From an uncultured Sphingomonadaceae bacterium (GTDB taxonomy: Bacteria > Pseudomonadota > Alphaproteobacteria > Sphingomonadales > Sphingomonadaceae), in the NCBI GenBank assembly GCA_947499255.1, contig CANMNF010000003.1:248001-312000 (forward strand): DNA of 64,000 nt, in the 5' to 3' direction. Of this stretch, positions 1 to 64,000 are shown in pieces. The position numbers and the translations under genes were made by a program. How positions within the stretch are numbered: the stretch's first letter is position 1; each line of letters begins with the position of its first letter. Under the pieces are notes generated by a model. That model was given only the letters and a program-made list of their open reading frames with translations, was not told the origin of the DNA and searched no databases.

Positions 1-1
1 A

Positions 2-1180
2 CAGGCAAGGGTAGAGGCTTTGGCGCAAGAAGAACCGCCTGCCTCGCCAGACAAAATCGCTATTGAAGATGTGTCCGATCATACGCTGGTGACGCTGGAG
101 CTGGGTTATTCGCTGGTCCATCTGGTGGACGAGGCGCGCGATGCGCCGCTGGTAGGCCGGATTGCCGGTGTACGGCGGCAATTGTCTGAAGAAATGGGCT
201 TTGTCGTGCCGCAATTGCGCGTGCGCGATAGCTTGGACATCGTGCCTGATGCTTACCGTGTGATGATGGGCGGGGTGAGCATTGCCAGCGTGGCGATCAA
301 GCCGCAAAAACTGCTCGCCATCGATGTGGGGGAAAGCAATCCCACCCATCGCCTGCGCGGTGAAGCGACCACTGATCCCACGTTCCAATGCCCCGCTTTG
401 TGGATTGAGAAAGCCGCGCGCGAAGAAGCTGTGGCCGAGGGTTTCCTTGTCGTGGATGCCGCCACCATTATTGCCACCCATCTGGGCCAATTGCTGACCA
501 ATCACGCTGCCGAAATGCTCGGCCCTGAAGAAGTGCGCGCGGCGATGGATGCGCTGGCAGAGCGGCGTCCGGGGCTGGTCGAGGCGGTTACGCCTGATCC
601 GCTGTCACTGGCCGCTCTGACGCGCGTTTTGCGGATGCTTTTGTCGGACGGGATTACCTTGGCACACCCTGTGCCTTTGCTCGCCAGCCTTGCCAGCGCT
701 TTGCAACAAACACAGGATGCCGAGCAATTGGTGGACCGGGTGCGCGCGGATTTGGGCGCGATGCTGGTCGCGCGCGCCTGTCCCGCCGCAGAGCGGCTGC
801 CTGTCATTACGCTGGCCGCACCATTGGAAAGCGCTATCCTGCAAGGGCTGCGCGATCCGGCCACAGGACAAGTGATAGTTGACCCTGAACTTGCCGCACG
901 CATTGCGGGCGAGGTTGGCGATCTGGTGGCCAGCGTTCCTGGCCCGGCGAGCCCTGCATTGATCGTACAGCCGCCAGCGCGCCGTCCACTGGCCGCCATG
1001 TTGAAACAGCGCGTGCCCGGCGCGCATGTCCTGTCCATCGCGGAATTGCCTGCCAGCCAGGCCATCGAAGTGCTCGCCGTGATCGGTGAAGCTGACGAGG
1101 CCGCTCCCGCTCCCGCTCCCGCTCCCGCAGCTCAGCCTGCATCCCAACCCATCTCCCATGCCGAGGCGATAGCTGCATGA
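2..1180 (+). CDS. flhA: Flagellar biosynthesis protein FlhA, C-terminal part (5' end outside window)
   Basis: The frame is open from base 2, so the gene begins before the window and its N-terminal membrane half is missing. What is present, about 390 residues, matches the cytoplasmic domain of FlhA, the export-gate protein of the flagellar type III secretion system that docks chaperone-substrate complexes. Recognisable family stretches are GYSLVHLVD, VPQLRVRDS, the CPALWIE region, and VVDAATIIATHLGQLL. The tail (bases about 1100-1140) is an Ala-Pro repeat, a low-complexity extension. The stop overlaps the fliA start in ATGA, so the two genes are translationally coupled and flagellar genes continue upstream. 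Confidence 0.93.
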   Translation, partial: QARVEALAQEEPPASPDKIAIEDVSDHTLVTLELGYSLVHLVDEARDAPLVGRIAGVRRQLSEEMGFVVPQLRVRDSLDIVPDAYRVMMGGVSIASVAIKPQKLLAIDVGESNPTHRLRGEATTDPTFQCPALWIEKAAREEAVAEGFLVVDAATIIATHLGQLLTNHAAEMLGPEEVRAAMDALAERRPGLVEAVTPDPLSLAALTRVLRMLLSDGITLAHPVPLLASLASALQQTQDAEQLVDRVRADLGAMLVARACPAAERLPVITLAAPLESAILQGLRDPATGQVIVDPELAARIAGEVGDLVASVPGPASPALIVQPPARRPLAAMLKQRVPGAHVLSIAELPASQAIEVLAVIGEADEAAPAPAPAPAAQPASQPISHAEAIAA

Positions 1181-1911
1181 AACATGATCCTTCCGCTTTT
1201 GCCGCCAAGCAAGCGGCCCGCACCGCCTATGCCGATCCGCAAACCGTGGCGCGCCGTGTGCGCGATTTTCTGCCCATGGTGCACAAGGCCGCGTGGCACA
1301 TCTTTGGTGCTGGCCGTGATGGGTTGGAGGTGGAAGATCTGGTGCAAATCGGCCTGATGACATTGACCCAATGCGCGCGGCGCCATGATCGCCCGACCGA
1401 GGACGGCTTTGCAGCCTATGCCAAAATGCGGGTGCGCGGCGCGATGTTTGATCATTTGCGCAAAATGGCGCTCGACACCCGCTCCGCCATCCGCCGCCAG
1501 CGCGAGGTAGAAGCGGCAAGGCAAGCTTTTCACGCAGAACATGGCCGCGCGCCCGATGATGGCGAACTTGCCACAGCGCTTGACGTTAGTGCCGAGGAAC
1601 TGCTCGCCTACACCGCGCACCAATTGCGCGAAGTGGGCTTGGATGACAGCTATGACGAGCATCAAAGCGCCTTTGCCGATCCGGGCGAAGATGCTTTGGA
1701 GCAATTGCTGGAGGCAGAAGACAATGCGCTGCTTGCGCAAAAGCTGGGCGATCTGCCAGAGCGGTTGCAGATGGTTTTGCAGCTTTATTTCGTTGAAGAA
1801 ATGAACCTGTCAGAAATCGCCGCAACGCTGGAAGTCAGCGTGCCGCGTGTGCACCAGTTAAAAGCGCAAGCCCTGGGCAAATTGCGCAGCGCGTTAGAAG
1901 CGGCGCGTTAG
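1177..1911 (+). CDS. fliA: Flagellar sigma factor FliA (sigma-28 type)
   Basis: A 244-residue sigma-70 family factor that directs RNA polymerase to late flagellar promoters. Region 2 is seen around residues 45-95 (EVEDLVQIGLM, then YAKMRVRGAMFDHLRK, a FliA-like form of the conserved segment). Region 4 is near the C terminus (LSEIAATLEVSVPRVHQLKAQAL), a helix-turn-helix for the -35 element. The length fits the FliA family. The ATG overlaps the flhA stop by four bases, as in many flagellar operons. No FlgM anti-sigma gene follows; the next gene is on the other strand and unrelated, so this appears to be the last gene of the flagellar cluster. Confidence 0.9.
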   Translation: MKHDPSAFAAKQAARTAYADPQTVARRVRDFLPMVHKAAWHIFGAGRDGLEVEDLVQIGLMTLTQCARRHDRPTEDGFAAYAKMRVRGAMFDHLRKMALDTRSAIRRQREVEAARQAFHAEHGRAPDDGELATALDVSAEELLAYTAHQLREVGLDDSYDEHQSAFADPGEDALEQLLEAEDNALLAQKLGDLPERLQMVLQLYFVEEMNLSEIAATLEVSVPRVHQLKAQALGKLRSALEAAR

Positions 1912-1927
1912 AAGAGGTGGGCACCGA

Positions 1928-2344
1928 TTAATCGCCCATCACATGCGCCACAATCTGGCGTTGATGCGGCGCGGCGCGATGTTCGATCAGATAAATGCCC
2001 TGCCACGTGCCGAGCGCCATTCGGCCATTCACCACCGGAATGCTGAGCGAGACGCCGGTTAGCATCGCACGGATATGGGCCGGCATATCATCGGGGCCTT
2101 CATCGTCATGCGCATAATGCGGGCCTTCGGGCACCGCCTTTTCCATCCATGCCAGCAAATCGCGCTGCACCGCAGGAGCGGCATTTTCATTGATCAGCAA
2201 GCTGGCCGATGTGTGGCGGCAAAACAGGGTGATGAGACCAGTGGTGATGCGCTGCGCAGCCAGCCAGTCTGCGACATCGGCGGTGCATTCATACAAGCCC
2301 TTGCCCGAGGTGGAGATCGTGAGGCTTTTGTGATGTTGCTGCAT
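1928..2344 (-). CDS. yjbQ: YjbQ family protein (UPF0047)
   Basis: A 138-residue protein of the YjbQ/UPF0047 family, small cytoplasmic proteins; some members show weak thiamine-phosphate synthase activity, but the physiological role is unsettled. Family features visible are the start HKSLTISTSGKGLYECT, the segment FCRHTSASLLINENA, the HDDEGPDDMPAHIRAML stretch and the closing LGTWQGIYLIEHR. The conserved histidines of the trimer active site are present. It stands alone between fliA (convergent, 16 bases away) and a glycosyltransferase transcribed divergently. Confidence 0.9.
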   Translation of the reverse strand: MQQHHKSLTISTSGKGLYECTADVADWLAAQRITTGLITLFCRHTSASLLINENAAPAVQRDLLAWMEKAVPEGPHYAHDDEGPDDMPAHIRAMLTGVSLSIPVVNGRMALGTWQGIYLIEHRAAPHQRQIVAHVMGD

Positions 2345-2397
2345 ATCAATTTACCCAAAATTATCGGAAATGTTTGCAATTTGTCGTTTTTTTAGAG

Positions 2398-3453
2398 ATG
2401 ATTGCTGCAAGTGCAAAATCAAATTCGGGGGCTCGCGATTTGACTGACAATACTGCATCTCTCGGCATCGTTGTCGAACTTGAGAATATCGAAGATTCTG
2501 GTGAAGATCGCGCGCTCACCAATTTGCGCGAATTGCAAAGACAAATCAATGCTTTGCCTGATAAACCGCGTGGGCCAATCCAGTTTTTCGTGGTCTATGA
2601 TTCGGCCATCTTCTCCGCCGCCGATGCGCAACGTTTCATCGATGAAACGGGCATCGGTGCTAATACGCTTTTCGTGGCAGAATCGGTTGGGGCGCACGGC
2701 ATCCACTATTATGACCACAAAAATGTCGGTCTGGCGCGCTGTGAAACCGATAACGTGCTTTTTATGGATAGCGATATTCTGATTGAGGATGGCTGGCTGG
2801 CAAGCATGTTGTCATCGTTGGACGATGCAAATGTCGATTATGTAAGCGGCAATACAACTATTGAAACGCCGCGTTTGTTTGACAAAATCTATGCGCTGAC
2901 GGTTCCCGGTTTCCCTTTGCAAACGCAAAATCGCAAAGGTCTTCTCGAAACAGATCTGATCATGGCCAATTCGTTTTTGTTGCGGCGGAGCAAGGCACCT
3001 GATCCCTTGTTTCCGCGCATCAATGCCTATCGCGGCCATTGCGGAATTGCTTCGCAAAAGCTCATCAGATCGGGCGTAAAGCTGTATAAGCAATATGACG
3101 CCATTGCCGAACATCCCTCGCAGGAAGGTTATAGCGATTATCTCGCCAGAGCATATGCCGAAGGATGCGATGCGATTGCCCTGTCGCGTTACAACAATCG
3201 CCAAACAACGCGTGGCAAAATCAATCGCAGCTTTCTGGGTTCCGGCATAAGGCTGGTGCGCGGAATTACAGGACTGGTAAGGCGGACGCTGACCAAACGT
3301 CACGCGGTGGACTTGCCTTTATGGGGTGTTCCTTTGGCAATCGCCGTTGGGCTGACCTATTTTGCTGTGCGGTTTGTTGGGGAGACAGCAATGCTGATCA
3401 ATACCAAACTGGCGCTGCGCTTCTCAATCGCCAAGCAGGTGGTTGAAAGCTAA
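2398..3453 (+). CDS. Glycosyltransferase family 2-like protein
   Basis: About 351 residues. A GT-A style nucleotide-sugar transferase is suggested by NVGLARCETDNVLFMDSDILIEDGW, which contains a DSD metal-binding motif; the order 'parallel strand, NxGxAR, DxD' is typical of GT2. A hydrophobic segment near residues 300-325 (VPLAIAVGLTYFAVRF) could anchor the C terminus to the membrane. The ATG at 2398 is preferred; a TTG at 2374 would add eight residues with no better ribosome site. Acceptor and sugar are unknown. The gene is convergent with a second GT2 gene 63 bases away, hinting at a small glycan-assembly locus. Its base composition is lower in G+C than the flanking flagellar genes. Confidence 0.72.
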   Translation: MIAASAKSNSGARDLTDNTASLGIVVELENIEDSGEDRALTNLRELQRQINALPDKPRGPIQFFVVYDSAIFSAADAQRFIDETGIGANTLFVAESVGAHGIHYYDHKNVGLARCETDNVLFMDSDILIEDGWLASMLSSLDDANVDYVSGNTTIETPRLFDKIYALTVPGFPLQTQNRKGLLETDLIMANSFLLRRSKAPDPLFPRINAYRGHCGIASQKLIRSGVKLYKQYDAIAEHPSQEGYSDYLARAYAEGCDAIALSRYNNRQTTRGKINRSFLGSGIRLVRGITGLVRRTLTKRHAVDLPLWGVPLAIAVGLTYFAVRFVGETAMLINTKLALRFSIAKQVVES

Positions 3454-3516
3454 CCTACTATTTTTCCAAGGTGTTTTATCCATCACAGGTCGTGTGCGGC
3501 TGTGTTGGATCGGTGA

Positions 3517-4431
3517 TCAGTGATGTTTGCGCCGCGATGAGATAACGGTGCTTATGGCCGTTTTTGGTGAGAGCATTACGGCACCTGTCAACGCGACCGT
3601 CAAAGACCATGGGGCTGCCATCGCTTTGCGACATAGCAGTTTGCCAAAGAAAAACTGTTGCATGGCAGGTGCAGGGATATGTCCGCGCATCTGACGAAAC
3701 CAGACAAGCGAATTGCGCACAGCTTTTGGCATGCTTGAAATGCGGCCAGCATCATTATGCAGGCGATAATGCGAAAGGCATTCATCCAGATAGACGATTT
3801 GCGCCCCGGCCAATTGCAAGCGGATGGCAAAGTCCCAGTCTTGATGGCGGGGCAGATCGGGCTTGAAACGCACCGCCTTTGCCAATTGCGCCGGGAGCAG
3901 CAAAGTGGATGTTTGCAAGGCACAATGTTCTTCAAGGAAATAGCGCCAAAGCGGGCGATGATTGCTGGGCCGCATATGATTGGCAGGACGACGCAAATCG
4001 CCGCTTTCAAGCAGGCAATTGCTGGCACAAAAGCTGAGCGGAGATATTTGGCCGGAACCAAAATCAAGCAAGGCGCGGATTTGTTTGGCCAGTTTTTCAG
4101 GCAGCCACACATCATCGGCATCCAGCAAAGCAATGAGATCGCCTTTGGCTTCATCGATACCGGTATTGCGGGCAGCCGATCCGCCACGATTGTGCGTGTG
4201 CCGGATCAGGCGGACATCATCGTATTGATCGGCAACATTTTTCGCCGCGGAAGGGTCTGATGAGGCATCATCAACGACCAAAATCTCGCAGATATTGGCA
4301 TCTTGCGCGATGACGCTTTCAATCGCTTCGGCCAACATGGCAGGAGCAGTGTTAAAGCACGGTATCACCACCGACACACTAGGGGGTCGAGAGTCGGGAG
4401 GTGGAAAATCAGAGGGTCGAGAATCTGGCAT
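3517..4431 (-). CDS. Glycosyltransferase family 2
   Basis: A 304-residue GT2 protein. The fold signature is clear: VSVVIPCFNTAPAMLAEAIES at residues about 18-38, EILVVDDASSD, then NRGGSAARNTGIDEAKGD and LIALLDADDVWLPEKL with the DAD metal-binding motif, and HQDWDFAIRL in the acceptor region. The start at 4431 is chosen because it lies just before the domain; the frame stays open for 118 further codons upstream but that part has no protein-like character. The first 17 residues contain a duplicated PDSRP-type motif encoded by a short direct repeat. Donor and acceptor cannot be told; surface polysaccharide or lipid glycosylation is a guess. Confidence 0.85.
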   Translation of the reverse strand: MPDSRPSDFPPPDSRPPSVSVVIPCFNTAPAMLAEAIESVIAQDANICEILVVDDASSDPSAAKNVADQYDDVRLIRHTHNRGGSAARNTGIDEAKGDLIALLDADDVWLPEKLAKQIRALLDFGSGQISPLSFCASNCLLESGDLRRPANHMRPSNHRPLWRYFLEEHCALQTSTLLLPAQLAKAVRFKPDLPRHQDWDFAIRLQLAGAQIVYLDECLSHYRLHNDAGRISSMPKAVRNSLVWFRQMRGHIPAPAMQQFFFGKLLCRKAMAAPWSLTVALTGAVMLSPKTAISTVISSRRKHH

Positions 4432-4847
4432 GGTCTGAATGGTTTTGGCCGCCCATACAGGCGCCGCAAATTTCCCCTTGGAACATCCGTTCGAACTCCC
4501 CCAGATTCGACCGGTGATACCGTGTATCCTTAACACATGAGCAAGTATACTTAAACAGCGAAACACGTATGTGAGCGTCCCATTTACAGACAAACGGTGC
4601 TTTCCTACTTTGTGTAGCAACATGCAGGCATCGCGCCATGCAAAACCCCGATCCTCACCTGCTGTTTTCACGCGAGATTTGCCATGCAAAAAGGAGGTGC
4701 AAAGTTTCGCCCTAAGACTGTGTCCAATGTGTCCATTTTGTAGGATTTGTGCGCACTGCGCACGGCGTATCGCCCGGCGCATCACCCGGCGTTTTGCCGA
4801 TGGTTTGCCAGCGGATGATGGGAGATTGGGGGAGTTGGACGGTCGGC
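4432..4847. other. Gene-poor spacer between a glycosyltransferase start and the rimO end
   Basis: About 416 bases with no convincing gene. The left half is the leader of the glycosyltransferase on the minus strand. The right half holds the 38-base dispersed repeat (4711-4748) and, directly after it, a perfect 15-base palindrome at 4749-4763 (GTGCGCACTGCGCAC). Next to this are short repeats of CCCGGCG. Base composition in the left part is clearly lower in G+C than the flanking genes. Confidence 0.5.
4711..4748 (+). repeat. Dispersed 38-base repeat, copy 1
   Basis: The sequence beginning CCTAAGACTGTGTCCAA and ending TTTGTAGGATTT occurs again in inverted orientation at 58085-58122 with only two differences in 38 bases. 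It contains the direct repeat GTGTCC twice, nine bases apart. Both copies are intergenic. It is followed here by a perfect palindrome at 4749-4763. Function unknown; it could be a remnant of a small mobile element or a protein-binding site. Confidence 0.75.
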
Positions 4848-6317
4848 TTAGGTGATGACGCCAAACAGGTCATGCGCATCGGCATCTTCGACTTCGACCT
4901 GCACGATGTCGCCCGCGATCAGATCCGCTGGCACATTGCGCAGGAACACCGCGCCATCGATCTCAGGCGCATCGGCCTGCGATCTGCCGGTTGCGCCGAT
5001 ATCGCCGTCCTCGTCAGGCTCACCCACCTCGTCAATGATGACAGGCACGGTGTGGCCCACTTTGGCGGCGAGTTTGGCGGCACTGATCCGCTCGGTCACG
5101 GCCATGAGGCGGGCATATCGCTCTTCCTTGAGCGCTTCGGGCACGGGATCGGGCAAGGCATTGGCTCTGGCCCCTTCGACAGGTTCAAAGCGGAATGCGC
5201 CCACGCGGTCCAGCTGTGCCTCTTCGAGCCAGTCGAGGAGGTATTGGAAGTCCTCCTCGGTCTCTCCGGGGAAGCCAACCACAAAGCTGGAGCGGATTGT
5301 CAACTCAGGGCAGATGGCGCGCCATTCCTTGAGGCGTTCGAGCACTTTGGCCTCATTCGCAGGCCGCCGCATCGCGCGCAATACAGACGGGCTGGCATGT
5401 TGAAACGGAATATCGAGATAGGGGGTGAGCAGCCCTTGCGCCATCAAAGGGATGACATCGGAGACATGCGGATAGGGATAGACATAGTGCATCCGCACCC
5501 ACGGCGCGGTGCCTTCTGCGGTGCGCAACTGGCCCAGCTCACGGGCAAGGTCGGTCATATGCGCACGCGGATTGCGGCCTTTCCACTCGCGCGTTTCATG
5601 CCGGGTATCCACGCCATAGGCGGAGGTGTCTTGCGATATCACCAGCAGCTCTTTGGTGCCTGCTGCGACCAGCTTCTCCGCTTCGCGCAGCACGGCATCG
5701 ATACGGCGACTGGCCAGCTTTCCGCGCAATTGCGGGATGATGCAGAACGCGCAAGAGTGATTGCAGCCTTCGGAGATCTTGAGATAGCTGTAATGGCGCG
5801 GGGTCAGCTTGATCATGTTGTCTGCGCTATCGCTTCGCTGTGTGAGCGCGTTGTCTGCGCTATCGCTTCGCTGTGTGAGCGCGTTGTCTGCGCTATCGCT
5901 GCGCTGCTTGAGCGCGCCAGGTTGCGGGATCAGATCGACAAACGGCCCTTGGCTGGGCGGGGCATGGGTGTGCACCGCGTCAACCACCTGCTCATACTGA
6001 TGCGCACCTGTTACTGCGAGCACTTGGGGATGCGCAGCGCGGATCGCATCGGCTTCCTCGCCCATACATCCCGTCACGATCACCCGGCCATTTTCAGCGA
6101 TCGCCTCGCCAATTGCAGCCAGGCTCTCCTCTTTCGCGCTGTCGAGGAAGCCGCAAGTGTTGACCAGCACCACATCGGCCCCGGCGTAATCCGGGCTCAT
6201 CGCATAGCCATCGGCGCGCAGGCGCGTGAGGATGCGTTCAGAATCGACCAGCGCTTTGGGACAGCCAAGGCTGACCATGCCAACGCGTTTTGCGGGGGGA
6301 AGAGAAGTGGTGCTCAT
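4848..6317 (-). CDS. rimO: Ribosomal protein S12 methylthiotransferase RimO
   Basis: Radical-SAM methylthiotransferase that modifies an aspartate of ribosomal protein S12. Order of parts: N-terminal UPF0004 domain with three cluster cysteines ([39 protein letters not shown]), radical SAM core with CxxxCxxC ([17 protein letters not shown]), and a C-terminal TRAM domain. S12-specific neighbours LVDSE and [14 protein letters not shown] agree with RimO rather than MiaB. The ATG at 6317 starts the conserved protein. At 489 residues it is longer than usual because residues about 135-167, in the linker between the first two domains, are an in-frame tandem repeat ([11 protein letters not shown]). The reading frame is intact, so the enzyme is probably active. 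Confidence 0.95.
5817..5915 (-). repeat. Three tandem copies of a 33-base unit inside rimO
   Basis: Units lie at 5817-5849, 5850-5882 and 5883-5915. The first two are identical; the third differs at three positions. Because 33 is a multiple of three, the array keeps frame and encodes [11 protein letters not shown] repeats in the linker just before the segment [16 protein letters not shown] that normally follows the first domain closely. The array therefore appears to be an insertion in a permissive linker. Confidence 0.95.
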
Positions 6318-6399
6318 GATATGGCAAGCGCCTCTACACTGCGATCGCAAGTTGCGCTACACCTGCGCATAGGGACTTTGGGTTTGAGGGAGAGTTTCC

Positions 6400-6798
6400 A
6401 TGGGCGAGATCGACATTTTGACGGTGTTTCTGGGGGCAGCCGCGTTTTTCGCGGTTGGCTTCATCTGGTATGGCGTGATCTTTGGCAAAGCATGGCAGAA
6501 AGCTGCGGGCCTTTCCGATGAGTTTGTGCAAAGCGGCAATATGCCGGTGATCTTCGGGCTGTGTTTCGCGTTCCAATTGCTGATCTCTGTCATGTTGGCG
6601 CACCTATATGCGATGAGCAATCCATCGGATGTGAACATGATGATGATCGCGATGGGCGTTGGAGCGACTTTCATGGTGCCAGCGATCGGGATCAATTACC
6701 TGTACTTACGCAAAACGGCCGCGCACTTCTTCATCGATGCCGCACACTTCATTATCGGCATGGGCGCGATGGGCGCGGTTTACGTGGCTATGCGGTAA
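6400..6798 (+). CDS. DUF1761 family membrane protein
   Basis: A 132-residue inner-membrane protein with four predicted hydrophobic segments, the first containing FLGAAAFFAVGFIWYGVIFGK. The motif of a small aromatic-glycine helix followed by W-x-K and the overall length match DUF1761, a family of unknown function common in alphaproteobacteria. Its last 11 bases overlap the end of the convergent potassium-channel gene. A purine-rich site (GAGGGAGAG) precedes the ATG. Confidence 0.8.
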   Translation: MGEIDILTVFLGAAAFFAVGFIWYGVIFGKAWQKAAGLSDEFVQSGNMPVIFGLCFAFQLLISVMLAHLYAMSNPSDVNMMMIAMGVGATFMVPAIGINYLYLRKTAAHFFIDAAHFIIGMGAMGAVYVAMR

Positions 6799-7858
6799 AC
6801 TCGTTTTCGCTTTCTCCATTGGGGAGGATTTCGACCACCACATCGCCGGCCTGCATGCAAGCAGCCTCATGCTCCCAAAAGCCGCAGGCGCTACCATTGC
6901 GATATATGCGCAAGCCTCTCCCGCCGCTCGCCAGCTCGGAGAGGGGTTTGCCGATCTCTTCGGGCAGTACTTTGCGTTCGACCAGATGGACGCGGCCTGT
7001 GACAGAGGCGAGGTCTGAGAGATATTCCGCAATATGCTCACCTTGCGCGCTGCCTGCCAGCAAATGGCCGGTAAAGCGCACCGGATTGATCACATTGTCC
7101 GCGCCTGCCTGCCGCGCAAGGATCTCGTTATCAGCAGCGCGCACGACCACGCTGATCGGCACATTGGGCGCAAGGCGGCGCAATGTGAGGATGATCAGGA
7201 TCGAGCTGTCATCGCGTCCGGCGGAAACCAGAATGGCGCGCGCCTCACCCACCCGCACGGAGAGCAGGTTCTCATCGCGCGTTGCATCCGCTTCAATGAC
7301 ATTGCAGCCTTTCGCTTCGGCTTGTTCGAGGCGTTCGGCATCCGGGTCCATCACGACGATTTCGGCAGGGTCGGTCCCGCGTTCAATCAATTCGCTCACG
7401 GCTTCGGAACCGGAGACGCCAAATCCCAAGACCACGACATGGTCAGATAGCTGTTCCTGAATGCGTGTCATGCGAAACTTCTCCCAGCTGCGCTTAATGA
7501 TGAAATTGTAGGCGGTGCCCACGAAGATGAACAGGACGGCGAACCGCACCGGCGTAACGATCAGCGCTTCGACAAGGCGGGCATCGTCTGAGACAGGCGC
7601 AATATCGCCAAAACCCGTCGTAGTGATGGAGATCATCGTAAAATAGACCACATCGAGGAAACTGACATGTCCGTCATGGTGATCAATCAGCCCTTCACGG
7701 TCCCACCAATGGATCATGATGACCAGAAAGATGAGCGAAAACGCAGCGCCCAGCCGGATACCCAGATCGCCCCAGACGGGGAGCTTCACCGCACGGCGCA
7801 AAGGTGCATAGCGCGGTTTACGGCGCTTTGCCCGCGAAGGATTGATCCGGTCAGCCAT
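6788..7858 (-). CDS. Potassium channel with TrkA-N (RCK) regulatory domain
   Basis: A 356-residue two-helix potassium channel subunit. The pore filter TTTGFGD is seen in VVYFTMISITTTGFGDIAP (residues about 75-93), flanked by hydrophobic helices. After it comes a Rossmann RCK domain (HVVVLGFGVSGSEAVSEL, then VVMDPD for the nucleotide ribose), and a short TrkA-C-like tail. This architecture resembles MthK-type ligand-gated channels. The ATG at 7858 is chosen; the frame runs 67 codons further upstream into surE without protein-like sequence. Gap to surE is 16 bases, so serS-surE-channel are probably one transcript. Confidence 0.9.
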   Translation of the reverse strand: MADRINPSRAKRRKPRYAPLRRAVKLPVWGDLGIRLGAAFSLIFLVIMIHWWDREGLIDHHDGHVSFLDVVYFTMISITTTGFGDIAPVSDDARLVEALIVTPVRFAVLFIFVGTAYNFIIKRSWEKFRMTRIQEQLSDHVVVLGFGVSGSEAVSELIERGTDPAEIVVMDPDAERLEQAEAKGCNVIEADATRDENLLSVRVGEARAILVSAGRDDSSILIILTLRRLAPNVPISVVVRAADNEILARQAGADNVINPVRFTGHLLAGSAQGEHIAEYLSDLASVTGRVHLVERKVLPEEIGKPLSELASGGRGLRIYRNGSACGFWEHEAACMQAGDVVVEILPNGESENEFTA

Positions 7859-7874
7859 GATCACCTGCGCCCTA

Positions 7875-8633
7875 TCACGAAGCAAAGCGTCCGGCGATAT
7901 CATCAATGGCGGGGTAATTGGTGAGATCAAGCTGCAACGGCGTGATCGCGATATAGCCATCGGACACCGCTTCAAGATCGGTACCGTGATCGGCGGTGTG
8001 TTCCATATCGTGCAGGCCAAACCAGAAATACGGTTTGCCGCGCGGGTCTTCCCCTTCAATCAAGGATCCGCGCGCGTAATCATGAAACCCCTGGCGCACA
8101 ACACGAATGCCTTGCACCTGATCTGCCGCGCAGGAGGGGAAGTTCACATTGATCAGCGTGCGTTTGGCCATCGGCGTATCGATCAGCGGAGCGAGCACTT
8201 TTGCGCCCCATTCCTGCGTCGCGGCAAAGCTGGCTTCGGCATCGCGCATGGCTTGGCTCAACGCTATGGCTGGAATGCCTGCCAGTGCTGCTTCCATGGC
8301 GGCAGAAACGGTGCCGGAATAGGTGATGTCATCGCCCAGATTCTCCCCGCGATTGACGCCGGAAATCACCAAATCGGGCTGTTTCCCATCAGCAAACAGC
8401 TTGCGCATGGCAAGGTTTACCGAATCCGTGGGTGTACCCGTTACCGAAAAGCGCCGCTCATCATGCTGGTGCAGGCGCACCGGGTGATTAAGGGTAAGCG
8501 AATGGCCAGCGCCCGATTGCTCTTCAGCAGGAGCGCAAATCCACAGATCATCGGTCAGGCCGCGCGCGATCTCTTCCAGCACGGCAAGGCCGGGGGCGTG
8601 AATGCCATCATCATTGGAGAGAAGTATGCGCAT
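7875..8633 (-). CDS. surE: 5'/3'-nucleotidase SurE
   Basis: A 252-residue metal-dependent nucleotidase that dephosphorylates nucleoside monophosphates and is linked to stationary-phase survival. The N terminus MRILLSNDDGIHAPGL carries the invariant NDD metal ligands; DLVISGVNRGENLGDDITYSGTVSAA supplies the conserved SGxNxGxN-like and YSGTV segments. Length is typical. It starts 12 bases after serS ends on the same strand. In many bacteria surE neighbours pcm; here its neighbour is a potassium channel instead. Confidence 0.96.
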   Translation of the reverse strand: MRILLSNDDGIHAPGLAVLEEIARGLTDDLWICAPAEEQSGAGHSLTLNHPVRLHQHDERRFSVTGTPTDSVNLAMRKLFADGKQPDLVISGVNRGENLGDDITYSGTVSAAMEAALAGIPAIALSQAMRDAEASFAATQEWGAKVLAPLIDTPMAKRTLINVNFPSCAADQVQGIRVVRQGFHDYARGSLIEGEDPRGKPYFWFGLHDMEHTADHGTDLEAVSDGYIAITPLQLDLTNYPAIDDIAGRFAS

Positions 8634-8645
8634 GATATCCTGATG

Positions 8646-9926
8646 TTAGCTGGCAGGGATCACCTTGGTAACCCCGCCCATATAAGGTGCCAAAGCCTCA
8701 GGTACGAGGACGCTGCCATCCTCCTGCTGATAATTCTCGATCACCGCCACCAAGGTGCGGCCCACAGCAAGGCCAGAGCCGTTGAGCGTGTGCACAAAAG
8801 CGGTCTTTTTCTCGCCGTCTGGCCGGTACCGCGTGTTCATCCGCCGCGCTTGGAAATCGCCAGTGTTGGAGCAGGAACTGATCTCCCGGTATGCGCTTTG
8901 TCCCGGCAGCCACACTTCCAGATCATAGGTCTTGCGCGCGCCAAATCCCATATCGCCAGTGCACAGCAGCATCTTGCGATATGGCAGGTCCAGCGCTTGC
9001 AATATGCCTTCTGCCGCGGCGGTCATCCGCTCATGCTCGGCATGGCTGTCTTCAGGCCGCACGATGGAGACAAGCTCACACTTTTCAAACTGATGCTGAC
9101 GAATAAAGCCGCGCGTATCTTTGCCAGCAGAGCCAGCTTCGGAGCGGAAACATTGCGTCAATGCGGTAAGGCGCATGGGCAGGGCGCTATCATCGAGAAT
9201 ATCGCCCATGACAGAGCTGGTGAGCGAGACCTCGGCCGTAGGGATCAGCCAGTGGCCATTGGTGGTGCGAAAGCTATCCTCGGCAAATTTGGGCAGCTTG
9301 TCCGTGCCGAACATCGCCTCATCCTTCACCAGAACGGGCGGATTGCATTCGGTATAGCCGTTTTCGCGCGTTTGCTGGTCCAGCATAAATTGGCCCAGCG
9401 CGCGGTGCAGGCGGGCCATATCACCGCGAAGGAAGGTAAAGCGTGCGCCGCTCATCCTGGTGGCTGTTTCAAAGTCCATGCCAAGCGCGGGGCCGATATC
9501 GGCGTGTTCTAGCGCTTCAAACGCAAAATCGCGCGGGCTTCCCCAGCGGCTGATTTCTACATTGTCGCTTTCATCTGCACCTTCGGGTACATCGTCAAAC
9601 GGCAGGTTGGGAATGGTCGCCAGTGTCATTTCCAGCTTGGCGGCAAGCTCGCGGTCACGCTCTTCCAGAGCGGGCATATCGGCTTTGATTTGGGCCACTT
9701 CGGCTTTGAGCGCTTCGGCTTTGTCGGTATCGCCTTGGCCCATCGCTTGGCCGATGGCTTTGCTGGCATCCTTGCGGCGGGCTTGCGCGTTTTGCAGCTG
9801 CGTGGTGACTGCGCGGCGTTCCTGATCCAGCGTCAGGATATCGCCGGAAGCAGGCTCCACCGCGCGGCGGGCGAGGGCGGCGTCAAAGGCTTGCGGGTTT
9901 TCGCGGATCGATTTTAGGTCATGCAT
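8646..9926 (-). CDS. serS: Serine--tRNA ligase
   Basis: A 426-residue class II aminoacyl-tRNA synthetase that charges tRNA-Ser. It begins [18 protein letters not shown], the usual start of the family, followed by the long antiparallel coiled-coil arm that holds the tRNA (residues about 25-105, Lys/Glu/Ala/Gln-rich). Class II motif 2 is seen at [19 protein letters not shown] and motif 3 at [28 protein letters not shown] and EVWLPGQ are further serine-binding segments. It is the first gene of the serS-surE-channel run. Confidence 0.97.
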
Positions 9927-9991
9927 GGTGGCTGCGCCTATGCCGTGTGCGCCATGGACTTGTCCAGCGCGGGTTTGCGCGTGTAACGGCT

Positions 9992-11299
9992 ATGGGGCGC
10001 AAGGTTTTGAAAGGATTGCACTTGATCGCCACACCCAGCACCCGGCCTGCGCGCCGCACCCGCTTTGTTGATGCGGTGAAACTGGCGGTGAAGCTGGGCA
10101 TGAAAGCAGGCTTGATGGCGCCCCCATCGCTGGAGCGGGAGGTATTGTTTGCCCGTGCGATAGCCAAAGCGGGCTCCGATAATTTTGGTGATCGCTGGTT
10201 TGAACAGCCATTGGCTGCGTTAAAAAACGCGATTGAAAGCGAAGCGCGCTTGCATGAGGCGGGGCAGATGCTGGCCGCGATGCAATTTGAAAAGGTGCTG
10301 GTGGATCGCCTTTGGGCGCAGCAATATTTCGCCGCTCATCCCGAAATTCTCGCGCGGCCATTGCCCTATCCTGTGTTTATTGTTGGCCCCATGCGCTCTG
10401 GCACAACGCGGCTGCACCGTTTGTTGTCAGCCGATCATCGTTTTAGCCATATGCGCAGCTTTGAAACGCTGTGCCCGGTGCCTTATCCCGGCTTTACACC
10501 GGGCAGCGATGACGTGCGACCGCGCCTTGCCAAGCGGGTTCGGCGGATCGCTTTGCTGGCCAACCCCAACACGTTGACCATCCATCCCACAGGGCCATTT
10601 GAACCGGAGGAAGAGCTGGGGCTGCTGGTCAATTCGATGTGGGGCATGAAGCACGAGGCGCAATGGTTCATCCCCAGCTATGGCCGGTGGTGCGAGAGGC
10701 AAGATGCAACGCCTGCTTATCGGCAAATGGCGCGACTTCTCAAGCTGATTGGATGGTCCCAGCAGGTCAGTTCCTTGCGGCCATTTGTGCTCAAGACCCC
10801 GCAACACATGCTCGATCTGCCGGCATTGTTGCAGGTTTTTCCCGATGCGCGCTTTATCTTCACCCATCGCGATCCACAGGCTGTGGTAGGCAGTTCAGCC
10901 TCGCTTGCATGGAACCAGACCTGCATACATTCCGATCATGCAGATCCGGTGCAAATCGGGGAGGAGTGGCTGCGCAAAACGCGCGTTCAGATCGAACGGA
11001 TGCAGGCCGCGCGCGATCAGATTGCGCCATCGCGGATGATCGATATCGCCTATGATGATGTGGAGCGCGATTGGCGCGGTGCGATGGCGCGGATTTACCA
11101 GTTCCTCGATCTCGAAGTGGCGCCGGCGATGCCAGCGATGGAGACATATTCGCACAAGGCAAAACGGCTGAAACGCCATCCTCATCACTACGCTCTGGCC
11201 CAATATGGCCTTTCGCCAGGCCGCGTGATGGAGGAGTTGGGCGATTACGTCCAACGCTATGACATCGCGGCGGAATGGGCGGAAGCCGAGCGTGGATAG
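9992..11299 (+). CDS. Sulfotransferase family protein
   Basis: A 435-residue protein of the Sulfotransfer_3-like family. The PAPS-binding loop is at FIVGPMRSGTTRLHRLL, and a second cofactor segment is at FVLKTPQHMLDLPALLQVFPDARFIFTHRD. The C-terminal YGLSPGRVMEELGDYVQRYDI is the usual end of this group. It transfers sulfate from PAPS to an unknown acceptor, often a lipid or sugar. The ATG at 9992 is preferred; a GTG at 9947 in the same frame would add 15 residues. It diverges from serS. Together with the sulfatase at 14 kb it shows that the cell both adds and removes sulfate esters. Confidence 0.85.
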   Translation: MGRKVLKGLHLIATPSTRPARRTRFVDAVKLAVKLGMKAGLMAPPSLEREVLFARAIAKAGSDNFGDRWFEQPLAALKNAIESEARLHEAGQMLAAMQFEKVLVDRLWAQQYFAAHPEILARPLPYPVFIVGPMRSGTTRLHRLLSADHRFSHMRSFETLCPVPYPGFTPGSDDVRPRLAKRVRRIALLANPNTLTIHPTGPFEPEEELGLLVNSMWGMKHEAQWFIPSYGRWCERQDATPAYRQMARLLKLIGWSQQVSSLRPFVLKTPQHMLDLPALLQVFPDARFIFTHRDPQAVVGSSASLAWNQTCIHSDHADPVQIGEEWLRKTRVQIERMQAARDQIAPSRMIDIAYDDVERDWRGAMARIYQFLDLEVAPAMPAMETYSHKAKRLKRHPHHYALAQYGLSPGRVMEELGDYVQRYDIAAEWAEAERG

Positions 11300-11358
11300 T
11301 GGAAGTTACATAGCCTGTGTGTCGCGGCGCATTGACCCATTTTGGCTACGGCAATTGC

Positions 11359-11766
11359 ATGAATGCGCAGCCACAAAAGATTGTCTCTACCCTGAGAGGG
11401 CGACGTGGCCGTTCGCGTCTTCGGACAAGCTTGCCTGCGCAAATCACCTCGCTGCTTGGCACATATAATGTCGTGCTTGAAGATATCTCCTTAACCGGCG
11501 CACGGGTTTGCATTGTGGATCGGCGCGGCAACACAGAAACCCCGCGCGCCAAGGCCTTATTGGTATTGGAGTGGTTCGGCTTTGACGCTTTTGGCGAAGT
11601 CACCTGGCGCATGGGGGACCGGCTGGGTATCGCGTTTGAACAGATCATTGCGCCCGCCGTTTTGATCAAGACGCGCGACATGGAAGACGAACAGCTTGGC
11701 TCACGCAAAGCGCGTGAGGAAATGCGCAGCTATATGGAAAACTGGTCTAGCGGTAAGGTCCGCTAA
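11359..11766 (+). CDS. PilZ domain protein
   Basis: A 135-residue protein whose centre matches a PilZ domain: an arginine-rich entry (RGRRGRSRLRTSLPAQI) followed by DISLTGARV, the DxSxxG motif that with the upstream arginines binds cyclic di-GMP, and WFGFDAFGEVTWRMGDRLGIAFEQ as the closing beta strand. The first arginines are less regular than RxxxR, so binding is likely but not certain. The start is the ATG at 11359 (MNAQPQK). It is monocistronic; possible roles are motility or surface behaviour. Confidence 0.8.
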   Translation: MNAQPQKIVSTLRGRRGRSRLRTSLPAQITSLLGTYNVVLEDISLTGARVCIVDRRGNTETPRAKALLVLEWFGFDAFGEVTWRMGDRLGIAFEQIIAPAVLIKTRDMEDEQLGSRKAREEMRSYMENWSSGKVR

Positions 11767-11955
11767 ATGGCTTTAGGCCGCGCAGCTGTGCGCTTTCTGC
11801 AAACCGGTTTCACACAATTGGCACGAACATGTCGAGCCGCAAGCTTAGCTTTGCCCCAGAGCAATGTGTCATCTGGCCTCGTTGGCTTCCATTGATCGGA
11901 TGACATGCCGGGCGCTACTCACCGTGTATAGTCCACCCTCGCAATGTTCCTCGCG

Positions 11956-13662
11956 TCAGTTGCTGATGCGTTGCGCCAATTGCCAGTCATACAAGGACGG
12001 GACAGCGACCACCCGTTCATCCAAACGCTCAATATAAGGATTGGGCGGATAATCGATCTTTAGCGGTCGATTGCCATGCAGGCCTACAATACGGGGAGCA
12101 GCGCCACCTTCACGCATTGATCTTATGGTCACGTGCTGATCCAGAGGCACGCCGGTTTGCAATATGACCTGCGTGTTCCAATGCGTATTGAATTGGCCAT
12201 GTCCAGGATGCCAGGCGGCCCCGCCTCCGCGGTTATAGATATCAATCATCGGCGAACCATCGCGAGCCTTACGAACAGGGTCGGCGTAAACCGTCACATT
12301 ATCCACCAGGTTTTGATGATTTGCGCCCCCATGTTGATCAATCGAAGGGTTGGTCCAAACAATACTGTCCTTGAACACAGAGCCTGTTGTCAAAGTGTTG
12401 AAACTCAAAGAGTGATGCGTGTCGTTGAAGACTTGCGCGCCGTCCACCAACACATTGTGTGAGCGCGACACGGTCACACCGTAATGCCCCTTGTGGTCGC
12501 CTTTTATCACGATGTTGCGGATCGTCACATTGGCCAGATCGTCCGACATGATGGCACTATCCGCTTGTTCGACGCGGATGTTGCGCAGCCAGCCATTGTG
12601 CACGCCGGTCATATAGATAGCATTGTATCCAGCTTCGTTATGGTGACCAAAATAGGGGTTCTGAGGAAAAATAAACGCGATATCTTCAACCCCGACATTG
12701 GCAAGGTGGCTCCAGGGGGAGAAGTTTGCAGGGAGTTTTTCGTTGATCGGATGAAGCAGCGGATTGGCTATTGTTACCGTGTTGCCCGAAACTGCTTCGA
12801 TACGGGTAGGCTGAAAAACGACCGGTATTGTGCTGGAAGACCAGTGACGTGAGCCTATCACAAGGTCCGCATCCCCATAGAGGGACTCGATCAAAGGGCC
12901 GTTTTCGCCAGCGCGGTTATACCATAAGATTTTGAGGACCTGCCCTGGCCGTAGGTTTGAGGCGTCTGCAACTTCGATGGTTTGTGAAAATTGCTCACCT
13001 TCGACAATATCAGTCGTAACTTGCAAAGGCGTGCCAAGCTCATCGGTATAGTATGCAGGCTTCCCTTCAGGAGCGCGTGTCCAGATGAAACCGCCGCTCC
13101 AGCTATATTCTGAAAACAAGGTTCTCAGATTAAGGTTCTTGTTCACCTCATACCGGCTTTCATTAAACTTGCGGACATCGTCCAACGCACCGCCGTCATC
13201 GATCTGATTGAGCGGCCGCGGCATGAAAATTTCCGTTCCGCCTTGTCCCATACCCGTGCCGGAGAGGACAATATTGCTTCTCTCGATCCACACGATCTCG
13301 GTCAACTGATAGCGGCCTGCGTCAAACTGAATGCGAACAGGGCCGTCATGTTTTTTGGCTGTTTCCAATGCTCCAAGGATAGCAGCGCTGTCGTCCTTGC
13401 CATCATCGGGAACAGCGCCATGATCGGCCACGGAAATGACATGCGAGAAATTTGGAATTTCGCCCAGACCATACTCATAACCGGCATGCGAAAAATCAGG
13501 CAAAGGATGATCCGCCATAACCGCTTCGTCTGAAAGGATGAGCGGCATATCATTGCGCACCTGACCAATGGCCCAGGCTGGTATGCAGGCAAGCGCTGCA
13601 GTGCAAACCACATGCAGGCCTGCTTCGGCCAAGAAAGACAGTTTACGGTGTGACACTGGCAT
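11956..13662 (-). CDS. Secreted right-handed beta-helix protein (pectate lyase superfamily)
   Basis: A 568-residue exported protein. An N-terminal hydrophobic segment (VVCTAALACIPAWA) looks like a signal peptide. Residues about 75-140 (VISVADHGAVPDDGKDDSAA, then VRIQFDAGRYQLTEIVWIERSNIVLSG) are the entry of a pectate-lyase-superfamily beta-helix; later stretches such as NVTIRNIVIKGDHKGHYGVTVSRSHNVLVDGAQVF show the repeating coil pattern. The exact substrate is not readable, and lyase or hydrolase chemistry is not established. It diverges from a sulfatase gene 309 bases away, which suggests a joint role in breaking down a sulfated polysaccharide. Confidence 0.75.
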   Translation of the reverse strand: MPVSHRKLSFLAEAGLHVVCTAALACIPAWAIGQVRNDMPLILSDEAVMADHPLPDFSHAGYEYGLGEIPNFSHVISVADHGAVPDDGKDDSAAILGALETAKKHDGPVRIQFDAGRYQLTEIVWIERSNIVLSGTGMGQGGTEIFMPRPLNQIDDGGALDDVRKFNESRYEVNKNLNLRTLFSEYSWSGGFIWTRAPEGKPAYYTDELGTPLQVTTDIVEGEQFSQTIEVADASNLRPGQVLKILWYNRAGENGPLIESLYGDADLVIGSRHWSSSTIPVVFQPTRIEAVSGNTVTIANPLLHPINEKLPANFSPWSHLANVGVEDIAFIFPQNPYFGHHNEAGYNAIYMTGVHNGWLRNIRVEQADSAIMSDDLANVTIRNIVIKGDHKGHYGVTVSRSHNVLVDGAQVFNDTHHSLSFNTLTTGSVFKDSIVWTNPSIDQHGGANHQNLVDNVTVYADPVRKARDGSPMIDIYNRGGGAAWHPGHGQFNTHWNTQVILQTGVPLDQHVTIRSMREGGAAPRIVGLHGNRPLKIDYPPNPYIERLDERVVAVPSLYDWQLAQRISN

Positions 13663-13971
13663 TACCCCTCATGAGATCTGCAAATTTGCCATCGGCATTT
13701 GCTTGGCTTCAACGTCTAAGACTTTCGCCAAGGCGCGCAAGGCCAATCATCCCAGAGATTTGAAAGCTACGGATAATGTCAAAAGTCTGACCATCGCAAT
13801 ACCGGCCCTTTCGCACGGCAACGCAATGGTAGGACGAAATCACTTGCTTACAAGTTGCGGCTGGATCGCAGAAGCTTTCTGGCGCAGTTTACTGGCCAAG
13901 CTTACTGCGTATAAAGAAGCTCAAGGTGCAGCGATTATGGCACCGCACATTGAAGGTTGAGGATTGCTACA
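13663..13971. promoter_or_regulatory. Divergent promoter region between beta-helix protein and sulfatase
   Basis: 309 bases separate the two divergent starts, so promoters for both genes must lie here. I see a ribosome site GAGG ending nine bases before the sulfatase ATG (13972). No clear operator palindrome or well-formed -35/-10 pair could be picked out by eye. Confidence 0.45.
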
Positions 13972-15438
13972 ATGATCGGACGTCGCCATTTCCTCGCCAG
14001 TACGGCGGGCCTGCTTACTGCGTCATGCACCATGGGTGCACTTGGAAATGCCGGCGGGGGCAAAGACCAACCCAACATCGTAATGATCGCAATTGACGAT
14101 CTTAATGACTGGATCGGAGCGCTGGGCGGTCATCCCGGCGCCCTTACGCCAAATATTGATCGGCTTGCTGCGCGCGGTGCGTTATTTACCAATGCACATG
14201 CAAATGCCCCGATCTGCGGTCCATCGCGTGCCAGCTTGATGACGGGCATGCTACCATCGACCACCGGCATTTACGGCCATATTGAAGATAACGATATTCG
14301 CGACCTCACCCCTGCGCTGGAGGGAGTTGAATTTCTACCGGAATACCTCCGACGCGCGGGTTACCATACTATGGGAATAGGCAAGCTGTTCCACAAAGGC
14401 GCTCCGACAGATGTATTCGACGAATTTGGCGGACGGTATGCCGGTTTTGGGCCCAAACCTGAAAAAGCCTTCCATTACAGTGCGGAAGGCACCAGCACTG
14501 ATTGGGGGCCGTTCCCTTCCAGCGATGAAGAAATGCCGGATACCGCCTCGGCGAAGTGGGCCGCTGAACGCCTGGAGCGATCCTATGACCGCCCGTTCCT
14601 GCTCGCGACCGGATTTTTGCGGCCGCATGTTCCCTGGTATGTTCCACAGCACTGGTTCGATCTGCACCCCATCGAAGACATTGTTCTGCCGCCTTATCTA
14701 GAAGACGATATCACCGACGTGCCACAGCGCGGACGAGCGATCACCAATTTGCCAGCCATGCCAACAATGCAATGGATGATGGAAAAAGGGCAATGGCGCG
14801 AAGCAATACGCGGTTATCTTGCCTGTATCAGTTTTGTCGATCATTGCGTCGGTACGGTGCTCAACGCGCTCGACGCGAGCCCGCATCGTGACAATACAGT
14901 TGTGGTCCTGTTTTCTGACCATGGATACCATCTGGGTGAAAAGGATCTGTTCCAAAAATTCACATTGTGGGAGCGTTCAACCCGGATACCTTTGATTTTC
15001 GCAGGGGCCGGGATCAAACCGGGCACCCAGATCGATTGGCCAGCAAGCCTGCTGGATGTGTATCCAACTCTTGCATCATTCACAAAACTACCCGCGCCAC
15101 AAAATGCTCAAGGCACCAATCTGGCCCCATTATTGAAGGGCCGCGATAGCGGTGAAAACCATCTGGCAATCACCACATACGGCATCGGCAATCATTCGGT
15201 GCGTGACCGCCGCTATCGTTTGATCCGGTATGCTGATGGCTCACTTGAGCTATACGATCACGCCTCTGATCCCAACGAATGGCATAACGTTGCAGATGAC
15301 CCGGCTTATCGGGCTATTGTTGAAAAGCTATCGAAAGAGCTGCCGCAACAAAACGCGCCGTGGGATCCCAAAACCGAGATTAACCTCAGCCCATATTTCG
15401 AACAATCGTCAAACCGCGTGCTGCCCGGTTCTCGATGA
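13972..15438 (+). CDS. Sulfatase (iduronate-2-sulfatase-like)
   Basis: A 488-residue type I sulfatase. The catalytic signature CGPSR (Cys at residue 82, matured to formylglycine) is followed by ASLMTGM. Metal ligands are seen in IAIDDLNDW and in the later VVLFSDHGYHLGEKDLFQKFTLWERSTRIPL, the pattern typical of iduronate-2-sulfatase-like enzymes. The N terminus GRRHFLASTAGLLTAS is a twin-arginine-like signal, so it is exported, perhaps folded. ATG 13972 has a good ribosome site; a TTG at 13957 is less likely. A formylglycine-generating enzyme would be needed and is not in the window. Confidence 0.92.
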   Translation: MIGRRHFLASTAGLLTASCTMGALGNAGGGKDQPNIVMIAIDDLNDWIGALGGHPGALTPNIDRLAARGALFTNAHANAPICGPSRASLMTGMLPSTTGIYGHIEDNDIRDLTPALEGVEFLPEYLRRAGYHTMGIGKLFHKGAPTDVFDEFGGRYAGFGPKPEKAFHYSAEGTSTDWGPFPSSDEEMPDTASAKWAAERLERSYDRPFLLATGFLRPHVPWYVPQHWFDLHPIEDIVLPPYLEDDITDVPQRGRAITNLPAMPTMQWMMEKGQWREAIRGYLACISFVDHCVGTVLNALDASPHRDNTVVVLFSDHGYHLGEKDLFQKFTLWERSTRIPLIFAGAGIKPGTQIDWPASLLDVYPTLASFTKLPAPQNAQGTNLAPLLKGRDSGENHLAITTYGIGNHSVRDRRYRLIRYADGSLELYDHASDPNEWHNVADDPAYRAIVEKLSKELPQQNAPWDPKTEINLSPYFEQSSNRVLPGSR

Positions 15439-15559
15439 TCACGCCGGGCTAACCGATATTGCGCGATGACCCGTTGTTTGGCGGTCCGCATTCTGGCCCC
15501 AGCCCTATTTGACGGCAAAAGGGCGATCATTTTCCCGACACTGCTTTTTGGCAGGGATA

Positions 15560-15634
15560 TGGTGGGCGCGGCAAGGATTGAACTTGCGACCCCACCCGTG
15601 TGAAGGGTGTGCTCTACCACTGAGCTACGCGCCC
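15560..15634 (-). tRNA. tRNA-Val (CAC anticodon)
   Basis: Read on the minus strand: acceptor GGGCGCG pairs with CGCGCCC, D arm GCTC/GAGC, anticodon stem CACCC/GGGTG with loop TTCACAC giving anticodon CAC, and T arm with GTTCAATCC. The 3' CCA is encoded (15560-15562). It lies between the sulfatase and sppA. Confidence 0.95.
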
Positions 15635-15719
15635 GCTGATCCTTTGTGTCAGGGCAGCGAAGGGCGCGCCTTTACGATGGGCGCGCGCCTTTGACAAGCT
15701 TGAGCGATGGGCCGTGGCA

Positions 15720-17615
15720 TTAATTCAACAAGGTGAGCAGCCGGGCCAGCGTATCGGCGCGCGGTTCTGCTTTGGGCGGTACGCCTTCGATCGGGCCACA
15801 AACCAGGCACCGCGCCATCACGCCTTCGCTGGCCAGCAATGTTTCGATGTCATCTGCAACGCGCGTCAAACGCGCTCTTTCTGATCGCGCAAAGCTGGAA
15901 GCGAGATCGCGCGGGGCGCTGTGCGCTGTGCCCGCGCTACCAGATAGCATCCCGGCCAAAAGCGGGCCGAACACATCGGTGTCGGCTTCGGTGAGGTGGC
16001 GCACGGCGTAATCATCCTGGGCCAATTCGGCCTGTGCTGCGGCCCAGCTGATCGCATCATCCAAACCGCCAAACTGATCGATCAGCCCAAGCTGCCGCGC
16101 GGTGCCACCAGCATAAATACGTCCACCGCCAAGCTCATCTGCTTGGGCAATAGAGATCCCGCGCGCATCGGAAACCAAAGTCAGGAAGTTGGTGTAGGTA
16201 TTGTCGACAGAGGCCCTGAGCACGCTTTCCATTTCCGGAGTGAAACCGCCGAGAAAGTCTGGCTGGCCTGAAAGGCCAGTTGTGCGAATACCGTCAGATT
16301 GAATGCCATAATCGGCTAGAATGTCTTCAAAAGTCGGCACAATTACGATCACCCCAATGGAGCCGGTGACGGTTTCTGGTTCGGCAAAAATGCGCTGTGC
16401 TGGCGTTGCCACGTAATAGCCGCCGCTGGTCGCGATATTGGCCATGGAAACAGCGATGGGGATGCCCTTGTCACTATGGCGTTGAATGGCGCGGCGGATC
16501 GTTTCGGAACCTGTCACGGTGCCGCCGGGTGAATTCACGCGGACTACCAAAGCGGACAAATCAGCGCTGAGAGCATTGTCCAAAATCCGTTCAATTCGTG
16601 CTGCGCCCCCTGTGCCCGGGCCTGTATCGGCATCGGTGATCTGGCCGGAAATGGTGATAACGCCCACAGTGCCTGAATCGCCCAGCAGCGATGTGTCCTC
16701 TAACTGCGCGAGGAAGGGATCATATTGGGTGGTGGCAAAAGCACCGGGCATTTTGGACCATTCATCCTCGCCGGCAATTTGTGCAACACGGGCGCTCCAT
16801 TCATCGCGGGTGCCGACTGTATCGACCAATCCGGCGGCTTTGGCAGCTTGAGCCAGATCATTGTTCGCGGCAGATAGCCACGCGGCCGGATCGCCAGTGG
16901 CAAGATCGAAATTGACGGCGGGGCGCGCTTTTTTGATCTTTGCGCGATATTCTTCCCACAAGCTTTCATAGACAGGCGCCAGATCTGCGCGCGCTTCATC
17001 AGACATGCGGTTTTCGGTGTAGGGTTCGCCCGCGCTTTTAAACGCGCCAGTACGATATACGCGGGCATTGATGTTAAACCGGTCCAGCGCATCGCCAAAA
17101 TACAGCGTTTCGCCGCCCGGCCCGGCAATGGCGACGCCGCCCATGGGATCAAGCCACACTTCGCTGGCATGTGCGGCCAACATCATCGCATCATCGCTAT
17201 AGGCGATGCCATAGGCGATGATCGGTTTTTCGCTGGCACGGAAACGGCCAATCGCAGCGCCGACATCTTGCATATGCACATGTCCGCCGCCCAAAAATCC
17301 GCTGAGATCCAAAGCGATGGCTTTGATACGCGGATCTTGGGCCGCGCCGTCAATCGCGCGGATCAGATCGCGCGCGGCATATTCGCGGATGGGAATGGTT
17401 TGCGACAAAAGCGCTTCAAATGGGTCGATGGTCGATACCTCTTCAACCACCACGCCATTCAATTCGAGCAGCAAGGCGCCATCACGCACCGTTCCGGGAT
17501 TGGGCCGCGCAGTCAGTGCGCCAAACAGCACGATGAAGAACAACAGCATGAAGATGAGCACCAGCCCATCCTTGATCCCGACCAGAAGACGCCAGACCTT
17601 GCCAGCAAAACTCAT
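15720..17615 (-). CDS. sppA: Signal peptide peptidase SppA (67 kDa, protease IV type)
   Basis: A 631-residue membrane-bound serine protease that degrades cleaved signal peptides in the periplasm. The N terminus has one membrane helix (LVLIFMLLFFIVLFGAL). The long form has two S49 domains: the N-terminal one supplies the catalytic lysine (TGAFKSAGEPYTENRMS) and the C-terminal one the serine (NIATSGGYYVATPAQRIFAEP), with the support SPGGTVTGSETI. Both halves are intact and length fits the long SppA family. It is transcribed alone, towards the tRNA-Val gene. Confidence 0.95.
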   Translation of the reverse strand: MSFAGKVWRLLVGIKDGLVLIFMLLFFIVLFGALTARPNPGTVRDGALLLELNGVVVEEVSTIDPFEALLSQTIPIREYAARDLIRAIDGAAQDPRIKAIALDLSGFLGGGHVHMQDVGAAIGRFRASEKPIIAYGIAYSDDAMMLAAHASEVWLDPMGGVAIAGPGGETLYFGDALDRFNINARVYRTGAFKSAGEPYTENRMSDEARADLAPVYESLWEEYRAKIKKARPAVNFDLATGDPAAWLSAANNDLAQAAKAAGLVDTVGTRDEWSARVAQIAGEDEWSKMPGAFATTQYDPFLAQLEDTSLLGDSGTVGVITISGQITDADTGPGTGGAARIERILDNALSADLSALVVRVNSPGGTVTGSETIRRAIQRHSDKGIPIAVSMANIATSGGYYVATPAQRIFAEPETVTGSIGVIVIVPTFEDILADYGIQSDGIRTTGLSGQPDFLGGFTPEMESVLRASVDNTYTNFLTLVSDARGISIAQADELGGGRIYAGGTARQLGLIDQFGGLDDAISWAAAQAELAQDDYAVRHLTEADTDVFGPLLAGMLSGSAGTAHSAPRDLASSFARSERARLTRVADDIETLLASEGVMARCLVCGPIEGVPPKAEPRADTLARLLTLLN

Positions 17616-17791
17616 CGCATATTCCCGTTAATTGCGCCGATTGGGCCAATATGTAGGGTGCAACACATCACTGTGCCAGTTGAAACCGCCTTTGCCGTCA
17701 AGTTCGCTCGACCAACAGGTTAATCCAATGCAAAATGGGGTGAATATCACCGTTGCACTTTGCACCGGTGAGCCTTATTGGCTTGGCTTTA

Positions 17792-18835
17792 ATGACATCG
17801 TCGCTTGATCCTATCGCCAGTGGCCGCTTCCCTGCGGGCGCGTTGGCCTTTCCGCACCGTGACCTCATCGCCATCAGCGCGCTGGAACGGCACGAGATAC
17901 TCTATCTGTTGCAAGAGGCGGAGCGCTGGGTCACTTTCAACCGGCAACCGGCCAAACATACAGACACGTTGAGCGGCCTTACGATCATCAACGCGTTCTT
18001 TGAAAACTCCACGCGCACGCTGGTCAGCTTTGAAATTGCGGGCAAGCGGCTGGGTGCTGATGTGGTCAATATGCATGCGGCGACAAGCTCTGTGAAAAAG
18101 GGCGAAACGCTGATTGATACGGCGATGACGCTGAACGCCATGCGCCCGGATGCGATTGTTATCAGGCACGGGGCAAGCGGGGCGGTGCGGTTATTGGCTG
18201 GCAAGGTGGATTGCCCGGTGCTCAATGCTGGTGACGGGCAGCATGAACATCCTACGCAAGCGCTGCTTGATGCGCTGGCGCTGCGTCACAAGCTGCGCGA
18301 ACGCGGGGAGGGGGCAGAGGATTTTACCGGCCTCACGATCACCATTTGCGGCGATATCCTGCACAGCCGGGTGGCGCGCTCCAACATCTTGTGCCTGCAA
18401 GCCATGGGGGCAAGTGTGCGCGTATGTGCGCCGCCATCGCTTATGCCAGAAGGGATCGAAGCAATGGGCGCGCAGCCTTTTCATGATTTTGATGCAGCCT
18501 TGCGGGGTGCGGATGTGGTCATGATGCTGCGTTTGCAGAATGAGCGGATGGATGGGCAATTCATTCCCTCCCCGCGTGAATTTCGATATTTGTTCGGCCT
18601 GACGCAGGAACGGCTGGCATTGGCGGTGGATGATGCGATTGTAATGCATCCCGGCCCGATGAACCGCGGCGTTGAGATCGATAGCAATGTGGCAGATTTG
18701 CCCGAACGCTCGATCATTACGGCGCAGGTGGAAATGGGCGTGGCGATCCGCATGGCGTGCCTTGATGTGTTGACCCGGCGGCTGCGCGGTGTGCCCGGAT
18801 GGGCACCCAATTCTCCGGCAGGAGATATGGTATGA
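17792..18835 (+). CDS. pyrB: Aspartate carbamoyltransferase catalytic subunit
   Basis: A 347-residue enzyme of pyrimidine synthesis that joins carbamoyl phosphate and aspartate. The carbamoyl-phosphate motif [20 protein letters not shown] is present, with SVKKGE (80s loop), [11 protein letters not shown] and the closing [11 protein letters not shown]. The ATG at 17792 is chosen over an in-frame upstream GTG or TTG because the conserved sequence begins soon after. It is coupled to the next gene by an ATGA overlap. No pyrI regulatory gene is seen, as expected for a PyrB that associates with a PyrC-like subunit. Confidence 0.96.
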
Positions 18836-20061
18836 AACAGCGCACTCTGACGATTACGGGCGGAAAACTGGTTACGGGGGAGGGCGTAGCACCGGGGGCG
18901 GTACGCTGTGTTGACGGGCTGATCGATGCGGTTGGCGATATCGCTGCGCAGGATGGCGACGAGATTTTTGATGCAGGCGGCAAATTGGTTGCGCCCGGCC
19001 TTGTTGATTTGGGCGTTTTTGCCATCGACAAGCCTGCGTTTCATTTTGGCGGGATTACGCGCGCTGGTTTGATGCCGGATGCCGATCCGCCGCTTGATCA
19101 CCCCGCGCGGGTGCGATTTGCCGCGCAAAGCGGAAAGCCTGATTTCTGGGTCCATCCGCTCGCAGCTGCCACTGCTGGCTTGGCTGGCGAAAGCCTGTCC
19201 GAGATTGCCCTGATGCGCGAAGCCGGGGCCAAAGCGATTGCAACGGGGCGCAAATGGATTGCCGATAGCGGCGTGATGCTGCGCCTGATGCAATATGCCG
19301 CCATGCTCGATATGGTGGTGATCGCCCATGCCGAAGATAGCGCCATTGCTGGCAATGCGGCGGCAACGGCGGGCGAAATGGCCACCCGGCTTGGCATTCC
19401 CAGCGCTCCCAAGCAGGCCGAAACATTGGCGCTTGCCCGTGATATTGCGCTGGCTGAAATGACCGGCGCGCGCCTGCATGTGCGCCAAATCACGACAGCG
19501 CAGGGTTTGGCACTTGTGCGCGAGGCAAAAGCGCGCGGCGTTGGCATAACAGCTGGCGTGACACCGGCGCATTTCATGCTGTCTGATCTCGCAATGGCAG
19601 AATTTCGCACCTTTGCGCGGCTTTCCCCGCCGCTGCGGTCCGAAGAGGATCGGCAGGCTGTTATCGCCGCGCTTGGTGATGGGACGATTGATGTTGTTTC
19701 ATCTGGCCATGATCCGCGCGGGCCGGAAGACAAGAACCTGCCTTTTGCCGATGCGGCCAGCGGTATGGCGGGGGCAGAAACACTGCTCGCCATGGTGCTG
19801 ACATTGGTGCGGGACGAAGTGATTGATATGCCGCGCGCCTTTGCCCTGATGGCGCAAAACCCGGCGCAGCTTCTGGGTGTTGAGGCAGGGGCGCTGGATA
19901 TGGGCGCGGAGGCGGACATCGCGATCATCGATGCCGAGGCACCTTGGGTGGTGGATTCGCGCAAAATGGCGGCCTCGGCAGGCAATACGCCGTTCGATCG
20001 GCAACCCGTGCAGGGCCGTGTTACAGCTTTGTGGAAAGGCGGAGCGGCTATCGCGCTTTAG
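18832..20061 (+). CDS. Dihydroorotase-like protein, probably catalytically inactive (PyrC' type)
   Basis: A 409-residue member of the dihydroorotase/amidohydrolase family encoded in an ATGA overlap with pyrB. The zinc motif DxHxH after the sequence APGLVDL, which is essential for hydrolysis, is replaced by LGVFAIDK; the metal-binding lysine region is also altered, and TDHAPH near the end reads [13 protein letters not shown] and [10 protein letters not shown] keep some ligand positions. In other bacteria such PyrC' proteins hold aspartate carbamoyltransferase in a large complex without being active themselves, so a separate active dihydroorotase should exist elsewhere. Annotators may label it pyrC. 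Confidence 0.85.
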
Positions 20062-20102
20062 CGACCCGGCTTATCGGCGGGACGGCTTACCGACTGGCTG
20101 AT

Positions 20103-21503
20103 TTAACGACGTGCGAGACGAACGCCTTTATCAATTGCGCCTGACAAAGGTTGCGCCGCAGCCCAGCTAATGCAGCCATCGCCGCTTTTGCTTTTCACCC
20201 GGTTGCACATATTGCGGCTTGCAACGCGGTCAAATCCGCTGGCGGAGACGCGATAATGCCGCTTGCCGTTCACCATCGCCTGCGTGATCACCCGTTGATG
20301 ATCGGCCAGTTCAGGAAAACGCGACTGGTAAATATCCCAAGCACGCAATGCCGCGCGCTCAGTGCGAAAGCTGCCCAATTGGATCAGATGCGTGCCATCT
20401 TGCGTATCGGTGACAGCAGAGCTTTTGGGTGAGTGAGGTGTTTGGTCGCGTTGAGGCGAAGATTGGACCACCGGCTCGCTAATAAAGCGGGCCGTGTCAG
20501 TTGTTACACCGGTCAGTGTTTCGCGAACAGGATCGCTGGGCGCAAAGGCAGCCGCGAATTGCGCATCGAAAGTGTCGCGTTTGATCGCTTGTTCTTCGAC
20601 TGTAACAGCGCTTGCTTGCGGCACGTTGGCATATCGCTCAGCTGGCTCAGCAACAGGCTGGAAGCCAACGTTTTCAGTTTGCGCAGCGGGCGTTTCGACA
20701 GCAGCCAGTTCAGTCTGCGGATCAGGGGTGTCATGAACGGCAAGCTGCATATCGCCTGGTTCGTTCACTAGCGCCAGATGCATCGGGCGACCCGGATCAT
20801 TTACGGTCACCGGCACTTGCAGCAAGCTGGCGACGCGATATTGATAAGCTTCGGCAGTGGCCAAACTGGCCCATTCCGCCATCCGATCACCCACTTCGCC
20901 AGCAGGAACGTCCTGCGACACCATAACCCGTGCATCGCGCCAGCGGCCATCGACCGCGTAAGCATAAGCAAGGTTCTGGCGCAACTTGGAAGTGTTCTCA
21001 CCAGCGCGGATCGCGTTGGACATGATATGGATGCCGCGTTCGGGCTGACCAGCAAGAGCATAGGCCAGGCCTATATCAGCATGCGCAATCATACCTTCCC
21101 AAGCGTCCAGTAACGCGCCAGCTTGGGCGTATTTCGCCTGACCAGCAAGCGACAAGGCAAGGCTGAGCGCCACGCGCGGGCTGTTTTCGCCCAGTGTCAT
21201 CGCTTCATCAAAAGCGGCCTCGGCAGAAGCAAAACGGCCCGCATCCAGATAGGCATTGCCCAGCGCCACGCGGTGCGCGCCATTTTGCGGATCGGCTGCA
21301 ACAGCGGTTTCGGCATTAAGAACAGCTACATGCCGCTCACCAGAGGCAAGCGCAGAAGATGACGCATTGGACGCCGAAGCATCTGCAAGCGTAGCAGGAC
21401 CGCCCGCACACCCTGTAAGCAAGACAGCGGCGAGCGCCGTTGAGACGCCAAGTTTGGCAATCTTCGTGGTCTTATCGATCGAGCTGGGGTGCTTGAAATG
21501 CAT
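20103..21503 (-). CDS. TPR- and SPOR-domain lipoprotein
   Basis: A 466-residue outer-membrane lipoprotein candidate. The lipobox AAVLLTGC puts the lipid-bearing Cys at residue 32. Residues about 55-210 form TPR-like repeats (ADPQNGAHRVALGNAYLDAGRFASAEAAFDEAM), somewhat like TadD. The C terminus (residues about 370-440, HLIQLGSFRTERAALRAW) is a SPOR domain, which binds denuded peptidoglycan at the septum. Linker is low complexity. It starts 16 bases after the small protein gene upstream, with a GGAGG ribosome site, and shares an operon with an orphan ParA, so a link to cell polarity, division or pilus assembly is possible but unproven. Confidence 0.8.
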   Translation of the reverse strand: MHFKHPSSIDKTTKIAKLGVSTALAAVLLTGCAGGPATLADASASNASSSALASGERHVAVLNAETAVAADPQNGAHRVALGNAYLDAGRFASAEAAFDEAMTLGENSPRVALSLALSLAGQAKYAQAGALLDAWEGMIAHADIGLAYALAGQPERGIHIMSNAIRAGENTSKLRQNLAYAYAVDGRWRDARVMVSQDVPAGEVGDRMAEWASLATAEAYQYRVASLLQVPVTVNDPGRPMHLALVNEPGDMQLAVHDTPDPQTELAAVETPAAQTENVGFQPVAEPAERYANVPQASAVTVEEQAIKRDTFDAQFAAAFAPSDPVRETLTGVTTDTARFISEPVVQSSPQRDQTPHSPKSSAVTDTQDGTHLIQLGSFRTERAALRAWDIYQSRFPELADHQRVITQAMVNGKRHYRVSASGFDRVASRNMCNRVKSKSGDGCISWAAAQPLSGAIDKGVRLARR

Positions 21504-21519
21504 CGGATCTGGCCCTCCT

Positions 21520-22017
21520 TTAGGCCTTGTTCTTCTTGCGCGAAATCTGCTCTGCGAGACCGTCGATTTCGGCCATCTCGTCCAGAAGTCTATCGAGCGC
21601 TTCGGTCACGAGAACCTGCGCGCTGCAATTGCGGATAGTGCTGGCGAGGCGCAATTTGAGGTGGCGCTCTTCATCCAGACGCAACGTAAAGGCTGCGCGG
21701 CGGGAGGCCGTTGCTGCCTTTGCGGATTTGGTCTTTTTGGATTTCGTGTTTGGTTGTGACGCCGTGTAACGGCTGGCCAACTTGTCTTGCAGACGGTGGG
21801 GCTGATTGCGCGCGCCCTCAAAGGTCAACACATTGTCTGCATCGCCCATATCGTTCCAGCCAAGATCGGCTTGGCCTTGAGCCAATTCTTCCAGATCATC
21901 GCTAAGTTCAGTGGTGCGATCATCAGTGCCCAATTGCGCGCGCATGGCAGGTTTCGCCGTACCCTTGCGGGCCAGCAGCACCGGATCGAGCGATGCAAAG
22001 GATTTGTTCTCGCTCAT
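21520..22017 (-). CDS. Small protein with ribbon-helix-helix-like C terminus, ParA partner candidate
   Basis: A 165-residue protein I do not recognise by name. It has an acidic middle (about residues 35-65), a basic linker (KSKKTKSAKAATASRR, about 92-107), then FTLRLDEERHLKLRLAST with the helix SAQVLVTEALDRLLDEM, which resembles a ribbon-helix-helix DNA-binding module. It lies 18 bases downstream of a ParA gene and 16 bases upstream of the SPOR lipoprotein gene, all on one strand. The position of a DNA-binding partner next to a ParA without parB suggests it could be the cognate partner. Confidence 0.6.
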   Translation of the reverse strand: MSENKSFASLDPVLLARKGTAKPAMRAQLGTDDRTTELSDDLEELAQGQADLGWNDMGDADNVLTFEGARNQPHRLQDKLASRYTASQPNTKSKKTKSAKAATASRRAAFTLRLDEERHLKLRLASTIRNCSAQVLVTEALDRLLDEMAEIDGLAEQISRKKNKA

Positions 22018-22035
22018 GGCCGCCCTCCTTTCAGA

Positions 22036-22752
22036 TTACTGCGCGACGCGGCGGCCAAAGCCACCTTGCGCGCGCTGACCATTGCTGGACTGAGGTGCTT
22101 TGCCCGGAGTGGAGAAAACGGTGCGGCGGAAATTCTTTTCAAGGCGATCGGCCACATAATGCCAAAGCGCGGTCACTTCTTGCGCGCTGCGCCCTTCGGG
22201 ATCGACTTCCATAACGGTGCGGCCATCAATCATTGAGGCGGCAAAATCGGTGCGGTGATGAACGGTGACAGGGGCAACCGTGCCGTGCTGTGACAAGGCA
22301 ACAGCAACTTCGGAAGTGATCTTGGCTTTGGGTGTTGCCGCGTTGACGACAAAGATAAGCGGCTTTCCGGCCCGCTCACAAAGGTCAACAGTTGCACCCA
22401 CTGCGCGCAGATCATGCGGGCTGGGCCGTGTTGGCACCACCATCAGTTCGGCAACCGATATCACCGATTGAATAGCCATTGTTATGGCAGGCGGTGTATC
22501 GATTACGGCAAGTTTAAAGCCCTGCTGGCGCAAAATCGCCAGATCATTAGCAAGCCGGGCCACAGTTGTTTGCGCGAATGCGGGATATTCGGCCTCACGT
22601 TCGTTCCACCAATCGGCGAGCGAACCTTGTGGGTCGATATCAATAAGGACGACCGGGCCAGCGCCAGCGCGTTGCGCTTGCACGGCGAGGTGTCCTGACA
22701 AGGTTGTCTTGCCAGAGCCGCCCTTCTGCGATGCCAAAGCCAATACTCGCAA
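22036..22752 (-). CDS. ParA family ATPase, orphan
   Basis: A 238-residue P-loop ATPase of the ParA/MinD superfamily. The deviant Walker A motif is at residues 10-17 (KGGSGKTT), with the signature lysine; IDIDPQGSLADWW and LAVIDTPPAI give the switch and Walker B positions. The short C-terminal tail is Gly/Arg rich. No parB or parS-like repeat is adjacent, and it is not the chromosomal parAB locus by context (no gidA/gidB neighbours). Such orphan ParA proteins position non-DNA cargo such as chemoreceptors, carboxysomes or pili. It heads a three-gene operon with the RHH-like and SPOR proteins. Confidence 0.9.
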   Translation of the reverse strand: MRVLALASQKGGSGKTTLSGHLAVQAQRAGAGPVVLIDIDPQGSLADWWNEREAEYPAFAQTTVARLANDLAILRQQGFKLAVIDTPPAITMAIQSVISVAELMVVPTRPSPHDLRAVGATVDLCERAGKPLIFVVNAATPKAKITSEVAVALSQHGTVAPVTVHHRTDFAASMIDGRTVMEVDPEGRSAQEVTALWHYVADRLEKNFRRTVFSTPGKAPQSSNGQRAQGGFGRRVAQ

Positions 22753-23020
22753 GGTGAAAACCCCCTAAAAGCTGACCGGTGGAAAGATAAAAATCCGGTC
22801 TTCGAACCTTGGCTTCGCAGATCACCCTTTATTTTGAGTTAACATGACACCAGTTTGTGGCGCGCTTTTTGGCAGAGGTCGCGGGCATCACGACAAATCA
22901 CGGTACACGCCTCGCGCAGTTTCTATGTGGTTCATCGAAGCTGCATAAACGAAATTCTAACGTGTGATTTACTATGGGGTATAGCTGCAAACGGGCGGTA
23001 TGCGGCAAAAGAGAGATGAC

Positions 23021-24172
23021 ATGGCACGTTCAAAATCGTGGTTTTCGGGAATTTGCGCATTGGCTCTGCTGGCCACAGCCGCACCTTCATTGGCCAGCGT
23101 TCGCGACGGCGTGGATGCGTGGAGCGATGGCGATTATCAGACTGCCGTATCGATTTGGTCAGGGCCTGCAACTGCCGGTGATCCCGATGCCTTGTTCAAT
23201 TTGGGGCAAGCCTATCGCCTTGGTCGCGGCGTTGCGCGTGATATGGCGCAGGCACAGGAATTGTACCGCCGAGCAGCCGAGGCTGGCCATATCCGCGCCG
23301 GTGATACCTATGGCCTGATGCTGTTCCAATCGGGCCGCTATGAAGAGGCGCTGCCTTATATCACGCCAGCGGCCCGGCGCGGTGATCCGCGTGCGCAATA
23401 TTTGATGGGGGTTGCACATTTCAATGGCCGACTGGTCGAACGCGACTGGGAAAAGGCGTATGCCTATCTGACGCTCGCCAATTCAGCGGGCTTGCCACAA
23501 GCCGCCAGCGCGATAACGCGCATGGATACGCATATCCCGCTGGCGCAGCGGCAAAACGCGGCGCTGTTGGCCGTCAAAATGCAAGCTGAGGCCGAGCAGG
23601 TGAGTGCTGCGCAATTTGCCTCTGAAGGTTTGGGTGTATCGGAAATGAGCGGCCCGGCGCCGAACGCTGTCACCCCGCGTGTCGCAGGGCAAACCGCGCC
23701 CAGCCGTGCTGTGCCACAGCCAATTGAAACAGCTACGCTTGCTCCGTCCACAATCGCCTCCAGCACAGCGCTGCGTGAAGCGCGCAACACCAACGGCACA
23801 GCAAGCCCCGCTGATGCCGGCGCAAGTTACACGCAGCCAAACCAACCAGTCGGCACGCCTGTTCAAGTAGCCATAGCGCCAGCGCCGCGAGTACAGGCTC
23901 CTGCCCCTCAAACAGCACCCGGTATTGCGCCCGCATCGCGATATGCCGGTGTTTGGCGTGTGCAACTTGGCGCGTTTGGCGTTGCTGGCAATGCGGATCG
24001 CCTTTGGTCGCAGCTCTCATCACGGCCAGAACTTCGCGGCAGTACAAAACTGCTCGTCCCATCTGGCCGGGTCACAAAATTGCAGGCAGGTGGATTTACC
24101 ACGCGCGCTGATGCACGAGCGGCTTGCAATGCGCTTAAAGCCAGCGGGCAGGATTGCCTCGTGACACGATAA
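23021..24172 (+). CDS. Exported Sel1-repeat and SPOR-domain protein
   Basis: A 383-residue envelope protein divergent from the ParA operon. It has a signal peptide (residues 1-26, WFSGICALALLATAAPSLAS), Sel1/TPR-like repeats around residues 40-155 (ALFNLGQAYRLGRGVARDM, and RAQYLMGVAHFNGR), a long Ala/Pro/Thr-rich linker, and a C-terminal SPOR domain (GVWRVQLGAFGVAGNADRLW). The ATG at 23021 is preferred over one seven codons upstream because the signal peptide begins there. A SPOR protein on each side of the orphan ParA suggests that the cargo may be a peptidoglycan-bound structure. Confidence 0.85.
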   Translation: MARSKSWFSGICALALLATAAPSLASVRDGVDAWSDGDYQTAVSIWSGPATAGDPDALFNLGQAYRLGRGVARDMAQAQELYRRAAEAGHIRAGDTYGLMLFQSGRYEEALPYITPAARRGDPRAQYLMGVAHFNGRLVERDWEKAYAYLTLANSAGLPQAASAITRMDTHIPLAQRQNAALLAVKMQAEAEQVSAAQFASEGLGVSEMSGPAPNAVTPRVAGQTAPSRAVPQPIETATLAPSTIASSTALREARNTNGTASPADAGASYTQPNQPVGTPVQVAIAPAPRVQAPAPQTAPGIAPASRYAGVWRVQLGAFGVAGNADRLWSQLSSRPELRGSTKLLVPSGRVTKLQAGGFTTRADARAACNALKASGQDCLVTR

Positions 24173-24244
24173 ACCGCAGGCAAGTTTCCGCTTTCCCTCC
24201 TCTTGCGCTTTGCTAACAGCGATGTGGGACATGTGAGGGAATGT

Positions 24245-25537
24245 ATGGCCAACGAAGCGTCACGCAAAGTACCGGTCGAAGCATCAACGCCGGATAGCCA
24301 AAGCACGCCGACCAAAAGCGGTGAGCGCATCGGTGCGCTGGATTTGGTGCGCGGCATTGCTGTGCTGGGTATTCTGGCAGCCAATATCGTCGCGTTTGGA
24401 CAGCCGTTTTCGGCCTATATGTACCCTGATAGCTTTCTGACAGAGCATGATCAGACGTCTGATTGGCTGTGGATCGCACAGCTTGTGTTGATCGATGGCA
24501 AAATGCGCGGGCTGTTTACGGTGTTGTTTGGCCTTGGCCTTGCATTGTTTGCTGAACGTGCATGGGCGCGCGGGCAAACGCGATGGCTGCAGGCAAGGCG
24601 GCTTGGCTGGTTACTGGTCTTTGGCCTGATCCATTTCTACTTCATTTGGCGCGGAGACATTCTTGTTCTTTATGCTGTGGTCGGAACCATTGCGGTTTTG
24701 GCGCTGCGCTGGCCCCGGGCGCGAATGCTGGGCATCGGGATTGCTGGATATATCGCCGGGGCGCTGTTCTTCATGATTTCATTCGGGCCGAGCCATTTTA
24801 TCACCGAGACCGAATTGCGCGATACGCCCGCTTTTGCCGAGGCGGCAACCGCGTTTGATCTGACCAAGCAAGAAACCTTGGCCGATGATGCGCGCGAAAC
24901 CGTCTTTATGACCAAAGGCAATTATGGCGATTTCGTCAGTCACAATTTTACAGCGCACGCACTCGATCCCTTGTTCAATTTGCTGCTGTTTGTTTTTGAA
25001 ACGCTGCCACTGATGTTGATCGGTATGGCGATCTATCACTTTGGGTGGTTTAGCGGTGCAGTGAGCCGTGCAAAAATGCTGGGATGGGGCTGGGCGGGGG
25101 TAATTGTCGGATCGGTTTTGACAGTGCCTGTTGGATTGTGGGTGATGTCGACCGGCTTTGCCTTTTGGTCCACGATGAGCGCGATTATGGCTTTCACCTT
25201 TATTCAGCGCGTGCTGGTGACGTTGGGGTTGCTCGCACTGCTTTGCACTTATGGTGCAGGCGCCAAAGGCTATCTGGCGGAGCGGCTTTCTGCCGCAGGG
25301 CGCATGGCGTTCAGCAATTATATCGGCACATCGGTTTTGATGATGCTGATCTTCCACCCCTGGGCCGGAGGGCTTTGGGGAGAACTGACGCGGCCAGAGC
25401 TTTATCTGGTCGTGGCATTGGGCTGGGCGGTCATGCTGGCTTGGTCGCGCCCCTGGCTTGCGCGCTTCCGCTATGGCCCGCTGGAATGGCTGTGGCGCTG
25501 CCTCACATATTGGCAGCTATTCCCATTCAAAAGATGA
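24245..25537 (+). CDS. DUF418 family membrane protein
   Basis: A 430-residue polytopic membrane protein with about ten hydrophobic segments. Family marks are GALDLVRGIAVLGILAANI near the start, KMRGLFTVLFGLGLALFAERA, and the DUF418 C-terminal block with GRMAFSNYIGTSVLMMLIF and WSRPWLARFRYGPLEWLWR. DUF418 proteins (YeiB-like) are thought to be transporters or acyltransferase relatives but have no proven activity. ATG 24245 is preceded by GAGGGA. It is followed by the bfd-bfr pair, with a 17-base palindrome in between. Confidence 0.88.
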   Translation: MANEASRKVPVEASTPDSQSTPTKSGERIGALDLVRGIAVLGILAANIVAFGQPFSAYMYPDSFLTEHDQTSDWLWIAQLVLIDGKMRGLFTVLFGLGLALFAERAWARGQTRWLQARRLGWLLVFGLIHFYFIWRGDILVLYAVVGTIAVLALRWPRARMLGIGIAGYIAGALFFMISFGPSHFITETELRDTPAFAEAATAFDLTKQETLADDARETVFMTKGNYGDFVSHNFTAHALDPLFNLLLFVFETLPLMLIGMAIYHFGWFSGAVSRAKMLGWGWAGVIVGSVLTVPVGLWVMSTGFAFWSTMSAIMAFTFIQRVLVTLGLLALLCTYGAGAKGYLAERLSAAGRMAFSNYIGTSVLMMLIFHPWAGGLWGELTRPELYLVVALGWAVMLAWSRPWLARFRYGPLEWLWRCLTYWQLFPFKR

Positions 25538-25550
25538 TGTGCAAAGAAAG

Positions 25551-25567
25551 TTGCGAATGTTTCGCAA
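25551..25567. promoter_or_regulatory. 17-base palindrome, possible Fur/Irr-type iron box 1
   Basis: TTGCGAA and TTCGCAA are perfect inverted repeats separated by TGT. It lies after the DUF418 stop and upstream of the bfd-bfr genes. AT-rich palindromes of this size before iron-storage genes are typical of Fur or Irr operators in alphaproteobacteria. A terminator is less likely because the stem is not GC rich and has no T tract. Confidence 0.45.
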
Positions 25568-25578
25568 AAAGACTTGCT

Positions 25579-25597
25579 AATGCAATCGACTCGCATT
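25579..25597. promoter_or_regulatory. 19-base inverted repeat, possible iron box 2 upstream of bfd
   Basis: AATGC and GCATT flank a nine-base centre, 34 bases before the bfd ATG at 25632, next to the first palindrome. The position is right for a promoter operator. Inference from gene context (iron storage) rather than from a matched consensus. Confidence 0.45.
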
Positions 25598-25631
25598 AAC
25601 CCCTGTTTCACAAGGAGACGTGAGGCGCATT

Positions 25632-25823
25632 ATGTACACCTGCATTTGCAACGCCATTAAAGAATGTGACCTGCGCAAGGCTGCGCGGCAACATTGCGGC
25701 GATGCTCAAAGTGTATATGCCAAGCTTGGCAAACGGCCCAATTGCGGTACCTGCCTTGATGATGCGACCACGATTATCGACGAAGAACGCGAGATGGCGA
25801 TTGAACCTGCCGTCGCGGCCTGA
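25632..25823 (+). CDS. bfd: Bacterioferritin-associated ferredoxin
   Basis: A 63-residue [2Fe-2S] protein that delivers electrons to bacterioferritin for iron release. The four ligands are exactly spaced: C4 and C6 (MYTCICNAI) and C38, C41 (NCGTC). The size is typical. The ATG at 25632 is used; an upstream ATT/GTG start four codons earlier is unlikely. It lies 159 bases before bfr on the same strand and behind two palindromic sites, so both genes may share iron control. Confidence 0.95.
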   Translation: MYTCICNAIKECDLRKAARQHCGDAQSVYAKLGKRPNCGTCLDDATTIIDEEREMAIEPAVAA

Positions 25824-25982
25824 AGTACACCTGATTTACCCCTGAAAATACGCCCGTCCTGATTCGCATTCGCAAGAGTGCGCTTTTCTGCAATTTTTCG
25901 CCTGTTTTTCATGCGCTTTGCCTTGCCAAAGTGCCATGAGAAGGGCCACCTGATTGCATTCACCTATAGCGGAAGGAAGGCT

Positions 25983-26471
25983 ATGCAAGGCGACGACAAA
26001 GTCATCGACTATCTCAATCAGGCTCTCACCAATGAGCTGACGGCGATCAACCAATATTGGTTGCATTACCGCGTGCTCGACAATTGGGGCGTGACCAAAC
26101 TTGCAGAATATGAACGGCACGAATCCATCGATGAGATGAAACATGCCGATGAATTGGCGGACCGGGTGCTGTTCCTTGAAGGGCTGCCCAATTTTCAGGC
26201 AATTCATAAATTGAAAGTCGGCGAAAGCGTTGAGGAGATCCTCAAGGCCGATCTCGCATTGGAAAACGAAGCGATACCTTTGCTCAAGGATGCCGCTGAA
26301 TATTGCAATTCTGTCAAGGATTTCACTTCAGGCCAACTGTTCGAGAGCATTCTCGCTAGCGAGGAAGAGCATGTCGATTTTCTTGAAAAGCAGTTCGATA
26401 TGATCGAACGCATGGGCATCGAAAACTACGTCCAACTGCAGAGCAAATCTGCCGGTGAGGGCGAGGGCTGA
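25983..26471 (+). CDS. bfr: Bacterioferritin
   Basis: A 162-residue heme-containing iron-storage subunit. Ferroxidase ligands E18, E51, H54 and others are present, and the heme ligand M52 is conserved in ESIDEMKHADEL, which separates it from plain ferritin. The start at 25983 has a strong ribosome site (GGAAGGA) and aligns with the family start; the frame upstream is open but carries no conserved sequence. Iron taken up is oxidised and stored as a core in a 24-subunit shell. Bfd at 25632 is its reductase partner. Confidence 0.96.
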   Translation: MQGDDKVIDYLNQALTNELTAINQYWLHYRVLDNWGVTKLAEYERHESIDEMKHADELADRVLFLEGLPNFQAIHKLKVGESVEEILKADLALENEAIPLLKDAAEYCNSVKDFTSGQLFESILASEEEHVDFLEKQFDMIERMGIENYVQLQSKSAGEGEG

Positions 26472-26478
26472 GACAGCT

Positions 26479-27069
26479 CTAATTCTTGATCAATGTTTGG
26501 TGCGCGATGCGCTGTATATGACGGATATACGTGTCCTGAGACCAGCCGCATTCGCGCACCAACATTTCCCAATTGCGCACTGATTGCAGGCTCCATAGCC
26601 AATCCGTCGCGCTATTAACGTCCCACTCCGCCGATAAATCGCCATCGCGCGCCAATGCCTTTACAGTCGCCGCGCTTCCTTGGCGTACGGCCTGCATGCG
26701 ATCGTGCCAGGCATCGCGGGCGGCCTCATCATTATCCATCATGCGCATGAGTGCGCGGCCAACACCGTAAATCTCAGGGATGTAATTTCCCCATGCGGCG
26801 GTCCATTTGGCCAGCCTTTCCTGCCCACCATCGGCCTCTCGGCTATCTTCCAGCAGCGCATCGACATCCCTGACATCATCAAGATGTCGCGCGGTAGCGA
26901 TGAGCAGATCGCTACGGCTTGGGAAGTGGAGATAGAGCGCTTGTCGGGTGATGCCAGATGCCTTGGCAATATCACTCATCCGGCTTTTGGCAGGATCATC
27001 TCCTTCAAGAATACGCCATGCAGCATCCAGAATACGCTTTCGCGTGGCTTCACCTTTTTCACTTGACAT
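26479..27069 (-). CDS. TetR family transcriptional regulator
   Basis: A 196-residue repressor. The N-terminal helix-turn-helix is clear (RKRILDAAWRILE, then MSDIAKASGITRQALYLHFPSRSDLL), followed by an all-helical ligand domain with no recognised effector. It is divergent from a quinone reductase gene 66 bases away. Two 15-base near-palindromes occur between the genes, one of which overlaps its own start codon, so it probably represses both itself and the reductase operon. Confidence 0.92.
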   Translation of the reverse strand: MSSEKGEATRKRILDAAWRILEGDDPAKSRMSDIAKASGITRQALYLHFPSRSDLLIATARHLDDVRDVDALLEDSREADGGQERLAKWTAAWGNYIPEIYGVGRALMRMMDNDEAARDAWHDRMQAVRQGSAATVKALARDGDLSAEWDVNSATDWLWSLQSVRNWEMLVRECGWSQDTYIRHIQRIAHQTLIKN

Positions 27070-27119
27070 CGTGTAAAGATAGCAGCATTTGACACCACGT
27101 CAACTTTACACCGTGTCAA
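27063..27119. promoter_or_regulatory. Two-site operator of the TetR regulator
   Basis: TTGACATCGTGTAAA (27063-27077) and TTTACACCGTGTCAA (27105-27119) are near-inverted copies of each other, each close to a self-palindrome. The spacing between their centres is 42 bases, four helical turns. The first covers the regulator's own ATG (27069), the second ends 16 bases before the reductase ATG (27136). A third weak palindrome TTGACACCACGTCAA lies between them (27089-27103). Binding is inferred. Confidence 0.6.
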
Positions 27120-27135
27120 GAAAAGGAGAATCGCT

Positions 27136-27777
27136 ATGTCTAATCGTGTTTTTGTATGGGTTGCACATCCTGGCTCTGGATCATTTAATGCCGCTTTGGC
27201 CTCTGCCTATGCGCACGGTGCCCGTGATGGCGGTGCAAAGGTCCGGGTGCAGGCATTGGCCGAAATGGAGTTTGATACCCAGTTTCGCGGTTACCACGAT
27301 GCCCCAGCGCTCGAACCGGATTTGCTGGCATGGCAGGACAACATCGCTTGGAGCGATCATCTCTTTACAGTCCATCCATTATGGTGGGGGGCGATGCCTG
27401 CCCTGGCCAAAACGGTGCTTGATCGCGCGCTCACTTCTGGCTTTGCCTACAAATACAAAGCGCGCGGAGTGAAGTGGGACAAGTTGCTGGCAGGCCGGCG
27501 CGGGGATGCGATCATCACTGCAGATACACCCGCATGGATCGATCGCTACATCTATCGCGGACCTGCGCGTAAAGTGCTTTCGGCCCAGTTTTACGATTTT
27601 TGCGGCGTCAAACCGGGTACCGTCCGGCAGATTGGCTCCATCAAAACATCGGACGAAGCCAAGCGCGCCTCATGGCTGGAGGATGCTTACACATTGGGCC
27701 TCAAAGCTGCCCGAGCGAAACCGCTCGCGCCTGAACTCAACGCGCCTGAAACTCAGCCCGCAATGGCTTTGTCTTAA
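27136..27777 (+). CDS. NAD(P)H dehydrogenase (quinone)-like flavoprotein
   Basis: A 213-residue flavodoxin-2 fold enzyme, related to NQO/MdaB/KefF. The N terminus FVWVAHPGSGSFNAALASAYAHGA carries the FMN/FAD phosphate site; the segment VHPLWWGAMPALAKTVLDRALTSGFAY is the typical active-site region with its WWG signature. It reduces quinones or similar electrophiles using NAD(P)H. It has a good ribosome site (AAGGAG). Control by the divergent TetR protein is likely, as for many quinone-inducible reductases. Confidence 0.85.
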   Translation: MSNRVFVWVAHPGSGSFNAALASAYAHGARDGGAKVRVQALAEMEFDTQFRGYHDAPALEPDLLAWQDNIAWSDHLFTVHPLWWGAMPALAKTVLDRALTSGFAYKYKARGVKWDKLLAGRRGDAIITADTPAWIDRYIYRGPARKVLSAQFYDFCGVKPGTVRQIGSIKTSDEAKRASWLEDAYTLGLKAARAKPLAPELNAPETQPAMALS

Positions 27778-27787
27778 GGAGGCGATG

Positions 27788-28270
27788 ATGGACAACGAAA
27801 CTCTTGCAATAAGCGCGCAAGCTCTCGCGCTATCTGCTGCGATGACAGGCGGCGTCTTCCAATCCTTTTCAGACTTCGTGATGCGGGGTCTGGAGGAGGA
27901 GGGTGTTGCCGGTGCGAAAGGCATGCAGGGCTTGAACCGCACGGTTTTGCGCTCTGTCTTCGTCGTGATGCTATTTGCAATCGCACCTTTGGCGCTGGGA
28001 TTGGCATGGTTTGTTGGTGCGGGTGCATCCCCCCAAGTGGCAAACCAGCTGTGGGCGGGTGCATGGGTTTATACGCTGGGCGTGCCGCTTGTTACGATGC
28101 TGGGCAATGTGCCGATGAATGAACGATTGGCGCGGTTTGATGTGTCGAGCGTTCAGGGGCTTGCTTACTGGCGAACCTATCAGAAGGGGTGGACCCGGTG
28201 GAACACGTTGCGCACGCTTGCTAGCTATGGCGCGGCGCTGCTTTTTGCAGCGGCAGCGTTGCAAGCTTAA
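27788..28270 (+). CDS. DUF1772 family membrane protein
   Basis: About 160 residues with four hydrophobic segments. It matches DUF1772, anthrone-oxygenase-like membrane proteins of unknown function; GGVFQSFSDFVMRGL near the start and GNVPMNERLARFD in the middle are the recognisable parts. A ribosome site AAGGAGG ends five bases before the ATG at 27788; the ATG directly upstream at 27785 is also possible. It begins about ten bases after the quinone reductase, so it belongs to the same TetR-controlled operon. Its stop codon overlaps the stop of the convergent der gene. Confidence 0.8.
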   Translation: MDNETLAISAQALALSAAMTGGVFQSFSDFVMRGLEEEGVAGAKGMQGLNRTVLRSVFVVMLFAIAPLALGLAWFVGAGASPQVANQLWAGAWVYTLGVPLVTMLGNVPMNERLARFDVSSVQGLAYWRTYQKGWTRWNTLRTLASYGAALLFAAAALQA

Positions 28271-29727
28271 TCGCGCCCTTGGCCGCCGCTGAATTTGCCG
28301 CCACCGCCGCGATTGGAATCATACGGGTTTTTCGGTGACTTCAATGTCAGGCGCACAGGCACTGCGCCAAAATCCAATTGCTTGCGGATGCCGTTCAGCA
28401 AATACCGCTCATAACTAACCGGCAGATCGTCTAGCCGCGTTCCGAACACCACGAAGCGCGGCGGTCGTGTGCCCACTTGCGTGATGTAGCGCAGCTTGAT
28501 CCGTCGCCCGCCGGGAGCTGGCGGCGGATTGTTGGCCAAAGCATGATCGAACCAGCGATTAAGCGCAGCGGTTGATACCCGCCGGCTCCAAGCCTCGCGC
28601 AGTTCAAACGCAGCGCTGAGCAATGTATCGAGCCCTTTGCCCGTAATCGCGCTGACCGATAGGAGCGGCACGCCGCGCAATTGCGCAAGGCCTTCGTCCA
28701 GCGCACCTTTGATGCCATTGAACAGCGCGCTTGGTTCTTCTGCGACATCCCACTTGTTGATCGCAACCATCAAAGCGCGCCCTTCTTCGAGCACTTTGTT
28801 CGCGATTTTGAGATCCTGCACTTCCAGCCCGCGCGTCGCATCAAGCAGCAGCACAACAACCTCGGCATAATCGACAGCGCGCAGGCCATCAGCCACTGAA
28901 AGCTTTTCCAGCTTATCGGTCACCTTGGCGCGTTTGCGCATTCCGGCGGTATCGATCAGCTTGATAATGCGGGTTTCGCCCGATTTGGGTTCAGTCCATT
29001 CCCAATCCACCGAAATTGAATCGCGCGTAATCCCGGCTTCTGGTCCGGTGAGCAAGCGGTCTTCATCCAGCAGCTTGTTGATCAGCGTGGATTTGCCCGC
29101 ATTGGGGCGGCCCACAATCGCCAGCGAAAGCGGGGCGGTGGGATCATGCTCCTCAAGCTCACCAGCATCGGCGGCAATGGCAGCAGCGGCCTGTGCATCG
29201 ATTTCCATCTGCTCGACCTTTTCGCCGATCAGCGGGACGAGCGCGCTGTACAGATCGGCAATACCTTCGCCATGTTCTGCGCTGACAGGGACAGGTTCGC
29301 CAAGGCCCAGAGAATAGCTTTCAAGAATACCGCTTTCGCCCGAATTTCCTTCCGCCTTATTGGCGATGACGACAACGGGCACTTCTTGTTGGCGCAGCCA
29401 GCGGCCAATCTCTTCATCAAGCGGGGTTAAGCCCGCACGCGCATCAATTACGAACAGCGCCGCATCTGCGCCTTTGAGCGAGACCTGTGTTTGCACCCGC
29501 ATACGGCCCGGCAGCGAGGCATCGTCTTCATCTTCCCAACCTGCGGTATCGACAGCTTCAAATGTCAGGCCCGCAAGACCTGCTTCACCAGAGCGGCGAT
29601 CACGGGTGACGCCGGGCTGATCATCAACCAGCGCAAGACGCTTGCCAACAAGCCGATTGAACAGCGTTGATTTGCCCACATTGGGCCGTCCAATAATAAC
29701 GACCTGAGGAATGGTGCGCGTTTGCAT
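28267..29727 (-). CDS. der: Ribosome biogenesis GTPase Der (EngA)
   Basis: A 486-residue protein with two GTPase domains and a C-terminal KH-like domain, needed for 50S subunit assembly. Domain 1: IIGRPNVGKSTLFNRLVGKR, DTAGWED, NKAEG; domain 2: IVGRPNAGKSTLINKLL, DTAGMRKRAKV, INKWD. The C-terminal GGGGKF tail is Gly/Arg rich. ATG 29727 is used; TTG 29736 would add three residues. It ends by overlapping the convergent DUF1772 stop codon. Confidence 0.97.
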   Translation of the reverse strand: MQTRTIPQVVIIGRPNVGKSTLFNRLVGKRLALVDDQPGVTRDRRSGEAGLAGLTFEAVDTAGWEDEDDASLPGRMRVQTQVSLKGADAALFVIDARAGLTPLDEEIGRWLRQQEVPVVVIANKAEGNSGESGILESYSLGLGEPVPVSAEHGEGIADLYSALVPLIGEKVEQMEIDAQAAAAIAADAGELEEHDPTAPLSLAIVGRPNAGKSTLINKLLDEDRLLTGPEAGITRDSISVDWEWTEPKSGETRIIKLIDTAGMRKRAKVTDKLEKLSVADGLRAVDYAEVVVLLLDATRGLEVQDLKIANKVLEEGRALMVAINKWDVAEEPSALFNGIKGALDEGLAQLRGVPLLSVSAITGKGLDTLLSAAFELREAWSRRVSTAALNRWFDHALANNPPPAPGGRRIKLRYITQVGTRPPRFVVFGTRLDDLPVSYERYLLNGIRKQLDFGAVPVRLTLKSPKNPYDSNRGGGGKFSGGQGRD

Positions 29728-29801
29728 GGGGCGCAATTGGGGGTGTTGGGGGTGTTTGGCAACCCAAAACCCCTCTCAATAAAGCAATAGTCCGGCGCGA
29801 C

Positions 29802-30242
29802 TTACCAGCTGCCGGTGTTTTCCATGCTCGCCCATGGCTCTTGCGAGGGCAGATCATCGCCTTCTTGCAGCAGCTCCAAGCTTATACCATCTGGTGTTTT
29901 GACAAAGGCCATATGGCCATCGCGCGGTGGGCGCAGGATGGTGACACCGGCATCGGCAAGGCGCCGACACGTCTCATAAATATTGTCGACACGGTAAGCG
30001 AGATGGCCAAAATTGCGACCATCGCCATAGGTATCAGGCGCGCTGCCATCTTCCGGTGGCCAATTGTAGGTTAGCTCAACCTCGGCCACACCTTCCTGAC
30101 CAGGCGCGGCAAGAAAAACGAGCGTGAAGCGCCCCTTTTCAAAGTCACGGCGGCGCACGACTTTCACGCCAATCATATCGAAAAAGGCAATTGTCGCATC
30201 AAGGTCGGTGACGCGGATCATGGTGTGGAGATATTTCGTCAT
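29802..30242 (-). CDS. gloA: Lactoylglutathione lyase-like VOC protein (glyoxalase I)
   Basis: A 146-residue VOC-fold protein. Metal ligand positions are seen: H6 in YLHTMIRVTDLDATIAFF, E at VAEVELTYNW, H at FGHLAYRVDNIYETCRRL, and E at GISLELLQEGDD; this four-ligand pattern and the length match glyoxalase I. It isomerises the methylglyoxal-glutathione adduct. It lies 75 bases upstream of der on the same strand; grouping into one transcript is possible. The gene name is used with moderate confidence as other VOC enzymes share the pattern. Confidence 0.82.
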   Translation of the reverse strand: MTKYLHTMIRVTDLDATIAFFDMIGVKVVRRRDFEKGRFTLVFLAAPGQEGVAEVELTYNWPPEDGSAPDTYGDGRNFGHLAYRVDNIYETCRRLADAGVTILRPPRDGHMAFVKTPDGISLELLQEGDDLPSQEPWASMENTGSW

Positions 30243-30338
30243 TCGGTCACCTTCAATTCATCGCTATTCAAGCACAGTTCACCGCTAGCACATTAGGGCA
30301 CAATCCAACATCACGATCAGATCCAGCGGAGAAAACGT

Positions 30339-31091
30339 ATGCTAGAGGATAGCCAATCAGACACCGCCCACGCCACCACTTTCTGGCGGCGGCCTGATAA
30401 TAAAGCGCTTATCATTGCAGCAGGCGTGATGTCAGCAGGCCTTATCGCGGGTGGGTATTTGCTTGGTGACGGCTTGTTGCGCGCCAAAATGGCGGATCGC
30501 GCGGTCACTGTGCGCGGGTTGGCGGAGCGGGATGTGATGGCTGATTTGGCCACTTGGACGATCTCCTATTCCGCCACCACAACCAATCTGGCCAGCGCGC
30601 AGCAAAGCGTGGATCAGGATACAGAAGCGTTGGTGAGCTGGTTTGGTGAGTTGGGCTTTCCCGCTGAAGCTTTGCAGCCTGTCTCTGTCAATGTGTCGAG
30701 TTATAACAACAATGGCGTCCCGCAATTCACCGTGCGTCAGCGGATGAGCCTGCGCACCACGGATATTGACCGGGCACAAGATGCGGTGAAGCGGCAATTT
30801 GAGCTGGTGCGGCGCGGGGTGTTGTTGGAGGAAGGCTCCGGCATCGGTTTCACGTTTACGCAGCTCAACCAGATCAAACCTGAAATGGTGGCCGAGGCGA
30901 CTCGCGATGCGCGCGCAGCGGCACAGCAATTTGCGCAGGATTCAGGCTCTGACGTGGGTTCGATCCGCAATGCGACGCAGGGATATTTCAGCATCTCTGC
31001 GCGCGATGGCAATAGCGGGGGGTGGGGCGTGGCCGATACCCCGTTCAAGAAAGTGCGCGTGGTTACAACGGTTGATTTCCTGCTCGATTAA
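30339..31091 (+). CDS. SIMPL domain-containing protein (DUF541)
   Basis: A 250-residue protein with one N-terminal membrane helix or uncleaved signal (LIIAAGVMSAGLIAGGYLLG) and a SIMPL/DUF541 domain (VTVRGLAERDVMADLATWTISY..., VNVSSYNNNGVPQFTVRQRMSLRT). The family is found in the periplasm and has a suggested role in oxidative or signalling stress, none proven. It is followed by a strong bidirectional terminator. Confidence 0.85.
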   Translation: MLEDSQSDTAHATTFWRRPDNKALIIAAGVMSAGLIAGGYLLGDGLLRAKMADRAVTVRGLAERDVMADLATWTISYSATTTNLASAQQSVDQDTEALVSWFGELGFPAEALQPVSVNVSSYNNNGVPQFTVRQRMSLRTTDIDRAQDAVKRQFELVRRGVLLEEGSGIGFTFTQLNQIKPEMVAEATRDARAAAQQFAQDSGSDVGSIRNATQGYFSISARDGNSGGWGVADTPFKKVRVVTTVDFLLD

Positions 31092-31122
31092 CCGCGCGAT
31101 GATCGGGTGCAACACATGCAAA

Positions 31123-31160
31123 AAAAGGGTCCGTGTCGATATTTCGACACGGACCCTTTT
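31123..31160. terminator. Bidirectional transcription terminator
   Basis: A perfect 17-base stem (AAAAGGGTCCGTGTCGA with TCGACACGGACCCTTTT) and a four-base loop. A-tract and T-tract flank it on both sides, so it ends both the SIMPL gene (plus) and the TorF porin gene (minus), which converge here. Confidence 0.92.
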
Positions 31161-31190
31161 GTCATCGCTGCAATAGCGAATGCGTAAGGC

Positions 31191-31916
31191 TTAGAAGCTT
31201 GCGCCAAGCGTTACGACGATTGTGTCGTCAACGAAGTCATATGCGCCGGGAGCGATGTCACCTTCGGCACCGATGTAAGCAACGCCAACTGAGACGATTT
31301 CGCCCAAGGCAACGTCCGCGCCAACAGACCAGTCAAAGGCCTTGCTGTCATTGGTGAAGGTCAGGAAACCATCGGTGTAACCAAGGTGAGCTGACAATGA
31401 AATCGGAGTGTCGGGGATGCCAACGCCTACATCTGAGTAGAGGTAGAAGTTGTCAGTGCTGCCGAGTGAATCTTGCTTGGGTGCATAAGCAACACCAACA
31501 GAAACTTCTGCAGGGCCGACACCAGCGCCAACCGAGCCGTAGAACTCGACATAGTCGAAATCGCCGGGACCAGCATTGGGGTAAAGATAAGCAAGAACAC
31601 CAACGTCATAAGAGAAGGTATCGCCAATCGAACCACCATAGCCGCCATAAATGTCGAGCTCGGTGTGGCCGTAACCAACGGTATCTTCGTCAAGCGAAGA
31701 ACCCCAGGTGCCGACGTAGAAACCGCCGATCGAAGCGTCGACACCGCCCTGAACAGCGATATCGCCGCCAGAAAGATCAACACCGCGGAAGCGATATTCG
31801 CTGACAATGGCAGAGTTGCCGGACAGTTCAATGTCCTGAGCAACAGCCGGAGCCGCTACGAAAGAAGAAGTTGCGAGAATAGTAGCAGCCATGAGGCTGC
31901 GGACGGACATAAGCAT
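31191..31916 (-). CDS. TorF family putative porin
   Basis: A 241-residue outer-membrane protein. A signal peptide (MLMSVRSLMAATILATSSF, ending at AVAQ) is followed by alternating beta strands rich in Tyr, Gly and Phe, and the last residue is Phe (VVTLGASF), typical of outer-membrane barrels. The start SGNSAIVSEYRFRGVDLSGG matches the TIGR02001/TorF family. The ATG at 31916 has AAGGA eight bases upstream; the frame is open 14 codons further. Substrate unknown. Confidence 0.85.
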   Translation of the reverse strand: MLMSVRSLMAATILATSSFVAAPAVAQDIELSGNSAIVSEYRFRGVDLSGGDIAVQGGVDASIGGFYVGTWGSSLDEDTVGYGHTELDIYGGYGGSIGDTFSYDVGVLAYLYPNAGPGDFDYVEFYGSVGAGVGPAEVSVGVAYAPKQDSLGSTDNFYLYSDVGVGIPDTPISLSAHLGYTDGFLTFTNDSKAFDWSVGADVALGEIVSVGVAYIGAEGDIAPGAYDFVDDTIVVTLGASF

Positions 31917-32202
31917 GGGCAATTTCCTTAAATTGCTGTGGTGAATTTCGTGCCTCATCCCACCTGCGTAAACTGGCCTCGGCTATTTATAGATGCCGAT
32001 GTTCCATGTTTGCGCAATGAAAATGCCGTTCTGTGCTGCGGTGCACAAGGTAAATTGCTGGATTGGCATTTTTGTCGCACCAGGTGTGGGTTTTTGGCAT
32101 CACTTTCGGTATCCAGAGATGCTACTGACAAGTTGCTAACAATCTGATGTTTATCCGAATTGCAGTGATTAAGCTCCGACTCTAGAGAGGCTTGAACGAA
32201 TT

Positions 32203-33015
32203 ATGCTGCAATGGCTCAAATCTCTTTTCGCTGCTGATGCAGCCGATCCGGCCCCTGATCCAGCGGTGCCTGATGGCATGCGCGTCTATGCCATTGGCGA
32301 TATTCATGGCCGGCTCGACCTGTTTGAAGTTCTGGCGCGGGCTATCGAATCAGATGATGCGGCGTTGCCCGCCGCGCAAACCGTGATAATTCTGCTTGGT
32401 GATTTGGTTGATCGCGGGCCTGACAGCGCAGGCGTGTTGGCCAAAGCGCGCAGCTGGCAGCGCGAACGCAAGGTCCGTATTTTGAGCGGCAATCACGAAG
32501 AGATGTTCCTTAAAAGCTTCGACAACCCTGATATGCTGCGCCATTTTCTGCGCCATGGCGGTCGCGAAACCTTGCTCAGCTATGGCATCGCCAAAAAGGC
32601 ATATATGAACGCGACGCTGGAAGAAGTGATGAACCTGATGGCAGAGCATATTCCGCCAGAAGAGCGCGCCTTTATCGAAGCGTTTGAAGACAGCATAACT
32701 ATGGGCGATTATTTCTTCGCCCATGCCGGTGTTGATCCAGCCACCGCGCTTGATGAGCAAAAAGTGCATGAGCTGCGCTGGATCCGCGAACCTTTCCTCA
32801 GCCATCATCAGCCGTTGGAAAAAACCATCGTACATGGTCATACGATCATTGAGGCACCAGTTGATAATGGCGTGCGGATCGGGATTGATACCGGCGCCTA
32901 TTCAAGCGGCATTTTGACAGCACTGGTGCTTGAAGGAACAGATCGCCGGTATATCGCTGCGACCGTGGATGAAGATGGCGAGATTACCGTGCGTCATAAT
33001 CCGGCAGCACCTTAA
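32203..33015 (+). CDS. Serine/threonine protein phosphatase-like metallophosphoesterase
   Basis: A 270-residue calcineurin-like phosphoesterase. All PPP-family blocks are visible: GDIHGRLD, GDLVDRGPDS, GNHE (ILSGNHEEMF), HAGVDP and VHGHT. Hence it is closer to bacterial PPP-type protein phosphatases (PrpA/ApaH group) than to other phosphoesterases. The target is unknown. It is the last gene before the RNase P RNA. Confidence 0.88.
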   Translation: MLQWLKSLFAADAADPAPDPAVPDGMRVYAIGDIHGRLDLFEVLARAIESDDAALPAAQTVIILLGDLVDRGPDSAGVLAKARSWQRERKVRILSGNHEEMFLKSFDNPDMLRHFLRHGGRETLLSYGIAKKAYMNATLEEVMNLMAEHIPPEERAFIEAFEDSITMGDYFFAHAGVDPATALDEQKVHELRWIREPFLSHHQPLEKTIVHGHTIIEAPVDNGVRIGIDTGAYSSGILTALVLEGTDRRYIAATVDEDGEITVRHNPAAP

Positions 33016-33070
33016 GGCGCCGGGCCAACACAAAAATCGGCATGGAAATGCCGACAGCATAAAACAAATT

Positions 33071-33513
33071 ACCGGGAGGCCTGTAAGCCGGGTTCTGTCC
33101 TGTCAGCGGTTTCCCCCTGAATTCAATCAAGCGGACCAGCCCAACAGGGGCAACCATTCATCTGGGCGAGCCATTGCTGACTGCGCTCTAGCGACCAACC
33201 CGGGCCTGCTCGGAGCGAAACACTCCTGCCTTCCGAAGAAGGCGCGCGACCCCTATGCGGTCTTGCTCCGGGTGGGGTTTGCCATGCGGGCCGCGTTGCC
33301 GAGGCCCCGGTGCGCTTTTACCGCACCCTTTCACCCTTGCCTGTGCCCTTTAGGGGTCATCGGCGGTATACTCTCTGTGGCACTGTCCCTGAGCTTGGCC
33401 CTTGGTTTAACCCAACAGCCTCACCCGGCGGGCGTTACCCGCCACCCTTGTTTCGTGGAGCCCGGACTTTCCTCGCTTGTCTTGCGACTTACGCGGTTGC
33501 CCGGCCTCCCGGT
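33071..33513 (-). ncRNA. rnpB: RNase P RNA (class A)
   Basis: Read on the minus strand it begins with the P1 strand CCGGGAGGCC (33503-33512) and ends with its complement (33072-33081). Near the 5' end is GAGGAAAGTCCGGGCTCC and near the 3' end ACAGAACCCGGCTTA, the universally conserved P4 and J regions. The length of about 440 bases fits alphaproteobacterial type A RNA. It is the catalytic RNA that removes 5' leaders from pre-tRNAs. Confidence 0.95.
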
Positions 33514-33698
33514 GATGGGGCGTATAAGGGTGGCGGCGCGGTTTGGGAAGCGCGTCGGCGTTCTTCAATTGCCCAGAATTTCTTTCCAACCCAATATTTA
33601 GGATCATGATGTTGCGCCGGGGCTATGGCATTTGGCCGACGCGTGTGAGCCAGAGCGCTTGGACCAATTGGTTTAGACATTGAGCTTGGAGATCCGCG

Positions 33699-34403
33699 TT
33701 ACCGCGCCAATCCGCGGTCCCGGTCCAGCAGCAATTGGAACAAGATAGCGCCCAGCTCTCCATCGATTTCACCATCGATGCGTTCAGGCCGCCAGCGACG
33801 TTGGAAAGCTTCGACCGTTTTGCGCCCTTCGGCAATGTCATAGCCAAACCGTTCAAGCGCCAGATAAAAAGCGCCGTCATTGTCAAACGGATCGCCCAGA
33901 TTGAGCTTTTTGGGCCGTTCCAGGCATAATCCGTGCTCTGCCAAGCGATCCCATGGGAAAAGTTCACCCGGATCCAATTTGCGCGCAGGAGCTATATCGG
34001 AATGCGCCACAACATTGGCGCGCGGGATATCGTGGGCCTTCACAATGCGGGCCAAAAGCGGGATCAGCGCATCGATCTGTGCATCGCTAAATTCGCGGTA
34101 GCCAAAGGCATGGCCCGGGTGATCCAGTTCGATGCCGATACTGGCCGAATTGACATCGCGAACGCCGCGCCAGCATGATCGGCCTGCATGCCAGGCGCGC
34201 TTGTCTTCGGGCACCATCAAAGTGACTTCGCCAGCTTCGCTGATCAGATAATGCGCGGAAACTTCTGCCGCTGGATCGCACAGGCGCGAAATGGCCGCAT
34301 CTGCGCTTTGCATTTCGGTATAATGCAGCACTGCCATGCTGACAGGGCATTGCCGCTCATTCCAATTGGGCGAGAGGCGTTGGTGATGAACCAGTTCGTC
34401 CAT
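33699..34403 (-). CDS. N-acetylmuramoyl-L-alanine amidase (AmpD-like)
   Basis: A 234-residue zinc amidase of the amidase-2 family. Zinc ligands and fold signs are seen at VLHYTEM (first His), GIELDHPGHAFGYREFSDAQ, and HSDIAPARKLDPGELFPW with the second His and Asp. No signal peptide is visible, which suggests cytosolic recycling of anhydro-muropeptides like AmpD. Its C-terminal part (about residues 165-220) resembles a peptidoglycan-binding repeat. It ends 20 bases upstream of the chpT end... both read the same way, so chpT and this gene may be co-transcribed. Confidence 0.88.
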   Translation of the reverse strand: MDELVHHQRLSPNWNERQCPVSMAVLHYTEMQSADAAISRLCDPAAEVSAHYLISEAGEVTLMVPEDKRAWHAGRSCWRGVRDVNSASIGIELDHPGHAFGYREFSDAQIDALIPLLARIVKAHDIPRANVVAHSDIAPARKLDPGELFPWDRLAEHGLCLERPKKLNLGDPFDNDGAFYLALERFGYDIAEGRKTVEAFQRRWRPERIDGEIDGELGAILFQLLLDRDRGLAR

Positions 34404-34422
34404 TAAAGCGCCTCTCTTCCCA

Positions 34423-35076
34423 TTATCCGATCATGCCATCTTCATCAGGCAATGCCGCACCCAAAATAAGCGCGTCAGCCGTTAACGCCGACTGGATCGT
34501 TCCGTCTTTTTCCTGGGCAAGCATATACAGCATATGAGCAGGAGCAGTCCGGCCTGAAAGGTCCGACATATCCAATTGCCCGGCAAGCGCGAGGCCGATA
34601 TTGTCGTCAAACGCGATCTTTGGCCCTTCGGCGCGGATTACAATTTCGGTTTTGCCGCCATTGCGTTCTGCCCCGATGGACAAAGTGCCGCCACGCACCA
34701 GCGCATCGATGCCGATCGCAGCCAGATTGAGCAACGTCTTGATCGCAGGTTTGGCCAAGCTGGCTTCTGCAACCGCCCAGTCCAGTTCCAACCGCTCATT
34801 CGCGCTGGTGAGAGAGGCGATCAGTTCATGCGCTTCGGCCACTTCCACCTGTTCACCAAATCCGCCAGCGGCCCCGAAAGCGAGGCGGAAGAATTTGAGC
34901 TTGTTCGCACTCACGCGGGCGCTTTGTTCAAGCAGTTCAATACACCGCGCGCGCATCACCGGATCATCTTCCCCGGCCAGCAATTCAAGCCCATTGTTGA
35001 GCGCGCCAACAGGGCTAAGCATATCGTGGCACAATCGAGAGCACATCAGGGCGGCGAGATCGGTAGAAGAGGTCAT
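34423..35076 (-). CDS. chpT: Histidine phosphotransferase ChpT
   Basis: A 217-residue protein of the alphaproteobacterial CckA-ChpT-CtrA phosphorelay, which passes phosphate from CckA to CtrA and CpdR and so controls the cell cycle and motility. The active histidine is H17 in SRLCHDMLSPVGALNNGLELL, the start of the dimerising helices, and the rest is a degenerate ATPase-like domain (ARTAPAHMLYMLAQ region). The length and opening sequence are typical. It lies 20 bases from the amidase gene on the same strand. Confidence 0.88.
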   Translation of the reverse strand: MTSSTDLAALMCSRLCHDMLSPVGALNNGLELLAGEDDPVMRARCIELLEQSARVSANKLKFFRLAFGAAGGFGEQVEVAEAHELIASLTSANERLELDWAVAEASLAKPAIKTLLNLAAIGIDALVRGGTLSIGAERNGGKTEIVIRAEGPKIAFDDNIGLALAGQLDMSDLSGRTAPAHMLYMLAQEKDGTIQSALTADALILGAALPDEDGMIG

Positions 35077-35213
35077 GGGGCTGTTTGGTGATCCTTATTT
35101 GATCCAACACATACTTCAGGTGCGTGGCACAAACAATCTGCGCAGATACTCTGGCCTACTCAAGTCGTCCGGCAAATCGTTCGCTTCCCGCCACAGCGGC
35201 ACAGGGCGCGCCT

Positions 35214-35609
35214 TTAGGATAGGACTTGTGTGTAAGAAAGGGGAATGAACGCTTCCTTGCCATCGTGCCAGAAAGTGCATTCATCATTGGCAATGATGCA
35301 CCAGATGCTGCCATCGCCTGCCGCGCCTTGGCGGTCTGTTGCAGAAGGTTGCGGTTGGCCATTGGGATGCGAGTGGTAATAACCGATAATCTGCGGCCCG
35401 CCGGAGCGCGCTTCGCGATGCGCGTTGATCAGGGTTTGCGGATCAATTTCGAAATGGGTTTGCGGGGCAGGGTGGACGTTATGCGCTGGCACGACGCTGG
35501 TAATCGTCGCGCCATCACCGATGAGCAATCCGCAGCACTCGTGTGGATGCGCATTACGGGCCTCGCTTTTCAGCGAACCAAGCACCTGACTTGTCACTTC
35601 GATGATCAT
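35214..35609 (-). CDS. M67 family JAMM metallopeptidase
   Basis: A 131-residue MPN+/JAMM protease. Zinc ligands E24 (HECCGLLIG), H79 and H81 (YYHSHPNG) and D92 (SATD) fit the E-x(n)-H-x-H-x(10)-D motif exactly. The family cleaves isopeptide bonds in ubiquitin-like or sulfur-carrier systems; in bacteria it may act on ThiS/MoaD-like proteins. No sulfur-carrier gene is adjacent. It starts head-to-head with rluD: starts are six bases apart, so promoters overlap. Confidence 0.88.
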   Translation of the reverse strand: MIIEVTSQVLGSLKSEARNAHPHECCGLLIGDGATITSVVPAHNVHPAPQTHFEIDPQTLINAHREARSGGPQIIGYYHSHPNGQPQPSATDRQGAAGDGSIWCIIANDECTFWHDGKEAFIPLSYTQVLS

Positions 35610-35626
35610 CGCGCATGGCCTCTATC

Positions 35627-36571
35627 ATGAGCGATGGCAAAGTCATCACAGGAACGGTTCCCATGACCGCCCGCCTTGATAAGGCGCTGGCGAATGCAAC
35701 CGATCTCTCAAGAGAACGCATTAAAGCTCTGATTGCGCAGGGTATGGTGAAAGTAGACGGGCGCACCGCCACCAGCCCCTCTAACAAAGCTCAACAAGGC
35801 TTAAGCTTTGTTATCACCTTGCCACCCCCAGAAAACCCACAGGCTTATCCACAGGACATCCCGATCACCGTCGTTTTTGAGGATGCCGATCTCATCGTGG
35901 TCGATAAGCCTGCTGGCATGGTGGTGCACCCGGCTGCGGGCAATCGCGATGGCACGCTGGTCAATGCTTTATTGCACCATTGCCGCGGCGAGCTTTCGGG
36001 CATTGGCGGGGTGGCTCGTCCCGGCATTGTGCACCGGATCGATAAGGACACATCGGGCCTTCTGGTGGTCGCCAAATCGGATAAGGCGCATGAAGGGCTC
36101 GCCGCGCAATTTGCCGATCATTCACTCGAGCGCGCTTATCTGGCCGTATGCGGTGGCCATCCCAACCCACCCAAAGGCACGATTGCTGAACGCATTGGGC
36201 GCTCCGATACCAATCGCAAGAAAATGGCGGTGTTGGACGCCGCTTCATCGCGCGGGAAACATGCCGTGACACATTATAGAACGGTGCGCCGCCTCAGCCA
36301 TTGCGCCTTGATCGAATGCCGGTTGGAAACGGGACGTACACATCAGGTCCGGGTTCACCTTGCGTCAATCGGAAATGCGCTATTAGGGGATCCAGCATAT
36401 GGGCGCACACCCGCCCCGCTACGGTCTGTTTTGAAAGAGCTGAAATTTGATCGACAGGCACTTCATGCGGCGACTCTGGGGTTTATCCACCCTGTCAGTG
36501 GTAACGCATTAACGTTTTCGAGCGAAATACCTGCAGATATGCGGGAACTTATCGACGAAACCGGTCATTGA
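35627..36571 (+). CDS. rluD: RluA family pseudouridine synthase (RluD-like)
   Basis: A protein of about 314 residues that converts uridines of 23S rRNA to pseudouridine. It has an S4 RNA-binding domain at the start (RLDKALANATDLSRERIKALIAQG), then the catalytic block HRIDKDTSGLLVVAKSD with the catalytic Asp, and ECRLETGRTHQVRVHLASIG. ATG 35627 is used; ATG 35615 (four codons upstream) and ATG 35663, which has a well-placed AGGAA, are also possible. RluD versus RluC cannot be fully separated by eye; length favours RluD. Confidence 0.9.
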   Translation: MSDGKVITGTVPMTARLDKALANATDLSRERIKALIAQGMVKVDGRTATSPSNKAQQGLSFVITLPPPENPQAYPQDIPITVVFEDADLIVVDKPAGMVVHPAAGNRDGTLVNALLHHCRGELSGIGGVARPGIVHRIDKDTSGLLVVAKSDKAHEGLAAQFADHSLERAYLAVCGGHPNPPKGTIAERIGRSDTNRKKMAVLDAASSRGKHAVTHYRTVRRLSHCALIECRLETGRTHQVRVHLASIGNALLGDPAYGRTPAPLRSVLKELKFDRQALHAATLGFIHPVSGNALTFSSEIPADMRELIDETGH

Positions 36572-36583
36572 TATCGATGAAAT

Positions 36584-36607
36584 GCACCCTAAAATCAGTT
36601 TAGGTGC
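36584..36607. terminator. Weak hairpin after rluD
   Basis: GCACC-TAAA and TTTA-GGTGC form a nine-base stem with a one-base bulge. It lies just after the rluD stop but has no T tract, so termination is uncertain; it could also be part of the rpoH leader. Confidence 0.3.
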
Positions 36608-36704
36608 GCTATGATGATTAGACCCACTAAGTGACCGCTAAGTTCAAGCGCCCAGCAGGGGCTTGAGACAGGCGGTTGACGCAAGAGAAAGGTTTGGGAC
36701 TGAA

Positions 36705-37607
36705 ATGAGCAATGCACGACCCTCCGTACCGGCCCTTGGCGGTGAGCAAAGCCTCAACCGTTATCTGTCGGAAATCAAGAAATTCCCCGTTCTGACGCCA
36801 GAGCAGGAATTCATGCTGGCCACGCGCTATAAAGAGCATGAAGATTCCGATGCCGCCGCGCAGCTGGTAACTTCGCATCTGCGCCTCGTGGCGAAGATCG
36901 CGATGGGCTATCGCGGCTATGGCTTGCCTGTTTCGGACCTTATTTCCGAAGGCAATGTCGGCCTGATGCAAGGCGTTAAGAAGTTTGAGCCCGATCGCGG
37001 CTTCCGCCTTGCGACCTATGCGATGTGGTGGATCAAAGCGAGCATGCAGGAATTTATCCTGCGCTCCTGGTCGCTCGTCAAAATGGGTACAACGGCAGCG
37101 CAGAAAAAACTGTTCTTCAACCTTCGCCGGATGAAGAAACAGCTTGAAGCCTATGAAGATAGCGACCTGCATCCCGACGATGTGACCAAGATCGCCACCG
37201 ATCTTGGCGTGCCGGAGCAGGAAGTCATCAATATGAACCGCCGGATGATGATGGGCGGCGATGGCTCGCTCAACACGCCGATGCGCAATGGCGAAGAAGG
37301 TTCTGGCGAATGGCAGGACTGGTTGACCGATGATCGTCCCTTGCAAGACACCATCGTTGCCGATGCCGAGGAAGCCGATGTGCGCCGCGAAATGCTGGTT
37401 GAGGCGATGGACGCCTTGAATGAGCGTGAGCAACACATCCTGACCGAACGCCGCCTGACCGAAGACCCGCAAACGCTCGAAGAGCTATCGCAGGTTTATG
37501 ACGTGTCGCGCGAACGCATCCGCCAGATTGAAGTGCGCGCTTTTGAAAAGCTGCAAAAAGCGATGCAACGTATTGCTGGCGAACGGTTGATGCCTGCAAT
37601 GGCATGA
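36705..37607 (+). CDS. rpoH: RNA polymerase sigma factor RpoH (sigma-32)
   Basis: A 300-residue heat-shock sigma factor. Region 2: HLRLVAKIAMGYRGYGLPVSDLISEGNVGLMQGVKKFEPDRGFRLATYAMWW, with region 2.4 just after (IKASMQEFILRSWSLVKMG). The RpoH box, AAQKKLFFNLRRM, is characteristic and separates it from RpoD. Region 4: LEELSQVYDVSRERIRQIEVRAFEKL. ATG 36705 is used; the frame extends 14 codons upstream. The gene is followed by a strong terminator. Alphaproteobacteria often carry two RpoH proteins; only one is in the window. Confidence 0.95.
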   Translation: MSNARPSVPALGGEQSLNRYLSEIKKFPVLTPEQEFMLATRYKEHEDSDAAAQLVTSHLRLVAKIAMGYRGYGLPVSDLISEGNVGLMQGVKKFEPDRGFRLATYAMWWIKASMQEFILRSWSLVKMGTTAAQKKLFFNLRRMKKQLEAYEDSDLHPDDVTKIATDLGVPEQEVINMNRRMMMGGDGSLNTPMRNGEEGSGEWQDWLTDDRPLQDTIVADAEEADVRREMLVEAMDALNEREQHILTERRLTEDPQTLEELSQVYDVSRERIRQIEVRAFEKLQKAMQRIAGERLMPAMA

Positions 37608-37630
37608 CGGTTGCATAAATTGCGATATCA

Positions 37631-37667
37631 AAAACCCCCGTATCCCGATAAGGATGCGGGGGTTTTT
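37631..37667 (+). terminator. rpoH terminator
   Basis: AAAACCCCCGTATCC pairs with GGATGCGGGGGTTTT (one G-T wobble) around a CGATAA loop, ending in a T run: a strong intrinsic terminator right after rpoH. Confidence 0.92.
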
Positions 37668-37684
37668 CGTTACGGGAGCGCATA

Positions 37685-38650
37685 ATGTGGAAGGTATTTT
37701 TCAACTCTCGCAGGCGTTTGCTCGCTGGCATGGTCGCAGTAGGTTTTGCAGGGCCAGCAGCCTTGGCGCAGTCTGCCAGCCCGAGCTTGCGCGATTGCGA
37801 AACCATAACACGCGGCAGCCGCGATGCAGGCACATTGGGCGAAAGGCATGTAGCACGCATTTATGTCAATGAGTTCTCGGTCAAAGCGTTTGTGCCATAC
37901 AAAAATAATGTGCGTGTTCCCGGCTTTTCAGTCGGACGGTTCTCCCTTAAACTCTCTGCAGAAACCCAGAACGGCCAAGCTTATTTGCTCGGGCTGGAAC
38001 TCATGGGTATTCCGGAAGCCAGCGCGGAGACGGTCAAAAAGACGCGGTTCTCGGTAACCGTCGAAGGGCGCCAAATACCCAGCTATCCAACGCCGTCTAC
38101 ACTTGGCGATTTCGTGTTGTTTTTTAATACGCGCAACGTCCTCCCGCCCAGTTTTGAAAGATTGACACAGGACATCCTCGTCTCGGTCTATCTACCCGGG
38201 ACAGATACGCAGGGAGAGCCCGACTATGTACTGGCTTATGACAAGGACCGGATTGCGCATAATACGCGGGAAGGCTTGATCGCATTGGAGCAGCTGAAGG
38301 AACGGGAACGTCGCGCGCAGTGCAAAGCTTTGCCGACACCTGGGCCATGCTTTCTTACGACAGCTGCGGTCGAGATGATGGGTCTGCCCGATGATTGCTG
38401 GGAGCTGGCGACTTTGCGCGATTTTCGCGATCACTGGCTGGCACGGCAACCGGGCGGGGCAGAGCAGATTGCGCAATATTACGCCCGCGCGCCGGGTATC
38501 GCCGCGCAGCTTGCCGCCGATCCGCAACGCCTCGCGCGGCTTTATTGGAGCGACATCCTGCCATCAGCGCTCGCCGCGCGGCTTGGTCTGAAGTGGGCGG
38601 CGCGCGCGCTTTACGTAAGGATGATGCACAAGGTCGGCGATCTGGGATGA
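37685..38650 (+). CDS. Exported protein with CFI-box-like C-terminal segment
   Basis: A 321-residue protein with an N-terminal signal (RRRLLAGMVAVGFAGPAALAQ, twin-arginine-like). A region with PSLRDCETITRGSRDAGTLGERHVARIYVNEFSVKAF is not recognised. The C-terminal part has CFLTTAAVEMMGLPDDCWELATLRDFRDHWL, which resembles the CFI-box module (Cys-Phe-[IL]-Thr-Thr, then Gly-Leu-x-Asp-Asp-Cys-x-Glu-Leu-x-x-Leu-Arg). That module is described in other contexts as a sorting-tag-like tail; here function is unknown. It follows rpoH with its own promoter region. Confidence 0.6.
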   Translation: MWKVFFNSRRRLLAGMVAVGFAGPAALAQSASPSLRDCETITRGSRDAGTLGERHVARIYVNEFSVKAFVPYKNNVRVPGFSVGRFSLKLSAETQNGQAYLLGLELMGIPEASAETVKKTRFSVTVEGRQIPSYPTPSTLGDFVLFFNTRNVLPPSFERLTQDILVSVYLPGTDTQGEPDYVLAYDKDRIAHNTREGLIALEQLKERERRAQCKALPTPGPCFLTTAAVEMMGLPDDCWELATLRDFRDHWLARQPGGAEQIAQYYARAPGIAAQLAADPQRLARLYWSDILPSALAARLGLKWAARALYVRMMHKVGDLG

Positions 38651-38664
38651 CCCGCCCCCAAGCG

Positions 38665-38732
38665 CTCCCGCTTGTGGGAAGGGGAGCGAGACTTGGCGAG
38701 CCAAAGGCGAGGCTAGTCGCGGCGGGGAGGGT
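38665..38732 (+). repeat. Dispersed palindrome-bearing element, intergenic copy
   Basis: Begins CTCCCGCTTGTGGGA (hairpin) and continues through GAGCGAGACTTGGCGAGCC to CTAGTCGCGGCGGGG. The same string with a few substitutions occurs on the minus strand inside valS (61313-61383). Here it sits in the spacer before mtgA. Confidence 0.85.
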
Positions 38733-38748
38733 GCGATAGAACCACTTT

Positions 38749-39420
38749 ATGCTTACTCGCATCACTCTTATTGTCGTCAAAACGATCCTCTGGTTCGTCG
38801 TCATTAGCGTCGCGCTGGTGGTGGTGTTGCGGTTTGTGCCGGTCACCTACACCGCGACCATGCTGATGGACGAAAATTCCGTTTCCCGCGATTGGGAGCC
38901 GCTTTCGCGCATCGACCGCAATATGGTGAGCGCAGTAATCGCGGCAGAGGATAGCAAATTCTGTTCCCACGATGGCTTTGATGTAGAGGCCATTGAGCAG
39001 GCATTGGAAGAACGCGCCGAAGGCAAGCGAGAGCGCGGCGCCTCGACCATATCGCAGCAAACCGCCAAAAACGTCTTTTTGTGGCAGGGCGGAGGCTTCT
39101 TTCGCAAAGGGCTGGAGGCGTATTTCACTTTCCTCATCGAAAACCTGTGGTCCAAGCGGCGGATTATGGAAGTTTATCTCAATGTCGCAGAAACGGGCAT
39201 TGGCACTTATGGTGTGGCCGCTGGAGCGCAGCGTTATTTCAACCACTCCGCCGCGCGCCTCACCCGCGATGAAGCCAGCCGCATCGCTGCCGTTCTGCCC
39301 AGCCCGAAAAAGCGCGGTGCGGTGAACCCGACAGGCTGGACCGCGCGCTATGGCAATATGATCGAAGCGCGCATGGGCGTTGTAAGGCGTGACGCGCTGG
39401 ACGCTTGCGTCTATGAGTAA
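38749..39420 (+). CDS. mtgA: Monofunctional biosynthetic peptidoglycan transglycosylase MtgA
   Basis: A 223-residue glycosyltransferase family 51 enzyme that polymerises lipid II into glycan strands. One N-terminal membrane helix (ILWFVVISVALVVVLRF) precedes the catalytic domain. Motifs: AAEDSKFCSHDGFD with the catalytic Glu and the donor-site residues, GASTISQQTAKNVFLW, and RRIMEVYLNVAETGIGTYGVAAGA. No transpeptidase domain follows. The stop is five bases before the cation exporter ATG, so the two may be co-transcribed. Confidence 0.95.
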   Translation: MLTRITLIVVKTILWFVVISVALVVVLRFVPVTYTATMLMDENSVSRDWEPLSRIDRNMVSAVIAAEDSKFCSHDGFDVEAIEQALEERAEGKRERGASTISQQTAKNVFLWQGGGFFRKGLEAYFTFLIENLWSKRRIMEVYLNVAETGIGTYGVAAGAQRYFNHSAARLTRDEASRIAAVLPSPKKRGAVNPTGWTARYGNMIEARMGVVRRDALDACVYE

Positions 39421-39425
39421 CAGCC

Positions 39426-40394
39426 ATGGGGCTTGGTCACTCGCATAATCATCACGGGCATAGTCGCGGCCATAGTCACGGCCACCATCATGGCGGTGGT
39501 GGCCATTTCCATGAGCACCACGCGGGCGGTGGCCCTGATTATGGGCGCGCCTTTGCGATCGGCATCATCCTCAATGGCGGCTTTGTTATTGTTGAAGCGG
39601 TGGCTGGGTTTCTTTCTGGCTCCATGGCGCTGGTGGCGGATGCCGGGCACAATTTGTCCGATGTGTTGGGACTGATCATCGCATGGGTGGCGGCAACTGT
39701 CGCCAAACGGCCTGCTTCCACACGCTATACTTATGGCATGAAAAGCTCCGGCATGTTGGCCGCTTTTGCCAATGGAATGCTGCTTTTGATCGCGATCGGC
39801 GCGATTGGGTATGAGACTGTGCACCGCGTAATTTCCCCGGCGCAGCCCGATGCGCAGGTGATGATTTGGGTGGCGGGCATAGGCGTTGCCATCAATGTGT
39901 TCACCGCACTTTTGTTTATGCGCGGCAGCAAATCCGACATCAATATTCGCGGCGCTTATATCCATATGGCCGCCGATGCGCTGGTATCTGTGGGCGTGGT
40001 GATTGGCGGGATCGCAATCCTGTTTAGCGGCGCTTACTGGATCGATCCGCTGATCAGCGCGCTGATCCTTGCCGTGATCGCGTGGGGCACTTGGGGCCTG
40101 TTGCGCGATAGCATCAAAATGGGCCTGCTCGCAGTGCCCGAGGGGATCGACTGCGATGCGGTGCGCGAAACGCTTTCCGCTATGCCGGGGGTCCAGCGGG
40201 TGGATGACCTGCATATCTGGCCCATGTCTTCCTCCGAAACAGCCCTGACCGCGCATCTGCTTATGCCCGAAGGCTGCCCCGATGATGCATTCCTGCACAA
40301 CGCGGCCCAGCGTTTAAAGGACGACCACGCGATCGGCCATACGACTTTGCAAGTGGTCACCGGCGAGGTTGAAGGCGGGACGGGGTGCGGATGA
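39426..40394 (+). CDS. Cation diffusion facilitator (zinc/cobalt/cadmium efflux)
   Basis: A 322-residue CDF transporter. The N terminus is a histidine-rich metal-binding tail (HSHNHHGHSRGHSHGHHH). Six membrane helices follow, with metal-site residues in VADAGHNLSDVLGL (helix 2) and YIHMAADALVSVGVV (helix 5), the HxxxD-type pairs of Zn/Cd exporters. The cytoplasmic domain ends with HIWPMSSSE, ALTAHLL. The gene is close behind mtgA. Zinc is the likeliest substrate; specificity is an inference from the His-rich tail. Confidence 0.92.
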   Translation: MGLGHSHNHHGHSRGHSHGHHHGGGGHFHEHHAGGGPDYGRAFAIGIILNGGFVIVEAVAGFLSGSMALVADAGHNLSDVLGLIIAWVAATVAKRPASTRYTYGMKSSGMLAAFANGMLLLIAIGAIGYETVHRVISPAQPDAQVMIWVAGIGVAINVFTALLFMRGSKSDINIRGAYIHMAADALVSVGVVIGGIAILFSGAYWIDPLISALILAVIAWGTWGLLRDSIKMGLLAVPEGIDCDAVRETLSAMPGVQRVDDLHIWPMSSSETALTAHLLMPEGCPDDAFLHNAAQRLKDDHAIGHTTLQVVTGEVEGGTGCG

Positions 40395-40493
40395 GGGCGC
40401 GGATGGGGAGGCTGGTTGAAGAATGCTACGGTTTGGGTTGTGTCCTGGTTGTTGGCGTTGCCCGATTGTCGCGCCCAAGGATACAGATAGCCA

Positions 40494-41171
40494 ATGAGTA
40501 ATCGCTCAGACTTTGATTTTCGCGTCGATGGAGCGCAGATTTTTACTGGCGCCCTGAAGCCCTGCATTGCAGAATTGGAGGCCGCGCTAATAAGGCTTCC
40601 CCGCAATGACGCGGGCACTCGCATTTATCAGTTGGATGCGATTAAGCCCTTGCTAGCCAAAGATGGTGATATTGGAGCGATTGCTGCCTCAGTTCTGGGT
40701 GCGCAATCGAGGCCGGTCCGGGCAATCCTCTTCAACAAGTCTCCACAAAACAATTGGTCTCTTGCATGGCATCAGGACCGAACAATCTGCGTGAAAGAAA
40801 AGCGGGAGGTGTCTGGCTTTGGACCATGGACGGTCAAAGGTGGCATGCATCATGTCGCGCCTCCATTCGGGTTGCTGGCGCGTATGGTCACTTTACGAGC
40901 GCATCTTGACGATGTGCCTGCGACCAATGCCCCTCTGCTTATCGCATCAGGCTCGCATACACGTGGACGCATACCTATTAAGGATATCGAGGCAATTGTC
41001 GGATGCTGCGTTACACGAACCTGTTTGGCAAAGGCGGGAGACATATGGCTCTACTCTACGCCCATCCTTCATGCATCGGATGCTGCGGTAAGACCGAGTA
41101 GCAGACGAGTTCTCCAAATTGATTATGCCGCCGACGACCTACCTGGCGCCCTAGAGTGGCTGGGAGTTTGA
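40494..41171 (+). CDS. Phytanoyl-CoA dioxygenase (PhyH) family-like protein
   Basis: A 225-residue Fe(II)/2-oxoglutarate oxygenase candidate. The iron triad appears as WHQD (LAWHQDRTICV) and a distal His in YSTPILHASDAA, with RRVLQIDYA supplying the 2-oxoglutarate arginine. This fits the PhyH family, whose members hydroxylate lipids or natural products; the substrate is unknown. It stands alone, convergent with clpX. Confidence 0.72.
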   Translation: MSNRSDFDFRVDGAQIFTGALKPCIAELEAALIRLPRNDAGTRIYQLDAIKPLLAKDGDIGAIAASVLGAQSRPVRAILFNKSPQNNWSLAWHQDRTICVKEKREVSGFGPWTVKGGMHHVAPPFGLLARMVTLRAHLDDVPATNAPLLIASGSHTRGRIPIKDIEAIVGCCVTRTCLAKAGDIWLYSTPILHASDAAVRPSSRRVLQIDYAADDLPGALEWLGV

Positions 41172-41310
41172 CGTCCGCTTTTCACCCAATCTTAGACGTG
41201 CGCGCTCATTGCCTTTCAGGAATGGACGCCTAGTCGCGATTGAGAGCGCCTAAACAAACGGCCCCAAGCGCCCCGGATGGTGCGCGCCGGGCATTTGAAG
41301 GTCTAACGAA

Positions 41311-42582
41311 TTAAGCGGCTTCTTCGCTCTTTTTGTCGTCATCGTTGGAGACCACGCGGACAGGTTCCTTGCGGCCCGCAACCACTTCGCCATCAACTAC
41401 GACTTCGGACACACCGTCCATGCTGGGCAGATCGAACATCGTATCGAGCAGCAGCCCTTCTACAATGGAACGCAGGCCACGCGCACCCGTTTTGCGGGCA
41501 ATCGCCTTCTTCGCGATGGCTTCAAGCGCATCATCGGTGAAGGTCAGCGCGACTTCTTCTAACTCAAACAGTTTGGCATATTGCTTCACCAGAGCGTTTT
41601 TCGGCTCCTGCAAAATGGTGATCAGCGCGTCCGCATCCAGATCATGCAAAGTCGCAATTACCGGCAAACGGCCCACAAATTCAGGGATCAGCCCGAATTT
41701 GAGCAGATCTTCCGGCTCACACTTTTCTAGCATTTCGCCGATTTTCGCTTTAGTGGGATCATCCACATTGGCGCCAAAACCGATGGAGCGTTTTTGCAGA
41801 CGGTCCGCGATGATTTTTTCAAGGCCAGCAAATGCGCCGCCACAGATGAACAGGATGTTCGTGGTGTCGACTTGCAGGAATTCTTGCTGCGGATGTTTAC
41901 GGCCACCTTGCGGCGGAACACTGGCAGTGGTGCCTTCCATCAGCTTGAGCAGTGCTTGTTGCACACCTTCGCCAGAGACATCGCGGGTAATGGACGGATT
42001 TTCCGCTTTGCGCGTGATTTTGTCGATTTCATCGATGTAGACGATACCTTGCTGCGCTTTCTCGACATTATAGTCGGACGATTGCAGCAATTTCAGGATG
42101 ATATTTTCAACATCTTCCCCGACATAACCCGCTTCGGTCAATGTCGTGGCATCGGCCATAGTGAAAGGCACATCGAACGTGCGCGCCAGCGTTTGTGCAA
42201 GCAGCGTTTTGCCTGAACCGGTTGGACCAACCAGCAAGATGTTCGATTTCGCCAATTCCACATCGTCCGATTTGGCCGAGTGTTTGAGGCGTTTGTAATG
42301 GTTATGCACTGCGACAGACAGGACGCGCTTGGCCCGATCTTGCCCGATCACATAATCATTGAGCGTATGGCAAATCTCATGCGGCGTGGCGATTTCGCCA
42401 TCTTTCTTGCCCGCAATGCCGGATTTGGCTTCTTCGCGGATGATATCATTGCACAATTCCACGCATTCATCACAGATGAACACGGTGGGCCCGGCAATCA
42501 GCTTGCGCACTTCATGCTGCGATTTGCCGCAGAAGCTGCAATATAGAGTGCTCTTGCTGTCAGATCCGCTCAATTTTGTCAT
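41311..42582 (-). CDS. clpX: ATP-dependent Clp protease ATP-binding subunit ClpX
   Basis: A 423-residue unfoldase that feeds substrates to ClpP. It opens with a zinc-binding domain ([30 protein letters not shown]: CxxC...CxxC), then an AAA+ core with Walker A ([11 protein letters not shown]), Walker B ([11 protein letters not shown]), the pore loop GYVGEDVEN and the IGF loop of the RSIGFGA type that contacts ClpP. ATG 42582 is used; 12 further codons upstream are open. The clpP gene lies 183 bases upstream on the same strand. Confidence 0.97.
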
Positions 42583-42765
42583 AACCTTTTCCATTACGCG
42601 CCTTTGCCAAAGGTGCAAGGGCGCTCGGAATCATTCCGACCAATCTAGGCCGCTATCCCGCATTATCAAACAGGCAAAGCTTACTTCCCCCACCTTGATC
42701 CAGCGTGAAGGGGAAGGGTTGCCAAAGTGCTACAGTTTTTGCCGCCCGGTTAATGGACGTAAAAA

Positions 42766-43449
42766 TCACTCTGGCGCGCCGCCTGTTCCCTTAATCTCGC
42801 CGGCCGGATCGGATTTGGGGCGATGTGCGAACACTTCATCCACCAGACCAAACTTCTTGGCTTCTTCCGCTTCGAGGAAGGTGTCGCGGTCCATCGCCTT
42901 TTCGATATCCTCAAGGCTTTGGCCGGTATATTCGACGTAAAGATCGTTCATCCGCGCTTTGATACGCAGGATTTCCTTGGCTTGAATCTCGATATCAGAA
43001 GCCATGCCGCGCGCTCCGCCAGAAGGCTGGTGGATCATGATGCGAGCATTGGGCAGTGCCACGCGCATACCCGGCTCCCCTGCGGCAAGCAGGAACGAAC
43101 CCATCGATGCAGCCTGTCCGATACACACGGTGCGCACTTTGGGTTTGATGTATTGCATCGTGTCATGGATCGCCATGCCTGCTGTCACCACGCCGCCGGG
43201 TGAGTTGATATACATCGAGATATCCTGGCTGTTCTCACTTTCAAGGAACAGCAGCTGGGCAACGATCAGCGACGCCATATTGTCTTCCACACCGCCGGTG
43301 ACGAAAACGATCCGTTCGCGCAGCAGGCGGCTGAAAATATCGAAGCTGCGTTCACCGCGGCTGGTCGATTCGACCACCATGGGCACCAATGCGCCAGTGG
43401 CGGGATCGGTCATAAACTGGTCTTTGCTGTCACCGAACAGGTCGAACAT
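42766..43449 (-). CDS. clpP: ATP-dependent Clp protease proteolytic subunit ClpP
   Basis: A 227-residue serine peptidase that forms the proteolytic barrel for ClpX and ClpA. The catalytic Ser is S115 in [14 protein letters not shown], the His is H140 in MIHQPSGG, and the Asp follows in the family position. ATG 43449 has AGAGGA upstream; an earlier start adds 11 residues. In most bacteria tig-clpP-clpX form one cluster; here tig is over 3.8 kb away. Confidence 0.97.
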
Positions 43450-43579
43450 GGATTTCCTCTCGTCATCAGGGACCCTTTTCAAAAGGGCGAAGCCGCTATG
43501 TCGCGTCTCCCTCTCATATGTTCAAGGGGATTAACCCTTTGTCTTGTGTAAGAGGCAGATTGTGCGCATCACTGACAGT

Positions 43580-45061
43580 ATGAATAGATTGAAAAAAACG
43601 CTCGCTTCGCTTGTTTTGCTAACTTGTGCCGCCCCTGCGGTGGCGCAGGAGGAGCGCGCGCCGGTGCCCGCGCCGCAGATGCTGGAGGATGCGGTTCGGG
43701 CGCAAACCACAACCGCGCTCAATGCAGTTATTGTCAGGCTGGATGAGGCAGAAACAGCTGATGCTGAAGCGCGCGGTGCTATGACGAGCGCTATCACGGG
43801 CATCCTGTCAGGGCTGGATATCTTGATCAAAGACAATATTGAAACCCGCGAATGGGCGACAACCGCAGGCTCGCTCGCCCTCGTTGACAACGCAACGGGC
43901 CGCGATGCACCGCTCATCGCCAATATCCGCGCCAATGGCGGTGTCATTGCTGGCAAAACCAACCTCTCCGAATGGGCCAACTTTCGCAGCACCAGCTCCT
44001 CCTCCGGCTGGAGCGCGGTGGGTGGACAGACCCCCAATGCTCATGCCACTGATCGCAGCCCATGCGGGTCCTCTTCCGGCAGCGCGGTTGCGGTGGCAGC
44101 GGGTATGAGCTGGGCGGCCATCGGCACTGAGACGGATGGCTCGATCACATGTCCTGCCGCCGTCAACGGCATTGTCGGTTTCAAACCCACCGTCGGCATG
44201 GTTAGCCGCACGCATATTGTCCCGCTCAGCGTGTCGCAGGATACCGCCGGGCCGATGACCACGAGCGTCCATGATGCTGCTTTGTTGCTCACCGCGATGG
44301 CCGGAAGCGATCCGCTTGATCCCGTCACCGCCGAAGCGGATGCGCGCAAGGGCGATTTCACCGCCGGTCTTGCCGATGCAACCCTTGAAGGTGTGCGCAT
44401 TGGTGTGATGCGCGAATGGGCTGGCGATAATGCTCAGCTCACCGCGATATTCGATGCAGCTTTGGCCGATATGGAGCGCGCCGGTGCCACTTTGGTTGAC
44501 GTGGAATTTGAGGCCGACGGCACCATGTGGCGCGATGAATATACCGTGCTGCTGTACGAATTTCGCGAAGGGTTGGACGCCTATCTCGCCAGCTCACCTG
44601 CTGATATCCCGGTGCGTTCACTCGCCGATGTGATCGCGTGGAATGAAGCGAATGCAGATACCGAGCTGCGCTGGTTTGGTCAGGATATTTTTGAGCAAGC
44701 GCTACAAACCACCGACACCCAAGCATATGAGGCGGCGCGCGCCAATTCGTTCCGCCTTGCAGGCCCCGAGGGCATCGATAAGATTTTGGCGCAAAATGAT
44801 GTGCAGTTCCTCGTCGCGCCAACACTGGGTCCGGCTTGGAAGATTGATCTGATATTGGGTGATCGGCCCGGTGATGGGATTGGTGCCGGCTCGCTCGCGG
44901 CAATCGCTGGATATCCGCATATCACCGTGCCGATGGGCGCGGTTGAGGATCTGCCTGTCGGGCTCTCTATCATGGGCGCGAAATGGCATGATCACGCCGT
45001 GCTTAAAGCCGGGGCAGCTTATGAAAGTGTGCGCAGCGCTAAGCTCGCCACGGCGGAATGA
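43580..45061 (+). CDS. Exported amidase (amidase signature family)
   Basis: A 493-residue amidase with a signal peptide (residues 1-22, KKTLASLVLLTCAAPAVA). The Ser-Ser-Lys triad of the amidase signature family is visible: Lys in LSGLDILIKDNIETREW, and the serine pair in SPCGSSSGSAVAVAAGM. The C-terminal GSLAAIAGYPHITVPMGAV is also typical. Substrate unknown; some relatives hydrolyse peptide amides or aryl amides. The TonB-dependent receptor gene follows 82 bases downstream on the same strand. Confidence 0.88.
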   Translation: MNRLKKTLASLVLLTCAAPAVAQEERAPVPAPQMLEDAVRAQTTTALNAVIVRLDEAETADAEARGAMTSAITGILSGLDILIKDNIETREWATTAGSLALVDNATGRDAPLIANIRANGGVIAGKTNLSEWANFRSTSSSSGWSAVGGQTPNAHATDRSPCGSSSGSAVAVAAGMSWAAIGTETDGSITCPAAVNGIVGFKPTVGMVSRTHIVPLSVSQDTAGPMTTSVHDAALLLTAMAGSDPLDPVTAEADARKGDFTAGLADATLEGVRIGVMREWAGDNAQLTAIFDAALADMERAGATLVDVEFEADGTMWRDEYTVLLYEFREGLDAYLASSPADIPVRSLADVIAWNEANADTELRWFGQDIFEQALQTTDTQAYEAARANSFRLAGPEGIDKILAQNDVQFLVAPTLGPAWKIDLILGDRPGDGIGAGSLAAIAGYPHITVPMGAVEDLPVGLSIMGAKWHDHAVLKAGAAYESVRSAKLATAE

Positions 45062-45143
45062 TGGACTTGCACGCTTTTTGCCAGCGAAGGTTGCGCAGTT
45101 CGCCGCTATTGCTTTGCGTCTCAATGCGTTAACGACTGTCTTC

Positions 45144-47288
45144 ATGCGAACGGCTTCCCTATTTCGATATCCCCTTTGGGGCGCACTTGCATGCGCGCTT
45201 TGTGCTCAGGTGGCCTACGCTCAGGCCGTCCAAGCCCAGACCGCCCACGCCCGGACGTCGCCTAATGGCAGCGGGCCGGATGGGCGCGAAATTGACAGCC
45301 GAGCTGCGCCGCAAACCAGTGGTTCGGCCGGCCGCCAGGTCTTTTTGCCCGCTGATTTTGCGCGCTTTGTCCCGCGCAATGCACTTGATATGATTGAGCA
45401 AGTTCCCGGTTTTGCCATCGATGATGGCGGCGATGCGCGCGGTTTGGGGCAAGCTTCGGGCAATCTGCTGATCAATGGCGACCGCATTACGAGCAAGTCC
45501 ACCAGCATCAGCGATCGGCTATCGCGCATTCCTGCAGAAAATGTCGTGCGCATCGAAATTGTCGATGGGGCAACGCTGGATATTCCGGGGCTGACGGGCC
45601 GGGTCGCCAACATCATTGCCAAGACCGGCGCGCTGAGCGGCCAGTTCTTATGGCGACCGCGCTATACCACCATCGGCACGTTGGGTCTGCGTGAAGGCGA
45701 AATATCGATTGCCGGTTCAGCAGGCCCGGTGGACTACGTCGTCGCGTTTGAAAACGATCAGTCGCTGTTTGAAACGGTTGGTCCCAACATCTTTTCCTTC
45801 GCCAATGGCATGGTCGATAACAGGACTATCCGCACATCACGCGAGGATGATCAGCCAGAAATCAATGCGACATTCGATATCGCTATCGCACCGCAAGTGG
45901 AGCTTACCCTCAACACGGCAGGGTTTGTCTCTGATTTCGATTCGTTTGAAAATGATGTAAGCGATCCGGGCGGAGCGTTGCCGCCTGTCGCTGAATTTAC
46001 GCAGGCCTTGGACGATGACTGGGGTTATGAGCTGGGCGGTGATCTGACCTTTCCGGTGGGTCCGGGGCGGCTCAAGCTGATCGTTCTCGAAGCGTATGAA
46101 TCCGCTGATTTTTTCACGCAACAGCGGCTTACCGAAGGCGATTTGCCGGAAGTCGGTACGCGTTTTGACCGTTTGACACAAACGGGCGAACGCATTGCCC
46201 GTGCGGAATATAGCTGGCCATTATGGGGCGCAGATTGGCAGATCTCCGGCGAAGCGGCGTTTAACCGGCTCGATCAAGAATCGCGCCTGTTCCAGCTCGA
46301 TGCCGACAATGATGAATTTGTCGAAGTGCCTTTCCCTAGCGGGCAGGGCGGAGTGCGCGAAGACCGGTATGAGGCGCTGCTCAGTTATGGTAGGCGCTTG
46401 ACGCAACGCCTTTCCTTGCAAGTCATTGCCGGCGGCGAATATTCGCAAATCGCGCAAACTGGCGCAGCGGCGTTATCTCGCAGTTTTCAGCGACCCAAAG
46501 GCTCTGTCGGCCTCGCTTGGGTGGTGTCAGACGGTCTCGACATCAATGTCGAACTCGCGCGGCGTGTGGGTCAACTCAACTTTGGTGACTTCCTGGCGGA
46601 TGTTGATTTGGCCGGTGATGCACAAGATGCTGGTAATAGCAGCCTGCGCCCGCAGCAAAGCTGGGAAATGGAGATAGAATTCGCGAAGAAACTGGGCCCT
46701 TGGGGACAGACCACCATCGAATTGTTTCACCGCGAAATCAGCGATTTTGTTGCGATCGTTCCGCTGGCTAATGGTGGGCAAAGTGCGGGCAATATTGATA
46801 CAGCGCGGCAGACGGGAATGGCGCTGGATGCCACGTTAAATTTCGCGCCCGTTGGCGTTAGCGGTGCTCAGCTTGATATCAATCTGGAAATTCGCGATTC
46901 CAATCTGATCGACCCGGTTACCAATACCGGTCGCCGGTTTGATGATGAAGATCCGATCCTTCTGAACGCCAATTTCCGCCACGACATCCCAGATACAGAT
47001 TGGGCTTATGGCGGCCAGGTTAGAGCGTTCACCCCGCGCCCATCGTTCAGAGTGTCCGAGCTTATCACTGCCAATGGCGCGAATCCGCGCATTGAGCTGT
47101 TCATTGAGCATAAGGATGTGCTCGGGATGACGTTTAATCTGGAAGTCGACAACCTGACCAACGGCGGGCTTGATCGGCGGCGCACGGTTTTTGCAGGTCC
47201 GCGCGGTGACAGTCCCGTTCTGCTTACCGAAGACCGGCAGCGTTTTTTTGGTCGATCAATACGGTTGTCGGTGTCGGGCAGCTTTTAA
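45144..47288 (+). CDS. TonB-dependent receptor-like outer membrane protein
   Basis: A 714-residue outer-membrane protein. A signal peptide (FRYPLWGALACALCAQVAYA) is followed by a plug-type domain: FVPRNALDMIEQVPGFAI, LLINGDRITSKSTSISDRLSRIPAENVVRIEIVDGATLDIPGL is the usual TonB plug pattern. The rest is beta barrel, and the last residue is Phe (VSGSF). The TonB box is not obvious. The ligand is unknown. Position downstream of an exported amidase suggests it could import an amide-containing substrate, which is only a context inference. ATG 45144 is used because the signal starts there. Confidence 0.85.
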   Translation: MRTASLFRYPLWGALACALCAQVAYAQAVQAQTAHARTSPNGSGPDGREIDSRAAPQTSGSAGRQVFLPADFARFVPRNALDMIEQVPGFAIDDGGDARGLGQASGNLLINGDRITSKSTSISDRLSRIPAENVVRIEIVDGATLDIPGLTGRVANIIAKTGALSGQFLWRPRYTTIGTLGLREGEISIAGSAGPVDYVVAFENDQSLFETVGPNIFSFANGMVDNRTIRTSREDDQPEINATFDIAIAPQVELTLNTAGFVSDFDSFENDVSDPGGALPPVAEFTQALDDDWGYELGGDLTFPVGPGRLKLIVLEAYESADFFTQQRLTEGDLPEVGTRFDRLTQTGERIARAEYSWPLWGADWQISGEAAFNRLDQESRLFQLDADNDEFVEVPFPSGQGGVREDRYEALLSYGRRLTQRLSLQVIAGGEYSQIAQTGAAALSRSFQRPKGSVGLAWVVSDGLDINVELARRVGQLNFGDFLADVDLAGDAQDAGNSSLRPQQSWEMEIEFAKKLGPWGQTTIELFHREISDFVAIVPLANGGQSAGNIDTARQTGMALDATLNFAPVGVSGAQLDINLEIRDSNLIDPVTNTGRRFDDEDPILLNANFRHDIPDTDWAYGGQVRAFTPRPSFRVSELITANGANPRIELFIEHKDVLGMTFNLEVDNLTNGGLDRRRTVFAGPRGDSPVLLTEDRQRFFGRSIRLSVSGSF

Positions 47289-47300
47289 AACTGCCCGACA
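47272..47300 (+). terminator. Hairpin at the 3' end of the TonB receptor
   Basis: TGTCGGGCAG and CTGCCCGACA form a perfect ten-base stem around a nine-base AT loop; the stop codon lies in the loop region. No long T tract follows, so it is a possible terminator or transcript-protecting structure between two convergent genes. Confidence 0.5.
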
Positions 47301-47323
47301 TCTAACGGCAACCTTGCAGCAGC

Positions 47324-48898
47324 TTACTTGCTGGCAGCAGGCTTTTTAGCAGGTGTTTTTTTCGCAGCGGGCTTTTTGGCAGGCGCTTTCTTTGCGGCTG
47401 GCTTGGCCTCGGCGGCTGGCTTGGCCTCTGCATCAGCTTTGGCAGCGCTCTTCTTGGCAGGCGCCTTCTTGGCCGGAGCCTTTTTAGCAGCAGGCTTTTT
47501 GGCCGCGGCCTTTTTCGCCGGAGCTTTCTTGGCCGCTGGCTTCTTTTTGACGGCTTTGGCGGCTTCTTCCTCTTCCGCTTCGATAGCAGCTTCAAGCTCT
47601 TCGCGCGTTACTTCGCGTTCTGTCACGTCAGCTTTATCGAACAGGAAATCGACGACCTTGTCTTCATACAATGGCGCGCGCAGCTGTGCCTGAGCCATGG
47701 GTTCGTTGCGGATATATTCCACGAAACGATCACGATCTTCAGGGCGATATTGCTGTGCTGCCTGCTGGATCAGCATCTGCATTTCTTGTTGGCTGATTTC
47801 CACATCATTGGCTTGGCCAATTTCAGAAAGCAGCAGACCCAAACGCACGCGGCGTTCGGCAATGCGCTTGTAATCGTCTTTCTCGTCTTCGATTTCTTTC
47901 AACGCTGCTTCGGCATCATCTTCCTTGGCGGCTTCTTGTTGCAGCTGCTGCCAGATCTGTTCGAATTCAGCTTCGACCATGGTAGGAGGCACATCGAAAT
48001 CGTGGTCTGACGCCAGCTTGTCGAGCAATTGACGCTTCATCTGCGTGCGGGTGAGGCCAGCAGATTCCTGCTCAATCTGACCTTTCATGAGTTCTTTCAG
48101 CTTATCGAGGCTTTCAAGGCCCAGCTGTTTGGCGAAATCTTCATCGATCTTGCTTTCCGCTTCGACTTTGACAGCTTTCACGGTCACATCGAATTCAGCT
48201 TCTTTGCCTTTGAGGTTTTCAGCCGGGTAATCTTCGGGGAAGGTGACCGTGATGGTCTTTTCTTCACCGGTTTTTGTACCCGTCAGCTGTTCTTCAAAGC
48301 CGGGGATGAATTGGCCTGAACCGATCACCAAAGGCGCGTCTTCAGCTTTGCCGCCTTCAAATTCTTCGCCATCCACGCGGCCAACGAAATCGATGATCAA
48401 TTGATCACCATCGGCGGCCTTTTTGGTTTTGGCAGCATCCTTGTAACTTTTCTGGCCTTCAGCCAGCTTGCCGAGCGCTTCATCAAGCTGCTCATCACTG
48501 ACCGGCACACTCAGCTTTTCAAGCTTGAGGCCATCAATTGAAGGCGTTTCAATTTCGGGAAGCACTTCGACTTCGACGGTCAGTTCAGCATCTTTGCCTT
48601 GTTCATAACCTTCGCCCATTTCGATCTTGGGCTGGAGGGCAGGGCGCAGCTTGTTGTCTTTGATCAGCGTATCCACCGATTCGCGCACCGTGGTGTTCAG
48701 CACATCGGAATGGATTGCATCATTGTGCATTTTACGCACGAGATTGGCAGGCACTTTGCCGGGCCGGAAGCCAGGCATTTTCACCTGCGGGGCGACCTTC
48801 TTTACCTCAGCATCAATTTTTGCGTCGATATCCTTGGCCGCGATCGTAACGGTATATCCGCGTTTCAGGCCTTCATTGGTGGTCTCAACGATTTGCAT
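47324..48898 (-). CDS. tig: Trigger factor with lysine-alanine-rich C-terminal tail
   Basis: A 524-residue ribosome-associated chaperone. The N-terminal ribosome-binding domain starts MQIVETTNEGLKRGYTVTIA and contains GFRPGKVP; the PPIase (FKBP-like) domain is centred on GDQLIIDFVGRVDGEEFEGG; the chaperone arms follow. The last 80 residues are an Ala-Lys-Pro repeat (AAKKAPAKKAAAKKPAAKKA) resembling histone-H1-like bacterial proteins. This tail lies beyond the usual trigger factor of about 430-450 residues, so it was added by repeat expansion. A single start (ATG 48898) agrees with the family. Confidence 0.95.
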   Translation of the reverse strand: MQIVETTNEGLKRGYTVTIAAKDIDAKIDAEVKKVAPQVKMPGFRPGKVPANLVRKMHNDAIHSDVLNTTVRESVDTLIKDNKLRPALQPKIEMGEGYEQGKDAELTVEVEVLPEIETPSIDGLKLEKLSVPVSDEQLDEALGKLAEGQKSYKDAAKTKKAADGDQLIIDFVGRVDGEEFEGGKAEDAPLVIGSGQFIPGFEEQLTGTKTGEEKTITVTFPEDYPAENLKGKEAEFDVTVKAVKVEAESKIDEDFAKQLGLESLDKLKELMKGQIEQESAGLTRTQMKRQLLDKLASDHDFDVPPTMVEAEFEQIWQQLQQEAAKEDDAEAALKEIEDEKDDYKRIAERRVRLGLLLSEIGQANDVEISQQEMQMLIQQAAQQYRPEDRDRFVEYIRNEPMAQAQLRAPLYEDKVVDFLFDKADVTEREVTREELEAAIEAEEEEAAKAVKKKPAAKKAPAKKAAAKKPAAKKAPAKKAPAKKSAAKADAEAKPAAEAKPAAKKAPAKKPAAKKTPAKKPAASK

Positions 48899-48983
48899 TC
48901 AACGTGCCTTTTCTCATATCTCTTTATTACCAACTCGCACTCTAACGCGATTGCGCGAAAGAGCTTCTAGCGAGCCAGAACTC

Positions 48984-49068
48984 TGGTGCGGGCGAAGGGA
49001 CTCGAACCCCCACATCTTACGATACTGGTACCTAAAACCAGCGCGTCTACCAATTCCGCCACGCCCGC
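48984..49068 (-). tRNA. tRNA-Leu (TAG anticodon)
   Basis: Read on the minus strand it forms a type II tRNA with a long variable arm: acceptor GCGGGCG/CGCCCGC, anticodon stem CTGGT/ACCAG with loop TTTAGGT giving anticodon TAG, T arm GTTCGAGTC. CCA is encoded at the 3' end. It lies 85 bases before tig, the common alphaproteobacterial arrangement. Confidence 0.95.
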
Positions 49069-49197
49069 GGCCCGACGTCTGGCGCCAAGGCGATTGCTCG
49101 CCCCCGCGCTAAATGAAGCGGTGCCCTTATAAGGGCCGCGCCAAAAGGGCAAGCGGACACATTGCAATTTGCGCTTATGCAGTTAGTGGGCATGACC

Positions 49198-49491
49198 ATG
49201 ACAGACCAAACAGCAGATACTGCGCCCGCAAATGATGTCCCGCCAGATAAGCTCGCGATTGATCCGCGCAGCGCCGATTTTGATGGGGACGCATTGCAAC
49301 GCGGCATTGGCATCCGCTTCAAAGACCGGGTGCGCAACGATATCGAAGCTTATTGTATTTCAGAAGGCTGGGTCCGCGTGCAGGCTGGCAAATCGGTTGA
49401 CCGCAAAGGCCGCCCGCTAACGATCAAACTGAACGGCCCGGTCGAGGCATGGTTTGAAGATCTGGGCGAAAACCCGCCAGTGGCGAAATGA
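49198..49491 (+). CDS. DUF3297 family protein
   Basis: A 97-residue soluble protein. It contains KLAIDPRSADFDGDALQRGIGIRFKDRVRNDIEAYCISEGWVRVQAGKSVDRKGRPLTIKLNG, the DUF3297 core. Function unknown. The ATG at 49198 is preferred because AGTGGG lies seven bases upstream; two earlier ATGs (49192 and 49177) are in the same frame. Confidence 0.88.
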   Translation: MTDQTADTAPANDVPPDKLAIDPRSADFDGDALQRGIGIRFKDRVRNDIEAYCISEGWVRVQAGKSVDRKGRPLTIKLNGPVEAWFEDLGENPPVAK

Positions 49492-49566
49492 TTTTTTGAT
49501 GCGGTCAACGCATCCGCGTTGACCTCGGGCTGGTGCCGCAAGGGTTAGGCGGATGCCTGACCCGCT

Positions 49567-50793
49567 TTAGACAACCGGACTCTTTGGATCGTCATATTCT
49601 GGATGCGATGTGGTGAAGCGCAGGATTGTGTAACCCAGCACTGCCGAGATCAGCGAGCCTGTGAGAATGCCGATCTTGGCTTCATCGCGCAGGAAGCGTG
49701 ATGACTCGTCAGAGCCGACAAAAGCGAGCTCGCCGATAAACAAGCTCATCGTGAAGCCGATCCCGCACAGCACGGAAACGCCCCATATCTCGGCCCACGA
49801 ACATGCCGGTGGCTTGGCTACAATGCGCAGCTTCACAGCCGCCCACACCATCGAGAAAATGCCCACCTGCTTGCCCAGCACAAGGCCCATCGCGACAGCC
49901 AGTGGCAATGGATCAAGCAGCGCATCAAAACCAATGCCAGAAAGGTTCACACCTGCATTGGCAAAGCCGAACAGCGGCACAACGATATAAGCGTTCCAAG
50001 GCACCAGCGCGTGTTCCATATTTTCAACCATGGAATTGCCGTCATCGCGGTGCATCGGGATCATGAAAGCGGCAAGCACACCGGCAATCGTTGCATGAAC
50101 GCCGGAATACAGCACGAAATACCACAGCACGAGCGTGGCCAGAATAAAAGGCAGCTGCGAGGTGATCCGCATCCGGTTCATAATGTACATGATCGCAAGC
50201 ACTGCTGCGGCAAGGCCAAGATACATCATCTTGATCTTGGCGGTATAAAACACCGCGATAATCGCCACCGCGCCAATATCATCCACAATCGCCACGGTGA
50301 GCAGAAACAGCCGCAAAGGCGCAGGTACGCGTGTGCCCAACAGACCCACAACACCCATTGCAAAAGCAATGTCGGTTGCTGCAGGAATGGCCCAGCCACG
50401 CGACAAGCCCGGCTCTCCTCCGGCAACCAGCATATACACCGCAGCAGGCGCCGCCATTCCGGCAATTGCCGCAAGGATCGGAAGATTGCGCGCTTTGGGA
50501 TCGGACAAATTTCCGCTGATCAGTTCGCGCTTCACTTCGAGGCCAACCACGAAGAAGAAAATCACCATCAAGCCATCATTGATCCACAGGTGCAGCGTGT
50601 TCAGATAGAACACGTCCTTGTCCCACAAATATCCGTTGAACAAATCGAAATAGGCGCCAGCAACACCGGAATTGGCCACGATCAGCGCAGCAATCGCGAC
50701 CGCAATCAGCAAGATGCCTTCAAATGCATCAGCTTTGAACAATGCCTTGAAAGGGCGCGCGACAACTTGGGTTAGAAATTTGGGATCAGCCAT
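49567..50793 (-). CDS. nhaA: Na+/H+ antiporter NhaA
   Basis: A 408-residue antiporter with about 12 membrane segments. Ion-binding aspartates appear in ATDIAFAMGVVGLLG and VAIVDDIGAVAIIAVF, the VDD pair of the NhaA centre. The N-terminal ISGNL and C-terminal GIGFTMSLFIGELAF segments are also characteristic. It exchanges Na+ for protons and sets pH and salt tolerance. No NhaR regulator is adjacent. Confidence 0.96.
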   Translation of the reverse strand: MADPKFLTQVVARPFKALFKADAFEGILLIAVAIAALIVANSGVAGAYFDLFNGYLWDKDVFYLNTLHLWINDGLMVIFFFVVGLEVKRELISGNLSDPKARNLPILAAIAGMAAPAAVYMLVAGGEPGLSRGWAIPAATDIAFAMGVVGLLGTRVPAPLRLFLLTVAIVDDIGAVAIIAVFYTAKIKMMYLGLAAAVLAIMYIMNRMRITSQLPFILATLVLWYFVLYSGVHATIAGVLAAFMIPMHRDDGNSMVENMEHALVPWNAYIVVPLFGFANAGVNLSGIGFDALLDPLPLAVAMGLVLGKQVGIFSMVWAAVKLRIVAKPPACSWAEIWGVSVLCGIGFTMSLFIGELAFVGSDESSRFLRDEAKIGILTGSLISAVLGYTILRFTTSHPEYDDPKSPVV

Positions 50794-50964
50794 GGTGCGT
50801 CCCTCTTTCGCAAAACGCGCCAGGATGCAAGCCTGCCAGCGTATTTCCCCTCGCTTCAGAACAACCGTAGTTAATTTCGTATGTTACTGTACGGTATTAG
50901 CGCTTTGCAATATCGGTAACACGCTCTAGCCTATGCAGAGTTGCGTAGTAAGGGGTTGCAACGC

Positions 50965-52374
50965 ATGGAGAATGGAGCATTCGCCGCTCTTGAGTGGCTG
51001 GCTCTGATCGAACAGGAATTGCTCCTGTTCGCCGGGGTATTCTTTTTGATTGGCGCACTCGATGAGTTTGCGGTTGATCTTATGTGGCTGTGGTATCGCC
51101 TGACTGGGCGTACGCAGACTGTATCCATGCCTGTCGAGAATTTGCCGCATCGCCAATTAAGCGGCCAGGCAGCCATATTCATCCCGCTATGGCGCGAAGA
51201 CAGCGTCATTGAGCATACTATCGGCCATGCGCTGAAAGTGTGGAAACATGCCGATCTGCGTGTCTATGTCGGGTGTTATCGCAATGATCCCGCTACGATG
51301 GAGGCGGTTTTGCGCGCTGCGGGTACTGATCCGCGGGTTCGCATCGTCATTAATGACCGCGATGGTCCGACAACCAAGGCAGATTGCCTGAACCGGTTAT
51401 ATTCAGCGTTGGAACATGACGAACGTCGCACTGGAATTCAAACCCGCATGGTGTTGCTGCATGATGCCGAAGACATGGTTGATCCCGCCGCGCTTGCTTT
51501 GCTGGACAAAGCGATTGAGCGGGCCGAATTTGTTCAATTGCCTGTCCTTCCCATTCCGCAAGAACGCTCACGCTGGATTGGCAGCCATTATTGCGAAGAG
51601 TTTGCCGAGGCCCATGCCAAGGCGCTTGTTGTGCGCACGGCCTTAGCCAAAAGCTTGCCCGCTGCTGGCGTGGGCTGTGCGTTTTCGCGTGATTCCTTGG
51701 CCAAGCTGGCCGATCAAGCGGGCGGCAATCGCCCCTTCTCAGAAGAATCGCTGACAGAAGATTATGAGCTGGGCTTGCGCATTGCTGCGATGGGTGGCCG
51801 CTCGCGCTTTCTCAGAGTACGCGGGGAAGATGGCCAATTGGTCGCGACACGAGCGTATTTCCCTGACACTTTGAGCGGTTCTGTGCGGCAAAAGGCGCGC
51901 TGGATTCACGGCATTGCCTTGCAGGGTTGGGACCGGCTTGGCTGGACCGGATCTTTTGGTGAAAGCTGGATGCGCCTGCGCGATCGGCGCGGACCGTTAA
52001 GCGCAGTGGTGCTGGCATGCGGCTATTTGTTGTTGCTGGTGGCAACTTTGTCCTTTGTGATTACGCAGCTGGGTTATGAGCGGGTGTGGGAGCCCACTCC
52101 CTTCATGCTGTTCCTCATCTATGCCAATCTGGCGAGTTTTATCTGGCGTGGTGCTGTGCGCTTTGCCTTTACCGCGCGCGAATACGGCTGGGACGAAGGC
52201 CTGCGCGCGGTCCTGCGCATCCCGTGCGCCAATGTGATTTCAATCATGGCCGCACGACGCGCATTGGTTGCTTATATCAAGACGTTGGGAGGCGGTACGC
52301 CGCAATGGGATAAAACAACCCACACCGCGCATCCTGCCAAACCTGTGCAGCTTGAACTGGAGAATGTGCGATGA
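50965..52374 (+). CDS. NfrB-like inner-membrane glycosyltransferase
   Basis: A 469-residue GT2-type processive glycosyltransferase. It has N-terminal helices (QELLLFAGVFFLIGAL), a catalytic core with HDAEDMV (DxD-like site), EDYELGLR and QKARWIHG (QxxRW, the processive signature), and two C-terminal helices. The set resembles NfrB, the inner-membrane enzyme that makes the phage N4 receptor polysaccharide in Escherichia coli. It has no obvious C-terminal cyclic-di-GMP domain. It overlaps the next gene by ATGA. Confidence 0.85.
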   Translation: MENGAFAALEWLALIEQELLLFAGVFFLIGALDEFAVDLMWLWYRLTGRTQTVSMPVENLPHRQLSGQAAIFIPLWREDSVIEHTIGHALKVWKHADLRVYVGCYRNDPATMEAVLRAAGTDPRVRIVINDRDGPTTKADCLNRLYSALEHDERRTGIQTRMVLLHDAEDMVDPAALALLDKAIERAEFVQLPVLPIPQERSRWIGSHYCEEFAEAHAKALVVRTALAKSLPAAGVGCAFSRDSLAKLADQAGGNRPFSEESLTEDYELGLRIAAMGGRSRFLRVRGEDGQLVATRAYFPDTLSGSVRQKARWIHGIALQGWDRLGWTGSFGESWMRLRDRRGPLSAVVLACGYLLLLVATLSFVITQLGYERVWEPTPFMLFLIYANLASFIWRGAVRFAFTAREYGWDEGLRAVLRIPCANVISIMAARRALVAYIKTLGGGTPQWDKTTHTAHPAKPVQLELENVR

Positions 52375-53528
52375 TCCCGGGAGCTGACATTACGCGCGGC
52401 CGTCCAGTCTTTGTGCTGGCTGTAATCCTGACCGCATGGGTTGGCGGCCGCGTCGCTATGTGGGAACCGTTTGAGAACATTTTGCCGATGGCGCTGGTGC
52501 AATCGTCTTCGCTAACAGTGGAGAAAACCACACCACGCGCCAGCCTGGCAAAGCCAACGACACAAAGCGATGCCGATTTTATCAGCGATGGGCTGGGCCA
52601 CGGCGATAGTGTTATGAAGCCTTCGCCATGGGCGGATACACCTATTCGTTCAGCACCTGTTGAAATGCCAACGCCCCGCTATGGCGGCACAGTTTTCGAT
52701 AGCAGCGAAGCGGTTTCGACAAGCCATATTGTCGGACACGCTATGCTGTTTTCGGTGGGACGGCAAAATGCCAGCTTGCGCACCCGGCTTGGTCTGAGCG
52801 GTGAAGAGCTGCCCGCCGCGCGCCCACGTCCCGCCTTTGTGCCGCGCGCTGCGCAGCGCTTTATGGGAGAAGATCCACAAGGCCGCTGGTCAGGTGATGC
52901 GTGGGGGCTTTGGCGTGATGGTACAGATGCTTCCATCGCAGCTGGCGCGCCATCTTATGGCCGAAGCCAGGTTGGTGCGATTTTGCGCTATGCTCTGTCG
53001 ACGAGTAGCCCTCATGCACCCGAAGCCTTTTTACGTGCCAGTGCGGCGGTTGATGGCGCGCGCGAGTATGACGCTGCTGCGGGCCTTTCTGCCCGCCCTA
53101 TCGCCAAAGTGCCGGTGCGCGCTGCAATCGAAGCGCGCATTACCGATACCGCCAACGGCACGCAGCTTCGCGCCGGAGCCTATGCGATCAGCGAGTTTGC
53201 GCCTGTCGATTTGCCCGGCGGAACCACTGGTGAGGTCTATCTGCAAGCAGGCTACGTCACCGGTGACAACGCCACAGCCTTTATCGATGGACATGCCCGC
53301 GTGACGCGCGAAGTGGCAGAACTCAACAATTTCCGCCTCAGCGCAGGCGGCGGTGTTTGGGGCGGGGCGCAAGAAGGTGCATCGCGCCTCGATGTGGGCC
53401 CAACGGCCAGCGTCTCCTTCCCGGTCGGCGATGGGTATGCCAGCGTTTCGGCGGATTACCGCCTCCGCGTGGCCGGTGATGCAGAGCCTGACAGTGGCCC
53501 TGCGCTCACACTCGCGACAGGTTTTTAG
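52371..53528 (+). CDS. NfrA C-terminal-domain-like exported protein
   Basis: A 385-residue protein with an N-terminal hydrophobic segment (VFVLAVILTAWVGGRVA), then an unfamiliar Pro/Ser-rich part (to residue 120 or so), and a region resembling the C-terminal domain of NfrA: FRLSAGGGVWGGAQEGASRLDVGPTASVSFPVGDGYASVSADYRLRVAGDAE, near the end. NfrA is the outer-membrane export protein partnered with NfrB. The TPR part of NfrA is missing, so the protein is shorter than the family. It overlaps the NfrB-like gene, which makes the pair a two-gene polysaccharide export unit. Confidence 0.8.
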   Translation: MIPGADITRGRPVFVLAVILTAWVGGRVAMWEPFENILPMALVQSSSLTVEKTTPRASLAKPTTQSDADFISDGLGHGDSVMKPSPWADTPIRSAPVEMPTPRYGGTVFDSSEAVSTSHIVGHAMLFSVGRQNASLRTRLGLSGEELPAARPRPAFVPRAAQRFMGEDPQGRWSGDAWGLWRDGTDASIAAGAPSYGRSQVGAILRYALSTSSPHAPEAFLRASAAVDGAREYDAAAGLSARPIAKVPVRAAIEARITDTANGTQLRAGAYAISEFAPVDLPGGTTGEVYLQAGYVTGDNATAFIDGHARVTREVAELNNFRLSAGGGVWGGAQEGASRLDVGPTASVSFPVGDGYASVSADYRLRVAGDAEPDSGPALTLATGF

Positions 53529-53584
53529 GGCAAAGCACGCCAACCACCTTCTATCCAGCGCCGCACTAGTTTAGCGCAGGCGGC

Positions 53585-54499
53585 ATGGATGTTTATCTGC
53601 CTATTGCCAATCTTGCGGTTGATGGCCTTGTCATCGTTGCGCTTGGCCTTGCAACAGGCATCCTCTCGGGCATTTTCGGCGTTGGCGGAGGGTTTCTGAC
53701 CACGCCTTTGCTGATTTTCTATGGCATTCCGCCAACCGTTGCCGCAGCTTCTGCCGCCACTCAGGTGACAGGGGCCAGCGTCTCGGGCGTGATCGCGCAC
53801 AGCAAAAACAATGGCGTGGATTATCAAATGGGCGCGGTCACCGTGGCAGGCGGCATGGCGGGCGCGTTGATCGGCGCAGGTTTGTTTGCTTTGCTGCAAG
53901 CTGTGGGTCAGATCGATGTGGTGATTAACCTGCTTTATGTCATTTTGCTGGGCACGATTGGCGCTTTGATGGCGCGTGAAAGCATCGTAGCAATTCGGCC
54001 CAGCCTGCAAGGCAGCAAGCCGCGCACAGCCAAAAGGCGTCATCACCCGATGATCGCGGCTTTGCCTTATCGCTGGCGGTTTTATCGTTCGGGCTTGTAT
54101 ATCTCTCCGCTTGGTCCGTTGATCCTTGGTGTGATTGTAGGCGTTTTGACCATGTTGATGGGCGTTGGCGGCGGCTTCATCATGGTGCCGGCCATGCTCT
54201 ATATTCTTGGTATGAGCGCTAAAGTTGTGGTGGGCACCAGCCTGTTCAACATCCTTTTCATCACGGTGCTGGTGACGATGGTTCATGCAATGACAACGCG
54301 CGCGGTTGATATCGTGCTGGCGGCCTTGCTGCTGCTTGGTTCGGTGATCGGGGCGCAATTGGGCACACGCATCGCTGCGGTGGTCCGGCCAGAAATCCTG
54401 CGTTTGATGTTGGCGGTGATTGTCATCGTGATTGCGCTGCGCATGGCGTTTGGTCTGGGTGTGCAGCCCGATGAGATATATACGGTGGTCATCTTATGA
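53585..54499 (+). CDS. TSUP family sulfite/organosulfonate exporter (TauE/SafE-like)
   Basis: A 304-residue membrane protein with about nine segments. Two related halves each contain a GxFGVGGGF-type motif (GIFGVGGGFLTTPLLIFYGIP and MGVGGGFIMVPAMLYILGM), the signature of the TauE/SafE transporter family. The exported anion is unknown. Its stop overlaps the following gene by ATGA. Confidence 0.9.
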   Translation: MDVYLPIANLAVDGLVIVALGLATGILSGIFGVGGGFLTTPLLIFYGIPPTVAAASAATQVTGASVSGVIAHSKNNGVDYQMGAVTVAGGMAGALIGAGLFALLQAVGQIDVVINLLYVILLGTIGALMARESIVAIRPSLQGSKPRTAKRRHHPMIAALPYRWRFYRSGLYISPLGPLILGVIVGVLTMLMGVGGGFIMVPAMLYILGMSAKVVVGTSLFNILFITVLVTMVHAMTTRAVDIVLAALLLLGSVIGAQLGTRIAAVVRPEILRLMLAVIVIVIALRMAFGLGVQPDEIYTVVIL

Positions 54500-55275
54500 T
54501 CCGCGCTTGCATAGTCTTTGCTGCGGCGCTGGCCGCGATGATCGCGCAACCTGCCACCGCGCAATCGCGTGATCCCGTTTTGGTGCCCGAAGTTTCGCAA
54601 CATGATATCGTGTTGCGCCAAGGTTTTACTGGCACAGAATTGTTGCTCTATGGCGCGGTTTTTGATCCGCGAAGACGCACAAATAGCGACAACCCTTACG
54701 ATATCGTCGTGGTCCTCAAAGGCCCCTCGCGCCCGATCCAGCTGCGTGAGAAAGAGCAGATTTTCGGCATGTGGGTGAACGCCAACGCCATGTCTTATCG
54801 CTCTGTTCCGTCCTTTTATGCGCTGTCCAGTTCGCGCCCGGTTGCCGACATTGTCGATACCCGCACAGCTGCCATTTATGAGCTGGGGCTGGAATATCTG
54901 CAACTTTCGCCCAGCGGCGCGATTGACCCTGAAGAACAGGATCGCTTTTCCGCAGGACTTGTCGATTTGCTGATCCGTAACGGGCTGTATGCGCAGTTCG
55001 ATGGCGCCGTCACTATCAATGAAAGCGTCCTGTATACCGCGCGCCTTCCGATCCCATCCAATGTGATCCCGGGCCGCTATGTCGCGGAAACCTTTGCCAT
55101 AAGTGATGGCCGCGTCGTCGCATCGGCCACTTCCGTAGTGCAGGTGCGCAAAGAGGGTTTCGAAGAGGCGGTCGAGCAAGGCGCGGCCAATTACGCCTTG
55201 TTCTATGGGTTTCTGGCGGTCGCCTTTTCGCTGATGATGGGTTGGCTTGCTGGAAGGCTGTTTGCTTTGGTGTGA
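54496..55275 (+). CDS. TIGR02186 family exported membrane protein
   Basis: A 259-residue protein with a signal peptide (residues 1-22, ACIVFAAALAAMIAQPATAQ) and a C-terminal helix (ALFYGFLAVAFSLMMGWLAGRLF), so it is anchored in the inner membrane with a periplasmic body. The body (LLLYGAVFDPRRRTNSDNPYDIVVVLKGP) matches TIGR02186, a conserved alphaproteobacterial family of unknown function. In this family the gene is usually next to a TSUP transporter, as here, so it is probably a partner in the same transport or sensing unit. Confidence 0.85.
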   Translation: MIRACIVFAAALAAMIAQPATAQSRDPVLVPEVSQHDIVLRQGFTGTELLLYGAVFDPRRRTNSDNPYDIVVVLKGPSRPIQLREKEQIFGMWVNANAMSYRSVPSFYALSSSRPVADIVDTRTAAIYELGLEYLQLSPSGAIDPEEQDRFSAGLVDLLIRNGLYAQFDGAVTINESVLYTARLPIPSNVIPGRYVAETFAISDGRVVASATSVVQVRKEGFEEAVEQGAANYALFYGFLAVAFSLMMGWLAGRLFALV

Positions 55276-55350
55276 TCCTTGCAATTGACGCGATATTAAC
55301 TGCATCCGCGATAAGTCTACGCATAGGATTATGCCAACATTGGACAATCG

Positions 55351-57084
55351 ATGATGAATGACATGCCGCGACAGCAATTTCAGACCTTTGACCCTGCCAA
55401 AGAGCCGGGAGCCCAAAGCGCTGACGCAGAGATGCCGCCTGTGACCAATGATCAGGCTGCGCCCGCCGATGAGAGCGATTGCGCGCGTGAACCGCTTGGC
55501 GTGGTGCTGGAAATTGCTGGATCTGGTTCGCGCATTGCGCTCGATATGCAGCGGCTCAATGAATGTATGGATCACGATGATCCCTCGATCGCGCTGGCTG
55601 GCCAAGTGGGCAGTCAGATCAAGATCAAGACCAGCGATGGCTGGCTGCTCGCCTCTGTTCGCAATCAAAAGCAGGATCAGCGCAGCCAAAGCAATGCCGT
55701 CATCGCCAATATCGATTTCCTTGGCGAAGGCGTTGAAGAGAAGTTGACGGGCCGCATCCATGGCTTCCGCCGCGGTGTCACCCGCTATCCTATTCCCGGC
55801 GCGCTGGTTTATCCCGCAACCACTGACGATCTGCGCCAGATCTACGCCTCTGATGGGCGCAGCGCGATCCAGATCGGCACTGTCTATCCGACCAAGGATA
55901 TCCGCGCTGGCATGTATATCGATTCGATGCTGGGCAAGCACTTTGCGCTACTCGGCTCGACTGGTACCGGTAAATCGACGAGTGCCGCGCTGATCTTGCA
56001 CCGTATCTGTCAGGCCGCGCCTGAAGGTCACATCGTGATGATTGACCCGCACGGCGAATACTCGGCCGCTTTCCGCAATACCGGCATGATCTTTGACGTG
56101 TCGAACCTGCAAATGCCCTATTGGCTGATGAACTTTGAAGAGCATTGCGAAGTCTTGTTGAAGTCTGAAGGCAATGATCTGCAGGATGACCGCGATATCC
56201 TTGCCAAATGTCTGCTCGCCGCGCGTTCCAAGAACCGCTTGGCCGAGCAATTGGGCAAGATCACCGTGGATTCGCCTATTCCCTACATGCTTTCTGATCT
56301 GACCAAATATGTGCAGGATGAGATGGGTAAGCTCGACAAAGCCACCACCACCGCGCCTTATATGCGCATCAAAACCAAGATTGAGGAATTGAAGGCCGAT
56401 CCGCGATATCAGTTCATGTTCTCCGGCATGTTGGTTGGCGATACGATGGGTGAGTGGATTTCCAAGATCTTCCGCATGCCTTCTGACGGCAAACCGATTG
56501 CCATTATCGATGTGTCGGGCGTTCCGTCTGACATCACCTCGACCGTTGTTGCGGTGATGAGCCGGATGGTCTTCGACTTTGCCATTTGGGGGCGCGGTGA
56601 GAAGACCAGCCCGATCCTGCTGGTTTGCGAAGAAGCGCACCGATACGTGCCCAATGAGAAGAACTCCGACGGCAATTCTGTCGGCGTGATCTTGTCCCGC
56701 ATCGCCAAAGAAGGCCGTAAATACGGCATCTCGCTAGGCCTCATCACACAGCGACCATCCGATTTGGCCGAGGGCGTCTTGTCACAATGCGGCACGATCA
56801 TCTCCATGCGATTGAACAATGATCGTGACCAAGAGTTCGTGCGCGCCGCCATGCCCGAAGGCGCCCGCGGTTTCCTTGATTCCATTCCTGCCCTGCGTAA
56901 CCGCGAATGCATCATTTGCGGTGAAGGTGTGTCTATTCCGATCCGTGTCTCCTTCGATACATTGGAAGAGAACAAGCGTCCTGCGTCCGAAGACCCCAGC
57001 TTTACCGACCTATGGAACGAGAGCGGCGGCGAGGAAGAGGTGGTTTACCGCACCGTGCAACGTTGGCGCGCGCAAGGAAGCTAG
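55351..57084 (+). CDS. HerA-like P-loop ATPase (DUF87)
   Basis: A 577-residue FtsK/HerA-class ATPase. Walker A is at residues 202-210 (GSTGTGKST), with Walker B and the catalytic Glu in ILLVCEEAHRYVP, and the downstream RIAKEGRKYGISLGLITQRP and GTIISMRLNNDRD segments are the HerA sensor and arginine-finger region. The first 150 residues resemble the HerA HAS-barrel. Such ATPases pump DNA or act with NurA nuclease in end resection; no nurA is adjacent. ATG 55351 is used, with ATG 55354 an alternative. Strong hairpin follows the stop. Confidence 0.9.
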   Translation: MMNDMPRQQFQTFDPAKEPGAQSADAEMPPVTNDQAAPADESDCAREPLGVVLEIAGSGSRIALDMQRLNECMDHDDPSIALAGQVGSQIKIKTSDGWLLASVRNQKQDQRSQSNAVIANIDFLGEGVEEKLTGRIHGFRRGVTRYPIPGALVYPATTDDLRQIYASDGRSAIQIGTVYPTKDIRAGMYIDSMLGKHFALLGSTGTGKSTSAALILHRICQAAPEGHIVMIDPHGEYSAAFRNTGMIFDVSNLQMPYWLMNFEEHCEVLLKSEGNDLQDDRDILAKCLLAARSKNRLAEQLGKITVDSPIPYMLSDLTKYVQDEMGKLDKATTTAPYMRIKTKIEELKADPRYQFMFSGMLVGDTMGEWISKIFRMPSDGKPIAIIDVSGVPSDITSTVVAVMSRMVFDFAIWGRGEKTSPILLVCEEAHRYVPNEKNSDGNSVGVILSRIAKEGRKYGISLGLITQRPSDLAEGVLSQCGTIISMRLNNDRDQEFVRAAMPEGARGFLDSIPALRNRECIICGEGVSIPIRVSFDTLEENKRPASEDPSFTDLWNESGGEEEVVYRTVQRWRAQGS

Positions 57085-57093
57085 TTTGTGTTT

Positions 57094-57115
57094 CGCTCCC
57101 ACATCCGTGGGAGCG
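57094..57115 (+). terminator. Hairpin downstream of the HerA-like gene
   Basis: CGCTCCCAC and GTGGGAGCG form a perfect nine-base stem with a four-base loop (ATCC). It starts ten bases after the stop codon. No clean T run follows, so this is a probable but not certain terminator. Confidence 0.6.
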
Positions 57116-57321
57116 TCCTCGCTTTGCGTGCAGGCAAGCTGCCCCGCTGCGGGCGGGCGGTCGCCCTTGCGGCCTTGGCGGCCGAACAGTCCAGTTGCCC
57201 GTTGGTCGCGCTGATCTCGGTGCCGTGAAGGCACTGACAGCCTGCGACCGCAGGCCGGCCGGTAGGCCGAAGCCAAGCGGGCACCGATAGCCCGCGCCCG
57301 GCGCTTGAGGGGCCAAACCAA
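57116..57321. other. GC-rich intergenic region with many short hairpins
   Basis: About 200 bases with no supported gene, between the HerA-like gene and queE. It contains several perfect short stems, for example CCTGCG-AC-CGCAGG, GTGCC-GTGAA-GGCAC, and GGGC-ACCGATA-GCCC. The layout looks like a folded RNA or a small palindromic mobile element rather than plain spacer. Six-frame reading yields only Arg/Pro/Gly-rich sequence typical of non-coding GC-rich DNA. Confidence 0.45.
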
Positions 57322-58065
57322 TCACGTCCCCCGCGTATCGCCGAACAGGTGGATATGCATCCGGTCTGACAGGCGAAAGCCGTGTTCCAAGGCGATGGGC
57401 ACCAGCCATTCCATGCGCGCTCGCAAGGCCGCGCTTGTCGTGCCTTCGGGCATTACGAAGATGCGTTTTGCCGGGATGGCGTGCGCTGCGGCAAGGTCGA
57501 GCACTTCGTCCACATCGCCCGGCTCTGCAATCACGAATTTGAGCCAAGCACGCTCATCAGTGGCCCAGCGATCCAGCATTTCAGGCCTTAGCGCGATCTC
57601 CGCCGCATTGCCCGAATGCGCCAGCTTGGGGCTGACATTGTACTGATCCACACGCGCATCCAGCCGGCCGGGCGTGGGCACCGATCCATTGGTCTCAATT
57701 TCCACCTGCATATCGGGCAGCAGCGCCAGCATATCGGCCAGCGCATTGGCCTGCATCAACGGCTCTCCGCCTGTGATCACCAGCCTGGTTTGCCCCAAAG
57801 CCGCGATCCGCTCTGCCACATCTGCAACACTCAACTTCACCTGATTGGCAGTGCGCGCAAAGGTCACACCATCGCGGTGCGGGCGTGGTGGGTTTTGGGC
57901 ATCACCCTCGAAACGCCAAGTATAGGCGGTGTCGCACCACACACAGGCCAGATTGCACCGCGATAGCCGCACAAACGCCACCGGCATCCCAGCCGATGGG
58001 CCTTCACCTTGCACAGAGGCGAAGATCTCCGCCGCGTTGGGAGCTTGGGTGGCAAGGGTCAGCAT
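57322..58065 (-). CDS. queE: 7-carboxy-7-deazaguanine synthase QueE
   Basis: A 247-residue radical SAM enzyme of queuosine/7-deazapurine synthesis that contracts the ring of carboxytetrahydropterin. The CxxxCxxC cluster is C37, C41, C44 in SRCNLACVWCDTAY. VITGGEPLMQ holds the GGEP SAM motif. NEAR other queuosine genes none are seen, so the pathway is spread. The stop is TGA at 57322-57324. The 38-base dispersed repeat lies 20 bases upstream of its start. Confidence 0.95.
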   Translation of the reverse strand: MLTLATQAPNAAEIFASVQGEGPSAGMPVAFVRLSRCNLACVWCDTAYTWRFEGDAQNPPRPHRDGVTFARTANQVKLSVADVAERIAALGQTRLVITGGEPLMQANALADMLALLPDMQVEIETNGSVPTPGRLDARVDQYNVSPKLAHSGNAAEIALRPEMLDRWATDERAWLKFVIAEPGDVDEVLDLAAAHAIPAKRIFVMPEGTTSAALRARMEWLVPIALEHGFRLSDRMHIHLFGDTRGT

Positions 58066-58308
58066 GTCGGGGTCAACACAGGTGAAATCCTACAAAATGG
58101 ACACGTTGGACACAGTCCTAGGACTGAAAACTCCGCCCATTTCGCACCCATGCCTGACAGGGCGAAAATGGCGCGCAAAATGGCGCGTAAAGGGAGGGGC
58201 GGCGAAGATCATCGCGTGACCCATGGCACGAAAACCCAAAGTAGGAAAATCTTGAAGCGGTGTTGGCGCACCGAACCAGTGCCCAAACCCAATTCTCAGA
58301 ACCAACGC
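58066..58308. other. Spacer between queE and mtfA with the second repeat copy
   Basis: About 243 bases with no supported gene. It carries copy 2 of the 38-base repeat (58085-58122), followed by a run of short near-repeats (AAAATGGCGCG twice, 58160-58185). The rest shows nothing recognised. Confidence 0.5.
58085..58122 (-). repeat. Dispersed 38-base repeat, copy 2
   Basis: On the minus strand this reads CCTAGGACTGTGTCCAAC... and matches the copy at 4711-4748 with two differences. It is just upstream of queE and reads in the same direction as queE. Confidence 0.75.
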
Positions 58309-59124
58309 TCAGGCCCATTGCGCAGGGTCAAGCGCCAGCAACTGCGACAGCTGCGCATAAAGCGCAGGCTCCTCGCGCTGCAAAGCCTGCGGCTTTTCGA
58401 AAAAGGCAACAATCGCTTCGGCAAAGAACTCCTCATGATTGGTCGCGCCATAAGGATCGATCAGCGAACCTTGCCCGCGCTCCACCCGTTCCACATGATC
58501 ATGATAGGCATCCAGCATAGCCTTTTCCCAGCCATCATAGCGCTGGCCTTTGCGCAATATGGGGATGCCGTCCGTATGCCCTGTCAAACCGTCCAACTGG
58601 TGCGCGAATTCATGGATCACGACATTGTGGCCGTCTTCATGATCAAGCCCGCCTTGCAGCGCATGGTCCCACGACAAAACAACCGGCCCGCGCGCCCAAC
58701 TCTCGCCCAGCATAGCGGGATTGTCGTCATGGATCACAAAGCCATCATGCGTCCCGCGATGCGTGACGAAAGCCGACGGGTACACCAGCACATTTTTGAG
58801 CGTGGTGAACCAAACTGGACTGTTGACGACCAGCAAACAGGCCTGCGCCGCGATGGACAGGCGCATCGCATCGGTAATCTCCAAACCATTATTGCCCCGG
58901 AAGGTGACCTGATGGAGGAACAGATTGATCTTGCCTTCCAGTTGGGGCCGCAAGGATTGCGGCAATCGCCGCAAAATCGGCACCAACCGCGCCACCACCT
59001 CGCGCTGCTGCGGCGTCAGCGGCGTCGCCAAAAGCCGCTTACGCTTCTGGTGCGAGGATATCCGGCGGTACAAAAGAACCGCGATAATAAGCACAGGAAG
59101 CAGGAGAAGCGGCGGAAAGCTCAT
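58309..59124 (-). CDS. mtfA: M90 family zinc peptidase, MtfA-like
   Basis: A 271-residue protein with an N-terminal membrane helix (LLLLPVLIIAVLLYRRI) and the HEFAHQLDGLTG zinc-binding motif, followed by NHEEFFAEAIVAFFEKP with the third ligand. This is the MtfA/M90 pattern. In Escherichia coli MtfA binds the Mlc repressor and has aminopeptidase activity; here the partner is unknown, and the added N-terminal anchor is unlike the soluble E. coli protein. ATG 59124 is used; the frame is open upstream. Confidence 0.88.
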   Translation of the reverse strand: MSFPPLLLLPVLIIAVLLYRRISSHQKRKRLLATPLTPQQREVVARLVPILRRLPQSLRPQLEGKINLFLHQVTFRGNNGLEITDAMRLSIAAQACLLVVNSPVWFTTLKNVLVYPSAFVTHRGTHDGFVIHDDNPAMLGESWARGPVVLSWDHALQGGLDHEDGHNVVIHEFAHQLDGLTGHTDGIPILRKGQRYDGWEKAMLDAYHDHVERVERGQGSLIDPYGATNHEEFFAEAIVAFFEKPQALQREEPALYAQLSQLLALDPAQWA

Positions 59125-59260
59125 TGCCCCAATATAGCATGCGTTAGGCCGAGTATAAGGGCGAGGATCGGCGCTCGGCTTGTGGGTGTGGAGGGGGTGG
59201 TTGTCTGGAACGCGCAACGGGCCGTTCGGATGGCGACCTATTGGCAGATATTTAGCTGAG

Positions 59261-59914
59261 TTAGTCCGTCTGTTTAGCTATGACGGCAGGCAACAGCTCA
59301 GCACGTTTTCCTTTCCGCCTGCCTTTGCGGTAACGGCTTTGGTAATCCCGACGTTGTCTAGTCACCTCATACAATACAATCCCAGAGGATGTTCCGAGGT
59401 TAAGGCTTTCGATCATTCCAAACATCGGTATGGCGATGCAGGCATCGCTACGTTCAACTGCGCAGTCGCTAATCCCGCGCTTCTCATTTCCAAACCATAC
59501 GGCCAGCTTCGTGTGTTTGGTAAAGTTTGCTTCGTGAAGCCAGTGGTTTTCCTGGCCCTTTACGTGAGGGGAAGTCACGACTGAGTGAAAGTTGTTCTTC
59601 TCCAAATGATCGAAGCAATCATCGGTGCTGTCGAACCTCTTCACAAAGCTCCATTTCACCGCTGAAACAGAGGTTCGTGCCAATGACTTTCGTTCACGCA
59701 TCTCTTGCCAATCGTCAGGCAGAGCCTTTCTAGGGTCGACGACATAAACCTTCTCGACCCCCAGCGCATTCACGTTGCGAATTACTGTACCGATATTTCG
59801 AATATCTGCGGGACTTTCGATTACAGCGATCAGATTTTTGCAAATGAACGGCTTGATTTCTTCAGCCCGTTTGCGAACGGTCGCCTTAGACTTTTTCGGT
59901 TCTACAGTTTCCAT
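59261..59914 (-). CDS. SPOUT-class RNA methyltransferase (TrmH/SpoU family)
   Basis: A 217-residue 2'-O-methyltransferase. The trefoil-knot block is clear: GNEKRGISDCAVERSD and PMFGMIESLNLGTSSGIVLYEVTRQRRDY, with NIGTVIRNVNALGVEKVYVVDPR as the first conserved strand. A basic N terminus is RNA-binding. Target tRNA or rRNA position is unknown. Two 60-base blocks I counted are 45 percent G+C, far below the flanking genes, which suggests recent transfer. It stands alone between mtfA and valS. Confidence 0.85.
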   Translation of the reverse strand: METVEPKKSKATVRKRAEEIKPFICKNLIAVIESPADIRNIGTVIRNVNALGVEKVYVVDPRKALPDDWQEMRERKSLARTSVSAVKWSFVKRFDSTDDCFDHLEKNNFHSVVTSPHVKGQENHWLHEANFTKHTKLAVWFGNEKRGISDCAVERSDACIAIPMFGMIESLNLGTSSGIVLYEVTRQRRDYQSRYRKGRRKGKRAELLPAVIAKQTD

Positions 59915-60006
59915 TCAACTTAGCTATCATGTTGAGGCCCATTTTCAATGCAGAGACAGGAGCTTTGCATGAAACCGCTCCTAAATCCTGCCATCTACCG
60001 CCAAGC

Positions 60007-63000
60007 CTACCCCAACCGCGCCAAAGCCGCTTCTAACCGGGCCGCTTCCGCTTCATGCCGCGCATGATCGGCGCGCGCTTTCTCGACCGCTTCGGGCTTC
60101 GCGTTTTCGACGAATTTGGCATTGCCAAGGCGGCCGCTGAGCGACTTTGCTTCTTTTTGCGAAGCGCCAAGGGCCTTTTCCAGACGCGCTTTTTCCGCAG
60201 CGATGTCCACCACGCCTTCCAAGGGCACGACAAACACGTCCTCACCCGCCACGATCTGCATAGCTGCACCAGACGGCGGCTCGGCAAATTCAACCGGGGT
60301 CAGGCGCGCAAGGCGTTCGATGGCGGCGCTGCTGCGCTCCACCACGCCTTTCGCCAGATCGCTTGGGGCAGGGCAGTATGCGGCCAGTTTTTCACCCGGC
60401 GAGATGCCCAATTCGTTGCGCGCGCTGCGTGTCGCGGTGGTCAGGTCAATCACCCAGTCAATCGCATCGGTCGCCTGTTTGGAGACTTCAGCGCGCGGAT
60501 TGGGCCATTGCGCGGTGACAAGCTCGTATGACCGTTCGCCTTGTGCGTGCCACAGCTCTTCGGTGATGAAAGGCATGAAGGGGTGCAGCATGACGAGGAT
60601 CTGATCGAGCGCCCACCCGGCAACTTCGCGCGTTTCGGCAGCGGGATCGAAATCCCCCTCGCGCTTACGGGAGGGGTCAGGGGTGGGCGCGGCCTGGTCG
60701 GTGGGTTCTGGCCCACCCCCGGCCCCTCCCGTAAGCGGGAGGGGAGACAAGACCGGCTTGATCAGCTCCAGATACCAATCGCAAAACCGGTCCCACACAA
60801 AGTGATAGATCGTGTTTGCCGCTGCATCAAAGCGCAGATCGGCCATCGCGGCCTCCAACGCTTCAACCGTTTGCTGCACTTCGCCAATGATCCATTGGTT
60901 CGCGGCAAGGCGGGCTTGCGGTGCTTTGATAGAAGTGCTGGCACCAATGCCATTGCCTTGGCAAAAACGCGTGGCATTCCAGAGCTTTGTCGCGAAATTG
61001 CGATAGCCTTTGACCCGCTCATCATCCATCTTGATGTCGCGGCCCTGGCTTTCCATTGCGGCCATGAAGAAGCGCAAAGCATCCGCGCCATATTCATCAA
61101 TCAGGCCGAGCGGATCGACCACATTGCCTTTGGATTTGGACATTTTCTGCCCATCGGCGGCGCGCACAAGGCCATGCAGATAGAGCTTTGGCCACGGAGC
61201 CTCGCCCATATTGTAATACCCGGCCATCATCATGCGGGCATCCCAGAAGAACAGGATGTCAAAGCCGGAGATCAGCAGGTTGTTGGGGTAGTGCTTGGCG
61301 AGCAGGCTCCCGGTGCCCACCCCGCCGCGACTAGGCTCGCCTTCGGCTCCCCAAGTCTCACTCCCCTCCCGCAGACGGGAGGGGTTGGGGGTGGGTGCGT
61401 CTTCGGGCCAACCCAGCGTGGCAAAAGGCCACAGCGCGGAGGAGAACCATGTGTCGAGGACGTCTGGGTCGCGCCAAATTGTCGGACAAACTGGTAGCTT
61501 GTCAGCGGAGGATTGAAGCAACTCATGAAGCATAGCATCTTGATTTTGACCTAGCCTGACCTCGACGCCGTAATATGCTGACGCAAGCTGACAGGCTTCT
61601 TCCTCATTGTGAGCGACAAAGACCTTGTGTTCACCCTCCATAGAAAGGCTGACGGTCGTGGCATCCTTCTTCACCGGCCCATACCAAGCCGGGATCCGAT
61701 GTCCCCACCACAATTGGCGCGACACACACCAAGGCTGGATATTTTCCATCCAGTTGAAAAAGGTTTTTTCCCACGTTTTGGGGACAATTTCGATTTCGCC
61801 GGACTTTACCGCTGCAATGGGTTTTTTCGCCAATTCCTCAGCATTGACATACCATTGGTCGGTCAACCACGGTTCGATCACCACGCCGCCGCGATCACCA
61901 AAAGGCGTGGCGATGGTGCGCGGTTCGGCGTCTAACTCAATCTCTTCGCCTTTTTTGGTTTTGGTGAGATGCGGGATCAGGTGGCCGCTTTGTTTGAGGC
62001 GCTGGATCACCAATTCGCGCGCGCCATCTTTGCCGTCTTGCTTAAAGCGGTGCAGGCCGATGAACTCCTCGGGCACCAGGCCATCCGCAGTCTGGCAAAC
62101 ATTCGCTTCGGTATCGAGCATATTGAACATATCGGCAGGGGCAATCCCTGCGCGCTTGCCCACATCGAAATCGTTGAAATCGTGGCCCGGCGTGATTTTT
62201 ACAGCGCCTGATCCAAGCTCAGGATCGGCATGTTCGTCCGCCACAATGGGAACGCGCCGCCCGGTGATGGGCAGCTCGACAAATTTGCCCACAACACTGG
62301 CATAGCGTTCATCCGATGGGTGCACCGCCACTGCCATATCAGCCAGCATCGTTTCAGGACGCGTGGTCGCAACTTCAATGTAATCGCGGCCATTATCGAG
62401 CGTCACGGCGTTTCCGTTTTCATCGGCGGCGAGCGGATATTTGAAATGCCAGAAATGCCCGGCGATATTTTGCGTCTCAACTTCCAGATCGGAAATCGCG
62501 GTTTTCAGCTTTGGATCCCAGTTCACCAGCCGCTTGTCGCGGTAAATCAGGCCATCGTTGTGAAGGTCCACAAACACCTTGAGCACGGCTTTGGTGAAGT
62601 GCTCGTCCATGGTGAATTGTTCGCGGCTCCAGTCCATCGAACAGCCCAAGCGGCGCAGTTGCCGCGTGATTGTGCCGCCGCTTTCCTCTTTCCATTCCCA
62701 GACTTTTTTAACGAAGTCTTCGCGGCTGTAATTGGTGCGCTTGTCTTGCCGTTCTTCCAGCTGGCGTTCGACCACCATCTGCGTCGCAATGCCTGCGTGA
62801 TCGGTGCCCACCACCCACAAAGCATCCTTGCCGCGCAGCCGTTCATACCGGATTACGATGTCCTGCAGGGTGTTGTCCAACGCATGGCCGATATGCAGCG
62901 ATCCGGTGACGTTGGGCGGCGGGTTCACGATGGTGAAGGGTTCCGCATCGGGCCGTTCGGGCCGGAAACAGCCATTCTCTTCCCAATGGGCATACCATTT

Positions 63001-63048
63001 TGTTTCAATGGCGGCAGGATCAAACTTGGTAGGCAATTCTTGGGGCAT
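60007..63048 (-). CDS. valS: Valine--tRNA ligase with two in-frame palindromic insertions
   Basis: A 1013-residue class I synthetase that charges tRNA-Val. HIGH is at residues 52-55 ([10 protein letters not shown]), KMSKS at about 635-639 ([13 protein letters not shown]). [17 protein letters not shown] and the editing domain are conserved, and a C-terminal coiled coil closes it. Two insertions lengthen it: about residues 555-579 ([14 protein letters not shown], element 61313-61383) between TLGWPED and [10 protein letters not shown], and about 768-798 ([10 protein letters not shown], element 60655-60744) between LELIKPVL and [10 protein letters not shown]. Both join standard segments directly, so the reading frame and enzyme are probably intact. 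Confidence 0.95.
60655..60744. repeat. Palindromic element inside valS, copy with 34-base arms
   Basis: Arms 60655-60688 and 60711-60744 are complementary except at three positions, around a 22-base loop. The core is the string CTTACGGGAGGGG on one arm and CCCCTCCCGTAAG on the other. The element stays in frame within valS, with no stop codon. Confidence 0.95.
61313..61383 (-). repeat. Dispersed palindrome-bearing element, copy inside valS
   Basis: On the minus strand it reads CTCCCGTCTGCGGGAGGGG, then GAGACTTGGGGAGCCGAAGG, then CTAGTCGCGGCGGGG, which is the string of the intergenic copy at 38665-38732 with a few substitutions. It encodes [20 protein letters not shown] in valS without a frame break. 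The small hairpin CCCCTCCCG/CGGGAGGGG at its start also appears in the 60655-60744 element. Confidence 0.9.
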
Positions 63049-63074
63049 AATTTTCGTATTCGCTCACGCTTATG

Positions 63075-63163
63075 GCGGTGCCAGCCCGACTCCCCCTCCC
63101 AACCACCCGACACCTTACGGGAACATATCGGGTGGTTGGGAGGGGGAGTCGGGCAGGCACCGC
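63075..63163. repeat. Long palindrome upstream of valS
   Basis: Arms 63075-63110 and 63128-63163, 36 bases each, pair with a single mismatch around a 17-base loop (CACCTTACGGGAACATA). The arms are GC rich and contain CCCGACTCCCCCTCCC. It sits in the divergent region between valS (start 63048, minus) and the MlaE-type permease (start 63270, plus), so it is not an ordinary terminator for either gene. It may be a mobile palindrome or a structured leader. Confidence 0.93.
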
Positions 63164-63269
63164 AAACTCAACTAAAACTCCATGCCAGCGACCATCCACA
63201 AGGGCAATGCTTCTCACGCGATACAAGCGCTTGCCGCGCCGCCAATTTGGTCGCATACCGCCGATCAAT

Positions 63270-64000
63270 ATGAAGGAATGGGCACAAATACGTCTTGAAG
63301 AGGCGGGCGAGGTGACGCGGGCGGTCATTACCGGACCCTTGCTTGTCTCCACAGCTGGCGCGCTTGATCCTCATCTGCGTGATGCCTCTGGCGATATTGA
63401 CGAAGTGGATATCAGCGAAGCCGGGCCGTTCGACACGGTTGGCGCGTGGTTGGTCTTCCGCTTTGCCCGTGCACGCAATGCCAAAATCGTCGGGGCGAGC
63501 GAGCAGGCCGAAATCCTGATTGGTGCAGTTGAGCAATGCGAAAGTACCGCTGATATCGCACCTCCACGAGAAGCAAGCTTGCGCCGTGTTGCCGAAGGTG
63601 TTGGCGTCAAAACTATCGAAATCGCACAGGGGTTTGGCCGCAATATCGGGTTTCTTGGCCTGTTGCTAGTCGCACTGGCTGGCACGGTGCGCCATCCTTC
63701 GCGATTGCGCGGTAAAGCGCTGGTGCGACAGATGGAGCTGGTGGGGATTTCCTCACTGCCGATCATCGGCTTGATGAGCTTTCTCATCGGCATCGTTATC
63801 GCTCAACAAGGCGCGGTACAGTTGCAGCAGTTTGGTGCTGAGACGCTAACGGTCAATCTGGTGGGCCGGATCACTTTGCGCGAGCTTGGCGTTTTGATGA
63901 CCGCGATCATGGTCGCAGGGCGTTCCGGCAGCGCGTTTGCTGCGCAGATCGGCACCATGAAACTGACCGAGGAAATCGATGCGATGCGCACTATCGGCGT
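63270..64000 (+). CDS. MlaE family ABC transporter permease, N-terminal part
   Basis: The gene runs off the window end; 243 codons are visible. An N-terminal STAS-like domain ([37 protein letters not shown], residues about 20-75) is followed by the MlaE permease start with membrane segments ([41 protein letters not shown]) and [54 protein letters not shown]. The latter carries the family's coupling helix region. Such permeases move phospholipids between membranes, with MlaF-type ATPase and MlaD-type partners expected downstream outside the window. Confidence 0.92.
   Translation, partial: [243 protein letters not shown]

Follow-up and report, generated by a model that had tools for sequence, protein, structure and literature searches.

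In-frame palindromic elements in valS of a Sphingomonadaceae bacterium and their possible partnership with DUF559 genes

Palindromic elements described elsewhere

Excerpts of two papers on Rickettsia describe palindromic elements of ~100–150 bp which lie in frame in unrelated genes, belong to several families and are sometimes found close together in one gene; no mover is named in these excerpts (PMC10969869, PMC3767692). REPs inside uvrA and inside tRNA synthetase genes are described in the available part of a 2013 survey, with the synthetase cases extending to ‘E. lithoralis’ and S. alaskensis; in this survey the CGTC-tagged REPs are dispersed palindromes, some of them in genes, for which no dedicated transposase was found (PMC3733652). 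As palindromes in frame are known from Rickettsia, and REPs are known from uvrA and tRNA synthetase genes, the in-gene insertions which we report here are of a known kind.

The initial annotation of our locus had likened its palindromes to the Rickettsia elements. This analogy is fair as to kind: palindromes are found in frame in protein genes (here valS and uvrA) and are absent from orthologues. However, the likeness is one of description, the hosts differ, and our material includes insert-free sites between close species and a palindrome-flanked nuclease gene. REP/REPIN systems with a RAYT (REPtrons), as outlined in the accessible part of PMC3116915, share with our elements an inverted pair of short palindromes as the unit and a single-copy enzyme gene near its own palindromes, but here the enzyme is a predicted DUF559 nuclease rather than an HUH tyrosine transposase and there is no GTAG or CGTC tag. 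The CGTC-tagged REPs are likewise dispersed palindromes with some copies in genes, unlike our P1 family in bearing the CGTC tag. As in MITEs, a short element shares its inverted arms with a gene-bearing unit, the enzyme of which would be a candidate mobiliser. No target-site duplication was readable, the gene unit is present at 1–2 copies per genome and the enzyme is no known transposase. The DUF559 proteins match I-Bth0305I and Vsr in profile or fold, the fold match to Vsr being weak, but differ from them in that their genes are flanked by inverted palindromes.

What is new, as far as literature searches show, is the P1 family and its ends, the repeated occupation of identical linkers by unrelated families within one genus and, above all, the association with DUF559. 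No report of DUF559 as a partner of palindromic elements was found among the open-licence PMC papers listed, judged by title and abstract. The Caulobacter DUF559 protein VsrA is described as a predicted Vsr-like nuclease, which causes an SOS response when a methyltransferase is missing, in the part of PMC12907096 available to us, and the string “palindrom” is absent from that text.

P1 elements in valS and other genes

The window (the whole stretch of 64,000 nucleotides which we analysed, from an uncultured Sphingomonadaceae bacterium) contains the valyl-tRNA synthetase gene valS at 60007..63048 on the minus strand, identified as an open reading frame of 1013 codons with a match to the ValRS equivalog NF004349 covering residues 7–1008. 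The initial annotation had placed two palindromes in frame inside this gene, which was borne out by the open reading frame, the NF004349 match, the arms and the folding; the frame is open across both elements. Element A (60655..60744; 90 bp, encoding 31 residues) lies at site A and is a full element of the P1 family with two inverted arms: a type II arm at 60655..60688, which reads CCCCTGACCCC on the minus strand, and a type I arm at 60711..60744, the minus strand of which encodes 11 residues. The arms are 34 nt long, 91% complementary and separated by a spacer of 22 nt. Folded as single-stranded DNA (60653–60746, plus strand), element A had an energy of −41.9 kcal/mol (z = −7.5) and 0 of 200 shuffles were as good. 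Element B (about 61313..61399) lies at site B and is a hybrid of one P1 arm and another palindromic module; it has a P1 hairpin core with a perfect 9-bp stem at 61363..61384 and, over 35 nt, is 89% complementary to one arm of element A. Its second half is a different palindromic module which, by eye, is also present in a copy at C2:837 kb of the same genome, and a hybrid resembling element B was recognised by eye in the genome G053. The fold of element B is weaker than that of element A (z = −2.8, 2 of 200 shuffles as good). The limits originally given for element A stood, but the end given for element B (61383) did not, as pairing extends out to about 61399. The 22-nt core pattern gave 3 matches in the window at ≤ 3 mismatches, versus 0.04 expected. 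An AlphaFold2 model of the synthetase was poor (mean pLDDT 62), with both inserts as low-confidence coil; it is the variation in linker length among genomes which suggests that the inserts may be surface loops. Beside valS, an ORF at 59261–59914 of the window lies between valS and a 302-aa ORF; the former is presumably an SpoU/TrmH-type RNA methyltransferase and the latter a zinc peptidase.

We compared valS among 40 genomes of the same genus, in 36 of which both sites were readable (G006, G023, G047 and G051 were left out because the gene was missing or incomplete). At site B, 26 of the 36 genomes had a 7-residue linker and 10 had an insert, and at site A there were 18 residues in 28 genomes, 10 residues in two and an insert in six, so that 30 of the 36 were insert-free. 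The absence of the inserts from close relatives, which had been predicted, was therefore found at both sites, and sister species differed. It should be noted that in relatives the conserved blocks are not strictly contiguous, as the initial annotation had supposed they normally were: the empty site B is a linker of seven residues (TLGWP-7-KHYP) and the insert-free site A mostly has 18. The two genomes with 10 residues at site A are neighbours (G004 and G016; L017, L028), indicating that this linker tolerates shortening too, and in G009 the site A insert sits a few codons further on than in the other five genomes.

Four sequence families were distinguished by eye at the valS sites: P1, with the peptide PLPLAGGAGGGP...PTPNPSRKREG and with hybrids in G000 (the genome of the window) and G053; P2, with the peptide PPxSGEGD...PADGxPP; PEPVEG/STSSG; and PLAGEEG...PLPQGEG. 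The occupants were scattered over a ValRS tree from which columns with more than 10% gaps had been excluded, with a minimum of 10 changes at site B and 6 at site A, and the inserts differed between the sister genomes G053/G054, G021/G020, G022/G049 and G000/G052. Insert-free relatives, occupants scattered over the tree, four families and the use of the same linkers together indicate that the valS segments are recurrent insertions rather than ancestral protein sequence. Taken alone, the insertion of mobile palindromes in frame into valS is close to certain. The initial annotation had noted neither that unrelated palindromes occupy these linkers nor the association with DUF559 nuclease genes. 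No target-site duplication was readable in valS, where the flanks of filled alleles did not align exactly with empty ones, and the P1-filled site A alleles seem to be missing some target codons.

When element A was used as a BLAST query against the window's own genome, ten matches were obtained, distributed over six loci: two in valS, one in frame in uvrA, one downstream of an rpoB-like ORF, one between two ORFs and one cluster adjoining a DUF559 gene. A half-element pattern was found in 26 of the 40 same-genus genomes, with 1 to 67 hits each, and a reversed control pattern gave 0 hits in all 40. The existence of an element family in this genome, proposed from the window alone, thus held for the genome itself and for its relatives. 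Full P1 elements (30 copies, of which 26 are from G010) are inverted palindrome pairs of 83–108 bp; 24 combine one type I arm (GGGGCYGGGGG...) with one type II arm (GGGGYYAGGGG...), none has two type II arms and six are unclear. In the 24 oriented elements CT precedes the element in all cases, with mostly GA and often CT after it; there is little conservation of the flanks beyond this, so target specificity looks low. Neither a GTAG nor a CGTC tag was present in the consensus of these 24 elements.

The in-frame copy in uvrA of the window's own genome (G000:C1:1053497-1056475; L012, L363) is a third in-frame P1 insert. We examined 30 uvrA loci, seven of which had no match to the extraction pattern; among the 23 which could be read, the linker contained an insert in seven genomes (four P1 and three other, with families assigned by eye here as in valS) and was 27–32 residues long in the remaining 16. 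The uvrA linker is a second recurrent insertion site. A PEPVEG/STSSG-like palindrome family was seen in the same linkers, in valS of G009, G021, G043 and G048 and in uvrA of G008. Seven of the 26 full P1 elements of G010 interrupt genes with conserved sequence to either side of the element, two of them in valS and one each in uvrA, glyS, metH, uup and a biotin carboxylase gene. This is a lower bound, as families were sought at 11 of the 23 other G010 loci. A further in-gene case is carA of G015. In-gene status was established by comparison with orthologues for valS and uvrA and by flanking domain matches only for glyS, metH, uup, biotin carboxylase and carA. The elements in uup and biotin carboxylase have lengths not divisible by three, meaning that further indels must preserve the frame. 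Repeated insertion by unrelated palindromes into linkers of ValRS and UvrA indicates how mobile DNA adds segments to essential proteins.

DUF559 genes and the palindromes that flank them

P1 arms were also found in inverted orientation on either side of a DUF559 gene, and the window's own genome has such a gene beside P1 (120.4 bits against a cut-off of 20.6). In the 40 genus genomes there were 97 matches to PF04480 (DUF559), for 70 of which we examined the loci, the 27 others having E values of 2e−16 or weaker; two truncated loci were unscored and 67 were scored. To detect inverted repeats, we compared the 250 bp preceding the domain with the 300 bp following it, and counted a score of 14 or more as a pass. 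A flanking inverted repeat was found at 43 of 53 catalytic-type loci, with 10 of the 53 scoring < 14, and at 1 of 14 loci of a conserved low-scoring class (the exception being L143). None of 133 control windows placed elsewhere in these loci, clear of the gene, passed, nor did any of 120 random windows of valS loci, the maximum score of which was 13. Among named Sphingomonadales, 70 of 80 loci (the best 80 of 168) passed, compared to 0 of 126 controls; setting aside the 14 loci shared with the genus set leaves 66, of which 58 passed. In a sample of 150 Pseudomonadota genomes there were 66 strong DUF559 matches in 29 genomes, and 17 of 28 loci from outside the genus, some of which may overlap with the named loci, passed (controls: 0 of 56). 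Over the genus, named and phylum sets together, 0 of 315 control windows passed.

The arms can lie very close to the gene. At compact loci (e.g. L202, L208 and L225) the gap between arm and matched DUF559 region is ~10 bp on the upstream side and ~5 bp on the downstream side, and at 25 of the 80 named loci the second arm contains the stop codon of DUF559. Both arms could be typed at 46 named loci, where the upstream/downstream types were I/II at 23, II/II at 10, II/I at 7 and I/I at 6; the idea of a parent unit in which the arm types are fixed was rejected, as only 23 of the 46 loci fit. By genomic place, 36 of the 80 named loci are beside nrdB, 3 are at a marC/LON/trx locus and 41 are elsewhere. 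P1-type DUF559 genes were found in 17 of the 40 genus genomes at 1–2 per genome; given these low numbers and the often constant place, the gene-bearing unit does not seem to jump now. When the whole of one DUF559 locus, L092, was used as a DNA query for an empty site, the matches were scattered and none was clean among the matches listed. Downstream of nrdB (30 loci, 1500 bp each) nine loci had DUF559 and the other 21 contained only a single palindrome core, in G007, which is no clear remnant of a DUF559 deletion; in G010 and G050 the DUF559 gene lies beyond 1500 bp from nrdB. For the PEPVEG/STSSG family, no DUF559 partner was identified in a brief look, and a search for PEPVEG-type palindromes at nine DUF559 loci that lack a strong flanking repeat gave one match, beside L121.

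DUF559 is predicted to be a Vsr/EDxHD-type nuclease, similar to I-Bth0305I in sequence and modelled fold. A profile of 11 DUF559 sequences matched the PDB entries 3hrl (E = 2.7e−35) and 3r3p, the homing endonuclease I-Bth0305I (E = 1.3e−5), and these two were also matched in Foldseek by a structural model with a pLDDT of 86 (3r3p: E = 1.6e−4). Foldseek matches to PvuRts1I and Vsr (1vsr, E = 0.075) were weaker, and mitoribosomal proteins were also among the hits. The name EDxHD for the I-Bth0305I-type family follows the literature. All 55 catalytic-type proteins retained the E, G and H of the presumed active site, whether or not their genes had a strong flanking repeat. All 14 members of the low-scoring class (L100–L104, L134–L138, L140, L141, L143 and L144) had lost these residues, and 13 of the 14 had no flanking inverted repeat; this class is perhaps a domesticated non-nuclease.

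Palindrome type largely follows the DUF559 clade. When eight palindrome types, P1–P8, were placed on a DUF559 tree (46 labelled rows), we counted 9 changes, the least possible being 7, versus 22–27 in ten shuffles. These labels were given by eye, and L091, L093 and L114, which scored < 14 or were unscored, were assigned to P1 on the basis of cores close by; the tree has few columns and many weak forks, and orthologues cluster in any case. At one locus, L080, P1 arms accompany a DUF559 that falls outside the P1 clade. P1 half-hits were more numerous in the 17 genomes with a P1-type DUF559 gene than in the other 23 (P = 0.0009, a value which ignores relatedness). Comparing presence of the gene with any P1 hit in tree-independent pairs, 6–7 pairs were in the same direction, none in the opposite direction and 4–5 showed no difference (P = 0.016, range 0.016–0.031); at a threshold of 5 or more P1 copies the tree-paired test was not significant (P = 0.06). 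Of the 23 genomes that lack a P1-type gene, 10 nevertheless contained P1 half-hits, including 28 in G022.

Possible routes of movement

On comparison of these sequences, we give a modest preference to the reading that the palindromes of valS are non-autonomous REPIN/MITE-like elements which would be moved by a cognate DUF559 nuclease of Vsr/EDxHD type. The DUF559 protein would recognise its own arms, probably extruded as hairpins, and cut them, and this cut would initiate the copying of the element or its transfer. The arms beside the DUF559 gene may be the source of the short elements; with mixed arm types around these genes, the descent of short I/II elements from gene units stays a proposal. 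Linkers of valS which tolerate added sequence have received in-frame P1 copies, including the P1 hybrid which forms element B, and copies within genes would survive only where the frame was kept and the linker tolerated about 30 extra residues, which could account for the apparent hot spots. P1 copies in genomes without the gene are the main weakness of the view of DUF559 as a mobiliser; such copies may be relics or may have been moved by a related enzyme. The broader claim, that DUF559 proteins are the movers of a Pseudomonadota-wide class of palindromic elements, paired by clade with their hairpin arms and dispersing, independently of RAYT, tiny non-autonomous copies which alter protein genes in frame, is tentative, and we regard its chances as roughly balanced.

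Other explanations were weighed against this one. Old lineage-specific loops of ValRS, palindromic by chance, would fit the similar inserts at the same places in some relatives, but with insert-free sites in most close relatives (26 of 36 at site B, 30 at site A), differences between sisters, occupants drawn from different families of palindromes and further copies of this DNA both in intergenic positions and within other genes, an ancestral loop was rejected as extremely improbable. Mobilisation by RAYT, as for REP/REPIN elements, draws on the inverted palindrome pairs of 83–108 bp, a layout which is REPIN-like by the description in the accessible part of PMC3116915, and on Y1 transposase matches in 3 of the 40 genus genomes, two of which (G009 and G050) have P1 copies. 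Against this, a PF01797 search for the Y1 domain found no RAYT-type transposase in the window's genome and none in 37 of the 40 genomes, including the P1-rich G010 and G022, and the element ends read CT...GA(CT) rather than GTAG or CGTC; we regard this route as very unlikely.

The two remaining alternatives accept the DUF559 association and read it differently. DUF559 could be a homing-type or cargo gene which invaded existing palindromes, with the palindromes moved by some other host process, as might be suggested by its match to I-Bth0305I, by the occurrence of palindromes without the gene and by the mixed arm types around it. However, dozens of near-identical palindromes would predict a multi-copy gene, yet the P1-type gene is present once or twice per genome, and palindrome type largely tracks the DUF559 clade; this makes invasion of existing palindromes unlikely, though it retains some weight. 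Somewhat less probable again is a role of DUF559 as a Vsr-like nuclease of repair or maintenance which uses the palindromes as regulatory or protected sites, so that the association would be functional without being one of mobility. A role of Caulobacter VsrA, itself a DUF559 protein, in mismatch repair is predicted in the available part of PMC12907096, but clade-specific flanking palindromes and a dispersal correlated with the gene are not readily explained in this way.

DUF559 with its matching palindromes, largely clade-specific across a phylum, provides a concrete enzyme to test. Were mobilisation by DUF559 true, it would give a role to a common domain of unclear function and would represent a second, RAYT-independent route to REP mobility, with a candidate mover for those REP and Rickettsia-type families which have no known transposase. 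It was also observed that in G022 two DUF559 matches with very different scores lie side by side (G022:C2:1014725-1015790; L117, L142).
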